From positions 434,001-498,000 of the forward strand of contig NZ_MPOB01000001.1 in the NCBI RefSeq assembly GCF_002148795.1: a stretch of DNA of 64,000 nucleotides. The letters are read 5' to 3'. The stretch comes from Oceanibaculum nanhaiense. GTDB taxonomy: Bacteria; Pseudomonadota; Alphaproteobacteria; Oceanibaculales; Oceanibaculaceae. The notes under the pieces are model-generated. The model was not told the origin of the DNA. It worked only from the letters and a program-made list of their open reading frames with translations, and searched no databases. The translations under genes were made by a program, and so were the position numbers. Shown in pieces: positions 1-64,000 of the stretch (the first letter of the stretch is position 1; every line of letters begins with the position of its first letter).

Positions 1-1002
1 ATGAAGATCACCCGTTACGCGGCGCTGGCCCTGCTGGCCGGCAGCATCGCCCTGGCCGGCCCCCTGGTCGGCTCGGCCATGGCGCAGGAGAAGATGCGCA
101 TCAGCCACCAGCTGCCGCCGGCCCACCATATCGGCAAGCTGGTTGAAAGCTGGGCGGCCGATATCGAGAAGCGCTCGGGCGGCAAGATCGATGTCGAGGT
201 GCTGGGCTCGGCCCAGGCCTTCAAGCCCAACCAGAACCATCCGGCGGTCGCGCGCGGCCAGGTCGAGGCGGCGATGGCGGTGAATTTCCAGTGGGGCAAC
301 ACGATCCCGGAAATGAACGTCGTCACCATTCCCTATTTCATGACCGACCTGGCGCGCATCAAGAAGTTCCCCGGCTCCGAGGCGGCGAAGCTGCTGGAAG
401 CCAAGCTGCTGGAAAAGGGCGTGCGCAACGTCGCCTGGCTCTACACCACGCGGCAGTCGATCTTCACCTCGTCGGGCAAGCCGCTGGTGAAGCTGGACGA
501 TTTCCAGGGCGTAAAGATCCGCGGCCTGAACAAGCTGGTCGATGCCGGTCTGGTGGCGGCGGGTGCCGCGCCGGCCTCGATGCCGGGCTCCGAGGTCTAT
601 CAGGCGCTGCAGACCAAGGTGATCGATGCCGGCCTCACCGACGTGTCGGCGGCCTATAGCCGGAAATATTTCGAGGTGCAGGAATTCGGCACGGTGGCGC
701 CGTTCTTCACCGTCTATTTCCACATCTATGTGAACCCGGACTGGTTTGGCAAGCTGGCGCCCGACCTGCAGAAGGCGGTGCTGGAAGCGTCAGCCCAGGC
801 GGAGCAGGATTCCATCGGCATCACCGAGAAGACTGCCGAGGAGTCCATCGCCAAGCTGAAGGAAAAGGGCATGAAGCTGCATATCCAGTCAGCTGAAGAG
901 GTGAAGATTTTCACCGCCACCATGCAGCCGCCGGTCATGGAGGCCTTCAAGGCCTCATCCCCTGACGCCGGCAAGCTGATCGACCTCGTCAACAAGCTCT
1001 GA
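1..1002 (+). CDS. TRAP transporter substrate-binding protein (DctP family)
   Basis: Periplasmic solute-binding protein of a tripartite ATP-independent (TRAP) transporter; it captures an organic acid and delivers it to the DctQ-DctM permease encoded just downstream. The first 29 residues are a signal peptide ending in SAMA-QE. The mature part has the DctP fold hallmarks: an IEKRSGGKIDVEV strand near the start, a central KIRGLNK segment, and an ITEKTAEES helix towards the end. The 333-residue length is typical of the family. The gene begins at base 1, so its promoter and any upstream regulator lie outside the window. The substrate cannot be told from sequence; C4-dicarboxylates and sugar acids are both common. 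The class assignment is firm. Confidence 0.93.
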   Translation: MKITRYAALALLAGSIALAGPLVGSAMAQEKMRISHQLPPAHHIGKLVESWAADIEKRSGGKIDVEVLGSAQAFKPNQNHPAVARGQVEAAMAVNFQWGNTIPEMNVVTIPYFMTDLARIKKFPGSEAAKLLEAKLLEKGVRNVAWLYTTRQSIFTSSGKPLVKLDDFQGVKIRGLNKLVDAGLVAAGAAPASMPGSEVYQALQTKVIDAGLTDVSAAYSRKYFEVQEFGTVAPFFTVYFHIYVNPDWFGKLAPDLQKAVLEASAQAEQDSIGITEKTAEESIAKLKEKGMKLHIQSAEEVKIFTATMQPPVMEAFKASSPDAGKLIDLVNKL

Positions 1003-1082
1003 GCGGCACCGGACGGCTCCGCCTGACGTCAGTGTCTGGCGTCAGCGCGGGGCCGTACCCGGAATGCGAGGCTTTTCCTTTG

Positions 1083-1610
1083 ATGAAATCTTTCCTGGTC
1101 CTGCTGGAGCGTGCGGTCGGCGCGCTGTCGGCGCTGGCGACGGCGCTGGCGGCACTGCTGATGCTGGTGATCACCGGGATCATCGGCTACGCCGTCGCAC
1201 TGCGTTACCTGTTCAACCAGCCGCAGGTCTGGGCTGACGAACTGGCGAGCTACCTCATCGTGCTGGTGGTCATGCTGGCGATTGCCGAGGTGCTGCGCCG
1301 GGGCGAGCATATCTCCATCGACCTGCTGGTCGGGCGGCTGGGGCCGCGCGCCGGTTACTGGGTCGATGTCGCCGGCTTGGTGGCGGTGATCGTGGTGGCC
1401 GGCGTGCTGGTCGTCTCGGGCTGGGACATGGCGGCGTTCTCGGCCGATATGGGGATCAAGTCGGAAGGCTATCTGGCGATGCCGATGTGGCTGCCGCAGG
1501 CCACATTGCCGCTGGGTTTCGCGCTGCTCGGCCTCGCCGCGCTGAACCGGCTGCTGCGCCTGCTGACCGGGCTTGAGGTAACACAGGGCAAAGGGGCGCA
1601 TCGGCCATGA
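1083..1610 (+). CDS. TRAP transporter small permease subunit (DctQ family)
   Basis: Small membrane subunit of the TRAP transporter, about 175 residues with four hydrophobic helices, which bridges the binding protein and the large permease. The chosen start (MKSFLVLLERAVG) sits directly before the first helix; an in-frame start at 1032 would add 17 residues without hydrophobic character. The sequence contains the family's ALRYLFNQPQVWADELASY segment, in which an aromatic/Trp-Ala-Asp-Glu motif follows the first helix. Its stop overlaps the start of the large permease by 4 bases (ATGA), so the two are translationally coupled. Confidence 0.9.
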   Translation: MKSFLVLLERAVGALSALATALAALLMLVITGIIGYAVALRYLFNQPQVWADELASYLIVLVVMLAIAEVLRRGEHISIDLLVGRLGPRAGYWVDVAGLVAVIVVAGVLVVSGWDMAAFSADMGIKSEGYLAMPMWLPQATLPLGFALLGLAALNRLLRLLTGLEVTQGKGAHRP

Positions 1611-2893
1611 TGCTCGCCTGGATCCTGATCGGCCTGCTGGCGATCCTGCTGACCGGCATACCCCTGTTCGCCGGCATGTCGCTGGCCTCCATCGGCCTGT
1701 TGCTGGTGGTCGAGGGGCGCGTGGCCGGGCTGGCGGACGAGGTGTTCGCCAAGCTGTCGAATTATCTGCTGGTGGCGATCCCGCTGTTCGCCTTCATGGC
1801 GCATGTGATGATCAAGGCCCGTGTGGTGGACGATCTCTACGCGCTGGCGCACACGCTGGTGCGGCACTGGCCGGGCGGGCTTGGCGTCGCCACGGTGATG
1901 GCCTGCACCATATTCGCCGCGATCAGCGGCTCTTCCGTTGCCACCGCGCTGACCATCGGAACGGCGGCGATCCCGCAGATGCTGCGCTATGGCTACAAGC
2001 CGCACGCCGCCTATGGCGTGCTGGCCGCCGGCGGCACGCTGGGCATCCTGATTCCGCCCTCCGGGCCGATGGTGCTGTACGGCGTGGTGTCCGACACCTC
2101 GATCGGCGCGCTGTTCGTCGCCGGCATCATCCCCGGCGCGCTGATGGCGCTGCTGTTCTCGCTCTATTGCGTGCTGCACAGCCTGTTCACCGGGCAGACG
2201 GAACGCCCGGCGCGCGCCAACTGGGCCGAAATCTGGCCCAGCCTGCGGCGCGGCTTCTGGGCGCTGCTGCTGCCGCCCATCGTGCTGGGCGGCATGTATG
2301 CGGGCGTGTTCACCGCGACCGAGGCGGCCGCCGTCGGCGCCATCGCGGCGATCCTGATCGCGCGCTTTGCCTATAACCGGCTCAGCCTCGCCGATCTCTA
2401 CGACGCGGCGCGCGATTCGGTGGGAACCACCGGCATGCTGTTCATGATCCTGGCCGCCGCCGCCATGTTCGGCCATGTCATCGCCGTGCTGGGCCTGCCG
2501 CGCCAGCTGGTCGAGCTGACCACGGCGCTGGGCATCGGGCCGATCACCTTCATGCTGGCGGTGATGGCGATGATCTTCCTGCTGGGCATGTTCCTGGAGA
2601 CCATCTCCATCATCCTCATCACCACGCCTATCGTGCTGCCGGTGATGCTGCTGCTGGAGATCAACCCGGTCTGGTACGGCGTGCTGCTGACGATCAATCT
2701 GGAGCTGGCGCTGATCACCCCGCCGGTCGGGATGAATCTGTTCGTCATCAAGGGCATCACCGGCGGCGCCATGGGCCCCATCGTGCGCGGCGTGCTGCCC
2801 TATGTCGCGATCATGCTGGTGACGCTGTTCCTGGTGCTGTTCTTCCCGGAACTGGCGCTGTGGCTGCCTTCAACCATGGCGCTCGGGCGGTAG
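1607..2893 (+). CDS. TRAP transporter large permease (DctM family)
   Basis: Large permease, 428 residues with about a dozen membrane helices, which performs the cation-coupled transport step. Recognisable DctM signatures are ISGSSVATALTIGT near residue 105, GGTLGILIPPSGPMVLYG near 140, and a C-terminal NLELALITPPVGMNLFVIKG. It is the last gene of the dctPQM operon; 127 bases separate it from the next start. No sigma-54 dctB/dctD pair is visible in the window, so regulation is unknown. Confidence 0.94.
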   Translation: MMLAWILIGLLAILLTGIPLFAGMSLASIGLLLVVEGRVAGLADEVFAKLSNYLLVAIPLFAFMAHVMIKARVVDDLYALAHTLVRHWPGGLGVATVMACTIFAAISGSSVATALTIGTAAIPQMLRYGYKPHAAYGVLAAGGTLGILIPPSGPMVLYGVVSDTSIGALFVAGIIPGALMALLFSLYCVLHSLFTGQTERPARANWAEIWPSLRRGFWALLLPPIVLGGMYAGVFTATEAAAVGAIAAILIARFAYNRLSLADLYDAARDSVGTTGMLFMILAAAAMFGHVIAVLGLPRQLVELTTALGIGPITFMLAVMAMIFLLGMFLETISIILITTPIVLPVMLLLEINPVWYGVLLTINLELALITPPVGMNLFVIKGITGGAMGPIVRGVLPYVAIMLVTLFLVLFFPELALWLPSTMALGR

Positions 2894-2921
2894 AGTGCGA
2901 TCGCCTGACTCTTATTGATCC

Positions 2922-2948
2922 GGAATAATCCGGCGGGTTTTGCGTCTA
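2922..2948 (+). promoter_or_regulatory. ECF-type promoter of the sigma factor gene (copy 1 of 3)
   Basis: GGAATA at 2922-2927 and CGTCTA at 2943-2948 are separated by exactly 15 bases. The same two boxes with the same spacing recur at 4541 and 4660. The location upstream of an ECF sigma gene fits autoregulation. Expected transcription start is about 2955, giving a 65-base leader. This also excludes translation from the upstream in-frame ATG at 2915. Confidence 0.7.
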
Positions 2949-3019
2949 TACCGGCGATTGCCACTTTTCTGGCTCATTTGTGCCCCTGTCCAGGCGCAGT
3001 TGCCGCACAGCCTTGCGGC

Positions 3020-3568
3020 ATGAAAAGCTGGATGGAAAATGCCCGGAAACCGGGCGGGGAATATGCTGGCGGGGCGGATCTGGCGGAACATGTCCGCAGT
3101 CTCCGGCGTTACGCGATTGCCCTGACCGGCGATCCGTCGGAAGCGGACGATCTGGTGCAGGAGAGCCTGGTGCGGGCGCTGGCCAGGATCGAGGAGGGTG
3201 CGGAAGTGCGGAATGCGCGGACCTATCTGTTCAGCATCCTGCACAATCTGCGCGTCGATCTGCTGGCGCGGAATGCCCGGCGCGGCCCGCAGATGCCGCT
3301 GGAAGCGGTTGAGCACCGGCTGTCCCGCCCGGCGGAGCAACCCGCCCGTCTGCGCCATGCGGAGCTGGCATTGGCCATCGATGCGCTGCCGGAGCAGCAG
3401 CGCGCCGTGCTGCTGCTGGTGGCGCTGGAAGGGGCGAGCTATCAGGAGGTGGCGGAGATCCTGGACATCGCGCCGGGTACCGTCATGTCGCGCCTCAGCC
3501 GTGCCCGCAAGGCGCTTCGGGACCTGATGGAGGAGAGTGCGGTCACCAATCTGCGCAGGATGACGTGA
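3020..3568 (+). CDS. ECF-family RNA polymerase sigma factor
   Basis: An extracytoplasmic-function sigma factor of about 182 residues. Region 2 is seen as SLRRYAIALTGDPSEADDLVQESLVRAL, and region 4 as ALPEQQRAVLLLVALEG followed by the helix-turn-helix SYQEVAEILDIAPGTVMSRL. There is no C-terminal extension. The start at 3020 (or 3032) follows the predicted transcript start; neither has a good Shine-Dalgarno, and a TGCCGC/GCGGCA hairpin (3001-3020) ends at the initiation codon. The stop overlaps the anti-sigma start by 4 bases. The promoter series in this locus implies that it controls itself, a small RNA and a DUF4168 gene. It is not the PhyR-NepR general stress system, because neither partner is nearby. 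Confidence 0.92.
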   Translation: MKSWMENARKPGGEYAGGADLAEHVRSLRRYAIALTGDPSEADDLVQESLVRALARIEEGAEVRNARTYLFSILHNLRVDLLARNARRGPQMPLEAVEHRLSRPAEQPARLRHAELALAIDALPEQQRAVLLLVALEGASYQEVAEILDIAPGTVMSRLSRARKALRDLMEESAVTNLRRMT

Positions 3569-4524
3569 TGAAGAATGAGCACACCGGAATCAACACCACG
3601 CCGCTGATCACCGAGGCGATGCTGCTGGCCTATGTCGATGGCAGCCTGGCCGAGCCGCAGCGGCTTGCCGTCGAGGCGCGCCTCGAACGCGACCCGGAGA
3701 TGGCGGCGAAGGCGGCGGCCTATCGCGCACAGAACGAGGCGCTGCACGCGCTGTTCGACCGCCACCTGGCCGAGCCGCTGGATCCGGTCATCGCCGACCT
3801 CGAATCGGAATTGCGGAAGGCTGGCGCGCCGCGCCGGCCGAGCAGGAAAGCCTGGGGGGCGGCCGCCCTGGCGGCGTCCGTCGCCCTGGTCGCGTTTGCC
3901 GGCGGCTTTGCCCTGGCCGAGTATCGCAGCCGCGCGCCGGTCGGTCCCGTCACTGCCTTCATGCAGCAATTTCCGGCACCAGCGGAGAAGGTGGCTGGCA
4001 TCATGCCGGCGGGCGGTGCCCTGCGGGTGTCCCCTGCGGGCTTCCGCCCGCCCGATCTGTCCGCCCTCGGTTTGCGGCTTACCGGCGAACGGCAGCTGGG
4101 CAGCGCCGCAGCGGCGGTTACGCATCATCTGTCCTATGAGCGGGCAGATGGCCGATGGGTCAGCCTGTATGTCGGAACGGAGGCCGCCGGCGATACGCCG
4201 CTGCGGGCGATCTATCCGGATGGGCGCTCCGTGCTTGCCTGGCGCAAGGATGGCCTGTCCTACAGTCTGGTGGGCACGGTTGGCCGTGACGCGATGATGG
4301 CCATCGCCGGCACGCTTGATGGTGCTGCCGGTGCGGCAAAGCGGCCGACGGTCATGCCCAAGACGCTGCCTGACCCGGCTGGCGGCCTGCGTCCCGCGCA
4401 ACCTGTCGAGACGATACAGCCGCCGGCGATTCCCGCCGCACCCACGGCGCCGTCGATCGCCCCCAACCCCGCAAACCGCCCGGATGGCGCGGCACCGCGC
4501 GCACGGGACGAAGGGGCGGCGTGA
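3565..4524 (+). CDS. membrane-anchored anti-sigma factor
   Basis: Predicted to hold the adjacent ECF sigma factor inactive at the membrane. Residues 1-90 form the cytosolic anti-sigma domain, with the characteristic LLAYVDGSLAEPQRLAVEARL stretch. A single membrane helix lies near residues 93-117 (AALAASVALVAFAGGFAL). The rest is periplasmic, ending in a Pro/Ala-rich tail. The zinc-binding His-x3-Cys-x2-Cys signature of ZAS anti-sigma factors is absent, and the cytosolic domain has no cysteine, so redox or zinc sensing there is unlikely; a periplasmic cue passed on by proteolysis or conformational change is more plausible. It is co-transcribed with the sigma gene (4-base overlap). Confidence 0.85.
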   Translation: MMKNEHTGINTTPLITEAMLLAYVDGSLAEPQRLAVEARLERDPEMAAKAAAYRAQNEALHALFDRHLAEPLDPVIADLESELRKAGAPRRPSRKAWGAAALAASVALVAFAGGFALAEYRSRAPVGPVTAFMQQFPAPAEKVAGIMPAGGALRVSPAGFRPPDLSALGLRLTGERQLGSAAAAVTHHLSYERADGRWVSLYVGTEAAGDTPLRAIYPDGRSVLAWRKDGLSYSLVGTVGRDAMMAIAGTLDGAAGAAKRPTVMPKTLPDPAGGLRPAQPVETIQPPAIPAAPTAPSIAPNPANRPDGAAPRARDEGAA

Positions 4525-4540
4525 GAATCTACCGGACGAT

Positions 4541-4567
4541 GGAATATTGGCAGCTTTGCGTCGTCCA
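4541..4567 (+). promoter_or_regulatory. ECF-type promoter upstream of a predicted small RNA (copy 2 of 3)
   Basis: GGAATA (4541-4546), 15 bases, then CGTCCA (4562-4567): the same architecture as at 2922 and 4660. It lies 17 bases after the anti-sigma stop codon and points at a segment that has no gene but ends in an intrinsic terminator. Confidence 0.65.
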
Positions 4568-4573
4568 TGGTTC

Positions 4574-4659
4574 TGAAGGTGGACCCCATCACCTTCTTGT
4601 GAGCCTCCCTGTTGGTTCCTGTTGACCTTGAGGCCCCGCCATCCGGCGGGGCTTTTTTT
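4574..4659 (+). ncRNA. predicted ECF-dependent small RNA
   Basis: About 86 nt bounded by an ECF-type promoter (expected start 4573-4575) and a strong terminator. The 5' end folds into GAAGGTG (4575-4581) paired with CACCTTC (4590-4596) around a C-rich eight-base loop (GACCCCAT). An apparently unpaired linker follows and contains GCCTCCCTG (4603-4611), complementary to Shine-Dalgarno sequences. The 3' end is the terminator hairpin with seven T residues. A C-rich loop plus a free anti-SD stretch is a common design of alphaproteobacterial trans-acting sRNAs. I do not recognise it as a named RNA, and transcription is inferred, not shown. Confidence 0.55.
4633..4659 (+). terminator. Rho-independent terminator
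   Basis: A perfect 8-bp stem, GCCCCGCC (4633-4640) with GGCGGGGC (4645-4652), closes a four-base loop and is followed by TTTTTTT (4653-4659). It ends the sigma/anti-sigma/sRNA transcription and lies directly before the third ECF-type promoter. Confidence 0.9.
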
Positions 4660-4686
4660 GGAATAATGGTCGCGTTCGCCCGTCCA
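4660..4686 (+). promoter_or_regulatory. ECF-type promoter of the DUF4168 gene (copy 3 of 3)
   Basis: GGAATA (4660-4665), 15 bases, CGTCCA (4681-4686). It abuts the T-tract of the preceding terminator. The expected start is about 4693; the leader to the ATG at 4751 contains a GCCGGC-ATGCTT-GCCGGC hairpin at 4697-4714. Confidence 0.65.
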
Positions 4687-4750
4687 CTCCCATGAAGCCG
4701 GCATGCTTGCCGGCGGAGCCGACCCAGAATCCAATGATGGAGAGGACGAC

Positions 4751-5122
4751 ATGAACAAGCGTATCCTGACGACCCTTTTGCCGGCACTCATGCTTGCCGT
4801 GGCGCCGGTCGCCGCGATGGCGCAGAGCCAGGCACCGGCACAGCAGCAGGAGATGCCGAAGATCGACGAGAGCCAGCTCGATTCCTATGCCGATGCCGCC
4901 GTTAAGATTTACGACATCCGGGTGCGCTGGGAGCCGGAGATTCGGGCCGCCGAAAGCCAGGAAAAGGCGATGGAGGCGCAGCGCGAGGCACGCACCGAGA
5001 TGATTGAGGCGGTGCAGAAGGAGGGGCTGTCGGTTGAGGAGTACAACTCGATCACGGCAGCCGCCCAGCGTGACCCGGACCTCAACCAGAAGATCGCCCA
5101 GCTGATCGAGAAAAAGCGCTAA
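4751..5122 (+). CDS. secreted DUF4168-domain protein
   Basis: A 123-residue exported protein. Residues 1-22 are a signal peptide ending AAMA-QSQ. The mature region is a charged helical DUF4168 domain, with the LDSYADAAVKIYDIRVRWEP helix followed by EEYNSITAAAQRDPDLNQKI, a segment typical of the family. The start is the ATG at 4751, preceded by GGAGAGGA; an upstream in-frame ATG at 4703 would put charged residues before the signal peptide and lies inside the leader hairpin. The function of DUF4168 proteins is not known; a periplasmic stress role is inferred here from its ECF-type promoter. Confidence 0.85.
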   Translation: MNKRILTTLLPALMLAVAPVAAMAQSQAPAQQQEMPKIDESQLDSYADAAVKIYDIRVRWEPEIRAAESQEKAMEAQREARTEMIEAVQKEGLSVEEYNSITAAAQRDPDLNQKIAQLIEKKR

Positions 5123-5176
5123 GCGGAACGCCGGCTTCAGCAACCTGGCCCGGGGACCCTAACCTGGGGGTGGGAT

Positions 5177-6019
5177 TCAGCTCCTGGGCTGGGCGCTGAA
5201 GGTCACGACCAGATCCGCCGCTTCGCCCGCCGGGTTCACGAATTCGGTGCGGAAGGCGGCGATCTCGCCGGGCGACAGATCCAGCCGGTTCGCCTCGAAC
5301 TCCCAGTCCTGCAGCTCCTTGCGCTCCAGGTCGCGCAGCTGGGCCTTCATCGGCGGTATGATCGCCGGCTCGTCGGTCAGGTTCACCACCTCGCCCTGCA
5401 CCACCAGAATCATCGTGCTGCCCTCCATCAGCCGCTCGACGCGGATGTTTCGGATCAGCAGCCCTTCGCCCGGCACCGGGGCGGGATGGCCGATCTTCTC
5501 ATACAGCAGGGCGGCGGGCGGCCAGGCCGCGACGATCTGCGCCCGGCCAAAGAAAATGCCGGCGGCCAGCCCGACCGTCAGCAACAGCAGTAAAATCCAG
5601 GCAAGGCGGCCGCTGCGCGGCTTCTTCTGCTCCAGCGGCAGGCGCGGCAGGCGCGGAATGCGCGGCCGCTCCTCCTCTTCCTCCGGGAATGGAGCGGCTT
5701 GCGCCGCGTCATCTGGCCAGCCGGCATCCTCATCGGGCGCGGCCGCTTCTTCGGCGTTATCGTCCTGATACTGATCGAACGGATGCGGCGGCGCCTCGAC
5801 CTCCGGCATGTCGGAGGCCTCCCGCTGGGCAGGCTTCTCCTGGGCGGCCTTCCGTTTGGCGGCCGACTCCTTGATGGCCGACGGGCGGCTGGTTTCCGCA
5901 ACCGGTTCCTGAAACCAGACATGGCCGCACTCATTGCAGCGGACCTTGCGGCCAGCCGGCCCCAGCTGCGCATCGCTGATCGCGTAGCGCGCGGAACATT
6001 CTGGACAGGACAGGATCAT
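5177..6019 (-). CDS. zinc-ribbon (MJ0042-type) protein with DUF3426 domain
   Basis: A 280-residue protein with an N-terminal zinc ribbon (MILSCPECSARYAI, then VRCNECGHVW: two Cys-x2-Cys knuckles), an acidic disordered stretch rich in Glu/Asp/Pro to about residue 135, one membrane helix (LAWILLLLLTVGLAAGIFF), and a C-terminal extracytoplasmic DUF3426 domain (VVQGEVVNLTDEPAIIPPMK). The ATG at 6019 was preferred over an in-frame GTG at 6031 because it immediately precedes the zinc ribbon. It diverges from ftsE, an arrangement I know from related bacteria. The function is unknown; a membrane-associated regulatory or sensing role is a guess. Confidence 0.85.
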   Translation of the reverse strand: MILSCPECSARYAISDAQLGPAGRKVRCNECGHVWFQEPVAETSRPSAIKESAAKRKAAQEKPAQREASDMPEVEAPPHPFDQYQDDNAEEAAAPDEDAGWPDDAAQAAPFPEEEEERPRIPRLPRLPLEQKKPRSGRLAWILLLLLTVGLAAGIFFGRAQIVAAWPPAALLYEKIGHPAPVPGEGLLIRNIRVERLMEGSTMILVVQGEVVNLTDEPAIIPPMKAQLRDLERKELQDWEFEANRLDLSPGEIAAFRTEFVNPAGEAADLVVTFSAQPRS

Positions 6020-6246
6020 TGTGTGGACCACCGTATCATGGTCTAGCTTTTAGCCTGCCCGTCGCATCGGTGGCAAGCGAGGCTCTCATGACCGGAGTCG
6101 CCTGTCCATCAGAGCGCGGCGGGAACGCGGCGCGCGGCTGGACGCTGGGCCGCCGGCTGTGCCATCTTGCCCGCGGTCATTGACTGGCACCGGAGCGGGC
6201 GATTTCGTCCGCCAGGCCAGCGGCATCAGGAAAGGTTATCGGTTCC

Positions 6247-6924
6247 GTGGTTCGGTTCGAAAATGTCGGGATGCGGTTTCGCGACGGGCCAGCCGTACTG
6301 GAGAATATCGGCTTTACGCTGCCGCCTGGATCCTTCCATTTTCTCACCGGGCCGAGCGGTGCCGGCAAATCGACCTTGCTGAAGCTGATCTATCTGGCGC
6401 TGAAGCCTTCCTCCGGGCGCATCCGCCTGTTCGACCGCGATGTCGCCGGCATTCCACGCCGGGAACAGCCTGATCTGCGCCGGCGGATCGGCGTGGTGTT
6501 CCAGGATTTCCGGCTGCTGGGCCATCTGACGGCGCTGGACAATGTGGCGCTGCCCTTGCGTATCGCCGGGGCAAAGCAGAGCCTGATCCGCCGCCATGTG
6601 CCGGAATTGCTGGATTGGGTCGGTCTCGGCGATCATATGAACGCGTTGCCGGCCACCTTGTCGGGCGGGCAGCAGCAGCGTGTCGCCATCGCCCGCGCGG
6701 TGATCGGCCGGCCGAAACTGCTGCTGGCCGACGAGCCCACCGGCAATGTCGACGACCAGATCGCCATGCGCCTGCTGTTCCTGTTCGAGGAGTTGAACCG
6801 CATGGGCACCACCGTGCTGATTGCCACCCACAACAACATGCTGGTGGACCGGTTCAGCTATCCCCGGCTCGATCTGCGCGACGGGCGGTTGTCCCGGCCG
6901 GGCATCGACAGCGCTGTCGCCTGA
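6247..6924 (+). CDS. ftsE: cell division ATP-binding protein FtsE
   Basis: ATPase of the FtsEX complex, which couples cytoplasmic ATP hydrolysis to periplasmic peptidoglycan hydrolases at the septum. It is 225 residues, with Walker A GPSGAGKST, ABC signature LSGGQQQR, Walker B LLLADEPTGN and switch His in LIATHNN. Translation starts at GTG (VVRFENVGMRF), the only start that fits the ABC N-terminus. ftsX follows after 7 bases. Upstream (6032-6246) there is no gene. Confidence 0.93.
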   Translation: MVRFENVGMRFRDGPAVLENIGFTLPPGSFHFLTGPSGAGKSTLLKLIYLALKPSSGRIRLFDRDVAGIPRREQPDLRRRIGVVFQDFRLLGHLTALDNVALPLRIAGAKQSLIRRHVPELLDWVGLGDHMNALPATLSGGQQQRVAIARAVIGRPKLLLADEPTGNVDDQIAMRLLFLFEELNRMGTTVLIATHNNMLVDRFSYPRLDLRDGRLSRPGIDSAVA

Positions 6925-6931
6925 GGTTCGG

Positions 6932-7840
6932 ATGATCTTCCGGCGCCATTCCGACCTGCCGCTCAAGGGCGACGCGACCAGCCGCTTCCTGCCCTGGATC
7001 ATCGGCGTGATGGTGTTCCTGGCCACGCTGTCGGTCGCCGGCCTGCTGCTGGCGCAGGATGTGACGCAGCGCTGGCGCTCTGCGTTGGCCGGTACGCTGA
7101 CCGTGCAGGTGCCGCCGCCCTTCGGCGAGACGGACCCGCAGGCCCAGCTGGCCGAGGTGTTGCAGATCCTGCGCGGCACGCCCGGCATCGCGCGTGCCGA
7201 ACCGTTGTCCATCGACCAGAGCCGCGCCCTGCTGGAGCCCTGGCTCGGCAGCGGCCAGATCATCGACGAACTGCCCTTGCCGCGCCTGATCGATGTGGCG
7301 CTGCGGCCCGGCGCGCGGCTGGATTTCGCGGCGCTGGAAACAAGGCTGGCCGGGATCGCGCCCGGCATCGTGCTGGACGATCATGGCCGCTGGCTGGGCG
7401 ATCTGGTGCGGGTGGCGCGGTCGGTGGAGCTGGTGGCGGCGACGGCGGTGCTGCTGGTCGCGCTGACGGCGGTGCTGGCCGTGGTGTTCGCGGTGCGCAC
7501 CGGCCTTGCCATCCACCGCGAGGTGATCGACGTGCTGCATCTGGTCGGCGCGCGCGACAGCTATATCGCGCAGCAATTCGCCCGCCATGCGCTGACTCTC
7601 AGCCTGCGCGGCAGCATCCCGGGGGCGCTGTTCGCGCTTGCCCTGCTGCTGGGCATCGCCGTGCTGGCGACCGGCGGCGCCGAGGGGCTGGCAGCCGAAG
7701 GGTTCCTGCCGGCCGATATCTGGCAGATTCTGCAGCCGCTGGACTGGGCGGCGCTGGCCGCCGTGCCGGTCGGGGCGATCGTGCTGGCGGTGCTGGCGAC
7801 GCGGCTGGCCGTGATGCGCGCCCTCTCCCGGCTGGTATAA
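6932..7840 (+). CDS. ftsX: cell division protein FtsX
   Basis: Membrane partner of FtsE, 302 residues. It has an N-terminal cytoplasmic segment, TM1 (IIGVMVFLATLSVAGLLLA), a periplasmic loop of about 130 residues that would contact a hydrolase activator, and three C-terminal helices of the FtsX/MacB permease fold, with the family motif VIDVLHLVGARDSYIAQQF. The ATG at 6932 is chosen because the frame upstream is read through ftsE. Gene order and near-contact spacing support co-expression with ftsE. Confidence 0.92.
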   Translation: MIFRRHSDLPLKGDATSRFLPWIIGVMVFLATLSVAGLLLAQDVTQRWRSALAGTLTVQVPPPFGETDPQAQLAEVLQILRGTPGIARAEPLSIDQSRALLEPWLGSGQIIDELPLPRLIDVALRPGARLDFAALETRLAGIAPGIVLDDHGRWLGDLVRVARSVELVAATAVLLVALTAVLAVVFAVRTGLAIHREVIDVLHLVGARDSYIAQQFARHALTLSLRGSIPGALFALALLLGIAVLATGGAEGLAAEGFLPADIWQILQPLDWAALAAVPVGAIVLAVLATRLAVMRALSRLV

Positions 7841-7852
7841 GGGGCGCTTTCC

Positions 7853-8488
7853 ATGTCCGCGCGCCGCCGTATCTTCCATCGACCCGGGCCGCCGCCGCGG
7901 CGCTGGCGGCTGGTGCTGCCGGCGCTGGCGCTGTTTCTTGCCGTCTGGGTTGGCGGGTTCTTCAACTACGCCGCCAGCATCCCGCGCAGCGTCGAGGATG
8001 GCGAGCAGCGGACCGACGCCATCGTCGTGCTGACCGGCGGCAGCCTGCGGCTGGAGGTCGGCCTGCGCCTGCTGCAGGCCGGGCTGGCGGACCGGCTGCT
8101 GGTGTCCGGCGTCAATCCGGGGGTGACGCGCGAGGCGCTGCTGCGCCTGATGCCGGAATGGACCGAAGCGCTGAATGCCCATATCGATATCGACTATGCG
8201 GCTAACAATACGGTGGGGAACGCGGCGGAAACGGCGGTGTGGCTGCAGGGGCGCGGGTATCGCTCGCTGCGGCTGGTGACGGCGAACTATCATCAGCGCC
8301 GCAGCCTGCTGGAGTTCCGCGACGCCATGCCGGATATCGACATCGTGCCGCATCCGGTGTTTCCGGAAGATTTCCATCGCGAGGATTGGTGGCGCTGGCC
8401 GGGCAGTGCCATGCTCATCTTCTCGGAATACAACAAGTTCCTGATGGCGCATCTGCGCCTGTCCCTGGCCGCTCTCATCAAAGGGTAG
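7853..8488 (+). CDS. YdcF/SanA-family DUF218 membrane protein
   Basis: A 211-residue protein with one N-terminal membrane helix (LVLPALALFLAVWVGGFF) and a DUF218 domain: DAIVVLTGGSLRLEVGLRLL, DYAANNTVGNAAETAVWL and LVTANYHQRRSLLEF, a variant of the family's T-x2-Y/H-x-R-A/R motif. Relatives (ElyC, SanA, YdcF) act in envelope or peptidoglycan homeostasis, which fits its position between ftsX and a phospholipid acyltransferase. It lies 12 bases after ftsX and 3-9 bases before the next gene, so it is probably in the same operon. The biochemical activity is unknown. Confidence 0.85.
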   Translation: MSARRRIFHRPGPPPRRWRLVLPALALFLAVWVGGFFNYAASIPRSVEDGEQRTDAIVVLTGGSLRLEVGLRLLQAGLADRLLVSGVNPGVTREALLRLMPEWTEALNAHIDIDYAANNTVGNAAETAVWLQGRGYRSLRLVTANYHQRRSLLEFRDAMPDIDIVPHPVFPEDFHREDWWRWPGSAMLIFSEYNKFLMAHLRLSLAALIKG

Positions 8489-8497
8489 GCGTTGGCA

Positions 8498-9223
8498 ATG
8501 AGTGCGCTGCGTTCGCTGCTGTTCAACATCGCGTTCTTCGGCTGGACCGCACTGCTGTGCATCGGCGGTATTCCGCTGCTGGCCGCGTCCGCGGGCTGGA
8601 TCGTCGCCGGGCAGCGGCTCTGGGCCTGGGGCGTGATCGGGCTGCTGCGGCTGCTGATCGGCACGGATTACCAGGTCAGCGGGCGGGAGAACCTGCCGGA
8701 AGGGCCATTTGTTATCGCCGCCAAGCACCAGTCGGCCTGGGAAACCATCATCTTCTTCCTGCTGATTGACCGTCCCGCCTATGTGCTGAAGAAGGAATTG
8801 CTGGCGATCCCGCTCTATGGCTGGTATGCGCGCCGCGGCGGCCATATCGCGGTCGATCGCAAGGCCGGCGCCAAGGCGCTGCGGTTGCTGCTGGAGGATT
8901 CCCGGCGCGCCATCGCGGACGGCATGGTGCCGGTGATCTTCCCGCAGGGCACACGCACCGCGCCCGGCACGCACCTGCCCTATCAGCCGGGCATCGCGGC
9001 GCTGTACCGGGGGCTGGACCTGCCGGTGGTGCCGGTGGCGTTGAATTCCGGCCTGTTCTGGGGGCGTCGCGCCTTTCGCAAGCGGCCCGGCACCATCAAG
9101 CTGGAATTCCTGCCGGCGATCCCGCCGGGGATGGACAGGGCCGGCTTCATGGCCGGTCTCGAGACCGCCATCGAACAGGCGACCGACCGGCTGGTGGCGG
9201 AAGGCTTATCCCCGGAAGCTTGA
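8498..9223 (+). CDS. lysophospholipid acyltransferase (PlsC-like 1-acylglycerol-3-phosphate acyltransferase)
   Basis: A 241-residue membrane-associated acyltransferase. The acceptor/catalytic motif is Hx4E-type but reads KHQSAWETI (His and Glu four apart from Gln-Ser-Ala-Trp), where PlsC proteins usually have H-x4-D; HxxxxE occurs in known subfamilies. Later motifs are VIFPQGTRTAPG and PVVPVALNSGLFWG. Two hydrophobic helices occupy the first 55 residues. The ATG at 8498 is favoured over TTG at 8492. It is the last gene of the run that starts at ftsE. It likely acts on lysophosphatidic acid, but substrate preference cannot be read from sequence. Confidence 0.88.
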   Translation: MSALRSLLFNIAFFGWTALLCIGGIPLLAASAGWIVAGQRLWAWGVIGLLRLLIGTDYQVSGRENLPEGPFVIAAKHQSAWETIIFFLLIDRPAYVLKKELLAIPLYGWYARRGGHIAVDRKAGAKALRLLLEDSRRAIADGMVPVIFPQGTRTAPGTHLPYQPGIAALYRGLDLPVVPVALNSGLFWGRRAFRKRPGTIKLEFLPAIPPGMDRAGFMAGLETAIEQATDRLVAEGLSPEA

Positions 9224-9299
9224 GAATTATCCTTGTGAATTTCGGGGATAAGGCCGATCTGCAAGCGATACAAGGTGCTTGGCAGGCCCGGTCCGGTGG

Positions 9300-9314
9300 A
9301 AACATAACGGGAAC
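9300..9314. promoter_or_regulatory. possible LexA-like operator upstream of nrdJ
   Basis: AAAC (9300-9303), 7 bases, GAAC (9311-9314): one base off the GAAC-N7-GAAC direct repeat (GTTC-N7-GTTC on the other strand) recognised by alphaproteobacterial LexA. It sits 8 bases upstream of a candidate -35 element. One mismatch in a short motif makes this weak. Confidence 0.3.
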
Positions 9315-9321
9315 ATATTTG

Positions 9322-9349
9322 TTGTCCGCCGCTGCCAGACTGGTAAACT
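9322..9349 (+). promoter_or_regulatory. candidate sigma-70 promoter of nrdJ
   Basis: TTGTCC (9322-9327), a 16-base spacer, and TAAACT (9344-9349), 32 bases before the preferred nrdJ start. An AACA-TATT-TGTT dyad (9312-9323) overlaps its upstream edge. No cobalamin-riboswitch core is visible in this leader, although the enzyme needs adenosylcobalamin. Confidence 0.4.
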
Positions 9350-9380
9350 GTCAGGCTTCTCGATGGCGTTGGAGCGTTTC

Positions 9381-11690
9381 ATGGCGGGCATCGCGGCGAT
9401 CTCGCAGCAGATCTGGGACATGAAATACCGGTTGAAGCGGGCCGATGGCGCGCCGCTCGACCGCACATTGGAGGATAGCTGGCGGCGTGTCGCCAGCGCG
9501 CTGGCCGCGCCCGAGCGTGACCAGGCGCTGTGGGAGGGCCGCTTCTACGAGGCGCTGGAGGATTTCAAATTCCTGCCCGCCGGGCGCATCCTGGCCGGCG
9601 CCGGTACCGAGCGCAGCGTCACACTGTTCAACTGTTTCGTCATGGGCACGGTCCCGGACGATATGGCGGGCATCTTCGAGCATCTGAAGGAAGCCGCGCT
9701 GACCATGCAGCAGGGCGGCGGCATCGGCTATGATTTCTCGACGCTGCGGCCCAAGGGTGCTGCGGTGAAGGGCGTCGGCGCGGATGCGTCGGGCCCGCTG
9801 CCCTTCATGGATGTGTGGGACGCGATGTGCCGCACCATCATGAGTGCCGGCCACCGGCGCGGCGCGATGATGGCGACCATGCGCTGCGACCATCCCGACA
9901 TCGAGAATTTTATCGCCGCCAAGCAGGAGGCGGGACGCCTGCGCATGTTCAACCTGTCGGTGCTGGTCACCGATGCGTTCATGCAGGCCGTAAAGGAGGA
10001 TTCCTCCTGGGATCTGGTGTTCGGTGGCACGGTCTATCGCACCGTTGAGGCGCGCGCGCTGTGGGACAGCATCATGCGCGCGACCTATGCCTATGCCGAG
10101 CCGGGCGTGATCTTCATCGACCGCGTGAACAACCGCAACAATCTGCACTATTGCGAGACCATCGCCGCCACCAACCCGTGCGGCGAGCAGCCGCTGCCGC
10201 CCTATGGCGCCTGCCTGCTGGGCTCGATCAATCTAGCGAAGCTGGTGGACCGGCCATTCGAATCCGATGCCGCCATCGATATGGGCCGGCTGGAAGCGCT
10301 GGTCGCGACATCCGTGCGCATGATGGACAATGTGACCGACGTGTCGCGCTTCCCGCTGCCGCAGCAGCAGCAGGAGGCGCTGGCGAAGCGGCGCATCGGC
10401 CTCGGCGTCACCGGCCTTGCCGACGCGCTGATCTTCTGCGGCGCGCGCTATGGCAGCGCCGATGCGGTGGCGCTGACCGATAAATGGATGGCGGCGATCC
10501 GCCGCGCGGCCTATCTCGCCTCGGTCGAGCTGGCGAAGGAGAAGGGCGCCTTCCCGCTGTTCGATCGCGAGAAATACCTGGCCGGAGAGACCATCGGCGA
10601 ACTGGATGCGGATGTGCAGGAAGCGATTGCCGCGCATGGCATCCGCAATTCCCTGCTGACCTCGATCGCGCCGACCGGCACGATTTCCATCCTGGCCGAT
10701 AATGTGTCGTCCGGGCTGGAGCCGGTGTTCAGCTTCGAATATACCCGCACCGTGCTGATGCCCGATGGCAGCCGCAAGGAAGAGGCGGTGACCGATTACG
10801 CGCTGCGCCTCTACCGCCGGCTGAAGGGGGAGAATGCGCGGTTGCCCGACGCCTTTGTCGATGCCCAGCGGCTGTCGCCCAGCGACCATGTGGTGATGCA
10901 GGCGGCGGTGCAGAAATACATCGACAGTTCGATCTCCAAGACCATCAACATCCCGGTCGATCTGCCGTTCGAGCAGTTCAAGAATGTCTACCAGATGGCC
11001 TATGACATGGGCTGCAAGGGCTGCACCACCTACCGGCCGAACGAGATCACCGGGGCGGTGCTGCAGGTGAAGCCGGACAATGTGGAGGGCACGCAGCAGC
11101 CGGAGCTGGCGCTGGACAAGCCGGAGGCAAGGCCGGCCGACCAGTTCGAGGCCGGCGCCGTCATCTATATGACGCAGCCGCTGAACCGGCCGGAGGAATT
11201 GCCGGGCAAGACCTACAAGATCAACTGGCCGGAAAGCGAGCACGCGCTCTACATCACCGTGAATGATGTGATCCAGGATGGCCGCCGCCGGCCCTTCGAG
11301 ATATTCATCAACTCCAAGAACATGGAGCATTTCGCCTGGACCGTGGCGCTGACCCGGATGATCAGCGCGGTGTTCCGGCGCGGCGGCGACGTGTCCTTCC
11401 TGGTCGAGGAGCTGAAGGCCGTATTCGACCCGCGCGGCGGGCAGTGGATGGGCGGGCGCTACGTGCCCTCGCTGCTGGCCGCCATCGGCGATGTGATCGA
11501 GCGCCACCTGATCGATATCGGCTTCATCCCGCAGCCGGAGGAGAAGCGCCAGGGCCACCTCGCCGAACGCAAGGTGGTGGGCATCGCCGACCAGCGCCTG
11601 CGGCAATGCCCGAAATGCGCCCAGCCCAGCCTAATCCGGCAGGAGGGCTGCGATACCTGCACCTCCTGCGGCTATTCAAAGTGCGGGTGA
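9381..11690 (+). CDS. nrdJ: adenosylcobalamin-dependent (class II) ribonucleotide reductase
   Basis: Converts ribonucleotides to deoxyribonucleotides using adenosylcobalamin, independent of oxygen. About 769 residues. The sequence shows the RNR barrel with active-site Cys in RSVTLFNCFVMG, the finger-loop motif TNPCGEQPLPPYGACLLGSIN with catalytic Cys and Glu, and SIAPTGTISIL near residue 435. The C-terminus has a TSCPD-type domain (FEIFINSKN to about 690) and a Cys-rich tail, CPKCAQPSLIRQEGCDTC then CGYSKCG, which probably supplies the re-reducing thiols and/or a zinc site. The start at 9381 has GGAG six bases upstream; ATG 9363 is an alternative with a poorer site. No nrdAB or nrdR is seen in this window. 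Confidence 0.95.
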   Translation: MAGIAAISQQIWDMKYRLKRADGAPLDRTLEDSWRRVASALAAPERDQALWEGRFYEALEDFKFLPAGRILAGAGTERSVTLFNCFVMGTVPDDMAGIFEHLKEAALTMQQGGGIGYDFSTLRPKGAAVKGVGADASGPLPFMDVWDAMCRTIMSAGHRRGAMMATMRCDHPDIENFIAAKQEAGRLRMFNLSVLVTDAFMQAVKEDSSWDLVFGGTVYRTVEARALWDSIMRATYAYAEPGVIFIDRVNNRNNLHYCETIAATNPCGEQPLPPYGACLLGSINLAKLVDRPFESDAAIDMGRLEALVATSVRMMDNVTDVSRFPLPQQQQEALAKRRIGLGVTGLADALIFCGARYGSADAVALTDKWMAAIRRAAYLASVELAKEKGAFPLFDREKYLAGETIGELDADVQEAIAAHGIRNSLLTSIAPTGTISILADNVSSGLEPVFSFEYTRTVLMPDGSRKEEAVTDYALRLYRRLKGENARLPDAFVDAQRLSPSDHVVMQAAVQKYIDSSISKTINIPVDLPFEQFKNVYQMAYDMGCKGCTTYRPNEITGAVLQVKPDNVEGTQQPELALDKPEARPADQFEAGAVIYMTQPLNRPEELPGKTYKINWPESEHALYITVNDVIQDGRRRPFEIFINSKNMEHFAWTVALTRMISAVFRRGGDVSFLVEELKAVFDPRGGQWMGGRYVPSLLAAIGDVIERHLIDIGFIPQPEEKRQGHLAERKVVGIADQRLRQCPKCAQPSLIRQEGCDTCTSCGYSKCG

Positions 11691-11704
11691 AATAGTAGGC
11701 ACGC

Positions 11705-11735
11705 AAAAAGGGCGGCCTGCGGGCCGCCCTTTTTT
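11705..11735. terminator. bidirectional Rho-independent terminator between nrdJ and leuB
   Basis: AAAAA (11705-11709), stem GGGCGGCC (11710-11717) with GGCCGCCC (11722-11729), then TTTTTT (11730-11735). The flanking A and T tracts allow it to work for both convergent genes. Confidence 0.9.
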
Positions 11736-11752
11736 AACATATGCTCTGAAGA

Positions 11753-12868
11753 TCAGGCCGACAGCTTGTCCAGCTCGCGCAGCAGCGTATCGCCCATCAC
11801 CGTGGTCGAGACCTTGGCGGTGCCCGGCACATAGATGTCGGCGGTACGGAAGCCGGCGTCGAGCACGTTGTTGATGGCCTTCTCGATCATGTCGGCATCC
11901 TCGCCCATGTCGAAGGAATAGCGCAGCAGCATGGCGAAGCTCAGCAGCTCGGCCAGCGGGTTCGCCATGTCCTGCCCGGCGATGTCCGGGGCGGAACCGT
12001 GCACCGGCTCATACAGCGCCATGCGGCGGCCGGTGGTCGGGTCCTCAAGGCCGAGCGAGGCCGAGGGCAGCATGCCGAGCGAGCCGGTCAGCATCGCCGC
12101 GCAGTCGGACAGGATGTCGCCGAACAGATTGTCGGTGACGATCACGTCGAACTGCTTCGGGTTGCGCACCAGCTGCATCGCGCAATTATCGGCGTACATG
12201 TGGTGCAGCTCGATGCCCTTGCCTTCGGTCTCATGCAGCTTGGTCACCGTCTCGCGCCACAGCACGCCGGTATGCATGACATTGGCCTTTTCGACCGAAT
12301 GCACCTTGCCGCCGCGCTTGCGCGCGAGGTCGAAGCCGACGCGGGCCACGCGCTCGATCTCCGGCGTCGTATAGACCTGGGTATCGACCGCCTTCTTGGT
12401 GCCGTCCGGCAGGGTCTCGATGCCGCGCGGCTCGCCGAAATACACACCGCCGGTCAGCTCGCGCAGGATCAGGATGTCCAGCCCCTCGACCAGTTCACGC
12501 TTCAGCGACGAGGCGTCGGCCAGCGCCGGGAACACGATGGCCGGGCGCAGATTGGCGAACAGGTCCATTTCCTTGCGCAGGCGCAGCAGGCCGCGCTCCG
12601 GCTTCTTCTCGAACGGCAGATCGTCCCATTTCGGGCCGCCGACGGAGCCGAACAGCACGGCGTCAACCGCCAACGCGTCGGTCATGGTCTCGTCGGTCAG
12701 CGGGGTGCCGTGCGCGTCCAGCGCCGCACCGCCCACCAAGCCTTCCTGAATGTCGAAGGAGACGTGACGGCGCTTGTCCATCCAGTCCACCACGCGGCGG
12801 ACCTGGCGCATCACCTCCGGCCCGATACCGTCACCCGGCAGGACCAGCAGTTTCTTGTTCGATGCCAT
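11753..12868 (-). CDS. leuB: 3-isopropylmalate dehydrogenase
   Basis: Third step of leucine biosynthesis: NAD-dependent oxidative decarboxylation of 3-isopropylmalate. 371 residues, the usual length. Marks: [12 protein letters not shown] at the N-terminus, [14 protein letters not shown], the metal-binding [20 protein letters not shown], and [20 protein letters not shown], a segment specific to IPMDH and related dehydrogenases. It is the last gene of leuC-leuD-leuB, 26 bases after leuD. Confidence 0.96.
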
Positions 12869-12894
12869 TCTATTTTTCCGTTCTTTGGGAGCGA

Positions 12895-13506
12895 TCAGGC
12901 GGCGATCCAGGGCTGGGAGAGGGCGAGCTTCTCCTCATAGCCGGCGATCTTCTGGTCCTTCTGCAGGGTCAGGCCGATATCGTCGAGCCCGTTCAGCAGG
13001 CAGTGCTTGCGGAAGGCATCCACCTCGAAGGCGATCTTCTCGCCGTTCGGGCGGGTGATCTCCTGCTTTTCCAGATCGACGGTGATGCGGGCATTGCCGC
13101 CCAGCTTCGCGTCCTCGGTCAGCTGGTCGACGATCTCCTGCGGAAGCCGGATCGGCAGGATGCCGTTCTTGAAGCAGTTATTGAAGAAGATGTCGGCGAA
13201 GCTGGGGGCGATGACGGCGCGGATGCCGAAATCCAGCAGCGCCCAGGGGGCGTGCTCGCGGCTTGAGCCGCAGCCGAAATTGTCGCCCGCCACCAGGATC
13301 TCGGCCTTGGTGTAGGGCTCCCGGTTCAGCACGAAATCCGGGTTCTCCTTGCCGTTGCTGTCGCGCCGCATCTCGTCGAAGAGAAACTGGCCGAGGCCGG
13401 TGCGCTTGATCGTCTTCAGAAACTGCTTCGGGATGATCATGTCGGTGTCGATATTGACCATCGGCAACGGTGCTGCGATCCCGGTCAGGGTGGTGAATTT
13501 ATCCAT
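12895..13506 (-). CDS. leuD: 3-isopropylmalate dehydratase small subunit
   Basis: Small subunit of isopropylmalate isomerase, which with LeuC converts 2- to 3-isopropylmalate. 203 residues. It has the aconitase swivel domain signature [18 protein letters not shown] and the substrate loop [20 protein letters not shown]. It lies 23 bases after leuC. Confidence 0.96.
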
Positions 13507-13529
13507 CTCTTTTCCTCCCGCTGGTCCGG

Positions 13530-14951
13530 TCAGCCCATCAGCTCGCGCACATCGGCGATATGGCCGGCAATCGCTGCCGCTGCCGCCATCGCCGGGCTCA
13601 TCAGATGCGTGCGCCCGCCGCGGCCCTGGCGGCCCTCGAAATTACGGTTCGAGGTGGAGGCGCAACGCTCGCCCGGGGCCAGCTTGTCGGCGTTCATGGC
13701 AAGGCACATGGAGCAGCCCGGCTCGCGCCAGTCGAAGCCTGCCTCGCGCAGCACGACGTCCAGCCCTTCGGCCTCGGCCTGCTCCTTCACCAGACCGGAG
13801 CCGGGGACCACCATGGCGCGCACATTGGCGGCGACCTTGCGGCCCTTGGCGACCTCGGCGGCGGCCCGGATGTCCTCAATGCGGCCATTGGTGCAGGAGC
13901 CGATGAAGACCGTGTCGATCTTCACGTCGGTCAGCCGCATGCCCGGCTTCAGGTCCATGTAGGACAGCGAGCGCAGCATCGCCTCGCGCTTGCCGGGATT
14001 CGGCGCCTTGTCCGGATCGGGCACGACGCCGGTCACCGGGGCGATATCCTCAGGGCTGGTGCCCCAGGTGATCGTCGGCACCAGATCGCCGGCGTTGATG
14101 ACGATTTCCTTGTCGTAGACAGCACCCTCATCGGACGGCAGCGTCTTCCAGTAGGCGACGGCCTGTTCCCAGGCAGCACCCTTGGGCGCCAGCGGACGGC
14201 CCTTGAGGTAGTCGAAAGTAATCTCGTCCGGCGCGATCAGGCCGGCGCGCGCGCCGCCTTCGATCGACATGTTGCAGATCGTCATGCGCGCTTCCATGGA
14301 CAGGTTGCGGATCGCCTCGCCCGCATATTCGATCACATGGCCGGTACCGCCGGCGGTGCCGATGCGGCCGATGATCGCCAGGACCAGATCCTTGGAAGTG
14401 ACGCCGAACGGCAGGTCGCCCTCGACCCGGACCAGCATGTTCTTGGCCGGCGCCTGCACCAGTGTCTGGGTCGCCAGCACATGCTCGACCTCGGAGGTGC
14501 CGATGCCGAAGGCCAGCGCGCCGAAGGCGCCGTGCGTCGCGGTGTGGCTGTCGCCGCACACGATGGTCGTGCCCGGCAGGGTGAAGCCCTGTTCCGGGCC
14601 GATGATGTGCACGATGCCCTGTCGCAGATCATCCATCGCGTAATAGGGAACGCCGAATTCCTTCACATTGGATTCCAGCGTTTCGACCTGGATGCGGCTT
14701 TCCGCGTCGGCTATGCCCTTGGAACGGTCCGAGGTCGGCACGTTATGGTCGGCGACGGCGAGGGTCTGGTTCGGCCGGCGCACCGTGCGCCCGGTCGTGC
14801 GCAGCCCCTCGAAGGCCTGCGGGCTGGTCACCTCATGGACGAGGTGGCGGTCGATATAGATCAGGCAGGTACCGTCCTCCTGGACGTCCACCAGGTGGTT
14901 TTGCCAGATCTTGTCGAAAAGGGTACGGGGCTTGGAAGTGGCTGCAGTCAC
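13530..14951 (-). CDS. leuC: 3-isopropylmalate dehydratase large subunit
   Basis: Iron-sulfur subunit of isopropylmalate isomerase. The [4Fe-4S] ligands are visible in [18 protein letters not shown] and GCSMCLAMN; other marks are [14 protein letters not shown] and [14 protein letters not shown]-like [17 protein letters not shown]. The preferred start is GTG at 14951 ([16 protein letters not shown]), because GAGGA lies eight bases upstream and the protein then has the normal LeuC N-terminus. An in-frame ATG at 14966 overlaps that ribosome binding site and adds five residues. Upstream are a strong hairpin and the rplS terminator, so the leu genes probably have their own promoter. Confidence 0.95.
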
Positions 14952-14990
14952 GAAGGCGGTCCTCATTCCTGGCGGTCGTCAATATTGTCG

Positions 14991-15018
14991 CCGGGTATCC
15001 TGACGATCAGGACCCCGG
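14991..15018 (-). promoter_or_regulatory. strong hairpin in the leuC leader
   Basis: CCGGG (14991-14995) pairs with CCCGG (15014-15018), and TCCTGA (14998-15003) pairs with TCAGGA (15007-15012) around a three-base loop, giving an 11-bp interrupted stem that ends 40 bases before the GTG start. No T-tract follows on the leu strand, so it is not a standard terminator. A 12-codon reading frame with three leucines (complement 15030-15068, MLLGAPAPAGLS) ends 11 bases upstream of it. Confidence 0.4.
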
Positions 15019-15113
15019 CTATTGGCCGCTCAGCTTAGACCCGCCGGTGCGGGCGCACCAAGCAGCATGCATTCTTGTCAGCCATGCGCCGCCGAGGAGT
15101 GGGTGCGGGGCGC

Positions 15114-15142
15114 AAAACGGGCCCGCATGGGCCCGTTTTTTT
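15114..15142 (-). terminator. terminator downstream of rplS
   Basis: CGGGCCC (15118-15124) pairs with GGGCCCG (15129-15135). On the rplS strand the stem is followed by four T residues and preceded by seven A residues. It separates the ribosomal cluster from leuC. Confidence 0.75.
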
Positions 15143-15156
15143 ACTGGCTGTAAGTC

Positions 15157-15570
15157 TTACTCGCCGGCAGGGGCCGCCGCTGCTTCCACGGCCACGGCCT
15201 TGGGCGTACGAACGGTCTGCTTCTCGCGGATGCGGGCTGCCTTACCGGTCAGGCCGCGCAGATAGTACAGCTTGGCCCGGCGGACGTCGCCACGGCGCAC
15301 CACCTCGATCGAGGCCAGGCGCGGCGAATACAGCGGGAATACGCGCTCCACACCCTCGCCGTAGGAAATCTTCCGCACGGTGAAGGAGGAGTTCAGGCCG
15401 GCATTGCTGCGGGCGATGCAGACGCCTTCGAAGGCCTGGATACGCTCGCGCGTGCCCTCGACGACCTTCACATTCACGCGCAGCGTGTCGCCCGGCACGA
15501 ATTCCGGTACCTGGTGATCGGCCGTAACCTTGGCGATCTGCTCCTGCTCGAGCTGTTCGATGATGTTCAT
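15157..15570 (-). CDS. rplS: 50S ribosomal protein L19
   Basis: Large-subunit protein at the 30S interface. 137 residues: the L19 core is seen in [40 protein letters not shown] and [20 protein letters not shown], followed by [16 protein letters not shown] short Ala-rich tail extends beyond the core. It is the last gene of the ffh-rpsP-rimM-trmD-rplS series; the 96-base gap to trmD contains a 17-bp tandem repeat. Confidence 0.96.
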
Positions 15571-15577
15571 TGTCCTA

Positions 15578-15628
15578 ATCCCTAGCTAACCGTAATCCCT
15601 GCCTGACCGTAATCCCTGTCTAACAGGG
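15578..15628 (-). repeat. three 17-bp tandem repeats upstream of rplS
   Basis: Units at 15578-15594, 15595-15611 and 15612-15628. All begin ATCCCT; units 1 and 2 both end ACCGTA and differ at only three positions, while unit 3 is degenerate at its end. The array lies in the trmD-rplS gap, ending 7 bases before the rplS start codon, so it forms most of the L19 translation leader. Confidence 0.8.
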
Positions 15629-15666
15629 CCCTGCGGCAAACCACTCTCCAAGACACCTGACGGCGC

Positions 15667-16389
15667 CTAGTTCCTGTCTTCCTCTCCGGCCGCGACATAG
15701 GCCGACCAGAGGTCGGGCCTGCGTTCGGCCGTAATCCGTTCCGCTTCCGCGCGGCGCCACCGCCGCACCTTTTCGTGATGGCCCGAGGTCAGCACCTCCG
15801 GCACCACGCGCTCGACCCCTTCATGGTCGATCCAGGCCTGCGGCCGCGTATAGTGGGGATATTCCAGCAATCCCCGCTCGAAACTCTCTTCGTCCAGACT
15901 TTCCTCGGACCCCATGGCCCCAGGCAACAGCCGGACACAGGCATCAATCAGCGCCATCGCCGCCGGTTCGCCCCCGGAAAGGACGAAGTCGCCGAGGCTG
16001 ACCTCGACGATCCGGCGCGAGTCGATGACCCGCTGATCCACCCCTTCGTAGCGCCCGCACAACAAGGTCACGCCCGGGCCGTCTGCCAGATCGCGCGCCA
16101 TCGGCTGATCCAGCTTGCGGCCCCGCGGCGAGAGATAGATCACCGGGCCCGGCCGGTCCGCAACCGCACCCAACGCCGCATCCACGACATCGGGCCGCAT
16201 CACCATACCGGCACCGCCGCCGAAAGGGGTGTCATCGACGGAGCGGTGTTTATTACGCGCGAACTCGCGAATGTCCAGCGTTTCCATTAGCCAGACGCCC
16301 TTTTCCAGCGCCTTGCCTGGAAGCGATGCCCCGAGCGGCCCCGGAAACATCTCTGGAAACAGCGTCAGCACGGTAGCCCGCCAGCTCAT
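15667..16389 (-). CDS. trmD: tRNA (guanine-37-N1)-methyltransferase
   Basis: Methylates G37 next to the anticodon of tRNAs reading CNN codons and prevents frameshifting. 240 residues. SPOUT/knot motifs are present: [12 protein letters not shown] at the start, [33 protein letters not shown] and [16 protein letters not shown]. The start codon overlaps the rimM stop (ATGA). Confidence 0.96.
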
Positions 16390-17030
16390 TCCGCATCATC
16401 CCGCACCGCGGAGTCCGCAATCTCGTCGCCAGCCGCACCGCTTTCCAGCAGCGCCGCCGGCGGATCGGCGACCAGCCGCCCGCCCGCGATATCGACCACC
16501 GGCACCACGGCCCTGGTGAAGGGCAGGAAGACGCTGCCGCCTTCCTCCCGCGTTACCTCCAGCACGTCGCCGGCGCCGAAATCATGGAGCGCCTTCACCG
16601 TGCCGAGCCGCCCGCCAGCCACCTGATCCACAGCAAGGCCGATCAGGTCGGCATGGTAGAACTCGTCTTCCTCCAGCGCCGGCAGGGCATCGCGGCCGAT
16701 ATAGAGCCGCAATCCCTTCAGCGCCTCGGCGGCGGTGCGGTCGGCAACGCCATCGAGCGTGGCCATCACCACATCGCCCTTCGGCTTGCCGCCCTTGGCC
16801 GTGCCGACGGGGCGCAGCGTCAGGCTGCGTCCCGCTTCGCCATCGCGCCGCTTTCCGAGAAGCGCGCCGTATCCGAAGATCGCGGCAGGCTCGCCGGTGA
16901 AGCTGCGGATTCGGAGCTGGCCACGGATGCCATGGGCACCGACAACGACCCCGAGCAGGACGGATTGTCCTGTCTCGGCATCGCGATCTGTGCCTGCCGG
17001 CGCCGGCTGGCGTTCTGGGTGGCTCGCCAT
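16386..17030 (-). CDS. rimM: ribosome maturation factor RimM
   Basis: Assembles the 30S head around S19. 214 residues: an N-terminal beta-barrel ([20 protein letters not shown]) and a C-terminal PRC-barrel ([14 protein letters not shown] ... [14 protein letters not shown]). About 20 extra residues precede the core, and a Glu/Asp-rich tail follows it. It is coupled to trmD downstream and lies 51 bases after rpsP. Confidence 0.93.
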
Positions 17031-17081
17031 GACCAGGCCGCTCCCGTCCTGAATGTGCGCGTTGCCATCGGCCCGGCGCCT

Positions 17082-17600
17082 TTAGGCGCTGGGCTTCTCG
17101 GCCTCGGCGGCTTCCTCGGCCGGGGCCTCGGCAGGTGCTTCCGCAGGGGCTTCAGCAGCAGGCGCTTCCTCGGCCGGGGCTTCCTCGGCAGGCGCGGCGG
17201 CGGCGGCAGCAGCGGCCTCGGCGGCGGCAGCTTCAGCGGCGGCCTTCTCGGCGGCAGCCTTCTCGGCCAGCGCGGCCTGTTCCTTCATGCGCTCCTGCGT
17301 CTTGGCGCGGGGCTGGTTCTTCTTGGTCTGCTCCGGCTGGGCCGGGGCTTCGCCAAGGCCAACCGTGGCCAGGAAGCGCGCGACGCGGTCGGTCGGCACG
17401 GCGCCAACCGAGATCCAGTGCTTGGCGCGGTCGGCGTCGATCTTCAGTCGGTCCGGATGGCCATGATCGACCATCGGATTGTAGGAGCCGATACGCTCGA
17501 TGAAGGCGCCATCGCGCGGCGAGGTGCTCTGCGCCACAACGATGCGATAGAACGGACGCCGCTTTGCGCCGCCACGGGCCAGACGAATCTTCAGTGCCAT
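17082..17600 (-). CDS. rpsP: 30S ribosomal protein S16 with long Ala/Glu-rich C-terminal extension
   Basis: Small-subunit assembly protein. The S16 core occupies about the first 85 residues ([47 protein letters not shown]). The remaining 85 residues are a low-complexity tail: Lys/Glu/Ala helical repeats, then [10 protein letters not shown]-like repeats. Canonical S16 is 80-90 residues, so the protein is twice that size; alphaproteobacterial S16 tails are common but vary in length. AGGAAGAAACTA precedes the ATG. Confidence 0.95.
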
Positions 17601-17653
17601 TAGTTTCTTCCTTAACCTGTTACGCGTGTTCTGGTTGTCGTCGAATTGAAGTG

Positions 17654-19114
17654 TCAGCGCCGGCCGAAACCGGGGGGAAGCTTGCCGCCGGGCAGTTTCG
17701 GCAGGCCGGGGAAACCGCCGCCGCCGCCAAGCCCTCCAAGACCGCCGGGGGGCAGCTGCGGCGGTGTTCCGCCACCGCCACCCATCATTCCGCCCATCAT
17801 GCCTTTCAGCATGCCGGACTTGCCCATCTGCTTCATGACCCGGCTCATATCCTGATACTGCTTCAGCAGCCGGTTCACTTCCTGCACCGTTGTGCCGCTG
17901 CCGGCCGCGATGCGCTTGCGGCGCGAGGCGTTCAGCAGCTTGATGTCCTTGCGTTCCTTCTTGGTCATCGAGGAGATGATGGCCTCCTGGTGGGCCAGTT
18001 GCCTCTCGTCGATGTTGGCGCCGGCCAGCTGCTTCTTCATCTTGCCGATGCCGGGCAGCAGGCCCATGACGCCGCCGAGCCCGCCCAGCTTGCGCAGCTG
18101 GCGCAGCTGCGAGGCCATGTCGTCCAGGTCGAAATCGCCCTTCGCCATCTTCTTGGCGAGCCGTTCGGCCTCGTCCTTCTCGATGGTCTCCGCGGCCTTC
18201 TCGACCAGCGAGACGACGTCGCCCATGCCGAGGATACGGCCGGCGATGCGCTGCGGATGGAAATCCTCCAGCGCGTCCATCTTCTCGCCGACGCCCAGCA
18301 GCTTGATCGGGCAGCCGGTAATGGCGCGCATCGACAGTGCCGCACCGCCGCGCGCATCGCCATCGACGCGGGTCATGACGATGCCGGTGACGCCGACGCG
18401 CTCCTTGAAGGATTTCGCCACATTCACGGCGTCCTGGCCGGTCATGGCATCGACCACCAGCAGCACCTCGTGCGGCTGCACGAGGTCGCGTACCGAGGCC
18501 ACCTCGGTCATCAGCGCCTCATCGACATGCAGCCGGCCGGCCGTGTCCAGCATGACCACGTCATAGCCCTGCAGGCGGCCGACGGTCATGGCGCGCTTGG
18601 CGATGGAAACCGGCTGCTCGCCGGGCACGATGGGCAGGGTGGCCACACCGGTCTGCTCGCCCAGGATGCGCAGCTGTTCCTGCGCCGCCGGACGATGCAC
18701 GTCCAGCGAGGCCATCAGCACCTTCTTCTTGTCGCGCTGGGTGAGGCGGCGCGCCAGCTTGCCGGTGGTGGTGGTCTTGCCCGAGCCCTGCAGGCCGACC
18801 ATAAGGATCGGCACCGGGGCGGGGGCGTTCAGGTCGATTGGTTCCGGCTCCGCGCCCAGCATCTCGACCAGCTGGTCATGGACGATCTTCACCACCATCT
18901 GGCCCGGCGTGACCGAGCGCAGCACTTCCTGGCCGACGGCCTTCTCGCCGGCCTGGGCAATGAAATCCTTCACCACCGGCAGGGCGACATCGGCCTCCAG
19001 CAGCGCCACGCGCACTTCGCGCATGACCTCCTTGACGTCGCTCTCGGAGAGGGCGCCGCGCCGCTTCAGTCGCTCGAACACATCGCCGAGCTTGCCGGTC
19101 AGGCCGTCGAACAA
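17654..19114 (-). CDS. ffh: signal recognition particle protein Ffh
   Basis: GTPase of the signal recognition particle, which with 4.5S RNA targets nascent inner-membrane proteins to FtsY. About 486 residues: N domain, G domain with [25 protein letters not shown] and [14 protein letters not shown], then a Met-rich M domain ([21 protein letters not shown]). It ends in a Gly/Pro-rich tail. The likely start is TTG at 19114 ([16 protein letters not shown]); an ATG at 19177 would add 21 residues absent from Ffh proteins. Its receptor gene ftsY is in the same window at 23.2 kb. Confidence 0.94.
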
Positions 19115-19334
19115 GGGCTCTATCCCGTTGCCGTTGGGTCGGTTTAAAGTCGCGTCACCGCACGCAAACCCGCCCAAGCAAAAATGCGCCCGTGCGCGAA
19201 ACTCGCGGACGGACGGTGCCCCCCAACAGGGGTGGAGGGCTTCTATGGGCGGCCAACATGCCGTGAATGGGGCGGAACCTAGGGGAAACGGCCACCGGAG
19301 TCAATCGCCGTGCGGCCGGGAAGCGGGGGGCTTC

Positions 19335-19805
19335 ATGGAAGACGAGAAGACAAAAGATTTCTGGGCGGCCTATCGCGCCGCGTCGGGCGTGCCGGATCGG
19401 CCTTATGAGGTGGTGCGCTTCGGCGATTCGCCGGCGCTGGCCGACGAGCTGCTGGCCCTGGTCCGTGCCGGTCGCAAACGGGCGACGGCATCGCTGCTGC
19501 GCGACTATGCGCCGGATGCCGTGCCGAAGCCGGGGGATCATGTGCTGGTGCTGGACGGCGCCGGCAATCCGGCCTGCATCTGGCGGACCAGTGCGGCGGA
19601 TATCCTGCCGTTCATCGAGGTGGGCGAGGATTTCGCGGCGGCGGAGGGCGAGGGGGATGGCAGCCTCGCCTATTGGCGCGAGGGGCATAACCGCTATTTC
19701 GGCCGGCAGGCGGAACGCGAGGGTTTCGCCATGCACGACCGGATCGAGGTGGTGTGCGAGCGTTTCGAACTGGTCTGGCCGCCGGAACTGGCGGACCGGC
19801 GATAA
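19335..19805 (+). CDS. ASCH-domain protein
   Basis: A 156-residue cytoplasmic protein of the ASCH (PUA-like) superfamily: an N-terminal helix DFWAAYRAASGVP, the family ELLALVRAGRKRATASL motif, PGDHVLVLDGAGNPACIWRT, and a C-terminal YWREGHNRYFGRQAEREGF. ASCH proteins are predicted RNA- or nucleoside-binding proteins; some hydrolyse acetylcytidine. It is an isolated gene between ffh (divergent) and a convergent small gene only 4 bases away. Confidence 0.88.
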   Translation: MEDEKTKDFWAAYRAASGVPDRPYEVVRFGDSPALADELLALVRAGRKRATASLLRDYAPDAVPKPGDHVLVLDGAGNPACIWRTSAADILPFIEVGEDFAAAEGEGDGSLAYWREGHNRYFGRQAEREGFAMHDRIEVVCERFELVWPPELADRR

Positions 19806-19809
19806 GGGG

Positions 19810-20049
19810 TTACTTCCCCGAGCGCTTCAGGCTCTTGATCTGGCCGCGCGGCTGGCCGGACATCTCGGCGATCTTCCGGTCCTGGTCCATGATGTAGGTC
19901 CGTGCGGGCGCATCGCCATCCAGCCCGTCGATAAGCTCGCCGGGTACCTTGCGGTTGGAGGACAGGCTGCCATCCTCATAGATCACGTTGAACAGGACGA
20001 AGCTGGCAGGTGTGGCGGGTTTCTTCTGGCGGCCCAAGATGGTCTCCAT
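19810..20049 (-). CDS. small conserved-looking hypothetical protein (79 aa)
   Basis: Not assigned to a named family. It has a basic N-terminus (METILGRQKKPATPASFVLF), a central hydrophobic/beta-rich half (FNVIYEDGSLSSNRKVP), and an acidic then basic C-terminus ending QIKSLKRSGK. No signal peptide or membrane helix. The text reads like a small soluble domain with an NVxYEDG turn. It converges on the ASCH gene with 4 bases between stops. Confidence 0.65.
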   Translation of the reverse strand: METILGRQKKPATPASFVLFNVIYEDGSLSSNRKVPGELIDGLDGDAPARTYIMDQDRKIAEMSGQPRGQIKSLKRSGK

Positions 20050-20169
20050 CGGGTATAAGGAAAGCGAGAAAGGCCGGTGGTCGCAGAATCAATCAACCGC
20101 GGCTGATTGACCGCGGTCTGGCGACCCCGGTTTGGCGACCCCGACCGCAGTGTCAGCAGGCACTTTGTT

Positions 20170-20421
20170 TCAGTCGCGCTTTTCCGGGCTTTCGCCTGTC
20201 GCGTCGCCACCAGGAAGGACGGTATCGGCGGATTCCCCGTCGAGAGTTTCGCCGTCGAGAGCGTCCCCGTCGGGGGATTCCCCGTCAGCGGACTCCTCGC
20301 CAAGTGTCCCCTTGCGGCGGGCCACTTCTTCTTCCTTGCGCAGAAGCTTTTCTTTTTTCTTCTGCTCTTTGGCCCGGTTCCGCTCGGCGCGCTGCTGATT
20401 GTAGTTCGGCTTAAAGGCCAT
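20170..20421 (-). CDS. small charged hypothetical protein with pentapeptide repeats (83 aa)
   Basis: The first 40 residues are strongly basic and helical (MAFKPNYNQQRAERNRAKEQ, then KKKEKLLRKEEEVARRK), a start I recognise from small conserved alphaproteobacterial proteins of unknown function. The C-terminal half is acidic, with four five-residue repeats of the form x-D-G-(E/D)-x. Charge segregation suggests nucleic-acid binding by the N-terminus, which is inference. It lies beside the cold-shock gene, whose terminator is 30 bases from its start. Confidence 0.7.
   Translation of the reverse strand: MAFKPNYNQQRAERNRAKEQKKKEKLLRKEEEVARRKGTLGEESADGESPDGDALDGETLDGESADTVLPGGDATGESPEKRD
20231..20290 (-). 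repeat. 15-bp tandem repeat inside the small charged protein gene
   Basis: Four adjacent 15-base units at 20231, 20246, 20261 and 20276, each carrying a GTC core in the same position (CCCCGTC or CGCCGTC). The frame is preserved, so copy-number change adds or removes five residues. Confidence 0.75.
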
Positions 20422-20450
20422 CTGGGCGTCTCCCGGCTGGCTGAAATGGA

Positions 20451-20478
20451 AAAGGGCGCCGGTGAACCGGCGCCCTTT
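20451..20478 (-). terminator. terminator of the cold-shock gene
   Basis: A perfect 13-bp inverted repeat, AAAGGGCGCCGGT (20451-20463) with ACCGGCGCCCTTT (20466-20478), and a two-base loop; on the minus strand the stem ends in TTTTCC. Confidence 0.85.
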
Positions 20479-20500
20479 CGCTTTAGGCTCAGACCTTAGG

Positions 20501-20710
20501 TCAGACGGCCTTCAGATTCTCAGCCGAGGTCTTGCCACGCTTCGGATCGCGCTGCTCTTCATACGAGACCTTCTGGCCTTCGTTGAGGCTGCGCATCCCG
20601 GCGCGCTCGACGGCGGAGATGTGGACGAAAACGTCCGGACCACCGTTCTCCGGCTGAATGAAACCGTAACCCTTGGTGCTATTGAACCACTTGACTGTAC
20701 CGATCGGCAT
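20501..20710 (-). CDS. cold-shock protein (CspA family)
   Basis: A single cold-shock domain of 69 residues that binds single-stranded RNA/DNA and melts mRNA structure. RNP-1 reads KGYGFIQP and RNP-2 VFVHISA, inside the canonical [15 protein letters not shown] beginning. AAGGAGG lies six bases before the ATG. The mRNA leader holds two stable hairpins (20734-20794), and a perfect terminator follows. The paralogue number and whether it is cold- or growth-regulated cannot be told. Confidence 0.95.
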
Positions 20711-20733
20711 GTTTGCCTCCTTCGTTGTCGATT

Positions 20734-20794
20734 CGCCCCACCCGGATGGGAGGAGCGTCGCACTCTGTGTCCAGGGATAGCGCGAACTGGACAC
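20734..20794 (-). promoter_or_regulatory. structured leader of the cold-shock mRNA
   Basis: Hairpin A: GTGTCCAG (20767-20774) pairs with CTGGACAC (20787-20794). Hairpin B (20734-20757): a stem of nine pairs interrupted by one T-T mismatch around a four-base loop, ending about 24 bases before the start codon, just before the ribosome binding site. Cold-shock mRNAs often carry structured leaders; function here is inferred. Confidence 0.45.
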
Positions 20795-20885
20795 CCGAAG
20801 GGGCGTTACGAGCCGGCAGTCTGAAGCAGAATGGTCACAGCAATGTGGGGCCGTTCCGTTCAAAAAGCAAGAGGAATGGCGGAAT

Positions 20886-20960
20886 TCAGGAAAAGATAAG
20901 CCAGAGCAGCAGGATGAGCGGGATGGGAATTCCCACAAGCCAGAGCAGAATATAGGGCAT
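20886..20960 (-). CDS. 24-residue hydrophobic membrane peptide
   Basis: A short gene: ATG at 20960, TGA at 20886, with AAAGGAG six bases before the ATG, one of the best ribosome binding sites in the window. The peptide starts [15 protein letters not shown] and is almost entirely Leu/Ile/Trp/Pro, long enough to span the membrane once. The only polar residue is the terminal Ser. I recall similar tiny Trp/Pro-containing peptides in other Proteobacteria but cannot name a family. It lies 175 bases upstream of the cold-shock gene on the same strand. Standard gene finders would skip it for length. Confidence 0.6.
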
Positions 20961-21125
20961 GTGTGTCTCCTTTGATAGTTGCATAAGAGAACGATTGACC
21001 ACCGGTTTCGATCCCGCCGGGCCGCTTCTGCAAGGCAGGTCTGCGGAAACAGGCGGGGGAATGCGCGTGTGCTTGCGCAAGCTGGCCGTGGACTCCGGGC
21101 CCCGCATCGCCATATAACGCGAGCT

Positions 21126-21962
21126 ATGGAAAAGCTTCCGTTCATAAAGATGCATGGGCTGGGCAACGATTTCGTCGTGCTCGACGGCCGCGCCGCGCCG
21201 ATTGTGCTGAGCGAGGCGCAGATTCGCGCCATCGCCGACCGCCGCACCGGCGTCGGCTTCGACCAGATGATCGTCATCGAGCCGCCGAAGAACGGCGCCG
21301 ATGCCTATATGCGCATCCTGAATGCCGATGGCGGCGAGGTGGAGGCCTGCGGCAACGCCACGCGCTGCGTCGCGTCCTGGCTGTCGGAAGAGGCGGATCG
21401 GCCGGCTTTGTCGATCGAAACCGTGGTCGGCACGCTGCTGACCAATGTGAATGCGGACGGCACTGTGACCGTCGATATGGGCGAGGCGCGGCTGGGCTGG
21501 GACGAAATTCCGCTGGCCCGCGAGATGGACACGCTGAAGGTCATGGCCGGCGTGGCGCCGCTGACCGAGGCGACCTGCGTGAATGTCGGCAACCCGCACG
21601 CCGTCTATTTCGTCGATGATGTCGAGAGCGTCCCGATGGCCGAGATCGGCCCCCGCATCGAACATGACCCGATGTTCCCGCAGCGCATCAATGTCGAGGC
21701 GGTGCAGATCCTGTCGCCGACGAAGATGCGGATGCGGGTGTGGGAGCGTGGTGTCGGCATCACCCGGGCCTGCGGTACCGGCGCCTGCGCCAGCCTGGTT
21801 GCCGCCGTTCGGCGCGGCCTCAGTGAGCGCAAGGCCGATGTGATCCTCGATGGCGGCACGCTGACCATCGAATGGACCGAAGATGGCCGGGTGCTGATGA
21901 CCGGGCCGGTCGCCATCTCCTACCGGGGCGAGCTGGAGCCGTCCGTCATCGGGGCCGCGTGA
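21126..21962 (+). CDS. dapF: diaminopimelate epimerase
   Basis: Epimerises LL- to meso-diaminopimelate for lysine and peptidoglycan. 278 residues from the ATG at 21126 ([20 protein letters not shown]). The two catalytic cysteines are in [14 protein letters not shown] and [12 protein letters not shown]. The upstream in-frame segment back to 20979 lacks similarity to the family. The last base overlaps the mtaB start (TGATG), making a dapF-mtaB-ftsY operon. Confidence 0.95.
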
Positions 21963-23217
21963 TGGGCGTCGAGATCGTCACCTTCGGCTGCCGCCTCAAT
22001 TCCTACGAATCCGAGGTGATGAAGGATCTGGCCGCGCAGGCCGGGCTGACCGACACGGTGATCGTGAATACCTGCGCCGTCACCGCCGAGGCCGAGCGCC
22101 AGGCGCGCCAGACCATCCGCAAGCTGCGCCGCAACAACCCGGACGCAAAGATCATCGTCACCGGCTGCGCTGCCCAGGTGAAGCCGGAGCAGTTTGCCGC
22201 CATGCCGGAAGTGGACCGCATCCTCGGCAATGAGGAGAAGCTGCAGGCCGCAAGCTACGGGCTGGACGACGATGCCCGGGTGCGGGTGAACGACATCATG
22301 AGCGTGCGCGAGACCGCCGCGCACATGATCGCCGGCTTCGAGGACCGCGCCCGCGCCTTCGTTCAGGTACAGCAGGGCTGTGACCATCGCTGCACCTTCT
22401 GCATCATCCCCTTCGGCCGCGGCAACAGCCGCTCCGTCCCCATCGGCCGGGTGGTCGAGCAGGTGCGCGAGCTGGTACGCAATGGCTATAACGAGGTCGT
22501 GCTGACCGGCGTCGATATCACCAGCTACGGCCCCGATCTGCCGGGCAAGCCGATGCTGGGCCAGATGATCCGCCGGCTGCTGGCCAATGTGCCGGAACTG
22601 CCGCGCCTGCGGCTGTCTTCGCTCGACCCGGTGGAGATCGACGATGATCTGTTCCGGCTGATCGCCGAGGAGCCGCGTCTGCTGCCGCATCTGCATATCA
22701 GCCTGCAGGCCGGCGACGACATGATCCTGAAGCGCATGAAGCGCCGCCATCTGCGCGCCGACGCCATCGCCTTTGTCGAGAAGGTGAAGGCGCTGTGCCC
22801 CGACATGGTGTTCGGCGCCGATCTGATCGCCGGTTTCCCGACCGAGACCGACGCGATGTTCGAGAACACGCTGCGCAGTGTCGAGGAATGCGACCTGACC
22901 TATCTGCACGTCTTTCCCTATAGCGAGCGCCCCGGCACGCCGGCGGCGCGCATGCCTCAGCTTCCGGTGGAGGTGCGCAAGGAGCGCGCGGCGCGTCTGC
23001 GCGCGGCGGGCGAGGCGCGGCAGGCGTCCTTCCTGGCCTCGCGCATCGGCACTGAGGCCGAGGTTCTGATGGAGAAGCCCGGTATGGGCCGGACCGAGCA
23101 TTTCGCGCCCGTCCTTCTCGATACCGATGTCGCGCCGGGCACGATCCTGCGTGCCCGCATTACCGGGGCCGGGGCGGAACAGCTTACCGGCCAGACCTTG
23201 GATATCCGGACAGCAGC

Positions 23218-23221
<4 letters not shown>
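21962..23221 (+). CDS. mtaB: tRNA t6A37 methylthiotransferase MtaB
   Basis: Radical-SAM enzyme that adds a methylthio group to N6-threonylcarbamoyladenosine at tRNA position 37. 419 residues: UPF0004 domain (TFGCRLNSYESEVMKDLA, NTCAVTAEAERQARQ, VTGCAAQVKPE) with three Cys for the auxiliary cluster, then the radical-SAM CDHRCTFCIIPFGRG, and a C-terminal TRAM-like region. The gene for the enzyme that makes its substrate, tsaD, is at 55.4 kb. Confidence 0.94.
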
Positions 23222-24183
<962 letters not shown>

Positions 24184-24186
24184 ACT

Positions 24187-26160
24187 CTAGACGTTGCGCG
24201 CGCGGACTGTCCGCCCGGCCGGGAAGGTGACGCGCACGATGGTGCCGCGCCCCGGCCAGCTTTCGATGTCCATCTCGCCGTCATGCAGGCCGATCAGGCT
24301 GTCGATGATGGCGAGGCCGAGGCCGGTCCCCTGGATTTTATGCTTCGCGGCCCGGCTGGCGCGGCCGAAGCGCTGGCGGATCAGCGGAATTTCCTCGGGC
24401 TCGATGCCGACCCCGGTGTCAGAGACCAGGATCTGGATTGCCGCCGTTGCGGTCAGCACGGCGGAGACGGAGACCTGCCCGCCGGCCGGCGTGAACTTGA
24501 TGGCGTTGGAGATCAAATTCACCAGAATCTGGCGTGTCATGCGCTCGTCCGCCATCAGGTGCGGCAGGCCGGGCGGCACATCGTTGGTCAGCTCGATCTC
24601 GGCGCTCTCCGCCCGGTCTGCGAACAGCCGGATCGTGCCCTGAACCAGGCTGGCGACATGAAGGTTGGTCTCGATCAGTGTCAGCCGGCCGGCCTCGATC
24701 TTGGCCAGGTCCAGCAGATCGTCGATGAATTCCAGCAGATGCTGGCCGCTGGCGTGGATATCCTCGGCATAGTCGCGGTAGCGCGGATTGTCGAAGGGGC
24801 CGAAATATTGACCCAGCATCACTTCGGAAAAGCCGATGATGGCGTTCAGCGGCGTGCGCAGTTCGTGGCTCATATTGGCCAGGAAGTCGCTTTTGGCGCG
24901 GTTGGCGATTTCCGCCTCTTCCTTCGCGCTGCGCAATTCATCCTCCGCCCCCACGCGCTCGGTGACGTCGATCACCTGGGAGATGATCTGAACGTCAGCG
25001 CCGGCGCCGGTCTCCAGAACGGCGGTGGTCATCAGGCCAACGACGATGTCGCCGCCCTTGGTGATGTAGCGCTTCTCGAACTGGAATTCGCCTGAGCGCG
25101 CCTGTGCCTGGCTGGCAAATCTCTGCGCCATCTGCTCGGCATCGTCCGGATGGGTGACATCCCGGACCGACATGTGCCGCAGCTCGTCACGGTCATAGCC
25201 GACGAACCGGCAATAGGCGTCGTTCACCCGCAGGTAGCGGCCTGTCAGGTCGATCACGGCCATGCCCATTGGCGAGCGTTCGAACAATTGGCGGAACAAG
25301 GCCTCCTTCCTGGCTTCGGCAGCGGCACGGTGCGTGCGTTCGGTTGCATCGTGACCGATAATCAGGGTGGCGCCATCGGCCAGGCGCTCCTCGCGCAGTT
25401 CGATGACGCGCCCGTCCCTGTGATGCAGCGTCAGCGTGCCTTTCGGGTTGCGGTGATAGGCGATGCGATAGGCGATCCATTCCTCGACCTGTTCGGGCGT
25501 ACGCTCCGGCAGCAGGTTCGGGATGTTTTCCCGCAAGCAATCGAGATAGTGACTGCCGGGGGTCAGCAGGCTGGCGATACCGAAAAAAAGCTCCCGGTGC
25601 CGCCGGTTGCACAGGACCAGCCGGTCGTCGGCATCGAACAGCACCACACCATCGGAAGACAGGTCGAGTGCCTGTACCAGCTTGCGCGCGGCGTCATTGG
25701 CGATATCGACTTCGCGCACCTGGTCGGTGATGTTCTGGCAGGTGCCGTGATAGCCGAGGAAGCTGCCATCGGCGGCGTAGATGGGGAAGCCGGACACGCT
25801 GACCGTTCGTACCTGTCCGTTGGCGGCCAGATAGCTATAGCGGTAATCGTTGAAAGGCCGGCGATTGGCCAGGTCGTCCAGATGACGCTGCCAGGCTTCC
25901 TGGTTGGTGCGGGGCATGCCAACCTCGGCGCGGGTCTTGCCCAGGACGTCGTCTGGATCGAGGCCGGTTTCCGCCGCGAACTCGTCGGACAGCAAGGTGA
26001 ACCGCAGATCGGCATCGGTCTCCCAGCGCCAAAGGCGGGCAAGCCGGGGCACTTCGCGGAACTTTTCAAGCTCCGCTTCCAGATCGGCGATCCGCTTCCG
26101 CAGGCGCTCCATCTCGGATGCCTGCGCAAGGTCGCTTGGGGGATTATCCTCTCCCGCCAT
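24187..26160 (-). CDS. soluble multi-PAS sensor histidine kinase
   Basis: 657 residues without membrane helices or signal peptide, so a cytosolic sensor. A short N-terminal coiled coil (MERLRKRIADLEAELEKF) is followed by three PAS-type domains: one from about 40 to 155 (ETDADLRFTLLSDEFAAETG), a second from about 165 with LDLSSDGVVLFDADDRLVLCN, and a third from about 290 with FERSPMGMAVIDLTGRYLRV. The kinase core has the phosphoacceptor His in FLANMSHELRTPLNAIIGF, the N-box NLISNAIKFTPAGG, and G-boxes DTGVGIEP and GTGLGLAI. No response regulator is adjacent (orphan). The ligand is unknown. Confidence 0.92.
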   Translation of the reverse strand: MAGEDNPPSDLAQASEMERLRKRIADLEAELEKFREVPRLARLWRWETDADLRFTLLSDEFAAETGLDPDDVLGKTRAEVGMPRTNQEAWQRHLDDLANRRPFNDYRYSYLAANGQVRTVSVSGFPIYAADGSFLGYHGTCQNITDQVREVDIANDAARKLVQALDLSSDGVVLFDADDRLVLCNRRHRELFFGIASLLTPGSHYLDCLRENIPNLLPERTPEQVEEWIAYRIAYHRNPKGTLTLHHRDGRVIELREERLADGATLIIGHDATERTHRAAAEARKEALFRQLFERSPMGMAVIDLTGRYLRVNDAYCRFVGYDRDELRHMSVRDVTHPDDAEQMAQRFASQAQARSGEFQFEKRYITKGGDIVVGLMTTAVLETGAGADVQIISQVIDVTERVGAEDELRSAKEEAEIANRAKSDFLANMSHELRTPLNAIIGFSEVMLGQYFGPFDNPRYRDYAEDIHASGQHLLEFIDDLLDLAKIEAGRLTLIETNLHVASLVQGTIRLFADRAESAEIELTNDVPPGLPHLMADERMTRQILVNLISNAIKFTPAGGQVSVSAVLTATAAIQILVSDTGVGIEPEEIPLIRQRFGRASRAAKHKIQGTGLGLAIIDSLIGLHDGEMDIESWPGRGTIVRVTFPAGRTVRARNV

Positions 26161-26223
26161 GCTGGGTTTCGTCCTTACCGCCTCATGGGATCAGGTAAAT
26201 GAATATCGAGTAAGCTTCAAATC

Positions 26224-27420
26224 TCATGCCTGTCGCAGCAATCCGCGCCCGGCCAGGTTGCGCATCAGCGCGCCCGTCCCGAAATTCCAGGCCGGAATCC
26301 GGTCCGAGCGGTTCACCCGGTTCACCAGCCGGCCCAGCGCCGGGCTGGCGATCGTCACCAGATCGCCCGGCTTGTGGGTGAAGCCCTGGCCCGGCGCCCC
26401 GCGATCCTCCACCGGGGCGAACAACGTACCGGTGAACAGCACCAGCCCATCGGGGTATTGATGGTTGGGGCCGATGGTCTGGGCGGCAAGGTCGCTCACA
26501 TCGCGGCTGATTTCCGCCATTGAACTGCTGCCTTCCAGCCGGAACCCGTCCTCGCCCTCGACCGTCAGTGTCAGCTCTGCCTTGCGCACATCATCCAGCG
26601 TGAAGCCAGCGTCGAACAGCCGGATGAAGGGGCCGATGGCGCAGGAGCCGTTATTGTCCTTCGCCTTGCCCAGCAACAGCGCGCTGCGGCCCTCGACGTC
26701 GCGCAGATTGACGTCGTTGCCGAGGCTGGCCCCGACGATCTGCCCGGAAGACGCGATGGCCAGCACGATCTCCGGCTCGGGGTTGTTCCAGGAGGAGATC
26801 GGGTGGATGCCGATCTCGGCGCCGCAGCCGACCGCCGACATTGGCTGCGCCTTGGTGAAGATTTCCGCATCCGGGCCGATGCCGACCTCCAGATATTGCG
26901 ACCACAGGCCGCGCGCCATCAGTGCCTGCTTCAGGCGCAGGGCGGCGTCCGAGCCGGGCTTGACGGCGCGCAGATCGTCGCCGATCTCGGCAACGATCAG
27001 CTTGCGCACGCCCTCGGCAGCAGCCGGGTCGCCCTTCGTCTGCTCCTCGATCACCCGTTCCAGCATGGAGCGCGCGAAGGTCACGCCGGCGGCTTTCACC
27101 GCTTGCAGATCGCACGGCGCCAGCAGCCAGGGCTGTTGCGGGTCCTGGCCTTTGGAAGCGTTGTTGGCGGCGGCGCTGTTGGCCAGCAGCGCCTCGACCG
27201 GGGCCAGCGACTCGCCGTCAGCGGCCTGCAGGGCGGCGGCCGGATCTGGCGCATCCAGCAATTCGGCGACGGTCGGCCAGTGCCGCGTGACATCGATGGC
27301 CATGCCGTCGCGCAACGTGACGACGCACGGCCCCGCGATGGCGGGATTCCAGACCCGCCCCACCAGCGTGGCCTGGCGCCAATCTTCCGGCAAGATTTCC
27401 TGTCCCAGCCCGTGTCGCAT
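26224..27420 (-). CDS. fumarylacetoacetate hydrolase family protein, probable 2-keto-3-deoxy sugar-acid dehydratase
   Basis: 398 residues. FAH-fold metal-binding motifs are visible: EIGIHPISSWNNPEPEIVL with acidic ligands, NDVNLRDVEGRSALLLGKAKD and SCAIGPFIRL. The length and a long N-terminal domain resemble the dehydratases of 2-keto-3-deoxy-arabinonate type rather than the 220-280-residue FAH enzymes. The divergent neighbour is a 2-keto-3-deoxygluconate-type kinase, 88 bases away, which supports a role in sugar-acid catabolism. The exact substrate is uncertain. Confidence 0.8.
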   Translation of the reverse strand: MRHGLGQEILPEDWRQATLVGRVWNPAIAGPCVVTLRDGMAIDVTRHWPTVAELLDAPDPAAALQAADGESLAPVEALLANSAAANNASKGQDPQQPWLLAPCDLQAVKAAGVTFARSMLERVIEEQTKGDPAAAEGVRKLIVAEIGDDLRAVKPGSDAALRLKQALMARGLWSQYLEVGIGPDAEIFTKAQPMSAVGCGAEIGIHPISSWNNPEPEIVLAIASSGQIVGASLGNDVNLRDVEGRSALLLGKAKDNNGSCAIGPFIRLFDAGFTLDDVRKAELTLTVEGEDGFRLEGSSSMAEISRDVSDLAAQTIGPNHQYPDGLVLFTGTLFAPVEDRGAPGQGFTHKPGDLVTIASPALGRLVNRVNRSDRIPAWNFGTGALMRNLAGRGLLRQA

Positions 27421-27508
27421 CGTTTCCTCGACGCAAGTTCTTGTCGTTCGGACAGTAGCAGGCCAATACTTCTAAGCAATAATAACGTGTAATCCGAAAG
27501 GAATGCTT

Positions 27509-28462
27509 ATGCCTGCCGAGATGGAAATGGCTGGCCGGGCAGGCGATCCACCGCGCAGGGTGGTGTCCGTTGGCGAATGCATGGTGGAACTGCGTGACCG
27601 CCCGGACCGGCTTTCCCGCGCGTTTGGCGGCGATACGCTGAACACGGCGGTCTATCTGGCGCGGCTTGGTGTTCCGGTCGCCTATCTGACGGCGCTGGGC
27701 GACGATCCCTACAGTGCGGAAATGCTGGCCGCCTGGCAGGCAGAGGGCGTGGGGTGCGGCGATGTCGCGATCCTGCCCGGCAAGCTGCCCGGCCTCTATG
27801 CGATCCGTGTCGATGGCGGCGGCGAGCGGTCCTTCTATTACTGGCGCGGGGCCGCCGCCGCGCGCGAGATGATGAAGGACGCGGCGGGCGACAGGATCGC
27901 CGATGCCATCGCCCACGCCGGGTGCGCCTATCTGTCGGCGATCACCCTGTCGATTCTGGATGCAGCCAGCCGGGCGCGGCTGAACGGTGCGCTGGACGCC
28001 TTGCGCGGCGCTGGCGGGCTGGTGGCCTTCGACAGCAATTACCGGCCGCGCAACTGGCCCGGACGCGAGGCAGCGCGGCTTGCCGTTCAGGCAACGCTGG
28101 CCCGGGTCGATATCGCCCTGCCGACCTTCGAGGACGAACAGGCGCTGTTCGACGATCCGTCGCCGGAGGCTACTGTGGCCAGACTGACCGCGGCGGGCGT
28201 ATCCGAAATTGTGGTGAAGCGCGGCGCCAGCCCGGCGCTGGTTGCGGCCGGCGGCCGGACTTGGCACAGTCCCCCGGAGCTGGTTGCCGATCCCGTTGAC
28301 ACCACGGCGGCGGGCGACGCCTTCAATGCCGGCTATCTGGCCGCCCGTCTGCGTGGCCTGGAACCGCCGTCGGCAGCGCGCGAGGGGCATCGCCTGGCGG
28401 CTGCCGTCATCCGTCACCCCGGCGCCATTATTCCGGTTGCCGCCATGCCCAAAGGTGAGTGA
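27509..28462 (+). CDS. PfkB-family sugar kinase, probable 2-dehydro-3-deoxygluconokinase
   Basis: 317 residues of the ribokinase/PfkB family. The N-terminal VVSVGECMVELRDR with GGDTLNTAVYLARLG is the usual KdgK beginning. The ATP/anion-hole motif DTTAAGDAFNAGYLAARL contains the catalytic Asp, and NYRPRNWPG is also typical of KdgK. The start at 27509 has AAAGGA six bases upstream; ATG 27503 overlaps that site. It would phosphorylate 2-keto-3-deoxygluconate or a close analogue. Divergent from the FAH-type dehydratase; the GST gene starts 5 bases downstream. Confidence 0.85.
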   Translation: MPAEMEMAGRAGDPPRRVVSVGECMVELRDRPDRLSRAFGGDTLNTAVYLARLGVPVAYLTALGDDPYSAEMLAAWQAEGVGCGDVAILPGKLPGLYAIRVDGGGERSFYYWRGAAAAREMMKDAAGDRIADAIAHAGCAYLSAITLSILDAASRARLNGALDALRGAGGLVAFDSNYRPRNWPGREAARLAVQATLARVDIALPTFEDEQALFDDPSPEATVARLTAAGVSEIVVKRGASPALVAAGGRTWHSPPELVADPVDTTAAGDAFNAGYLAARLRGLEPPSAAREGHRLAAAVIRHPGAIIPVAAMPKGE

Positions 28463-28467
28463 TCCGC

Positions 28468-29160
28468 ATGACCATCCGCTTCTACGACCTCGTCGGAACC
28501 GACAACCGCCGCATGAGTCCCTATGGCTGGCGCGTGCGCATGGCGCTCGCCCATAAGGGGCTGGACTATGAATGGGTGCCGGTACGCTTCACCGACAAGG
28601 AAGTGATCGGGTTTTCCGGCCAGAAGCTGGTGCCGGTTCTGACCGATGGCGAGACCGTGGTTTTCGACAGCTGGGCCATCGTCAATTATCTGGAGGACTC
28701 CTACCCCGACCGGCCCAGTATCTTCGGCGATTCCGGTGGGAAGGCGTTCGCAGAATTCATCATGCACTGGGCCAACACGCAGCTGCATCCGCCGCTCATC
28801 AAGCTGATCCTCGGCGATATCTTCAAGATCGTGCTGCCGGAGGACCAGCCCTATTTCCGCGAGAGCCGGGAAAAGCGCTTCGGCATGACGCTGGAGCAGG
28901 TCACCGACCAGTCGCCGGAGCGGGTGGCGGCCTTCCGCGCCGCGCTGGAGCCGGCGCGGCTCTGTCTGGCGTCGCGGCCCTATCTGGCCGGTGCGGCGCC
29001 ATCCTATGCCGATTATGCGCTGTTCGGCAGCCTGCAATGGGCGCGCTGCGGCAGTCCGCTGAAGCTGCTGGCCGAGGATGATCCGCTGCATGGCTGGCGG
29101 CAGCGCCTGCTCGACAGCTTCGACGGCATGCCGGGCAAGGCGGTCGGTTTTGCGGCTTAG
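28468..29160 (+). CDS. glutathione S-transferase family protein
   Basis: 230 residues. The thioredoxin-like N-terminal domain is evident (FYDLVGTDNRRMSPYGWRVR, with Ser in the usual catalytic region; LVPVLTDGETVVFDSWAIVN holding the GSH-binding Asp-Ser pair), followed by a helical C-terminal domain. The SPYGWRVRMALAHKGL part is typical of beta-etherase-like GSTs. The substrate is unknown. The stop overlaps the convergent amidase stop by 4 bases. Confidence 0.87.
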   Translation: MTIRFYDLVGTDNRRMSPYGWRVRMALAHKGLDYEWVPVRFTDKEVIGFSGQKLVPVLTDGETVVFDSWAIVNYLEDSYPDRPSIFGDSGGKAFAEFIMHWANTQLHPPLIKLILGDIFKIVLPEDQPYFRESREKRFGMTLEQVTDQSPERVAAFRAALEPARLCLASRPYLAGAAPSYADYALFGSLQWARCGSPLKLLAEDDPLHGWRQRLLDSFDGMPGKAVGFAA

Positions 29161-30332
29161 GCGGCTGCCAGCTTCTCCGCCAGGTCGAGCAGCATCCAGT
29201 CGCTGCCCGGCAGGCCGGCGATGGAGATGCCGAGCGGACAGCCCTCCAGCTTTGCCAGCGGCAGGGTGATCTGCGGCATGCCGGTGAGGCCGCCGGGGCA
29301 GGTCAGCTTCAGCATGGCGGCACGGTAGGCGCCCTCGGCGGCCCCCGACAGGGTCTTCAGCGGCGCCGGGCCGCTGGAGGCCGGCAGGCACAGCACGTCG
29401 CCCGGCTGCAGGATCGCCGCCAGGCGCTGGCGCGCCTTCTCCCGCACCTTGCCGGCCTCGGCGACTTGTTCCGCCGTCACCTGCCGGCCGAGGTCGAAGC
29501 GTTCGGCAATTTCCGGTGCCATTTTCGGCTGGGTCTTTGTGATCCACTCCCCATGCGCCTGCCAGGCCTCAAAGCCCTGGATCTGCCGGAAGGCGGCGAA
29601 CCAGACATCGAATCCATCCGGGTTCAGCGTTGCGTAATGGCGCGGCCCGACCGCGGCGATCAGCCGGTCCACCAGCGGTTTCAGCGCGTCGCGCATTTCC
29701 GGCGCCACCAGGTCGAAGCAATCGGTGGCGATCACCAGCCTGCCGGCGGGGAAGCTCTCGCGCGGCCCTAGCAGCACCTCACCGACGCGTGCCAGGGTGC
29801 GGGCATCGCGGGTGAACCAGCCCACAACGTCGAAACTGTCGGCCAGCGGTACCAGCCCATCCTTCGCCACCCGCCCATGCGTGGTGCGGATGCCGTAGAG
29901 GCCGCAATTATTCGCCGGCACGCGCACCGATCCACCTGTGTCGGTGCCGAGCGCGAAATCGACCAGCCCGCCCGCCACGGCGGCGGCGGAACCGCTGGAG
30001 GAGCCGCCGGGCAGCCGGTCGGGGCAGGCGGTATTCACCGGCGTGCCGTAATGCATGTTCACGCCGGCCAGGCTGTAGGCCAGCTCGTCGGTGATGGTCT
30101 TGCCGTGCAGGGCGGCGCCGGCGTCGAGCAGCTTGCTGACGGAGGAGGCAGTGGCGCCTGCCGGCTTGTGGGTCGCCAGCCAGTCGGGATTGCCGGCGCC
30201 GGTCACATGGCCTTCGATGTCGAACAGATCCTTCGCGGCGAAGCTGAGTCCGGAAAGCGGGCCGCCTTCCTTGCCCTCGATATGGATGTCGCCATGCGGG
30301 CAGAAGCAGCCGAGCCGGTTGTCCAGTGCCAT
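29157..30332 (-). CDS. amidase (amidase-signature family)
   Basis: 391 residues of the amidase-signature family with a Ser-cisSer-Lys triad: Lys in FAAKDLFDIEG near residue 30, and the Ser pair in LPGGSSSGSAAAVAGGLV and GTDTGGSVRVPANNCGLYG. The length is shorter than GatA (about 485) and no gatCB genes are adjacent, so it is a stand-alone amidase rather than the tRNA amidotransferase. The substrate is not predictable. The downstream position relative to the HAD hydrolase (54 bases) suggests one transcript. Confidence 0.9.
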   Translation of the reverse strand: MALDNRLGCFCPHGDIHIEGKEGGPLSGLSFAAKDLFDIEGHVTGAGNPDWLATHKPAGATASSVSKLLDAGAALHGKTITDELAYSLAGVNMHYGTPVNTACPDRLPGGSSSGSAAAVAGGLVDFALGTDTGGSVRVPANNCGLYGIRTTHGRVAKDGLVPLADSFDVVGWFTRDARTLARVGEVLLGPRESFPAGRLVIATDCFDLVAPEMRDALKPLVDRLIAAVGPRHYATLNPDGFDVWFAAFRQIQGFEAWQAHGEWITKTQPKMAPEIAERFDLGRQVTAEQVAEAGKVREKARQRLAAILQPGDVLCLPASSGPAPLKTLSGAAEGAYRAAMLKLTCPGGLTGMPQITLPLAKLEGCPLGISIAGLPGSDWMLLDLAEKLAAA

Positions 30333-30386
30333 CGTTCTCTCTGTGGTTGCGGGCGGAACAGGGGGGGACGGAATGGGGAGAGTGTG

Positions 30387-31100
30387 TCAGCAGCCCAGCT
30401 TGTCGGCCAGCTCAGTGAAGCTGCCGGCGGCGAGGTCGATGCCGGGTTCGACGGCCAGGTCCCGGGTCTGGCCGGGGCCATGCTCGGTCGGCCGGGCGAT
30501 GAAGGCGGTGCGCAGGCCGCTTTTCGCGGCGGCATGCAGGTCGGCATTGTGCGCGGCCACCATCATGCATTCGGCCGGCGCCAGCCCCAGCAGTTCCGCC
30601 GCCGCTTCATAGGCGCGCGGCTGCGGCTTGTAAGCCCGCGCCACTTCCGCCCCCAGGATCATGTCCCAGGGCATGCCGGCGCGTTTGGCCATGTTCACCA
30701 TCAGCGCGACATTGCCGTTCGACAGGGTGGCGATGATGAATTTGCGCTTCAGCCGGGTCAGCCCCTCTACCACGTCAGGCCAGGGGTCGAGCCGGTGCCA
30801 GGCGTGGTTCAGATGATCGATTTCCGTCGGGGCGATACCGCTGACACCGAACCGGTCAAGCAGGGTAAGCAGGCTTTCGCGGTGCAGATCGTCCAGCTTC
30901 GTCCAGGGCCGGGCGCCGGTGCGCACCTGTTCCATCGAGGGCTGGTAGAGGCTGCGCCAGGCATCGGCGAAGGCCGGCCCGTCGAGCCCCAGCCCGTGCG
31001 ACCGCGCGAAGGCGTCCACCTCACGGGCGATGCTGGTGCGCCAATCGACCACCGTTCCAAACACGTCGAACGTCAAGGCCCTGATTGCGGACACGTCCAT
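30387..31100 (-). CDS. haloacid dehalogenase type II (HAD superfamily hydrolase)
   Basis: 237 residues. The nucleophile Asp is in ALTFDVFGTVVDWRTSI; motif II is ATLSNGNVALMV; motif III/IV are KPQPRAYEAAAELLGL and MVAAHNADLHAAAKSGLRTAF. The VDWR stretch and overall pattern are those of L-2-haloacid dehalogenases, which hydrolyse 2-haloalkanoates, but many related HAD proteins are phosphatases. It is transcribed ahead of the amidase. Confidence 0.85.
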   Translation of the reverse strand: MDVSAIRALTFDVFGTVVDWRTSIAREVDAFARSHGLGLDGPAFADAWRSLYQPSMEQVRTGARPWTKLDDLHRESLLTLLDRFGVSGIAPTEIDHLNHAWHRLDPWPDVVEGLTRLKRKFIIATLSNGNVALMVNMAKRAGMPWDMILGAEVARAYKPQPRAYEAAAELLGLAPAECMMVAAHNADLHAAAKSGLRTAFIARPTEHGPGQTRDLAVEPGIDLAAGSFTELADKLGC

Positions 31101-31274
31101 CCCCCACCCCCTCTTTCAGCAAAGCCGCCCCGAATTTACCGCACTCTAGCGTCTGCCGCAGGGCCAATCTACGGCATGTTATGGGGTGACTCTACTGTTC
31201 TGCCTGAGTATTCTTCTTTAATCAGTTGATTTTAAGGTTAGAATCCTGTGTATTGCTCGAAGGGGGCATGAGCA

Positions 31275-31835
31275 ATGCGGATAGTGGCAATATTCATGGC
31301 GGCACTGGTTCTGGCCGGCTGCGGGATGACCGCGAAAGCGCCTGCACCTGCCGCGCCCGATGCCGGGTCTGGCAGCGCTGCCTTGCCGGGGCAGGAGGCG
31401 CATGCCCTGCGGCCCTATCCGGAGACGGATGAATTCCTGCAATGCGTGCCCTTCGCCCGCACGGTTTCCGGCGTGGAAATTTATGGCGATGCCTGGACCT
31501 GGTGGACGCAGGCCGAGGGGCGCTATCGCCGTGGCAGGGAGCCCAGAATCGGTGCCGTGCTGGCGCTCCGCCAGACCGGTCGGCTGCGCCTCGGCCATGT
31601 TGCGGTGGTCGTCGCGCGGATCGACGAGCGCCGTCTTCTGGTCAGTCACGCCAATTGGGGCGGCGATTCCCGCACCAGGGGTAAAATCCACACACGCCAG
31701 CCAGTAATGGATGTCTCGCCGGCCAATGACTGGAGCCAGCTGCGCTTTATGAACACGCAAGGAACATTTGGCAGTGTTTATCCGGCACATGGTTTCATTT
31801 ACCCGGAACAGGCTGTCGCTGCTCTCGGAAGATAA
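31275..31835 (+). CDS. lipoprotein with CHAP-like amidase/peptidase domain
   Basis: 186 residues. The lipobox LVLAGC makes Cys16 the lipidated residue. After an Ala/Pro linker, the CHAP (NlpC/P60-like) fold is suggested by the catalytic Cys57 in EFLQCVPFARTVSGVEIYGD, a Trp-rich DAWTWW helix, the catalytic His108 in RLGHVAVVVARI, and the following VSHANWGGD with a polar third residue. It probably cleaves peptidoglycan peptides at the cell envelope. Upstream is an AT-richer 175-base gap; downstream is the AT-rich patch. Confidence 0.8.
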   Translation: MRIVAIFMAALVLAGCGMTAKAPAPAAPDAGSGSAALPGQEAHALRPYPETDEFLQCVPFARTVSGVEIYGDAWTWWTQAEGRYRRGREPRIGAVLALRQTGRLRLGHVAVVVARIDERRLLVSHANWGGDSRTRGKIHTRQPVMDVSPANDWSQLRFMNTQGTFGSVYPAHGFIYPEQAVAALGR

Positions 31836-32004
31836 TAGAAAATCGAGTTATGTAAAAATTTATGAAAATAAAAATGGGTGGTGTTGAATCTTCCGATTTT
31901 TCTAGTGAAGCAATTTTTCTTTTTGGAATTAACATTAGTTTAACGATTTACAACAATCCTGTTATCTTCACACGCGTCCTGTGTGTCCAATGATGGGGGA
32001 CTCG
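31836..32004. other. AT-rich intergenic patch
   Basis: Roughly one third G+C by eye in a genome of about two thirds, with runs such as AAAAATTTATGAAAATAAAAA. It holds no reading frame of note and no clear terminator for the lipoprotein gene. Its right end carries a sigma-70-like promoter for the next gene. Confidence 0.7.
31939..31967 (+). promoter_or_regulatory. candidate sigma-70 promoter
   Basis: TTTAAC (31939-31944), 17-base spacer, TTATCT (31962-31967), 37 bases before the start codon of the small downstream gene. Confidence 0.45.
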
Positions 32005-32235
32005 ATGTTTATGTGGAAGAAGGATGTTCATATCGAGCCGGGTATGCGGGTCGAGACTTTGAGCCGCTGGGGCGATACGAGCTGGATGATCGAGGGGGTC
32101 GTCAGCATCGAAGGCATTGCCCATGCCCGCTTGATGCCTGTTGATCCCGCCCGCGATTCGATCACCATCGCGGTTTCCGCTTTGGCCGACAAGCACCGCT
32201 TCCGGGTGCATCCGATGGCGGCTGTCGCCGGCTAG
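32005..32235 (+). CDS. small hypothetical protein (76 aa)
   Basis: Unrecognised. The start at 32005 (MFMWKKDVHIEPGMRV) has GGGGGA close upstream; in-frame ATGs at 31990 and 31993 are alternatives. The composition is beta-rich (RVETLSRWGDTSWMIEGVVS, HARLMPVDPARDSITIAV), suggesting a small SH3- or KOW-like barrel that describes a binding surface, but this is only a look. No export signal. It has its own candidate promoter in the AT-rich patch and precedes the heat-shock gene. Confidence 0.6.
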   Translation: MFMWKKDVHIEPGMRVETLSRWGDTSWMIEGVVSIEGIAHARLMPVDPARDSITIAVSALADKHRFRVHPMAAVAG

Positions 32236-32291
32236 ACTCTGTCTGTCTGCGCCGGATTGCATTGGCCCCGGCCGCGATAGGGCGGCGGGGG

Positions 32292-32320
32292 CTTGATCGG
32301 GTATTTCCCATCCCCTACAT
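32292..32320 (+). promoter_or_regulatory. candidate heat-shock (RpoH, sigma-32) promoter of hsp20
   Basis: CTTGAT (32292-32297), 17 bases, then CTACAT (32315-32320) within CCCCTACAT. Alphaproteobacterial RpoH promoters have CTTG and a C-rich -10 box at this spacing. The expected start near 32327 gives a leader of about 97 bases. Confidence 0.5.
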
Positions 32321-32326
32321 AAAGCA

Positions 32327-32426
32327 TGGCGGTGCCAATCGGGCCGCCGGCTTCAGGCGCCGTTTACCGGGCCTTCTGAAGTCGTCTCAAGACCGTCTCG
32401 CTCATCGGGAGGAGGAAGGTCGCATG
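32327..32426 (+). promoter_or_regulatory. ROSE-like RNA thermometer in the hsp20 leader
   Basis: The 3'-proximal hairpin pairs C-T-C (32401-32403) with GAG (32409-32411) and C-T-C (32397-32399) with GAG (32412-32414), leaving G32400 bulged opposite the Shine-Dalgarno GGAGGAGG. The U-Y-G-C-U core of ROSE elements is present as TCGCT (32398-32402). The leader length and its GC-rich upstream hairpins also fit ROSE elements, which control small heat-shock genes in this class. Confidence 0.55.
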
Positions 32427-32837
32427 ACGCGCATGACTGCATTCAACAGCCCGTTCCTGCTGGGCTTCGATCATTTCGAACGGGCGCTGGACCGTATCAC
32501 CAAGGCGTCCACGGAAAGCTATCCCCCGTACAATATCGTGCAGACCGGCGCCAACAGCCTGCGCATCACGCTGGCTGTGGCCGGCTTTGGACCGGAGGCT
32601 CTGGAGGTTCTGGTCGAAGGCAACCAGTTGCAGATTCGCGGTCGCCAGAGCGAGGAGACGGAGCGGGTTTTCGTCCATCGCGGCATCGCCACCCGCCAGT
32701 TTCAGCGCAGCTTCATGCTCGCCGAAGGGATGAAGGTCAGTGCGGCGGCGCTGGGCAACGGGCTTCTGCACGTCGATCTGGAGCGCCCTGAACCGGAAAC
32801 CAGGATTCAGCGCGTGGCGATCACGACGGCGTCTTAA
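32424..32837 (+). CDS. small heat-shock protein (Hsp20/IbpA family)
   Basis: ATP-independent holdase of 137 residues. The alpha-crystallin domain runs from about residue 35 to 125, with the N-terminal FLLGFDHFERALDRI, YPPYNIVQTGANSLRITLAV, and the RGIATRQFQRSFMLAEGM strand that precedes the conserved loop. ATG at 32424 is preceded by GGAGGAGG, predicted to be hidden in a heat-labile hairpin. The DUF1150 gene lies 93 bases downstream, a pairing common in alphaproteobacteria. Confidence 0.94.
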   Translation: MTRMTAFNSPFLLGFDHFERALDRITKASTESYPPYNIVQTGANSLRITLAVAGFGPEALEVLVEGNQLQIRGRQSEETERVFVHRGIATRQFQRSFMLAEGMKVSAAALGNGLLHVDLERPEPETRIQRVAITTAS

Positions 32838-32930
32838 CCAATCGGCAGTGATTTGCCGGCAATATAGCGTTTCCGGGCCAGGCGACAGCCGCTTGCGTCA
32901 GGCAGCCCGGAAGAATATGGGATAGCGACC

Positions 32931-33149
32931 ATGAACATGCTTCAGAAATTCCATCCGATGTCGAATCAGGACCTGGTCATGCTGGGCCTGAACGATGTGG
33001 CCTATATCCGCACGGTCCCCTCCCTGGAGGGGCAGTCGGGATTCGCCATTCACGCCGCCGACGGTACCGAGATGCTGGTCGTCGATAGCGTCGCATTGGC
33101 GATGGCGACAATCCGCCAGAACGATATGGAGCCGCTGCTGGTGCATTGA
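32931..33149 (+). CDS. DUF1150 family protein (72 aa)
   Basis: A small soluble protein with the DUF1150 pattern: MSNQDLVMLGLNDVAYIRTV followed by FAIHAADGTEMLVVDSVALA. The family is nearly restricted to alphaproteobacteria and is often found after hsp20-type genes. Function unknown; heat-shock co-expression is inferred from position. Confidence 0.85.
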   Translation: MNMLQKFHPMSNQDLVMLGLNDVAYIRTVPSLEGQSGFAIHAADGTEMLVVDSVALAMATIRQNDMEPLLVH

Positions 33150-33208
33150 CCGCGCTCCGCCGGCCGGGGCGATGCCCCGCCGGTGACGATATCAGGCTGC
33201 GCCGCCTT

Positions 33209-33673
33209 TCAGGCGGCGTGGCTGGTCGGAGTCTGGGTCAGTACGGCATAGAGCCCGTCCGCCGTGTCGCATCCCCTCAGCTTGCTGCAGGTCGAACGAT
33301 CACGCAGCAGCCGCGATACCCGCGCCAGTGCCTTCAGATGATCCGCTCCCGCCGATTCGGGCGCCAGCAGCAGAAAGATCAGATCGACCGGCTCGTCGTC
33401 GATCGAATCGAAATCGATCGGCTTGTCCAGCCGCGCGAAAATGCCGTAGAGCCGGGTCAGCTCCGGCAGCTTGCCATGCGGAATGGCAATGCCGTTGCCC
33501 ACGCCCGTGGTGCCCAGGCGCTCGCGCTCCAGCAGCACTTCGAAGATGCGCCGCTCTTCCAGTCCGGTAAGCTCGGCAGCCTTACGCGCAAGCTCCTGCA
33601 AAGCCTGCTTCTTGCTGGTCGCCCGCAGAGAGGCGATCACAGCGTCCGGTGAGATCAGGTCCATGATTTCCAT
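33209..33673 (-). CDS. ptsN: PTS IIA-like nitrogen-regulatory protein PtsN
   Basis: Phosphoacceptor protein of the PTS-Ntr system, which links nitrogen/carbon state to potassium and stress control. 154 residues of the mannitol-type EIIA fold; the phosphorylated His is in GNGIAIPHGKLPEL. It lies downstream of hpf and rpoN on the same strand, the classic rpoN-hpf-ptsN order. The EI-Ntr (ptsP) and NPr genes are not in the window. Confidence 0.94.
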   Translation of the reverse strand: MEIMDLISPDAVIASLRATSKKQALQELARKAAELTGLEERRIFEVLLERERLGTTGVGNGIAIPHGKLPELTRLYGIFARLDKPIDFDSIDDEPVDLIFLLLAPESAGADHLKALARVSRLLRDRSTCSKLRGCDTADGLYAVLTQTPTSHAA

Positions 33674-33724
33674 GCTTGAAACGGCCCCGTTGTCTGTTGC
33701 GGGGCGGGCACAGCCCGCCCGTTC

Positions 33725-34294
33725 CTACATCTGGGGATCGATCCACCCTATATTGCCGTCTTCACGCCGATAGACGACGTTCAGCCGGCCGTTTGAGGCA
33801 AGGCGGAACATCAGTACCGGCTTGCCCGCAAGATCCATCCGCATGGCCGCGTCGCGCGGCGTCAGCGTGGGGATTTCGGTCTTCATTTCGGCCACGATCA
33901 GCGCGTCGTCACCGACAGGCTCGGCCCCTTCCTCTTCCGGTTCGGGGGCCAGCACATAATGCTGTGCCGACAGAACCTCTCCGACCCTGGCCGCGTTCTT
34001 GTGGTGATCGCGCAGCCGCCGCTTGTAGCGGCGCAGCTGCTTGGCGACGCGGGTGCAGGCATTGTCGAAGGCGACATGGGCGTCATCCGCCTCGCCGCTG
34101 GCCTGCACATCAATGCCGCGGCCGACATGCACATCGATATCGGCGGTGAACATCACCGCATCGCGTGACATGACAACCTTGGCTTCCAGCGCCGACCCGA
34201 AATACTTCTCGATCTCGGAACGCAGATTCTTGTCGATATGGTGACGCAAAGCGTCGCCGACGTCGATCTGCTTGCCCTTGACGGTGAGCTGCAT
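33725..34294 (-). CDS. hpf: long-form ribosome hibernation promoting factor
   Basis: 189 residues: an N-terminal S30AE domain (MQLTVKGKQIDVGDALRHHI to about 105) that binds the 30S decoding centre, a Glu/Pro linker, and a C-terminal dimerisation domain (LTPRDAAMRMDLAGKPVLMF) that makes 100S ribosome dimers. Long form is the rule in alphaproteobacteria. It follows rpoN by 160 bases, a gap without a gene. Confidence 0.94.
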   Translation of the reverse strand: MQLTVKGKQIDVGDALRHHIDKNLRSEIEKYFGSALEAKVVMSRDAVMFTADIDVHVGRGIDVQASGEADDAHVAFDNACTRVAKQLRRYKRRLRDHHKNAARVGEVLSAQHYVLAPEPEEEGAEPVGDDALIVAEMKTEIPTLTPRDAAMRMDLAGKPVLMFRLASNGRLNVVYRREDGNIGWIDPQM

Positions 34295-34454
34295 AGAGCA
34301 CCCCGTTTCTATGTTTATCCACTCCGCCGGTCCGCCGCCGATGCGGATTTTATCCGGCAGGAGGCGCGGACCATACTGCCCTCGCCTGAAGAGTCAAGCT
34401 TAGGCGGACCGGCCTGGCAAGGCCTTGACAAAAGCAAAAATTGGGTGTGCCGGA

Positions 34455-35987
34455 TCACAGGCCAAGGCTTTTCTCCCGGCGGCGTTGAACAGATGAGGGA
34501 ATGCGCATGGATTCCCGATACTTGGCGACGGTTCTTCTGGCGATATCGACGCCGCCCGTCTGCAAAATCTCGACGATCCGGTCATCCGACAGCACGGCGT
34601 CGGCAGGCTCCGCATCGATCAGCGTCTTGATGCGGAAGCGCACCGACTCGGCGGAATGGCTGGCCGCCCCGTCCATGGCCGAGATCGCGGCGCTGAAAAA
34701 GAACTTCAGTTCGAACACGCCGCGCGGGCTGGCGATGTATTTGTTCGCCGTCACCCGGCTGACGGTGCTTTCGTGCATGCCGATGGCATCGGCGATGTCG
34801 CGCAGTACCAGGGGGCGCAGATGGCCGATGCCGTGCCGGAAGAAGGCGTCCTGCTGGCGCACGATCTCGCCCGACACCTTGATGATGGTGGTGGCGCGCT
34901 GGTGCAGCGACTTCACCAGCCAGTTGGCCGATTGCAGCTGTTCGGACAGGTAATCCTTGTCCTCGCGGCGCAGGCCGCTGCGGCTGATGGCGGCATGGTA
35001 GCGCCGGTTGACCAGCACGCGCGGCAGGGTGTCGCTGTTCAGCTCGATCTCCCAGCCGCCATCGGCGGTCGGGCGCATCAGCACATCGGGGATCAGCGTC
35101 GGCGGTGCCTCGCGCTCGAAGCGCTCTCCGGGCTTCGGATTCAGCGCCTTGATCTCGGTGACCATGTCGCCGAGATCCTCGTTATCGACGCCACACAGGC
35201 GGCGCAAGGCGCTGAGATCGCGCTTGGCCAGCAGTTCCAGATTGTCGAGCAGCGCCTGCATTGCCGGGTCCAGCCGGTTCTTCTCGCGCAGCTGCAGGGC
35301 GAGGCATTCCTTCAGCGAGCGGGCGAAGATGCCGGGCGGGTCCAGCCGCTGCAGCCGGTCCAGTACCGCCTCCACCTGCTCCAGCGTGCATCCCAGCGCC
35401 TCGGCGATGGCCTCGCAGCCGGTGGTGAGCCAGCCGCAATCATCCAGCTGCCCGATCATGTAGCTGGCGATGGCGCGGTCCAGCGGGGCGGCGAAATCGG
35501 CGCCGACCTGTTCGTTCAGATGTTCGGACAGGCTTTTCTCCGAGGCCAGCGTGCGGTCGCGCAGATCCTCCTCGTCGCTGAAATCGCCGCCGCCGCCGGA
35601 GGTCTTCCAGTTCAGCGATTCGCCGCCGCTGCCCTCGCCGGTATATTCGTTGCTGCTCCAGAGGTTGGTATCGCCGGCATCGGAGTCGAGCGGGCCGTCG
35701 CCCTCGCCGGGCAGGGTGTCGCCGCCGGCAAGTACGGCGGTGTCCTGACGGTCGGAGGAGAGTTGGGGCGTGTCGTCCCGGTCGAGATCGGCGTCGATGC
35801 CACCCTCGATCCGGACGTCGCCATCGCCATCGTCACGCTCCAGCAGCGGGTTCTGCTCGATCTCGCGTTCGATATAGTCGGCGAGTTCCAGATTCGAGAG
35901 CTGCAGCAGCTTGATCGCCTGCTGCAGTTGCGGCGTCATCACCAACGCCTGCGACTGTCTGAGGTCTAACCGCTGCGCCAATGCCAT
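34455..35987 (-). CDS. rpoN: RNA polymerase sigma-54 factor
   Basis: 510 residues. The N-terminal Gln-rich activator-interacting region starts LRQSQALVMTPQLQQAIKLL; an acidic Region II follows; then the core-binding domain; the helix-turn-helix lies around MHESTVSRVTANKYIASPRG; and the RpoN box is ARRTVAKYRESMRI near the C-terminus. The gene follows lptB by 35 bases, the standard arrangement. Confidence 0.97.
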   Translation of the reverse strand: MALAQRLDLRQSQALVMTPQLQQAIKLLQLSNLELADYIEREIEQNPLLERDDGDGDVRIEGGIDADLDRDDTPQLSSDRQDTAVLAGGDTLPGEGDGPLDSDAGDTNLWSSNEYTGEGSGGESLNWKTSGGGGDFSDEEDLRDRTLASEKSLSEHLNEQVGADFAAPLDRAIASYMIGQLDDCGWLTTGCEAIAEALGCTLEQVEAVLDRLQRLDPPGIFARSLKECLALQLREKNRLDPAMQALLDNLELLAKRDLSALRRLCGVDNEDLGDMVTEIKALNPKPGERFEREAPPTLIPDVLMRPTADGGWEIELNSDTLPRVLVNRRYHAAISRSGLRREDKDYLSEQLQSANWLVKSLHQRATTIIKVSGEIVRQQDAFFRHGIGHLRPLVLRDIADAIGMHESTVSRVTANKYIASPRGVFELKFFFSAAISAMDGAASHSAESVRFRIKTLIDAEPADAVLSDDRIVEILQTGGVDIARRTVAKYRESMRIPSSVQRRREKSLGL

Positions 35988-36022
35988 GACCGTTCCGTCC
36001 CGTCCGACCGGTTACGCTTGCA

Positions 36023-36814
36023 TCACAAGCTGAACCGTTCCCCGAGATAGACCCGGCGAACGTCGGCATCGTCCACGATCTCGGAAGGCACGCCTTCCAT
36101 CAGCACCCGCCCATCATGCAGGATATAGGCGCGATCCACGATCTCCAGCGTCTCGCGCACATTATGGTCGGTGATCAGCACGCCGATCCCCCGGTCCTTC
36201 AGATGCGAGACCAGATCACGGATATCGCCCACCGCAATCGGATCGATGCCGGCCAGCGGTTCGTCCAGCAGGATGAAGCTGGGCCGCGAGGCCAGCGCCC
36301 GGGCGATCTCGACGCGCCGGCGTTCACCGCCGGACAGCGCCATCGCCGGCGTGCGGCGCAGATGCGAGATGGAGAATTCCGCCAGCAGCTCGTCGAGCTG
36401 TTCCTCGCGCCGCGCCGGATCGGCTTCCACCACCTCCAGCACCGCGCGGATGTTCTGCTCGACGGTCAGGCCGCGGAAGATCGAGGCCTCCTGCGGCAAA
36501 TAGCCGATACCGAGGCGGGCGCGGCGGTACATCGGAAGCTCGGTGATGTCCTCGCCATCCAGGGCAATGGTGCCATAGTCCGGCGCGATCAGGCCGGTGA
36601 TGATGTAGAAGCAGGTGGTCTTGCCGGCGCCGTTCGGCCCCAGCAAGCCAACCGCCTCGCCGCGCTGCACGGAGACGCTGACGCCGCGCAGCACCGGGCG
36701 CTTCTTGTACTGCTTGCCCAGATTGACGGCGGACAGGCCCCGGTTGTCGGCGATCAGGCGCGGGCCTCCGGCGGTCTCGCTGTCGGCGGCTGATCTGGGG
36801 CCGTTCTGGTTCAT
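36023..36814 (-). CDS. lptB: LPS export ABC transporter ATP-binding protein LptB
   Basis: ATPase that powers lipopolysaccharide extraction from the inner membrane (LptB2FG). 263 residues with about 25 extra at the N-terminus. Motifs: Walker [11 protein letters not shown]-loop [18 protein letters not shown], signature [15 protein letters not shown], Walker [14 protein letters not shown]. lptF/lptG are elsewhere. Confidence 0.95.
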
Positions 36815-36831
36815 CGCCGTCCCTTCTCTTC

Positions 36832-37695
36832 CTACTGTGTCCTGCGACCGGGCAGCGAACTGCCCTCCTGCGGCACGAAAATCCCTTTCACACGGCCGTC
36901 CCCGCTCTGGCCGGCCAGCAATTTGCTGACGCCGGTGCGCAGATTCACCTCGGCGCGCTGGCCGTTCAGCTGATTCCGGCCCTGGGTGATCTTCACGTCT
37001 CCCGTGAGAACCGCTGTCTCCCTGGCGACAGTATAGACAGCTTGCCGGCTGCGCGCGATTTCGTTTGGCGTGGTGATGACGACATTTCCGTCGGCATCGA
37101 CGCGGGTTAGCTGCTGCTTGCCGTCCTTGCCCTCGGCGAAGCGGGCGGTCAGTGTGTCGGCGCGGATCGTCCGGTCACCGCGCGTGGCGACCGCATCGCC
37201 GACCGCGACGGCCATCTTCTCCTGCTGGAAGTAATCGATGCGCTCACGCGCCGTGACCGTGTCCTCGGCGGAAACCAGCCGCAAATCCTGGCCGGTCAGG
37301 CGCATCCGCTGGCTGTCGAGATCATAGACGGCGCGGTCGCCATAGGCGGTTTCCGTCGGCGAGGCGATGCGCACATTGCCGTCGGCTTCCAGCTGGAAAA
37401 TCTCGGTGCTGCCGTCCGCCGCCTCGCGGTAGGACGCGATCAGCCTGTCGGCAAGCACGGTGACCTCGCCCTGTGTGGCTCTGGCATTGCCGCGCGCGAT
37501 GTACTGGCGGGCATCGCGCAGCCATTCGATGCCGTTCTCGGCCTCCACCGTCACCGGCCCGTCGCCGCCGCCGATGGTGGACAGCGATTGCGCCTGCACC
37601 GACGCCGGAACGAGAAGAAAGGAAAGGCAGAACAGCAGGGCGAGCAGGAGGGAGGGAACGGGCAGTCTGAGAGGTGTCGGCATTGTCGGAATCAT
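36832..37695 (-). CDS. lptA: LPS transport periplasmic protein LptA
   Basis: Periplasmic bridge subunit, 287 residues (longer than the 185 of E. coli). After a signal peptide (about residues 1-36, ending SVQA-QS) come repeated OstA-type beta strands such as [38 protein letters not shown] and [20 protein letters not shown]. The ATG at 37695 overlaps the lptC stop (ATGA); MPTPLRL at 37683 is an alternative. Confidence 0.9.
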
Positions 37696-38402
37696 CCTCC
37701 CGCCGCGGGATACATGACGAGGCGCGCCTTGCCGGTGAACAGGATGCGCGCGCCCTGGTCGAGAATCTGGAAGCCCTCTGCCTCGACATCGCCCAGCGGC
37801 CCTTGTCCGGTGACGGTTTGTTCACCGGACGCGGTGCCGGCCTTAAGGTCGATCAGGGCCGATTCGGAGCGGAACTCGTAGCCGGAATCATGGAAGATGT
37901 TCACGGCCCCCTTCAGGTCAATCGATTGCTGGCCCCGATGATACAGGCCGTCGCTGGCGGTCAGCGCAACCCAGGTGCCATCCTGCAGTGCGATGTCAGC
38001 CTTGGGATGGTCGAGCGCCACCAGATCGGCATTGCCGCTGGATTGCGTGGCGGCGTCGGCGGTGACGGTAAAGGGCTGGTTGCGGTTGTCGGTGCCGACA
38101 TAGCGCGGGTTCACCATGCGCAGCGTCTCCGCGTCGCGCTGGTCGATGCGCACCGCGTTCAGCCGGAAGCGCCCATCGTTGGAGATCAGTTCCGGCCAGG
38201 CGATGACCAGCCCGACCAGCACCACCGCGATCGATGGCAGCAGGACTTTCATCAGGAACACCATGCGGCTGTAGCCAGCCACCGGCAGGCGGCGCACGCG
38301 CCGGCCCTTCGGCGGCGGCGGGGCCGGCCAATCGGCGCTTCCGTCCTCATTGGTGTGGGTCTGGCTGCTCACAATCTCCCCTGGGGCTTCCCCGGACTTC
38401 AT
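37692..38402 (-). CDS. lptC: LPS export protein LptC
   Basis: Single-pass inner-membrane protein that passes LPS from LptFG to LptA. 236 residues, with one N-terminal helix (YSRMVFLMKVLLPSIAVVLV) and a periplasmic OstA-like jellyroll (NPRYVGTDNRNQPFTVTADA, NIFHDSGYEFRSESALIDL). Position upstream of lptA confirms the family. Confidence 0.9.
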   Translation of the reverse strand: MKSGEAPGEIVSSQTHTNEDGSADWPAPPPPKGRRVRRLPVAGYSRMVFLMKVLLPSIAVVLVGLVIAWPELISNDGRFRLNAVRIDQRDAETLRMVNPRYVGTDNRNQPFTVTADAATQSSGNADLVALDHPKADIALQDGTWVALTASDGLYHRGQQSIDLKGAVNIFHDSGYEFRSESALIDLKAGTASGEQTVTGQGPLGDVEAEGFQILDQGARILFTGKARLVMYPAAGG

Positions 38403-38550
38403 CTTGCTTGGCGGGTCCGGTCATGCATCTGGCATCCCGCTTGCAGGGTGCCACAAGCGGATTATGGGCGGCTGTGCCAAACGGGTCAACGAAGCCGCAG
38501 ATATGGCGCTTCCCCGGTGCCGGACCAAGGGCCGGCCGGAACGCGATCGC

Positions 38551-39162
38551 TCAGTGCGAGAAGATATCTTCTTCCGCCCAGCCGCTGAGGTCGAGCACAG
38601 CACGGGTTGGCAGGAAGCGGAAGCAGGCCGCGGCGATCTCCTGCCGGCCCTCGCGCGCCAGCCGCTCGTCCAGCACCGCCTTCAGCCTGTGCAGGTGCAG
38701 GACGTCGGAGGCCGCGTAGGCAAGCTGCTCCTGGGTCAGCTCAGCGGCCCCCCAGTCGGAGGATTGCTGCTGCTTGGACAGGTCGATGCCCAGCAATTCC
38801 CGGCACAGATCCTTCAGCCCGTGGCGGTCGGTATAGGTGCGCACCAGCTTGGAGGCGATCTTCGTGCAGTAGAGAGGGGTTGTCTCGACGCCCAGATAAT
38901 GCCGGAACACGGCAATATCAAAGCGCGCATAATGGAACAGCTTGGTGATTTTGGGGTCGGCCAGCAGCCGCTTCAGATTGGGCGCGTCATACTGTTCCGG
39001 CGCGAACTGAACCAGATGGCTTTCGCCATCGCCGGCCGAAAGCTGGACCAGGCACAGCCGGTCGCGACCGGGGCGCAGGCCCATGGTTTCGCTGTCGATG
39101 GCGACGCAGCTGCCGAGGTCAAGACCGTCGGGCAGGTCGCCTTTATGAAGATGGATTGTCAA
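38551..39162 (-). CDS. short ribonuclease D-like 3'-5' exonuclease
   Basis: 203 residues covering only the DEDD exonuclease domain: Asp and Glu in CVAIDSETMGLRPG, KLFHYARFDIAVFRH, and the final Tyr-x3-Asp motif in QLAYAASDVLHLHRL. The C-terminal HRDC domains of full RNase D are absent. It trims tRNA or other RNA 3' ends. tRNA-Leu lies 88 bases upstream on the same strand, and lptC 148 bases downstream. Confidence 0.92.
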   Translation of the reverse strand: MTIHLHKGDLPDGLDLGSCVAIDSETMGLRPGRDRLCLVQLSAGDGESHLVQFAPEQYDAPNLKRLLADPKITKLFHYARFDIAVFRHYLGVETTPLYCTKIASKLVRTYTDRHGLKDLCRELLGIDLSKQQQSSDWGAAELTQEQLAYAASDVLHLHRLKAVLDERLAREGRQEIAAACFRFLPTRAVLDLSGWAEEDIFSH

Positions 39163-39250
39163 CAGTACCTCCGGTCTCTATCCGGCTGGCGCCGAGATCA
39201 TGACCGCCGGCCTGTTTATGCCAGCTTCCCTTGCTGCATTGAGCAAGAGA

Positions 39251-39337
39251 TGGTGCCCAGGAGAAGACTCGAACTTCCACGACCTTTCGGCCACAGGTAC
39301 CTGAAACCTGCGCGTCTACCAATTCCGCCACCTGGGC
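39251..39337 (-). tRNA. tRNA-Leu (anticodon CAG)
   Basis: 87 nt with encoded CCA (complement of 39251-39253). The acceptor stem GCCCAGG (39337-39331) pairs with CCTGGGC (39261-39255). The D-arm reads GGCGGAATTGGTAGACGC; the anticodon stem CAGGT/ACCTG encloses TT-CAG-GT; a long variable arm and GTTCGAGTC T-loop make it a class II leucine tRNA. A CTTGCT/AGCAAG hairpin follows the CCA by three bases. Confidence 0.95.
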
Positions 39338-39354
39338 ACGGCTTGGAGCGCCGT

Positions 39355-39383
39355 AAAATCGAGAAGAGCGGGGCTTCTGTCAA
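39355..39383 (-). promoter_or_regulatory. promoter of tRNA-Leu
   Basis: On the minus strand a perfect TTGACA (39383-39378), a 17-base spacer, and GATTTT (39360-39355), 17 bases before the tRNA 5' end. Confidence 0.6.
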
Positions 39384-39560
39384 TACGATTCTGCATGGTT
39401 CCGCAAAATCTTTCCGGCGCGTTGTGCGGCCCCCGGCAAATAGGCGGCAAATAGATGGTCCGGGTCGATTTACCTGCCGGGGCCGGTGTAGTATTAGGGG
39501 CGCACGGGATGCGCCCAGGCAATGTGTGTGGGGCGCACCCGCCAGGCTGAGGAATAGGCA

Positions 39561-40511
39561 ATGAGCGATAAGGTGGTGACGGTTTTCGGCGGCTCGGGCT
39601 TTATCGGCCGCTATGTCGTCCAGCGGCTGGCCAAGACCGGCGTGCGCGTCAATGTCGCGGTGCGCCATGTCGAGCGTGCGAAATTCCTGAAGCCGATGGG
39701 CAATGTCGGCCAGATCACGCCGATCAGCTGCGATATCACCGACGCGGACTCGGTCGCCGGTGCCGTGCAGGGCGCTGACGCGGTCATCAATCTGGTCGGT
39801 ATCCTGTATCCGTCGGGTCATGGCCACGGTTTCGACGACGTGCATCATCAGGCCGCCCGGACCATCGCCGAGGCCGCGAAGGCGGTCGGCGCCAGGGCGC
39901 TGGTCCATCTCTCGGCCATCGGCGCCGATGCCGACTCGGACTCGGCCTATGCGCGCTCCAAGGCGGCGGGCGAGGCGGCGGTTCGCGAGGTTTTCCCGGA
40001 AGCCACGATCCTGCGCCCCAGCATCGTGTTCGGGCCGGAGGATGCGTTTTTCAACCGGTTCGGCGCCATGGCGCGGCTGTCGCCGGCGCTGCCGCTGATC
40101 GGTGGCGGCCATACGCTGTTTCAACCGGTCTATGTCGGCGATGTGGCGGATGCGGTGCTGCGCGCCCTGTCGGATAGCAAGGCGCAGGGCAAGACCTACG
40201 AACTGGGCGGGCCCAAGACCTACAGTTTCAAGGCGCTGATGGAAGTCATGCTGGCCACCATCGGCCGCAGCCGGCTGCTGGTGCCGGTGCCGTTCTGCGT
40301 TGCGGACGTCCAGGCCGCCGTCCTGCAGCTGCTGCCGGTGCCGCCGCTGACCCGTGACCAGGTGACGCTGCTGAAGCACGACAATGTGGTGGCCGAGGGT
40401 GCGCTGACGCTGACCGATCTGGGCATCGACCCGACCACGCTGGAGGTCATCCTGCCGGCCTATATGGAGCGCTTCCGCCGGGATGGGCATTACAGCCGGT
40501 ACACGGGGTAA
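39561..40511 (+). CDS. complex I NDUFA9-like NAD(P)-dependent epimerase family protein
   Basis: 316 residues of the atypical short-chain dehydrogenase family. The Rossmann motif is VTVFGGSGFIGRYVVQRLAK; INLVGILYPSGHG and HLSAIGADADSDSAYARSK are characteristic of the NDUFA9 subfamily, as is ILRPSIVFGPEDAFFNRFG. Homologues are an accessory subunit of mitochondrial complex I and occur as single proteins in alphaproteobacteria. A role in quinone or complex I function is inferred. Confidence 0.88.
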   Translation: MSDKVVTVFGGSGFIGRYVVQRLAKTGVRVNVAVRHVERAKFLKPMGNVGQITPISCDITDADSVAGAVQGADAVINLVGILYPSGHGHGFDDVHHQAARTIAEAAKAVGARALVHLSAIGADADSDSAYARSKAAGEAAVREVFPEATILRPSIVFGPEDAFFNRFGAMARLSPALPLIGGGHTLFQPVYVGDVADAVLRALSDSKAQGKTYELGGPKTYSFKALMEVMLATIGRSRLLVPVPFCVADVQAAVLQLLPVPPLTRDQVTLLKHDNVVAEGALTLTDLGIDPTTLEVILPAYMERFRRDGHYSRYTG

Positions 40512-40552
40512 CGCCTGAAGGGGGTAACGCCTGAAGGGCGCAACGCCTAGAG
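40507..40552. repeat. 16-bp tandem repeat spanning two convergent stop codons
   Basis: GGTAACGCCTGAAGGG occurs at 40507-40522 and 40523-40538, followed by a shorter degenerate copy to 40552. The first copy contains the stop codon of the NDUFA9-like gene, and the third contains that of uppP. Confidence 0.8.
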
Positions 40553-41428
40553 ATAGATCAGCGCCAGCAGGGCAGCCCCCAGCAGCAGCCGATACACCAC
40601 GAAGGGCGTGAAGCTGGCCCGGCGCAGCCAGCGCATCATCAGAGCGATGGCGAGCAGCGCCGAGACGAAGGCCAGCCCCGCGCCGATCAGCGCGTCCATG
40701 GTCAGGCTGGCATCGCCGGCCTTCGCGAGATCCAGCGCTGCGAGCAACCCGGCGCCGGCAATCACCGGAATCGACATCAGCATCGAAAAGCGGGCGGTGT
40801 CGGCGCGCTCGTACCCCAGGAACCGCGCCGCCATCATGGTCACGCCGGACCGGCTGGCACCGGGGATGAAGGCCAGTACCTGCGCCAGGCCGAGCAGCAG
40901 CGCCGAGCCGGCGGTCATATGTTCGATCCGCCGCAGGGTCATGCCGATCCTGTCCGCGATATAGAGCAGTACGCCGAAGCCGATGGTCGCCCAGGCGATC
41001 ACCTCGACGCTGCGCAGCAGGTCGCCGGCATATTTATGCAGCAGATAGCCGGCGAGGACGGCCGGGATTGTGGCGATGATCAGGTGCCCGATCATGCGCT
41101 GGCCTGCGGTGCGCTTGCCGCGCAGCGCCAGCCCCGCACCGCGCAGCATCTCCCAGAGGTCGCGCCAGAAATACAGCATCACCGCCAGCAGCGTGCCGAC
41201 ATGCACCGCGACGTCGAGCAGCAGCCCCTGATCCTCCCAGCCGGTGACATAGGGCACCAGGATCAGATGCGCCGAGGAGCTGACCGGGAGAAATTCAGTA
41301 ATGCCCTGGACCAGGGCCAGGACGATCAGGTGGAACAGCGGCAAGTGAGCACCATGCACGCGAGGGTAAGGGGCGCGGCAGTCTCGCGCGCCCACAGGCG
41401 GCTGACTGTATAGCATTTCGGAATCCAT
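40547..41428 (-). CDS. uppP: undecaprenyl-diphosphatase (bacitracin-resistance protein)
   Basis: Recycles the lipid carrier for peptidoglycan by dephosphorylating undecaprenyl diphosphate. Membrane protein with eight hydrophobic helices. Catalytic region: QGITEFLPVSSSAHLILVP near the start and FIPGASRSGVTMMAARFLG. From the ATG at 41428 the protein has 293 residues; a TTG at 41344 (LPLFHLIVLALVQG) would give the canonical 265, but it lacks a clear ribosome site, so the start is unsettled. The promoter region shared with gltD holds two operator-like palindromes. Confidence 0.93.
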   Translation of the reverse strand: MDSEMLYSQPPVGARDCRAPYPRVHGAHLPLFHLIVLALVQGITEFLPVSSSAHLILVPYVTGWEDQGLLLDVAVHVGTLLAVMLYFWRDLWEMLRGAGLALRGKRTAGQRMIGHLIIATIPAVLAGYLLHKYAGDLLRSVEVIAWATIGFGVLLYIADRIGMTLRRIEHMTAGSALLLGLAQVLAFIPGASRSGVTMMAARFLGYERADTARFSMLMSIPVIAGAGLLAALDLAKAGDASLTMDALIGAGLAFVSALLAIALMMRWLRRASFTPFVVYRLLLGAALLALIYL

Positions 41429-41440
41429 CTCTCAGTGCGA

Positions 41441-41468
41441 AAAATAGGTCATTTGTGAGCCCTATTTA
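41441..41468. promoter_or_regulatory. operator-like palindrome 1 (uppP side)
   Basis: AAAATAGGT (41441-41449), 10 bases, CCCTATTTA (41460-41468): an imperfect inverted repeat. It matches palindrome 2 at 22 of 28 positions, spacer included, and lies 13 bases upstream of the uppP ATG. Confidence 0.55.
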
Positions 41469-41476
41469 CAAATGAC
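41448..41476. promoter_or_regulatory. second inverted repeat interlocked with palindrome 1
   Basis: GTCATTTGT (41448-41456), 11 bases, ACAAATGAC (41468-41476): a perfect 9-bp inverted repeat that shares its left arm with the middle of palindrome 1. The two dyads cannot both form as hairpins. Confidence 0.5.
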
Positions 41477-41524
41477 GGAGAGGTCGAAAGATTCTTTCTC
41501 GACCGGGAAAGGATGAGTTTCCTG

Positions 41525-41552
41525 AAAATAGGTAATTTATCGGACCTATTTT
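41525..41552. promoter_or_regulatory. operator-like palindrome 2 (gltD side)
   Basis: AAAATAGGT (41525-41533), 10 bases, ACCTATTTT (41544-41552): a perfect 9-bp inverted repeat. Its centre lies exactly 84 bases from that of palindrome 1, or eight turns of B-DNA at 10.5 bp per turn. Confidence 0.6.
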
Positions 41553-41698
41553 CTATTTTTTGCTCGCCAAGGCTGGGCCACGCGCGTATAGCAGACCTCC
41601 GGACCGGTGCCCGCGATGGCGCCGGAGGCAAGGTGCGCGCGTCGGCAAAGGGGCGCGGGCCGAGAAAAGCGCCGAGAAAAGCGAGGGAGAGCCAGCCC

Positions 41699-43183
41699 AT
41701 GGCCAGCAAGATGCTGAAATTCGTCACCGTGCCGCAGCACATGCCTGACAAGCGGGGTGTCGATGCGCGCCGGCAGGATTTCCAGGAAATCTATTCCCGC
41801 TTCGAGCCGAAGGATGCCGCGGAACAGGCAGCGCGCTGCTCGCAGTGCGGCGTGCCGTTCTGCCAGATTCACTGCCCGCTGCAGAACAACATCCCCGATT
41901 GGCTGATGCTGACCGCCGAAGGGCGCCTGGAGGAGGCCTACGAGGTATCCTCGGCGACCAACAACATGCCGGAAATCTGCGGCCGTATCTGCCCGCAGGA
42001 CCGGCTGTGCGAGGGCAATTGCGTCATCGAGAAGGGCTTCAACTCGGTCACCATCGGCTCGGTCGAGAAATACATCACCGACACCGCCTGGGAAAAAGGC
42101 TGGGTGAAGGTGCCGAAGCCGCGCCGCGAGCTGGAGCAGTCGGTCGGCATCATCGGCGCCGGCCCGGCCGGCATGGCGGCGGCGGAACAGCTGCGCAAGA
42201 AGGGCTACCAGGTCCATATCTACGACCGCTACGACCGTGGCGGCGGGCTGATGATCTATGGCATCCCCGGCTTCAAGCTGGAGAAGGATGTGGTCGAGCG
42301 CCGCACGAAGCTGCTGCAGGATGCCGGCATCGTCTATCACTTCAATTGCGATATCGGCCGCGACGTCACCATGGATGAACTGCGCGAGCGCCACGACGCC
42401 GTGCTGATCGCCACCGGCGTCTATAAGGCGCGCGACATCAAGCTGCCGGGTGTCGGGCTGGGTAATATCGTGCCGGCGCTGGATTATCTGGTCGCCTCCA
42501 ACCGCAAGGGGCTGGGCGACGAGGTGCCGGCCTATGACGATGGCTCGCTGAACGCGGCGGGCAAGAATGTCGTGGTCATCGGCGGCGGCGACACGGCGAT
42601 GGATTGCGTGCGCACCGCGGTGCGCCAGGGTGCGAAATCGGTGAAGTGCCTCTATCGCCGCGACCGGGCCAACATGCCGGGCAGCCAGCGCGAGGTTCAC
42701 CACGCCGAGGAAGAAGGCGTGGAGTTCGTCTGGCTGGCCGCGCCCGAAGCCTTTGTCGGCGACGGCACCGTCTCCGGCGTGCGCGCCATCCGCATGCATC
42801 TGGGCGTGCCCGACGCCACCGGCCGGCAGACGCCGCAGCCGATCGAGGGCTCGTCGGAGACGCATCCGGCCGACCTCGTCATCAAGGCGCTGGGCTTCGA
42901 CCCGGAAGACCTGCCGGTGCTGTTTGGCGCGCCGGGCCTGGAGGTGACGCGCTGGGGCACGGTGAAGGTCAATCACCGCACCATGATGAGCAAGCTGGAT
43001 GGCGTGTTCGCCGCCGGCGATATCGTGCGCGGCGCCTCGCTGGTCGTGTGGGCCGTGCGCGATGGCCGCGACGTGGCCGAGAGCATTCACAAGCACATCA
43101 CGGCCAGGCTCGCCGGCGAGTCGGCGGAACAGCCGGCGGACGTGAAGAAGGCGGGCGGCAAGCCGCTCGCCATGGCATCCTGA
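41699..43183 (+). CDS. gltD: glutamate synthase (NADPH) small subunit
   Basis: NADPH-oxidising beta subunit of glutamate synthase, which feeds electrons to GltB. 494 residues from ATG 41699. It has the N-terminal Fe-S motif RCSQCGVPFCQIHCPLQNN and CGRICPQDRLCEGNC, an FAD site GIIGAGPAGMAAAEQLRKKG, an NADPH site VVVIGGGDTAMDCVRTA, and the closing FAAGDIVRGASLVVWAVRDG. An in-frame extension upstream to 41513 would run across palindrome 2 and is rejected. gltB follows after 14 bases. Confidence 0.95.
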   Translation: MASKMLKFVTVPQHMPDKRGVDARRQDFQEIYSRFEPKDAAEQAARCSQCGVPFCQIHCPLQNNIPDWLMLTAEGRLEEAYEVSSATNNMPEICGRICPQDRLCEGNCVIEKGFNSVTIGSVEKYITDTAWEKGWVKVPKPRRELEQSVGIIGAGPAGMAAAEQLRKKGYQVHIYDRYDRGGGLMIYGIPGFKLEKDVVERRTKLLQDAGIVYHFNCDIGRDVTMDELRERHDAVLIATGVYKARDIKLPGVGLGNIVPALDYLVASNRKGLGDEVPAYDDGSLNAAGKNVVVIGGGDTAMDCVRTAVRQGAKSVKCLYRRDRANMPGSQREVHHAEEEGVEFVWLAAPEAFVGDGTVSGVRAIRMHLGVPDATGRQTPQPIEGSSETHPADLVIKALGFDPEDLPVLFGAPGLEVTRWGTVKVNHRTMMSKLDGVFAAGDIVRGASLVVWAVRDGRDVAESIHKHITARLAGESAEQPADVKKAGGKPLAMAS

Positions 43184-43197
43184 GGGAGGGCCGGACA

Positions 43198-47751
<4,554 letters not shown>

Positions 47752-47758
47752 CCAGCGC

Positions 47759-48388
47759 ATGCTCCGACTGTACGATCATCCCGATTCCGGCAATGGCTAT
47801 AAGGTCCGGCTGCTGCTGGCCAAGCTGGGGCTGGCCTACACGCTGGTCGAGCTGGACATCCTGAAGGGCGCAAGCCGGACCAAGGATTTCCTGGCGAAGA
47901 ACCCGAATGGCCGCGTCCCGGCGCTGGAACTGGAGGATGGCACGGTCATCGCCGAATCGAACGCCATCCTCTATTACCTGGCGGAAGGCACGCGCTTCTG
48001 GCCGGAAGACAGGCTGGCGCGCGCCCAGGTGCTGCACTGGATGTTCTTCGAGCAGTACAGCCACGAGCCCTATATCGCCGTGCTGCGCTTCTGGTACCGG
48101 CACGGGCCGATGGATGCGGCAAGGCGGGCGCAGGAATCGGACAAGCGGGCACGGGGCGAGGCGGCGCTGGAGGTGATGGAGCGGCATTTGCTCAGCCGCT
48201 CCTACTTCGTCGGCACTTCCATGACCATCGCCGACATCGCGCTCTATGCCTATACCCATGCGGCGGCGGATGGCGGTTTCAACCTGTCGCATTATCCGGC
48301 GATCCGGCTCTGGCTCGACCGCATTGCCACCGATCACGGCCATGTGCCGATGCTGCCGGAGGATTACGTGCCGGAACGGCTGGGCTGA
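47759..48388 (+). CDS. glutathione S-transferase family protein
   Basis: 209 residues: a thioredoxin-like domain (LYDHPDSGNGYKVRLLLAKLG, with Ser in the catalytic region; NGRVPALELEDGTVIAESNA as the GSH site) and a helical C-terminal domain with SYFVGTSMTIADIALYAYTH, the conserved capping-box region of GSTs. It lies 7 bases after gltB and is probably co-transcribed. Substrate unknown. Confidence 0.9.
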   Translation: MLRLYDHPDSGNGYKVRLLLAKLGLAYTLVELDILKGASRTKDFLAKNPNGRVPALELEDGTVIAESNAILYYLAEGTRFWPEDRLARAQVLHWMFFEQYSHEPYIAVLRFWYRHGPMDAARRAQESDKRARGEAALEVMERHLLSRSYFVGTSMTIADIALYAYTHAAADGGFNLSHYPAIRLWLDRIATDHGHVPMLPEDYVPERLG

Positions 48389-48391
48389 GTT

Positions 48392-49141
48392 TTAACGTTC
48401 CGCCAGCGCCCGGCCGGTGGGGCGCGCATCCGCGATTTCCCGGATCAGCTTTTTCAGCAGTGCCCGGTTCAGGTCGGCCCGGCTTTCCGCCACCTCGACA
48501 AAGGCGCCGAAACCGCCGATCACATCGCGCCGGTAATGCTCGTCCAGCGGCATGCCGCCGGGGCCGCGCAGCATGCCGTCCTTGTTGTTGATGGCCAGCG
48601 CGTTGATGGTGATGTCCTCGTCGATGGCCTCGGCACGGATGCGTTCCAGCGGCATGCCGCCGATCTGCGGCCCGTCGCCCGACACGTCGATCACCTTGCG
48701 CGGTGCCACAAGGCCGCTCTCGCGCATCAGCGCCGCGGAATAGGCGATGGCGTTGGAGATCGAGTTGTAGCCGAAGGCCTTGCGCGGGGCGGCGAGGATG
48801 TCGGCGGCGAATGCATCGGCGCTGGCCTGGTCGCGGATCACTGTCCAGTCGACGATGATGTGCTGCGAGGTGGGGGCGCCCCATTCGATCATCGCCACCG
48901 CGATCGACCCGCCATAGCCGGACTGGATCGCCGCCACCACGCGCGGGTCGCTGATAGCTGCGGCATAGCCTTCGCGCTGCAGCTTGAACTCGTCTTCGTC
49001 GATGGAGCCGGAGCCGTCAGCGGCCAGCACCAGCAGCAGATCCGGATTGTCGGCCCTGGCCGACGTCGCCGCAGGCGGTGCGGCGAGGAGGCAGAAAGCT
49101 GCCAGCAGGGTGAGGAAACAGCGTCGTGCGAGCCAGGCCAT
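48392..49141 (-). CDS. exported DUF1194 (von Willebrand A-like) protein
   Basis: 249 residues with a signal peptide (about 1-30, ending SARA-DNP). The vWA-like MIDAS motif is LVLAADGSGSIDEDEFKLQ; later MIEWGAPTSQHIIVDW and VIDVSGDGPQIGGMPLERIR match DUF1194. Probably a periplasmic protein that binds metal and a partner. Function unknown. Divergent from the monooxygenase gene (146-base gap). Confidence 0.87.
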   Translation of the reverse strand: MAWLARRCFLTLLAAFCLLAAPPAATSARADNPDLLLVLAADGSGSIDEDEFKLQREGYAAAISDPRVVAAIQSGYGGSIAVAMIEWGAPTSQHIIVDWTVIRDQASADAFAADILAAPRKAFGYNSISNAIAYSAALMRESGLVAPRKVIDVSGDGPQIGGMPLERIRAEAIDEDITINALAINNKDGMLRGPGGMPLDEHYRRDVIGGFGAFVEVAESRADLNRALLKKLIREIADARPTGRALAER

Positions 49142-49214
49142 GCGCCGTTTTCCTCTCTGCCGTGCGCCAAGGAACGATTGCGTGCATATTAGCAGATGGC
49201 GCGCGACGGCATGA

Positions 49215-49259
49215 GGTCAAGGCCAGCGGTTTGACCCGGCGCTTTGGAATGCCTATATC
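49215..49259 (+). promoter_or_regulatory. sigma-70 promoter with overlapping dyad
   Basis: TTGACC (49231-49236), 17 bases, TATATC (49254-49259). GGTCAA (49215-49220) with TTGACC (49231-49236) forms a 6-bp inverted repeat with a 10-base spacer, so its right arm is the -35 element itself, a design expected for a repressor site. It drives the monooxygenase-fold gene at 49287. Confidence 0.5.
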
Positions 49260-49286
49260 CGGCCATAAGAAACAGGAGAAGCGGAT

Positions 49287-49613
49287 ATGGTCGTGGTGAT
49301 CTTCGAGGTGTATCTCGACCCGGCGAAGGGCGATCGCTATTTCGAGATCGCCGCCGGCCTGCGCAAGGAGCTGGACCAGGTGGATGGTTTCATCTCGGTC
49401 GAGCGTTTCAAGAGCCTGGTGACCGAGGACAAGTACCTGTCGCTGTCCACCTGGCGCGACGAGCAGGCGGTCGAGGCGTGGTACAAGGTGGCCAACCACA
49501 AGAAGGCGCAGCAGGAGGGTATCGAATTGCTGTTCACCGATTACCGCATCCGTGTCGCCGGTGTGTTCCGCGATTATGACATGGCCGTTGGCCGACCCCG
49601 GATGACCCTATGA
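49287..49613 (+). CDS. antibiotic biosynthesis monooxygenase (ABM) domain protein
   Basis: 108 residues of the dimeric alpha/beta ABM fold: VVVIFEVYLDPAKGDRYFEI, GFISVERFKSLVTEDKYLSL and TWRDEQAVEAWYKVANHKKA. Members include heme oxygenases and quinol monooxygenases, but many have no known reaction. The stop overlaps the next start by 4 bases (ATGA). Confidence 0.87.
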   Translation: MVVVIFEVYLDPAKGDRYFEIAAGLRKELDQVDGFISVERFKSLVTEDKYLSLSTWRDEQAVEAWYKVANHKKAQQEGIELLFTDYRIRVAGVFRDYDMAVGRPRMTL

Positions 49614-50026
49614 GGACTATAGCCACCGCCCTTCTTCTCGCCGTCGTGCTGCCCGCCGGCATGGCGGAGGCACAGCAGCGCCGGGAAAGGCCGCCGGTGT
49701 ACGATACCGGCAGCAATGTGCTGCTGCGTTCCAACGCGCCCTTCTGGGAGGTCGGGCGGCTGTCGGAAATGTACTCCACCCTCTGCGCCGCCGGTCAGTT
49801 CAACCAGGTGCGCAAGAATGAAAGGGCGCTGGAGTTCGTTGGCCGGGGCGGCAATACCGTGCTGGGCGTTGCCAAGGGAACCGGCTGGAATCTCTATGAT
49901 CCGCAGGGGCGGGCCGAGCGGGAGGCGGATTATTTCTTCCGCAATGACGGCACGACGAGCTGCGAAGTCTATTACTACAAGCCCGATCCGAACCGCCCGA
50001 AACAGAACGATCCGCTGCAGCGATAG
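49610..50026 (+). CDS. exported hypothetical protein (138 aa)
   Basis: Not recognised. A signal peptide occupies about residues 1-21 (ending MAEA-QQ). The mature protein has two Cys (STLCAAGQ and TSCEVYYYKP) that could form a disulfide, and a beta-rich RKNERALEFVGRGGNTVLGV part. Translationally coupled to the ABM gene, so the two may act in one process. Convergent with the isomerase, whose stop is 3 bases away. Confidence 0.7.
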   Translation: MRTIATALLLAVVLPAGMAEAQQRRERPPVYDTGSNVLLRSNAPFWEVGRLSEMYSTLCAAGQFNQVRKNERALEFVGRGGNTVLGVAKGTGWNLYDPQGRAEREADYFFRNDGTTSCEVYYYKPDPNRPKQNDPLQR

Positions 50027-50029
50027 GCG

Positions 50030-50812
50030 CTATCCGGCTCGGATGCCGTAGGGGGCTGCCCAGGCAAGCCCCGCCGAAGTGCCCTCCGGGCAGCGGTACT
50101 CGAAGCCGATCCAGCCGGCATAGCCGAGCCTATCGATCTCCGCCAGCAGCCAGGGGTAATTCACCTCGCCCTGGTCGGGCGCCACCCGCGCCGGCGGCCC
50201 GGCGATCTGGATATGGCCGACGAGGTCCAGCACGCCCTCCAGCCGGCGCAGCACGTCGCCCTGCTGCACCTGCGTGTGGTAGCAGTCGAATTGCAGCCGC
50301 ACGGCGGGATGGCCGACAGCATTGACGATCTCCGCCCCCTGTTCGGCGCGGTTCAGGAAATAGCCGGGCTGGTCGTGCCCGTTCAGCGGCTCGATCAGCA
50401 GCGTGATGCCGCGCTTTTCCGCTTCCGGCGCGGCGCGGCTCAGATTGGCGATCAGCGTGTCGCGCGCCGATGCGCTGGCGGGGTCGATGCGGCCGGACAG
50501 CACATGGATGCGCCCCGCCCCGATGGCAGCGGCATAATCCAGCGCCTGGGTGATTTCCACCTCGAACACCGCTTCGGCACCCGGCAAGGCGGCGTGGCCC
50601 ATTGTGCCCTTGTCCGGGTCGGTCGGGCTGTTGATCAGCACCGCCTCCACCCCCGCCGCCGTCAGCGCTTCCTTCACCCCGGCGGCTGGCGTGGCGTAGG
50701 GGCGCAGCATCTCCACCCCCTTGAAGCCGGCCTTCGCCGCCGCCGCGATGCGGGCCGGCAGGCTGTCCTGCTCCAGGAACAGATAATCGAGATTGGCGTC
50801 GAAACGGGGCAT
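50030..50812 (-). CDS. hydroxypyruvate isomerase family TIM-barrel protein
   Basis: 260 residues. Hyi/OtnI family marks: MPRFDANLDYLFLEQDSLPA, AKAGFKGVEMLRPYATP, LLIEPLNGHDQPGYFLNRAE with a metal-binding Glu, LQFDCYHTQVQQGD with Asp/His ligands, and GWIGFEYRCPEG. Interconverts hydroxypyruvate and tartronate semialdehyde or a 3-oxo-tetronate analogue. The ATG at 50812 gives the standard length; an upstream in-frame start at 50977 does not. Confidence 0.9.
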   Translation of the reverse strand: MPRFDANLDYLFLEQDSLPARIAAAAKAGFKGVEMLRPYATPAAGVKEALTAAGVEAVLINSPTDPDKGTMGHAALPGAEAVFEVEITQALDYAAAIGAGRIHVLSGRIDPASASARDTLIANLSRAAPEAEKRGITLLIEPLNGHDQPGYFLNRAEQGAEIVNAVGHPAVRLQFDCYHTQVQQGDVLRRLEGVLDLVGHIQIAGPPARVAPDQGEVNYPWLLAEIDRLGYAGWIGFEYRCPEGTSAGLAWAAPYGIRAG

Positions 50813-50945
50813 GGCTCTCCTCACCGCATAGGCGGGCCAGCATAGGCGTGCTGTTCCAAGGCTTCCAGCCCGCCATTGCCGGGCGCTTCCTCCCTCCGCT
50901 AAGCTGCCTGTCGAAAAAGCAGAAATGCCTGCAAGGGAGTCCTCC

Positions 50946-51806
50946 ATGTCCGCGCCCGTCTGGCCCGTCACCGGCATCGACCATATCCTGATCGCGGTGC
51001 GCGATCTGAAGCAGGCCCGCAGTACCTACGAGGCGCTGGGCTTCATGCCGACGCCGATGGGCCGCCACACCAAGCTGGGCTCGATCAATCACTGCCTGAT
51101 GCTGGAAAATGACTATCTGGAACTGCTCGCCATCGACCCGGAGAGCAGCGTGCCGAATCGCTGGAGTGGCCTGCTGGAAGTGCGGCAGGGGGTCGGCGCG
51201 GTGGCGCTGCGCAGCACCGATTCGAAAGGGGCGGCGGTGGCGTTGCGCGCGGCCGGGCTGAACCCTGGCGATGTCAGCGAATTCTCCCGCCCCGTCGAGC
51301 GGCCGGACGGGGTGAAGGATGCGTCCTTCACCGTGCTGCATATCGACCATGCCGCCACGCCGGGCCTGCGCGAATTCCTGTGCCAGCACCACACGCCGGA
51401 ACTGGTCTGGCTGCCGGAATACCAGACCCATCCGAACGGCGCCAAGGCGATCTCCGAGGTGATCGTGGTGGCCACCGATCCGGCGTCGGTCGTCGCCGCG
51501 CAGGAGAAGATGTTCAACACCCGCGCCATGGGCAACAGCCCGCATGCCCGCGTCATCGAGACCGGGACCGCGACCCTGATGGTGATGACGCCCGATGCCT
51601 TCCTGAAGCGCTTCCCCAAGGCCACGCTGGTGAAGGCGGCGCTGCCCTATGTTGCCGGTTTCTCGCTCAGGCTGCGCGACACGATGGCCAGCGCCGGCTG
51701 GTTCCGCAAGCAGGGTATTTCCTTCGAGCGCAGCGCCGATGGCCGCGCCTACCTGCCGCCGGAGCGCGCCTGCGGCGTGACGCTGCAATTCGAAATGCCG
51801 GCCTGA
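50946..51806 (+). CDS. VOC/glyoxalase-like domain protein
   Basis: 286 residues with two vicinal-oxygen-chelate-type modules: GIDHILIAVRDLKQARSTYE at the start, and a second half with LHIDHAATPGLREFLCQHH. It resembles the glyoxalase-like family that pairs with oxidoreductases. His and Glu metal ligands can be guessed but not fixed. The ATG at 50946 has GGGAG upstream. The FAD oxidoreductase follows 12 bases later. Function unknown. Confidence 0.78.
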   Translation: MSAPVWPVTGIDHILIAVRDLKQARSTYEALGFMPTPMGRHTKLGSINHCLMLENDYLELLAIDPESSVPNRWSGLLEVRQGVGAVALRSTDSKGAAVALRAAGLNPGDVSEFSRPVERPDGVKDASFTVLHIDHAATPGLREFLCQHHTPELVWLPEYQTHPNGAKAISEVIVVATDPASVVAAQEKMFNTRAMGNSPHARVIETGTATLMVMTPDAFLKRFPKATLVKAALPYVAGFSLRLRDTMASAGWFRKQGISFERSADGRAYLPPERACGVTLQFEMPA

Positions 51807-51818
51807 AGGGAAAAGACA

Positions 51819-53132
51819 ATGGGGCTGGAACTGGGGATCGACCGGAGGCCCGTGCTGCCGCCCTCGCTGTGGGCGAAGACCGCCGTCTCCGCGCCGGAAA
51901 CGCCGGCCATGCAGGGCGATGTGCGCGCCGATGTCTGCATCATCGGCGGCGGCTATACCGGCCTGTCCACCGCGCTGCATCTGAAGCAGCGTGACCCGTC
52001 GCTTTCCATCGTGGTGCTGGAGGCGGCGGAACCGGGTTGGGGCGCGTCCGGCCGTAATAACGGGCAGGTCATCCCGGCGATGACCCGGCCCGATCCGACC
52101 GACATGCTGCGCGAATACGGGCCGGATCGCGGGCCGCTCTATGCCGCGATGATCCGCGATTCGGCGTCGCTCACCTTCGACATGATCCGCCGCCATGGTA
52201 TCGATTGCGAGGCGGTGCAGAATGGCTGGGTGCAGCCGGCGCACACGCCGGGCCGGATGAAGATCAGCGAAAAGCGCTTCCGCGAGTGGGAGGCGCTGGG
52301 CGCGCCGGTGGCTCTCTATGACCGTGACGCCATCGGGAAGCTGGTCGGCAGTCCGCATTATGAAGGCGGCTGGGGCAATGCGACCGGCGGCCATATCAAC
52401 CCGTTGGGCTACGCGCGCGGTCTGGCGCGCGCCGCGCTTGCGGCCGGCGTGGCTGTGCATGGCATGAGCCCGGCGACCGGGCTGGAACGCCATCACGAGG
52501 GCTGGCGCGTGACCATGCCGGGCGGCAGGGTGACGGCGGGATCGGTGGTGCTGGCGACGGCGGGCTACAGCCGCGACCTCTGGCCGCCGCTGGTGCGCTC
52601 CTTCGTGCCGTTCCGCAATTACCAGGCGGCGACGATGCCCATCGGCGAGAACCAGCGCGCCGGCATCGTGCCCGGCAATCAGGCGATCTCCGACACGCGC
52701 GGCGATCTCTATTTCTTCCGCTTCGATGCGTCGGGCCGGCTGGTCACCGGCGGCAATCTGATCCTGCCCTTTTCCAGCACGGAGCGGCTGGAACGCATGC
52801 TGCCGGCGCGGCTGTCCTGGCTGTTCCCGCAGCTGGCCGGCATCCGCATGGAGCATGTCTGGCACGGTCATTTCGCGGTAACGCTGGACCGCTATCCCCG
52901 CCTGTTCGAGCTGGGGCCGGGGCTCTATTCCTTCATCGGCTGCAACGGGCGCGGGGTGGCGCTCTCCACCGCCATGGGCGGGGTGCTGGCCGGGCTGGTG
53001 TTGGGCGATGACCGTGCGGGTCTGCCGCTGCCGGTCACGCAGCCGCAGCCCATCGCCTTCCACGCCGTGGCCCGCCGTGTCGCCCAGTCGGCGCTGGCCT
53101 GGTACCGCTGGAAGGACAAGCAGGAGGTCTAG
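51819..53132 (+). CDS. FAD-dependent amino-acid/amine oxidoreductase (DAO family)
   Basis: 437 residues. The FAD-binding DVCIIGGGYTGLSTALHLKQ begins near residue 35, followed by PGWGASGRNNGQVIPAM, a region characteristic of the gamma-glutamylputrescine oxidase-like group, and the C-terminal FIGCNGRGVALSTAMGG. Oxidises a primary or secondary amine. The exact substrate cannot be fixed. Its stop overlaps that of the convergent heme A synthase by 4 bases. Confidence 0.88.
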   Translation: MGLELGIDRRPVLPPSLWAKTAVSAPETPAMQGDVRADVCIIGGGYTGLSTALHLKQRDPSLSIVVLEAAEPGWGASGRNNGQVIPAMTRPDPTDMLREYGPDRGPLYAAMIRDSASLTFDMIRRHGIDCEAVQNGWVQPAHTPGRMKISEKRFREWEALGAPVALYDRDAIGKLVGSPHYEGGWGNATGGHINPLGYARGLARAALAAGVAVHGMSPATGLERHHEGWRVTMPGGRVTAGSVVLATAGYSRDLWPPLVRSFVPFRNYQAATMPIGENQRAGIVPGNQAISDTRGDLYFFRFDASGRLVTGGNLILPFSSTERLERMLPARLSWLFPQLAGIRMEHVWHGHFAVTLDRYPRLFELGPGLYSFIGCNGRGVALSTAMGGVLAGLVLGDDRAGLPLPVTQPQPIAFHAVARRVAQSALAWYRWKDKQEV

Positions 53133-54190
53133 CGCGACCGCCGTACCGCGTGCGCGGTCCACAGCGCGGCGGTGAACAGCAGGAAGGCGCCGCCCTGATG
53201 CGCCGCGCCCAGCGACACCGGCACATGCGCCAGCAACGTCATAATGCCCAGCAGATACTGGCCGGCCACCGCCAGCGCCAGCAGGTTGGCCGGCAGCCGC
53301 ACGGCGGGGTCGGCATGGCGGCGCAGTTTCCACCACAGCACCAGCGCGGCCAGCAGCGTCAGCGTCGCCACCAGCCGGTGGTTGAACTGGATCGCCGCCG
53401 TATTCTCCAGCAGGTTCAGCCAGTAGGGCGTCAGCACGCCATAGGCTTCGGGCACCAGATGGCCGTCCATCAGCGGGAAACTATTATAGGCGCGGCCCGC
53501 ATCGGTGCCGGCGACGAAGGCACCGGTCACCACCACGAACAGAATCCACAACGCCAGCGCCAGCGACCAGCCTGCGAGGCGGGAGCCAGCGGGGCGGGCT
53601 GTCGGGGCAAGCCGCCCGCGGATCAGGTCGAGGGCGGTCCACAGCACCACGCCATGCAGGATGAAGGCGACGGTCAGGTGCACTGCCAGCCGGTAATGGC
53701 TGACATCCGGCCGGTCCACCAGCCCGCTCTTCACCATCCACCAGCCGATGCCGCCCTGCACCGCGCCGAGGACGAACATCAGCAGCAGCGCCGGCAGCAG
53801 CGGGCGCTCGATGCGCCCCTTCACCAGGAACCAGACGAAGGGGATGAGGAACAGCAGCCCCAGCCCGCGCCCCCACAGCCGGTGGATATATTCCCACCAG
53901 AAGATCGTCTGGAAGTCGGAAAGGGTCATCCAGAAGTTCTTGTGCTGGAACTCTGGCGTTTGCCTGTACAGGTCGAACAGCCGCTGCCAGGCGGCGTCGC
54001 TCATCGGCGGCACGGCGTCCAGGAAGGCGCGCCATTCCACCATCGACAGGCCGGATTCGGTCAGCCTTGTGATGCCGCCGATCACCACCATGACGAAGAT
54101 GGCGGCGGAACAGACCAGCAGCCAGCGGCCGATCTGGCGGCGATGCGCGGTACGGTCAGACGCGAAAGCGGTGTCGGCGGCGGCGGTCAT
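53129..54190 (-). CDS. ctaA: heme A synthase
   Basis: Oxidises heme O to heme A for aa3-type cytochrome oxidase; type with eight membrane helices. About 353 residues from ATG 54190. Heme-ligand His are visible in WWEYIHRLWGRGLG, SHYRLAVHLTVAFILHG and QFNHRLVATLTLL; GGITRLTESGLSMVEWR is the family signature. Upstream in-frame starts at 54202 and 54265 would add a hydrophilic tail. The gene is isolated from ctaB/ctaCDE here. Confidence 0.9.
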   Translation of the reverse strand: MTAAADTAFASDRTAHRRQIGRWLLVCSAAIFVMVVIGGITRLTESGLSMVEWRAFLDAVPPMSDAAWQRLFDLYRQTPEFQHKNFWMTLSDFQTIFWWEYIHRLWGRGLGLLFLIPFVWFLVKGRIERPLLPALLLMFVLGAVQGGIGWWMVKSGLVDRPDVSHYRLAVHLTVAFILHGVVLWTALDLIRGRLAPTARPAGSRLAGWSLALALWILFVVVTGAFVAGTDAGRAYNSFPLMDGHLVPEAYGVLTPYWLNLLENTAAIQFNHRLVATLTLLAALVLWWKLRRHADPAVRLPANLLALAVAGQYLLGIMTLLAHVPVSLGAAHQGGAFLLFTAALWTAHAVRRSR

Positions 54191-54290
54191 CGGGCGCGGC
54201 ATCCCTGGCTGGACGATATGGCTGTGGTCGGGATGGAATGTGTCGCGCCGGGCGGCTGCCGTCAAACCCCCGCGACCTTTGGGCGCGGCC

Positions 54291-54611
54291 TTATTGGACC
54301 AGCTTTACCGCGCCATCCTCGATGGCGAGCGGCACCGTCGTCAGGCTCTCGCCCTGGCAGGGGCCGGCGATGCATTCACCATCCGCGATCTTGAACAGCG
54401 CGCCATGGGTCGCGCAGATGATGAACTGGCCGCTATCGTCGATGAAATCGTCGGGCATCATTTCCAGCGGCGTGAACAGATGCGGGCAGACATTCACATA
54501 GCCGAATACCGCGCCGCCCTGACGCACCACGAAGATATCCCTGCCATCGACGGAAAATCCCCTGGAGTCGCCGTCGGGAATCTCCTCCAGCTGGCACAGC
54601 ACGCTGCTCAC
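54291..54611 (-). CDS. Rieske-type ferredoxin (nitrite-reductase small-subunit-like)
   Basis: 106 residues from GTG 54611. The [2Fe-2S] ligands are Cys-x-His in VNVCPHLFTPLEM and Cys-x2-His in FIICATHGALF. It is preceded by short strands typical of the NirD/BphF-like fold. The start overlaps the EVE gene stop by 4 bases (GTGA), suggesting coupling. As a stand-alone ferredoxin it would pass electrons to an oxygenase or reductase that is not evident here. Confidence 0.87.
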   Translation of the reverse strand: MSSVLCQLEEIPDGDSRGFSVDGRDIFVVRQGGAVFGYVNVCPHLFTPLEMMPDDFIDDSGQFIICATHGALFKIADGECIAGPCQGESLTTVPLAIEDGAVKLVQ

Positions 54612-55021
54612 AGGCTGGTCTCCCCCATCTCCAGCAGGATCTTCCAGTGCTCGTCGCTGACCGGCTGCACCGACAGGCGCGACTGGCGCACCAGCGCGAT
54701 GTCGGTGAGGCGCGGATCTTCCTTGATGGCCTTCAGCGGCACCGGCTTGGTCATTTTCTTCACCGGCGCCACATCGACCATGCCGAACTTGCCGGCAGGG
54801 TCGCTGGGGTCCGGGTAATATTCCTTCACGATCTTGGCGATGCCGACGATCTCCACCCCTTCGTTGGAGTGGTAGAAGAAGGCGAGGTCGCCAATCTTCA
54901 TCGCCTTCAGATTGTTGGCGGCCTGATAGTTGCGCACCCCGTCCCAATGGGTGCGCCCGTCCTTCACCAGCTGGTCCCAGGAATATTTGAAGGGCTCCGA
55001 TTTCATCAGCCAGTGCGCCAT
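54608..55021 (-). CDS. EVE-domain protein
   Basis: 137 residues: MAHWLMKSEPFKYSWDQLVK, HWDGVRNYQAANNLKAMKIG and FFYHSNEGVEIVGIAKIV are the EVE (PUA-like) pattern, a fold that binds modified bases in RNA or DNA. It sits 4 bases after the YciI gene. Function unknown; a nucleic-acid modification reader or binder is likely. Confidence 0.9.
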   Translation of the reverse strand: MAHWLMKSEPFKYSWDQLVKDGRTHWDGVRNYQAANNLKAMKIGDLAFFYHSNEGVEIVGIAKIVKEYYPDPSDPAGKFGMVDVAPVKKMTKPVPLKAIKEDPRLTDIALVRQSRLSVQPVSDEHWKILLEMGETSL

Positions 55022-55025
55022 CGGC

Positions 55026-55328
55026 TTATTCTCCAAGCGACGCGTTGAAGAACACCTTGCGCCAGGGCTTGATCTCGACATGCGCGAACAGCCCGGCAAG
55101 CGCATAGGGGTCGTTGGCGGCGAAGGCGCGGGCCGCCTCGATGTCCGGCATCTCGACGATCAGGTGGCTGCCGGTCGGCTCCTCGCCAGTGGCGCCGCCG
55201 CCCAGCACCGGGCCGCCGACCAGGATCTTGTCGGCCCGTTCCTTCAGATACTCCAGATGGGTCGGGCGGGTGGCCATGCGCAGCTCGACGCTGTTCGGCT
55301 TGTCTTGGCACACGATGGAAAACAGCAT
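55026..55328 (-). CDS. YciI family protein
   Basis: 100 residues with a dimeric alpha/beta fold: MLFSIVCQDKPNSVELRMAT, RPTHLEYLKERADKILVGGP and PYALAGLFAHVEIKPWRKVF. A conserved His-Asp pair is common in this family; the His of RPTHLEYL is present. Function unknown. It lies 54 bases from tsaD on the same strand and immediately before the EVE gene, so the three form a small run. Confidence 0.88.
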   Translation of the reverse strand: MLFSIVCQDKPNSVELRMATRPTHLEYLKERADKILVGGPVLGGGATGEEPTGSHLIVEMPDIEAARAFAANDPYALAGLFAHVEIKPWRKVFFNASLGE

Positions 55329-55382
55329 GGAAAAATCCTTCAGCTAGATATCGCGGAAAATGTCGGTCGAGAGGCTAGCCGG

Positions 55383-56492
55383 TCAAGACCGCGCTGCCAA
55401 TGCTGTGCTTTGGGCCGCGTCTCGGGCCGAGTCACGAGGCCGCGCCGTGGCGCGCGGCTGCACGGAGACGGCGTCGGGGTCGAGCGGCCAGCGCGGGCGC
55501 GGCGCGAAGTCGAGGCCGTCGGTGAGACCGAGGCGCAGCCGCTCGATGCCGGCCCAGGCGATCATCGCCGCATTGTCGGTGCACAGGCGTGGCGGCGGGG
55601 CGGTGAAGCCATAGCCGAAGTCGCCGCACAGCCCGGTCAGCGCGGTCCGGATGGTCTGGTTGGAGGCAACGCCGCCGGCCACCACCAGCCTGCGCACTTC
55701 CGGATGGCTCTGCCCGAGCATCGTCATCGCGTTGCGGCAGCGGTTCACCAAGCTCTCGGCGGCGGCGGCCTGGAAGCTGGCGGCGAGGTCTGCCTGCGCG
55801 CGTTCCGGCAGTGGGCGCGGCATCGCCTCGGCGATATGGCGCACGGCGGTCTTCAGGCCGGAGAAGGAGAAGTCGCAGCCCGGCCGGCCCAGCATCGGGC
55901 GTGGCAGGGTGTAGCGCGCCGGATCGCCCGCGGTGGCGGCCTTTTCCAGTGACGGGCCGCCCGGATAGGGCAGGCCCAGCATCTTCGCCGTCTTGTCGAA
56001 GGCTTCGCCGACAGCATCGTCGATGGTGGAGCCCAGCAGCGCATAGCGCCCGACACCTTCGACCACGAGCAGCTGGCAATGCCCGCCGGACACCAGCAGC
56101 AGCAGGTAGGGGAAGGCGACATTGTCGGTCAGCCGCGCCGTCAGCGCGTGGCCTTCCAGATGGTTCACCGCGAGGAAGGGCAGGCCGTGCACGGCGGCGA
56201 TGGCCTTGGCCGTCATCACGCCGACGATGACGCCGCCGATCAGCCCCGGCCCGCCGGTCGCGGCGACGCCGGACAGGTCGGCGAAGCCCATGCCGGCCTC
56301 GTCCATCGCCTGGCCCACCAGCCGGTCGATATGGTCGAGATGCGCGCGCGCGGCGATTTCCGGCACCACGCCGCCATAGGGGCGGTGCTCCTCCAGCTGC
56401 GACAGCACGACGTTGGACAGAATCCGCCGGTCCGCCGTCACGATGGCGGCAGCGGTCTCGTCGCAACTTGTCTCGATGCCCAGAACGATCAT
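55383..56492 (-). CDS. tsaD: tRNA N6-adenosine threonylcarbamoyltransferase
   Basis: Catalytic subunit that puts threonylcarbamoyl on A37 of ANN-decoding tRNAs. 369 residues from the ATG at 56492 ([18 protein letters not shown]). The metal-binding His pair is [13 protein letters not shown] (residues 111 and 115); ASKH/Hsp70-like motifs [13 protein letters not shown] and [14 protein letters not shown] follow. A short tail extends beyond the usual end ([15 protein letters not shown]). The start gives 81 bases to hemC, which is divergent. Confidence 0.95.
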
Positions 56493-56573
56493 GGCGCGCA
56501 CTCTATCGGATAGGTACGGTATACTCCAACGGGCTTTCCTTCCGCCCTTCATGCGTCTATCTGTGGCTATACC

Positions 56574-57518
56574 ATGCAGAATAAAAGCCTTGTCCGAATC
56601 GGCACCCGTGGCAGCCAGCTCGCCCTGGCGCAGGCCAGCGAGGTCAAAGCGCGTCTCGCCGCCGCGCATGAGGCTCTCCGCGATCCCGACGCGGTGGAGA
56701 TCGTCGTCATCAGCACCACCGGCGACCGGGTGCAGGACCGTCCGCTGGCGGATATCGGCGGCAAGGGCCTGTTCACCAAGGAGATCGAGGAGGCGCTGCT
56801 GTCGGGCGGCATCGACCTCGCCGTACACTCCATGAAGGATGTGCCGACGGTGCTGCCGGACGGCCTCATCATCGATTGCATCCTGGAGCGCGAGGATCCG
56901 CGCGACGCCTTCCTGTCCACGAAGGCAGCCGGCATCGACGAGCTGCCGGCGGGAAGCGTGGTTGGCACCTCCTCGCTGCGGCGGCAGGCGCTGATCCTCA
57001 GCCGTCGGTCCGATTTGAAGGTGGTCAGCTTCCGGGGCAATGTCGGAACCAGGCTGCGCAAGCTGGAAAATGGCGATGTCGATGCCACGCTGCTGGCGGT
57101 GGCCGGGCTGAATCGCCTGACATTGCAGCCGGCGGGGACCACGCCCATTCCGGCCGATGTCATGCTGCCGGCGGTGGCGCAGGGCGCCATCGGTATCGAG
57201 CGGCGGGAATCGGACGACCGGGTCGCCGTGCTGCTGGCGCCGCTGAACCATGCCGAATCCGCCATCCGGGTGACGGCGGAACGCGCCTTGCTGGCGGTGC
57301 TGGATGGTTCCTGCCGCACGCCGATTGCCGCGCATGCCGTGCTGTCGGGCGACCGTTTGGCGCTTGATGGCCTTGTCGTGTTGCCGGATGGCTCGCAACG
57401 CCATGATGCGGCGCTCGAAGGGGCGCCGGGCGATGCCGCAGCACTGGGCCGCGAGGTCGGGCTGCAATTGAAGCGCGATGCCGGGGCGGAATTTTTCCGG
57501 CTCTTGGGGCAGGGTTGA
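56574..57518 (+). CDS. hemC: hydroxymethylbilane synthase (porphobilinogen deaminase)
   Basis: Polymerises four porphobilinogens to hydroxymethylbilane. 314 residues. [20 protein letters not shown] at the start, [11 protein letters not shown] and [20 protein letters not shown] carry the substrate-binding residues, and Cys near 247 in [14 protein letters not shown] holds the dipyrromethane cofactor. Its stop overlaps the next start by 4 bases (ATGA). Confidence 0.96.
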
Positions 57519-59602
57519 TGCGGGTCCTGCTGACCCGTCCCGAACCCGACTCCACGGCGCTGGCCGCGCGCCTGAAAAATGACGGCATCGAGAGTGTGAT
57601 CGCGCCGCTGCTGGAAATCGTGCCGCGCGATCCCGGCCCGCCGCCGGTGCCAATGGACAGCGTGCAGGCCTTGCTTGTCACCTCCGCCAATGCGGCGGAG
57701 CGCCTGCCGTCGGTGACCGAACGCCGCGATGTCCGCGTGCTCTGTGTCGGCGCGGCAACGGCGGAGGCGGCGCGCGCGCAAGGCTTCGATTCCGTGGAAA
57801 GCGCCGATGGCGCCATTGAGGAGCTGACCGCGCTGGCGCTCGGCACGCTCGATCCCAAGGCCGGGCCGGTGCTGCATCTCTCGGGCGAGACGGTGGCCGG
57901 CGACCTCGCCGGCATGCTGCGGCTGGCGGGGTTCGAGGCGCACCGGCTGGTGGTCTATGAGGCCCGTCCGGCGGAGGCCTTGCCGCCCCGCGTGCTGGCG
58001 GAACTGCGGCGGGGGCGGCTGGATGCCGTCCTGTTTTTCTCTCCCCGCACGGCGGAGACCTTTGTTAGGCTGGTCAAATCGGCGGGTCTGGCAGGGCAAC
58101 TCGACAGCGTTGCGGCGGTCGCGATCAGCGACAAGGCGGCGGATGCCTGCCGCACCCTGCCCTGGCGTAGCGTGCTTGTCGCAGCATCGCCCGATTTGCC
58201 GGGCATGATGGCGGCTCTGACCCAGATGGCAACGGCCCAAGCGAAACCGGTGGATGGCGCGATGAGCGAACAGGACAAAGACCAGAAAGCAAAGCCGAAG
58301 CCCGAGTCTGCGAAGCCCGAGTCTGCGAAGCCGGCAGAGTCGACAGCGGTGTCGAAGGCATCGCCTGCCGGTGCGGCGGGCGCGAAGCCCGCAGACAGGA
58401 AGCCGGAAGGCCCGTCTGCCGCTTCCGCTTCTTCCGCCGCTGCTCCGCGCCGCAGCCGCGCGAAACTCTATGGCTATGGCGTGCTGGCGCTTGTCGTGCT
58501 GGCCATCGTTGCCTTCGGAACGCTGCCGCTGTGGCGGCCCACCGTGCAGCCCTATTTGTCGCAGATCGGCATCACCTTGCCGGATCTGACGCCGGCTTCC
58601 GCCGAGGATCAGCGGCTCACCGCCCTGACCGAGCGCGTGGCTGCGCTGGAAGCGACACCCCGCCAGGCCGATACGGCCCCGCAGGAGTTGGCCGATCTGC
58701 GGACGGCGCTGGAGGCGCGCATCACCGGTCTGGAAGAGCGCCAGACCGCGCTGTCCGAGGAAATCCAGCTGGTCCGCGAGATGCTGGCCGGCGAGGGGAC
58801 GGCATCGTCGGCTGCTGCGCCGTCTGCGCTGCCCGCACCGGAAATCATGGATCGGCTGGAAAAGCTGGAACAGCAGGCGCAGGCGCTTGCCCAGGCGCAG
58901 GCCGGGCTGGATGGCGAGGCGCTGCGCGGCCGCGTGGCGGCGCTGGAAACCCGGCTGGCCGATATGCCGCGCACCGACCCGCAGGAGATGAGCCGCCTGC
59001 GCGAGGATCTGGGGGCGCTGAAACAATCCCTGTCGGAGATCGAGACCGGGGCCGGCGAGCGCGAGGCGCTGGTGCTGGCGGCGGCACAGCTTGCCGGACC
59101 GTTGCAGCAGGGGCTGTCCTACGAGATCGAACTGGCGGCGCTGAAGCGCACCGCAGGCGCTGATCCGCTGGTGGCGGAGATCGCCGTGCAGCTTCAGCCC
59201 TATGCAGCGCAGGGTGTGCCGACGCTGGAGGCGCTGCGGCAGCGCTTCCCGGATGTTGCGGGCGAGGCCGTGCGGGCGGCCCGGGTCGGAGAAAGCGACA
59301 GCGTGGTCGGCCAGACCCTGAACCGTATCGCGGGCCTGGTGTCTCTGCGCCGGGTCGGCCAGGTCGAGGGCGATACCGCAGAAGCCCGCATCGCCCGTGC
59401 CGAGGCGGCGCTGGCGCGGGGCGACCTCGCCGCGGTGCTTGGCGATCTGGAGGGGCTTCCCACCGATGCCGCGACCGTCGTCGCCGGCTGGCGCGCCGAT
59501 GCCGAAGCGCGGCTGGCGGCGGACAAGGCGCTGGCCCGCTTGCGTGATCATCTGCTGGCCGGGCTGACCCAGCCTGCGGCCCAGCCCGCGACGAAGCCGT
59601 GA
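57515..59602 (+). CDS. uroporphyrinogen-III synthase fused in frame to a Mic60/mitofilin-like protein
   Basis: 695 residues in one open frame. Residues 1-245 are Hem[41 protein letters not shown] and [17 protein letters not shown] Lys/Pro/Ala/Ser-rich linker (about 250-315) follows, including a 15-bp duplication. A membrane helix lies near 317-340 ([18 protein letters not shown]), a coiled coil to about 510, and a C-terminal mitofilin domain with [13 protein letters not shown]-like [18 protein letters not shown]. Alphaproteobacterial Mic60 homologues shape inner-membrane folds and sit near heme genes. An internal ATG (58262, residue 250) could give a separate Mic60. A true fusion or a lost stop is possible. 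Confidence 0.85.
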
Positions 59603-59612
59603 GGATACGGCT

Positions 59613-61049
59613 ATGATCCGCGCAATCCTGTTCTTTGTGAAGCTGGCGCTGCTGGTCGCCGCCGCGGTCTGGCTGGTCGAGCATCCGGGTATGGTCCGTG
59701 TCGATTGGCAGGGCTACCGGCTGGAAACCTCCTTCGGCATTCTGGTGCTGATGCTGCTGGCGCTGGCTGTGCTGCTCTATGTGCTGGTGCGCTTCTACGG
59801 CTCCATCCTGAAGGCACCCTTCGCCTTTCTGAATGCCCGGCAGGAGCGCAAGCGCCGGCAGGGCTATCTTGCGCTGACACAGGGAATGGTGGCGGTCGCC
59901 GCCGGCGATCCGGACGAGGCGAAGCGGCTGGCCCGCAAGGCCGATTCGCTGCTGGACGACCCGCCGCTGACCATGCTGCTGTCGGCGCAGGCGGCGCAGC
60001 TGAATGGCGACGAGGCAGCGGCCGAACGCTATTTCACCGCCATGCTGAAACGCCCGGAAACCGAGTTCCTGGGCCTGCGTGGCCTGCTGACCGCCGCCGT
60101 GCGCAAGCAGGATTCCGCCAAGGCCTTGACGCTGGTGAAGCGTGCACATGAGATCAAGCCGCAGACCGACTGGGTGCTGCGCACCCTGTTCGACCTGCAG
60201 GTGAAGGAAGCGCGCTGGAACGAGGCGCTGGCCACCGTGCAGGAGATGGCGCAGACCAAGCTGCTGTCCGCCGAGACGGCGAATCGCCACCGCGCGGCCC
60301 TGCAGACCGAACGCACGCGCGAGGAAGTCGCCAAGGGTGACACCGGCGAGGCGCTGGACCGGGCGAAGCGCGCGCTGGGCCACAAGGCCGATTTCGTGCC
60401 GGCGGCACTGGAAAAGGCGCGGCTGCTGATCGAGGCCGGCAAGCACAAGCGCGCGGCGAAGCTGATCGAAAGCGTGTGGGCGGTGCGCCCGCACCCCGAT
60501 CTCGTCCCCCTGTACGAACGCTGCTGGCCGGGCGAGAGCGCCCTGCAGCGCATGCGGCGCTTCCAGCATCTGGCATCGCTCAACCCCGATGCGGTGGACA
60601 GCCGGATCGCGGTCGCCGGCGCGGCGCTCGAGGCCCAGCTCTGGGGCGAGGCGCGCGGTCATCTCGACAAGGCGATGGCGGCCGGTGCCTCGGCCCGCGC
60701 CTACCGGCTGATGGCATCGGTCGTCGAGTCCGAATATGGCGATGCCGTGAAGACCCGGGACTGGCTGACCAAGGCCGCCGCGGCGCCGGCCGATCCGGCC
60801 TGGATCTGCGGCAATTGCGGTGCGCAGGCCGAACGCTGGCATGCGGTATGCGGCAATTGCGGCGCGTTTGACAGCCAGGACTGGCGCACGCCGCCACGCG
60901 CAGAGACGGATGCGGTGCCGGCACTCGACGCCCGGGCCGACGCCCGGGCCGGGACCGGGCAGACTCAACGGCCGCCGCAGCCGCCGGTTATCCTGCCGCC
61001 CGCAGCACAGCCGGCGGTAGCGGCAGCAACGCCACCCCGGCCGGATTAA
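59613..61049 (+). CDS. HemY-like protein with TPR domain and zinc-ribbon tail
   Basis: 478 residues. The N-terminal HemY_N part has two membrane helices (FFVKLALLVAAAVWLVEHPG and GILVLMLLALAVLLYVLVRF), then tetratricopeptide-like helical repeats to about 390. Residues about 396-425 hold two CGNCG knuckles (WICGNCGAQAERWH, CGNCGAFDSQDW), similar to the rubredoxin-like tail of LapB. The C-terminal 50 residues are Ala/Pro-rich. The reaction is not known; in heme-producing operons it probably scaffolds or regulates. It lies 10 bases after the fusion gene. Confidence 0.85.
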   Translation: MIRAILFFVKLALLVAAAVWLVEHPGMVRVDWQGYRLETSFGILVLMLLALAVLLYVLVRFYGSILKAPFAFLNARQERKRRQGYLALTQGMVAVAAGDPDEAKRLARKADSLLDDPPLTMLLSAQAAQLNGDEAAAERYFTAMLKRPETEFLGLRGLLTAAVRKQDSAKALTLVKRAHEIKPQTDWVLRTLFDLQVKEARWNEALATVQEMAQTKLLSAETANRHRAALQTERTREEVAKGDTGEALDRAKRALGHKADFVPAALEKARLLIEAGKHKRAAKLIESVWAVRPHPDLVPLYERCWPGESALQRMRRFQHLASLNPDAVDSRIAVAGAALEAQLWGEARGHLDKAMAAGASARAYRLMASVVESEYGDAVKTRDWLTKAAAAPADPAWICGNCGAQAERWHAVCGNCGAFDSQDWRTPPRAETDAVPALDARADARAGTGQTQRPPQPPVILPPAAQPAVAAATPPRPD

Positions 61050-61169
61050 GGGGGCCGGACTAAAGGGCCGGGTAAGGGCATCGGGATTGACCCGGTGCCG
61101 CGTCTCCGCTACGAGGCCTGGCCCATCCGTTCCAGCGCTCCTGTCCTAGCGCCCCTGCGAGGTTTCGAC

Positions 61170-61820
61170 ATGCCTGCCCACCCCGACTTCCCGAATCTGC
61201 ATGTGCTCGATCATCCGCTGATCCAGCACAAGCTCTCCAAGATGCGCAGCCGCGAGACGACGACGATCAAGTTCCGCCTGCTGCTGAAGGAGATCGCGCT
61301 GCTGATGGGCTACGAGATCACCCGCAATCTGCCGATGACGACGGAGCGGGTGGAAACGCCGCTCACCACCATGGACGCGCCGGTGATCGACGGCCGCAAG
61401 CTGGCGGTTGTCTCGATCCTGCGCGCCGGCCTCGGCATGGCGGACGGGTTGCTGGAGCTGGTGCCGGCGGCACGGATCGGCCATGTCGGCCTCTATCGCG
61501 ATCACGACACCAAGCAGCCGGTGGAATATCTGGTGAAGCTGCCTTCTGCGGAGGGACGGCTGTTCATCCTGGTCGATCCGATGCTGGCGACTGGCAATTC
61601 GGCGGTACATGCCGTCGATGTGCTGAACCGGCACGGCGTGCCGGACGAGCATATCCGCTTCATGGCGCTGGTGGCGGCGCCCGAGGGCGTGGCGCAGTTC
61701 AACAAATCGCACCCCAACGTGCCGGTCTATGTGGCGTCGCTGGATGAGAAGCTGGACGAGAATGCCTATATCGTGCCGGGCCTGGGCGATGCCGGCGACC
61801 GGCTGTTCGGCACCAAATAG
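61170..61820 (+). CDS. upp: uracil phosphoribosyltransferase
   Basis: Pyrimidine salvage: uracil plus PRPP to UMP. 216 residues. The PRPP-binding loop is [17 protein letters not shown], with [20 protein letters not shown] and [18 protein letters not shown] upstream and [17 protein letters not shown] as the uracil-binding C-terminus. The ATG at 61170 precedes the domain start; earlier in-frame residues are unrelated. Confidence 0.95.
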
Positions 61821-61834
61821 CGAGGAAGACTCCC

Positions 61835-62386
61835 ATGCCCCTGTCCGAACCGGCCGCACGCGAGAAGCTGCATACCCGCACGGTGACCTGCGAGGGATTC
61901 CGCCGCGCCGACGGGCTGTGGGACATCGAAGGCCACATGACCGACGTGAAGACCTACGGCTTCGACAATAGCTGGCGTGGCCGGGTCGAGCCGGGCGAGC
62001 CGCTGCACGGCATGTGGCTGCGCCTCACCATCGACGAGGATTTCACGATCCGCGCCGCCGAGGCCTTCACCGAATACAGCCCCTACGCGGTCTGCGGCGC
62101 CATTGCGCCGAATTTCCAGGCGCTGGAAGGGCTGACCATCGGGCCGGGTTTCACCCGCAAGGTGAAGGAACTGCTGGGCGGCACGCGGGGCTGTACCCAT
62201 CTGGTGGAGCTGCTGGGGCCGATGGCGACGACCGCCTACCAGACGCTGGTCGGGCAGCGCCGGAAAAAGCCGCAGCCGGAAGACGCGCCGCGGCGCAAGC
62301 CCTGGCATCTGGATACGTGCCACGCGCTGGCCAGCGATGGCCCGATCGTGAAGAAGGATTGGCCGGACTTTTATACCGGCCGCTGA
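61835..62386 (+). CDS. DUF2889 family protein
   Basis: 183 residues with the DUF2889 pattern: LHTRTVTCEGFRRADGLWDI, EGHMTDVKTYGF, EPLHGMWLRLTIDEDFTIRA, and GCTHLVELLGPMATTAYQTL near the end. Function unknown. It follows upp by 14 bases. Its last 16 bases overlap the end of the convergent RHH gene. Confidence 0.85.
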   Translation: MPLSEPAAREKLHTRTVTCEGFRRADGLWDIEGHMTDVKTYGFDNSWRGRVEPGEPLHGMWLRLTIDEDFTIRAAEAFTEYSPYAVCGAIAPNFQALEGLTIGPGFTRKVKELLGGTRGCTHLVELLGPMATTAYQTLVGQRRKKPQPEDAPRRKPWHLDTCHALASDGPIVKKDWPDFYTGR

Positions 62387-62715
62387 GTCCGTTCCGCCGC
62401 AATCTGCTGGCGCGTCATGCCCAGCGCCGCATCCAGCGGGTGGGGCGTCTGCACGGCGGCGGGCGGCCGAAGGCTGTCAATGGGGTCATCCAGCCCGGCG
62501 GCGACCGAGCGGAAATAGGCCAGCGCGAAGACCCGCACCGCCGAGGTCAGGCTGGAGCGGTCGCGCACCTGGTTCACCAGCGTACAGAGCTGGTTGATGC
62601 TGAGATTTTCCCGAAGCGAGATATCGCGCAGCGCGTCCCACATTTCGGGCTCCAGCCGCATGCTCGTCCTGTGTCCGTTCACGACGACGTTATGGCTTTT
62701 CAGGCTCGTGCCCAT
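62371..62715 (-). CDS. ribbon-helix-helix DNA-binding protein
   Basis: 114 residues from ATG 62715 (MGTSLKSHNVVVNGHRTSMR, AAGGG upstream). The RHH-type domain is SMRLEPEMWDALRDISLREN followed by LSINQLCTLVNQVRD, and then SLTSAVRVFALAYFRSVA. It probably binds DNA as a dimer, possibly as a repressor. In-frame starts at 62808 and 62838 would add an Arg-rich segment (PRRRRRSNRE), which is also plausible. Confidence 0.8.
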   Translation of the reverse strand: MGTSLKSHNVVVNGHRTSMRLEPEMWDALRDISLRENLSINQLCTLVNQVRDRSSLTSAVRVFALAYFRSVAAGLDDPIDSLRPPAAVQTPHPLDAALGMTRQQIAAERTQRPV

Positions 62716-62850
62716 TTGCCCTTCGCGGTTGCTGCGCCGCCGCCGCCGGGGCGCCGGACGATTATCTTGGTATGTCAGTGTAGTGGAGCGCTTGATGAAT
62801 GCAACCATGAAATGTCTTTCTTTTTGAAACACCCTCAATGGTTGATGTGC

Positions 62851-63126
62851 TCAGGGTATTTTTTCGTCAGGGGTCTGGGTGGACAGCGACAGGGCATGGA
62901 TTGGCCCGGTCAGCTCTTCCGCCAGCAGCGCATGGATCATGCGCTGGCGCTCGACGCGTGATTTGCCGGCGAACTGCGCGGAGACGATCTCGACGCGGAA
63001 GTGGCTTTCCCCGCCGGGCCGGTGTCCGGCATGACCGACATGACGGTGGGATTCGTCGATGACCGTCAGGCTTTCCGGGGCGAGTCCCTGGCGCAGCTTG
63101 GCTTCTATCGTCTGGGCAACTGTCAT
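62851..63126 (-). CDS. BolA family protein
   Basis: 91 residues: MTVAQTIEAKLRQGLAPESL, ESHRHVGHAGHRPGGESHFR and QFAGKSRVERQRMIHALLAE are the BolA pattern, with the conserved His that helps bind [2Fe-2S] together with a monothiol glutaredoxin. The extra HRPGGESHFRV loop is normal for the class. Divergent from the DnaJ-domain gene, 223 bases away. Confidence 0.92.
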   Translation of the reverse strand: MTVAQTIEAKLRQGLAPESLTVIDESHRHVGHAGHRPGGESHFRVEIVSAQFAGKSRVERQRMIHALLAEELTGPIHALSLSTQTPDEKIP

Positions 63127-63349
63127 GGAATCCTCACTGCCTGTGGTTGCGCCGGCATGGCGATTAACCATTACCGTGATACGAAGAGTAACGTCCGTAC
63201 ACAAATGATAAATCCGCAAACCCCGTATCAAAGCGGAAGATGCCGCCTGATGCGGTCAGCTATGCGGCCGGCTGATGCGGCTGCATGTGCGCCATGTTGT
63301 GCAGTCTCGGCGCTTGCCGGGGATGGGTCGCGCGACCATAATTCCTGTC

Positions 63350-63964
63350 ATGGCACGCACGAAGACAATTGACCCGTGGGAAGAGGAGTGGCGCCGGCGC
63401 TATGCCGAGGCGCAGGCGCATCAGCCGGCCCATCGTATGTGCGAGCATCCCGGCTGTTCGGAGCGGGGCGAATTCCGTGCGCCGCGCGCGCGCGACAAGC
63501 TGAACGAATATCGCTGGTTCTGCCTGGCCCATGTGCGCGCCTACAATGCCGCCTGGAATTATTTCGCCGGCATGAGCGAGCCCGAGGTCGAGGCGCATAT
63601 CCGCCGCGATATTATCTGGGACCGGCCAACCTGGCGGCTGGGCGACGGCCAGCGCGTGAAGGAGCCGAAGAAGGGCTGGCGCGTCTATGATGATTTTGGA
63701 ATCTATGAGGAAAATGTCGGCCCGGATGCCGAGCAGGCCGAGAAAGCGAGGCGTCAGGCGCGCCAGCCTGCCGCCTCACCGGAGGCGCAGGCCGCTGCCG
63801 AGCTGGGGCTGGAATTGCCGATCACCTGGCCGGAAGTGCGGGTGCGCTACCGCCAGCTGGCCAAGGAGAATCACCCTGACATCAATGGCGGCGACAAGGC
63901 CGCCGAGGAGCGGCTGAAATCGATCAATCATGCCTATTCGATTTTGCGAAAGTTCTTATGTTAA
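63350..63964 (+). CDS. J-domain protein with N-terminal cysteine/histidine motif
   Basis: 204 residues. An N-terminal region (MCEHPGCSERGEFRAPRARD, then YRWFCLAHVRAYNAAWNYF) has Cys and His that could bind zinc. The C-terminal J-domain is at about 145-204: LPITWPEVRVRYRQLAKENH, with HPD (KENHPDINGG) and EERLKSINHAYSILRKF. It should activate an Hsp70. The ATG at 63350 is chosen; earlier in-frame residues from 63275 lack family features. The remaining 36 bases of the window contain no further gene start that I can support. Confidence 0.9.
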   Translation: MARTKTIDPWEEEWRRRYAEAQAHQPAHRMCEHPGCSERGEFRAPRARDKLNEYRWFCLAHVRAYNAAWNYFAGMSEPEVEAHIRRDIIWDRPTWRLGDGQRVKEPKKGWRVYDDFGIYEENVGPDAEQAEKARRQARQPAASPEAQAAAELGLELPITWPEVRVRYRQLAKENHPDINGGDKAAEERLKSINHAYSILRKFLC

Positions 63965-64000
63965 AAAACGCGATGCGTAACCCTGCCCGATTGCGCTAGC

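Follow-up and report, generated by a model that had tools for sequence, protein, structure and literature searches.

The window, by which we mean the whole 64-kb stretch of Oceanibaculum DNA analyzed here, carries on its plus strand between 2922 and 5122 an extracytoplasmic-function-type (ECF) sigma factor gene, an anti-sigma factor gene, an RNA segment, and a DUF4168 gene, in that order (Table 1). The DUF4168 product, an exported protein, is the third member of the local regulon. The segment before its gene, whose promoter begins 16 nt past the anti-sigma stop codon, had been described in an earlier note as a predicted small RNA (sRNA) gene, in which an ECF-type promoter fires into a stretch without a gene that ends in a strong intrinsic terminator. 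Both elements were confirmed: the promoter opens into a segment in which no conserved open reading frame (ORF) was found across four Oceanibaculum genomes (the window genome, G000, plus G001, G002, and G003), and the segment closes with a G+C-rich stem (4630-4655) that overlaps a T7 run (4653-4659).

Table 1. Features of the ECF locus in the window and positions of the RNA orthologues
Feature	Position	Strand	Basis or remark
ECF promoter of sigma gene, GGAATA-N15-CGTC	2922..2946	+	Same promoter in G001, G002, and G003
ECF sigma factor gene	3032..3568	+	Start at 3020 or 3032; Sigma70_r2, Sigma70_r4_2, TIGR02937
Anti-sigma factor gene	3568..4524	+	Position 3' of sigma gene; weak NCBIfam anti-sigma matches below cutoff
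ECF promoter of sRNA, GGAATATTGGCAGCTTTGCGTCGTC	4541..4565	+	Motif; conserved boxes
sRNA, about 87 nt	4572..4659	+	Putative start ~7 nt past -10 box; end at T run
5' hairpin, GAAGGUG-GACCCCAU-CACCUUC	4575..4596	+	Compensatory change, U-A to C-G, versus G003
Core hairpin with exposed seed loop, GAGCC-UCCCUGUU-GGUUC	4601..4618	+	Conservation; unpaired probability
Intrinsic terminator, GGCCCCGCC-AUCC-GGCGGGGC plus U7	4630..4659	+	Fold; compensatory changes between species
ECF promoter of DUF4168 gene, GGAATAATGGTCGCGTTCGCCCGTC	4660..4684	+	Starts one base past the T run
DUF4168 protein gene	4751..5122	+	PF13767, E = 1.2e-17
sRNA orthologues	L035:3174-3270; L033:2789-2928; L034:3169-3307

The motif GGAATA-N15-CGTC occurs three times in the window, before the sigma gene, at 4541, and before the DUF4168 gene; all three sites thus fall in this locus, and each is correctly oriented. 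When spacers of 14 to 16 nt were allowed, the window count of three compared with 0.17 expected in shuffled sequences, and none of 100 shuffles reached three. Genome-wide, GGAATA-N15..17-CGTC gave 24 matches versus 8 with the reversed pattern, and the exact N15 spacing gave nine, among which only the three of this locus lie outside long ORFs on the reading strand. Outside long ORFs, the genome has just three exact-consensus promoters, and because one of them serves the sRNA, we suggest that the sRNA is a core output of the ECF system. The motif fits the ECF26 consensus (-35 GGAATA, -10 GT), and the mapped rpoE4 promoter of S. meliloti is GGAATA...CGTC, as here (PMC6180224). Its occurrence before the sigma gene suggests autoregulation. 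Upstream of DUF4168, the GGAATA boxes keep their position in G002 and G003, and G001 has a variant, GGAATA with TGTC. A GGAATA/CGTC-type promoter also precedes the DUF4168 genes of Pelagibius and of one Kiloniellaceae metagenome-assembled genome (MAG), and at four loci from other Alphaproteobacteria (L058, L048, L042, and L054) a related ECF sigma gene is divergent from a DUF4168 gene. These promoters and divergent neighbors make it probable that the association of DUF4168 with this sigma type is old and conserved.

With transcription inferred to start at about 4572, the size of the product agrees with the approximately 86 nt proposed earlier. The proposed 7-bp hairpin with a C-rich loop was also recovered (GAAGGTG/CACCTTC as DNA, with loop GACCCCAT). 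The core sequence GCCTCCCTG sits at 4603-4611, and the claim that a stretch complementary to ribosome-binding sites is free holds for UCCCUGUU, which is predicted to form a fully exposed loop, but less well for GCCUCCCUG, which lies partly in the predicted weak 5-bp stem GAGCC/GGUUC. None of 200 shuffles folds as well as the window transcript (z = -4.2), and the other three orthologous RNAs have z-scores of -3.4, -5.0, and -4.3. The terminator has no entry in the output of the pattern scanner, in our reading because the run's first T's are part of the stem. The window has an 11-codon ORF that begins with the ATG at 4567, as would suit a transcript that encodes a small peptide (a dual-function or coding sRNA, like Pos19). 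However, this ATG precedes the putative transcription start, the frames differ in length and sequence among the species (MVLKVDPITFL, MKPKANSVTPSCEPP, and unrelated ones in G001 and G002), and the variation tracks RNA stems and not codons; we rejected a peptide as scarcely credible.

Promoter, RNA, and terminator are found directly 3' of the anti-sigma gene in all four Oceanibaculum genomes, so that the hairpin and promoter have been kept alongside the neighboring genes rather than lost from beside them. Between the window and G003, the closest pair, no base of the -35 and -10 boxes differs, whereas identity is 47% in the spacer, 62% in the 5' hairpin region, and 65-77% at the third codon positions of the neighboring genes. 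Against this background, the core at 4595-4630 is identical at 35 of 36 positions, with a binomial probability of 8e-4 at 76.6% background identity and 8e-7 at 62%. The RNA of G001 and G002 is longer (~139 nt) and retains CUUCCCUGUUG-UUCCU right before the terminator, and its hairpin loop, GUUCCCCAUUU, is identical in both genomes. The CCUCCC of the window reads CUUCCC in G001 and G002, and a strict anti-Shine-Dalgarno reading is therefore not invariant.

An alignment across both species pairs made with MAFFT misplaced the hairpins and was dropped, and stems were therefore compared within species pairs. Compensatory changes, which bear on the covariation in relatives that the earlier note had named as a check, were seen there. 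In the 5' hairpin, one such change separates the window from G003, and G001 and G002 differ by five, plus one broken pair; in the terminator, each comparison made gave two. The stems were aligned by hand, working out from the loop, and these counts should be taken as a reading, not as a blind test. UCCCU has a predicted unpaired probability of 0.73-1.0 in the four species, and UCCCUG is predicted to be unpaired in all of them. In the window and G003, the stem GAGCC/GGUUC is predicted to present UCCCUGUU as a loop; in G001 and G002, the 5' end of the RNA would pair instead with a downstream GUUGUUCC, and UCCCU would still be unpaired. The two species pairs thus have different pairing partners, and it is the exposure that appears to be conserved and not its context. 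Taken together, the promoter statistics, the conservation in four species, and the compensatory stem changes support a discrete, free-standing sRNA gene next to the sigma/anti-sigma pair that, as read from the sequence, would be driven by the ECF promoter. It is very probably a real, conserved sRNA gene of the ECF regulon.

The position of the element nevertheless has to be weighed against two other readings. As it begins 16 nt past the anti-sigma stop codon and holds the only evident terminator of the sigma/anti-sigma operon, it could be mainly the terminator and 3' untranslated region (UTR) of that operon, the small RNA being a stable fragment released by RNase E; SorX, which has the same core, is such a product, deriving from the 3' UTR of the ompR-1 mRNA (PMC8625941). 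We consider this unlikely, since the RNA is separated from the stop codon by an exact ECF promoter, kept in all four species, whose boxes are conserved and whose spacer has diverged, although the two routes, own promoter and 3' UTR, may coexist. The element also precedes DUF4168 on the same strand, as would a cis-acting leader or attenuator in which transcripts begun at 4541 end at the terminator unless a signal causes readthrough. In the Kiloniellaceae MAG, the DUF4168 5' region past the ECF-like promoter (L040:4818-4960) contains the core-like CCTCCC-GCCGGTTCCCGATTGAC, which was matched in quality by 1 of 1,000 shuffles but was one of 23 loci inspected and has no obvious terminator. A leader is nonetheless very unlikely, as the DUF4168 gene of the window has its own ECF promoter immediately past the T run, a GGAATA box lies 3' of the terminator in the other species as well, and in G001, G002, and G003 another ORF separates the RNA from DUF4168. 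This ORF is small, Gly-rich, and lipoprotein-like and lies 3' of the second ECF promoter (L033:3038-3231 and L034:3429-3631, also in L035); it is absent from the window. We therefore retain the reading as an independent sRNA gene.

As far as searched, the RNA at this locus is restricted to Oceanibaculum. A DNA similarity search of 59 relatives gave a full-length match only in G003, the remaining matches being terminator stems, and the exact core pattern was found only in G000 and G003 among 385 genomes of the class. Scanning 26 loci with related ECF genes outside the genus, some of them incomplete, we found no such sRNA. A model of the core plus terminator (R1), searched over 385 alphaproteobacterial genomes, recovered the four orthologues at 59-81 bits and gave strong matches only in Oceanibaculum.

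We consider it likely that the RNA acts in trans as an sRNA of the neighboring ECF sigma regulon, with a mechanism of which transcription, sigma dependence, Hfq binding, pairing at ribosome-binding sites, and repression are all inferred. The anti-sigma factor would release the sigma factor, presumably upon envelope or redox stress, and the released sigma factor would bind near-identical promoters and transcribe the sigma/anti-sigma operon, the DUF4168 gene, and the ~87-nt RNA. The RNA would fold into a 5' hairpin, a small hairpin presenting UCCCUGUU, and a U-tailed terminator, which Hfq would bind; an Hfq gene is present in the genome. The exposed loop would then pair in trans with GGGAGG-type Shine-Dalgarno regions and lower translation, giving the regulon a repressing arm. 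Taken alone, this last step, from loop pairing to lowered translation, seems to us evenly balanced between right and wrong.

Two observations make the post-transcriptional arm of the earlier note, with the RNA acting at ribosome-binding sites, plausible: all four RNAs are predicted to expose the UCCCUG loop, and several matches at Shine-Dalgarno sites recur in orthologues. The sRNA may well be a repressor at such sites. The suggested search for GGGAGG-like targets returned recurrent sites, with ACAGGGAGG at the Shine-Dalgarno position of acetoacetyl-CoA reductase orthologues and of another short-chain dehydrogenase (both in G000, G002, and G003) and of two TRAP substrate-binding proteins and one 148-151-residue protein (G000 and G003). 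The leading, if weak, target candidates are the solute-binding proteins, with TRAP substrate-binding genes at G000:C4:367213 and G000:C3:106590, and the acetoacetyl-CoA reductase, encoded at G000:C4:142820. The part of the search that did not hold up is the distinguishing prefix: among the matches listed, ACA before GGGAGG-N5-ATG is not enriched over other prefixes, and the target pairing is thus without statistical support. A genome-wide count of 46 matches, versus 2 with the reversed pattern, had looked strong but vanished in the control with other prefixes before GGGAGG, and because this fairer control gives no enrichment, we claim none. The conserved target sites could also belong to a second RNA in the genome that shares the seed.

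This second RNA, of ~70 nt, lies at G000:C3:415775-415848 on the minus strand (L096) and consists of ACGUCUCCCAGACGUGAAGCCUCCCUGUUCAACUUG plus a terminator; it has the same seed, is nearly invariant over 30 nt, and was also seen at L063, L064, L068, L070, L071, L073, L075, L076, L091, L094, and L102. At E <= 1e-4, a model of it (R2) matched 177 of the 385 alphaproteobacterial genomes sampled, although some of the weaker matches may be SorX-type RNAs. Its scores in the loci tested were below every Rfam gathering score (best for SorX, 27.6 versus 46.6). The window RNA matches R2 at 13.5 bits (E = 0.051), compared with 86-90 bits for genus members. The finding points to a widespread class of seed-sharing RNAs. 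Whether the window RNA is one branch of a large and mostly unnamed alphaproteobacterial class, laid out as hairpin, CCUCCCUGUU loop, and terminator, is more doubtful; we offer only tentatively the idea that its lineages use different stress sigma factors (here of the ECF26 type) and that several of its RNAs compete for the same ribosome-binding targets.

Alphaproteobacteria commonly have ECF26-type sigma factors; to our knowledge, no ECF26 regulon is known with an sRNA arm shown to be driven directly by the cognate promoter. With one sigma factor, one exported protein, and one sRNA, the locus offers a compact test case for how an ECF system acquires a repressing arm.

At both gathering and relaxed Rfam thresholds, the RNA belongs to no family, and the earlier statement that it matches no named sRNA is true at these thresholds, although its core is that of SorX and BjrC1505. 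Elsewhere in the window, at 19179-19230 on the minus strand, there is an Rfam match to "ffh sRNA" (RF01793) of 42.9 bits, above the gathering score of 35. Among the far weaker matches of R1, the layout of hairpin, CCUCCCUGUU, and terminator recurs in two tandem copies of SorX (RF02784), in BjrC1505 (RF02356), and in an unnamed RNA. SorX of Rhodobacter resembles the window RNA in its 5' hairpin, CCUCCCUGUUGG, and terminator, in its size of about 75-90 nt, and in its link to stress; however, its covariance model scores the window RNA at 16.5 bits, below the gathering score of 46.6, its regulon is linked to RpoHI/RpoHII, and it is cut from the ompR-1 3' UTR, whereas the window RNA lies at another locus under its own ECF promoter. 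BjrC1505, an alphaproteobacterial sRNA, shares a GCCUCCCUGUU core between hairpin and terminator (L066) but has a 140-nt model with further hairpins that, even with E relaxed to 5, gives no match to the window (threshold, 50 bits). The likeness to suhB/MmgR (RF00519), a short sRNA whose terminator is preceded by a C/U-rich stretch, is weak (15.8 bits for the window and 24.6 for L059, versus a gathering score of 41). The shared CCUCCCUGUU core may reflect either common descent or convergence on an anti-Shine-Dalgarno seed.

In its regulation, the RNA can be compared with two known systems. A cognate ECF-motif promoter directly upstream, kept in relatives, is what is expected of an ECF-controlled sRNA, and the window RNA has one. 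GsrN of Caulobacter is an ECF-controlled sRNA, under sigma-T/EcfG, with homologues typically near sigma/anti-sigma genes (PMC5869019). Both are alphaproteobacterial sRNAs of about 100 nt with an ECF promoter, an exposed C-rich 5' loop, and an intrinsic terminator. The comparison is one of layout, and the conserved part of the window RNA is its 3' core and not the 5' loop. Moreover, GsrN activates katG and depends on the ECF15 (EcfG) sigma factor of the NepR/PhyR system, with GGAAC/CGTT promoters, whereas the window promoter is of the ECF26 type, GGAATA/CGTC. The ECF26 regulons of S. meliloti (RpoE1, RpoE3, RpoE4, and RpoE6) likewise have GGAATA/CGTC promoters and a sigma gene followed by an anti-sigma gene, but the promoter of the sRNA linked there to RpoE6 has no motif match, whereas that of the window sRNA matches exactly (PMC6180224). 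By analogy, the window RNA is most likely a stress-induced, trans-acting RNA like GsrN and SorX: the sRNA is new, and the kind of regulator is already known.
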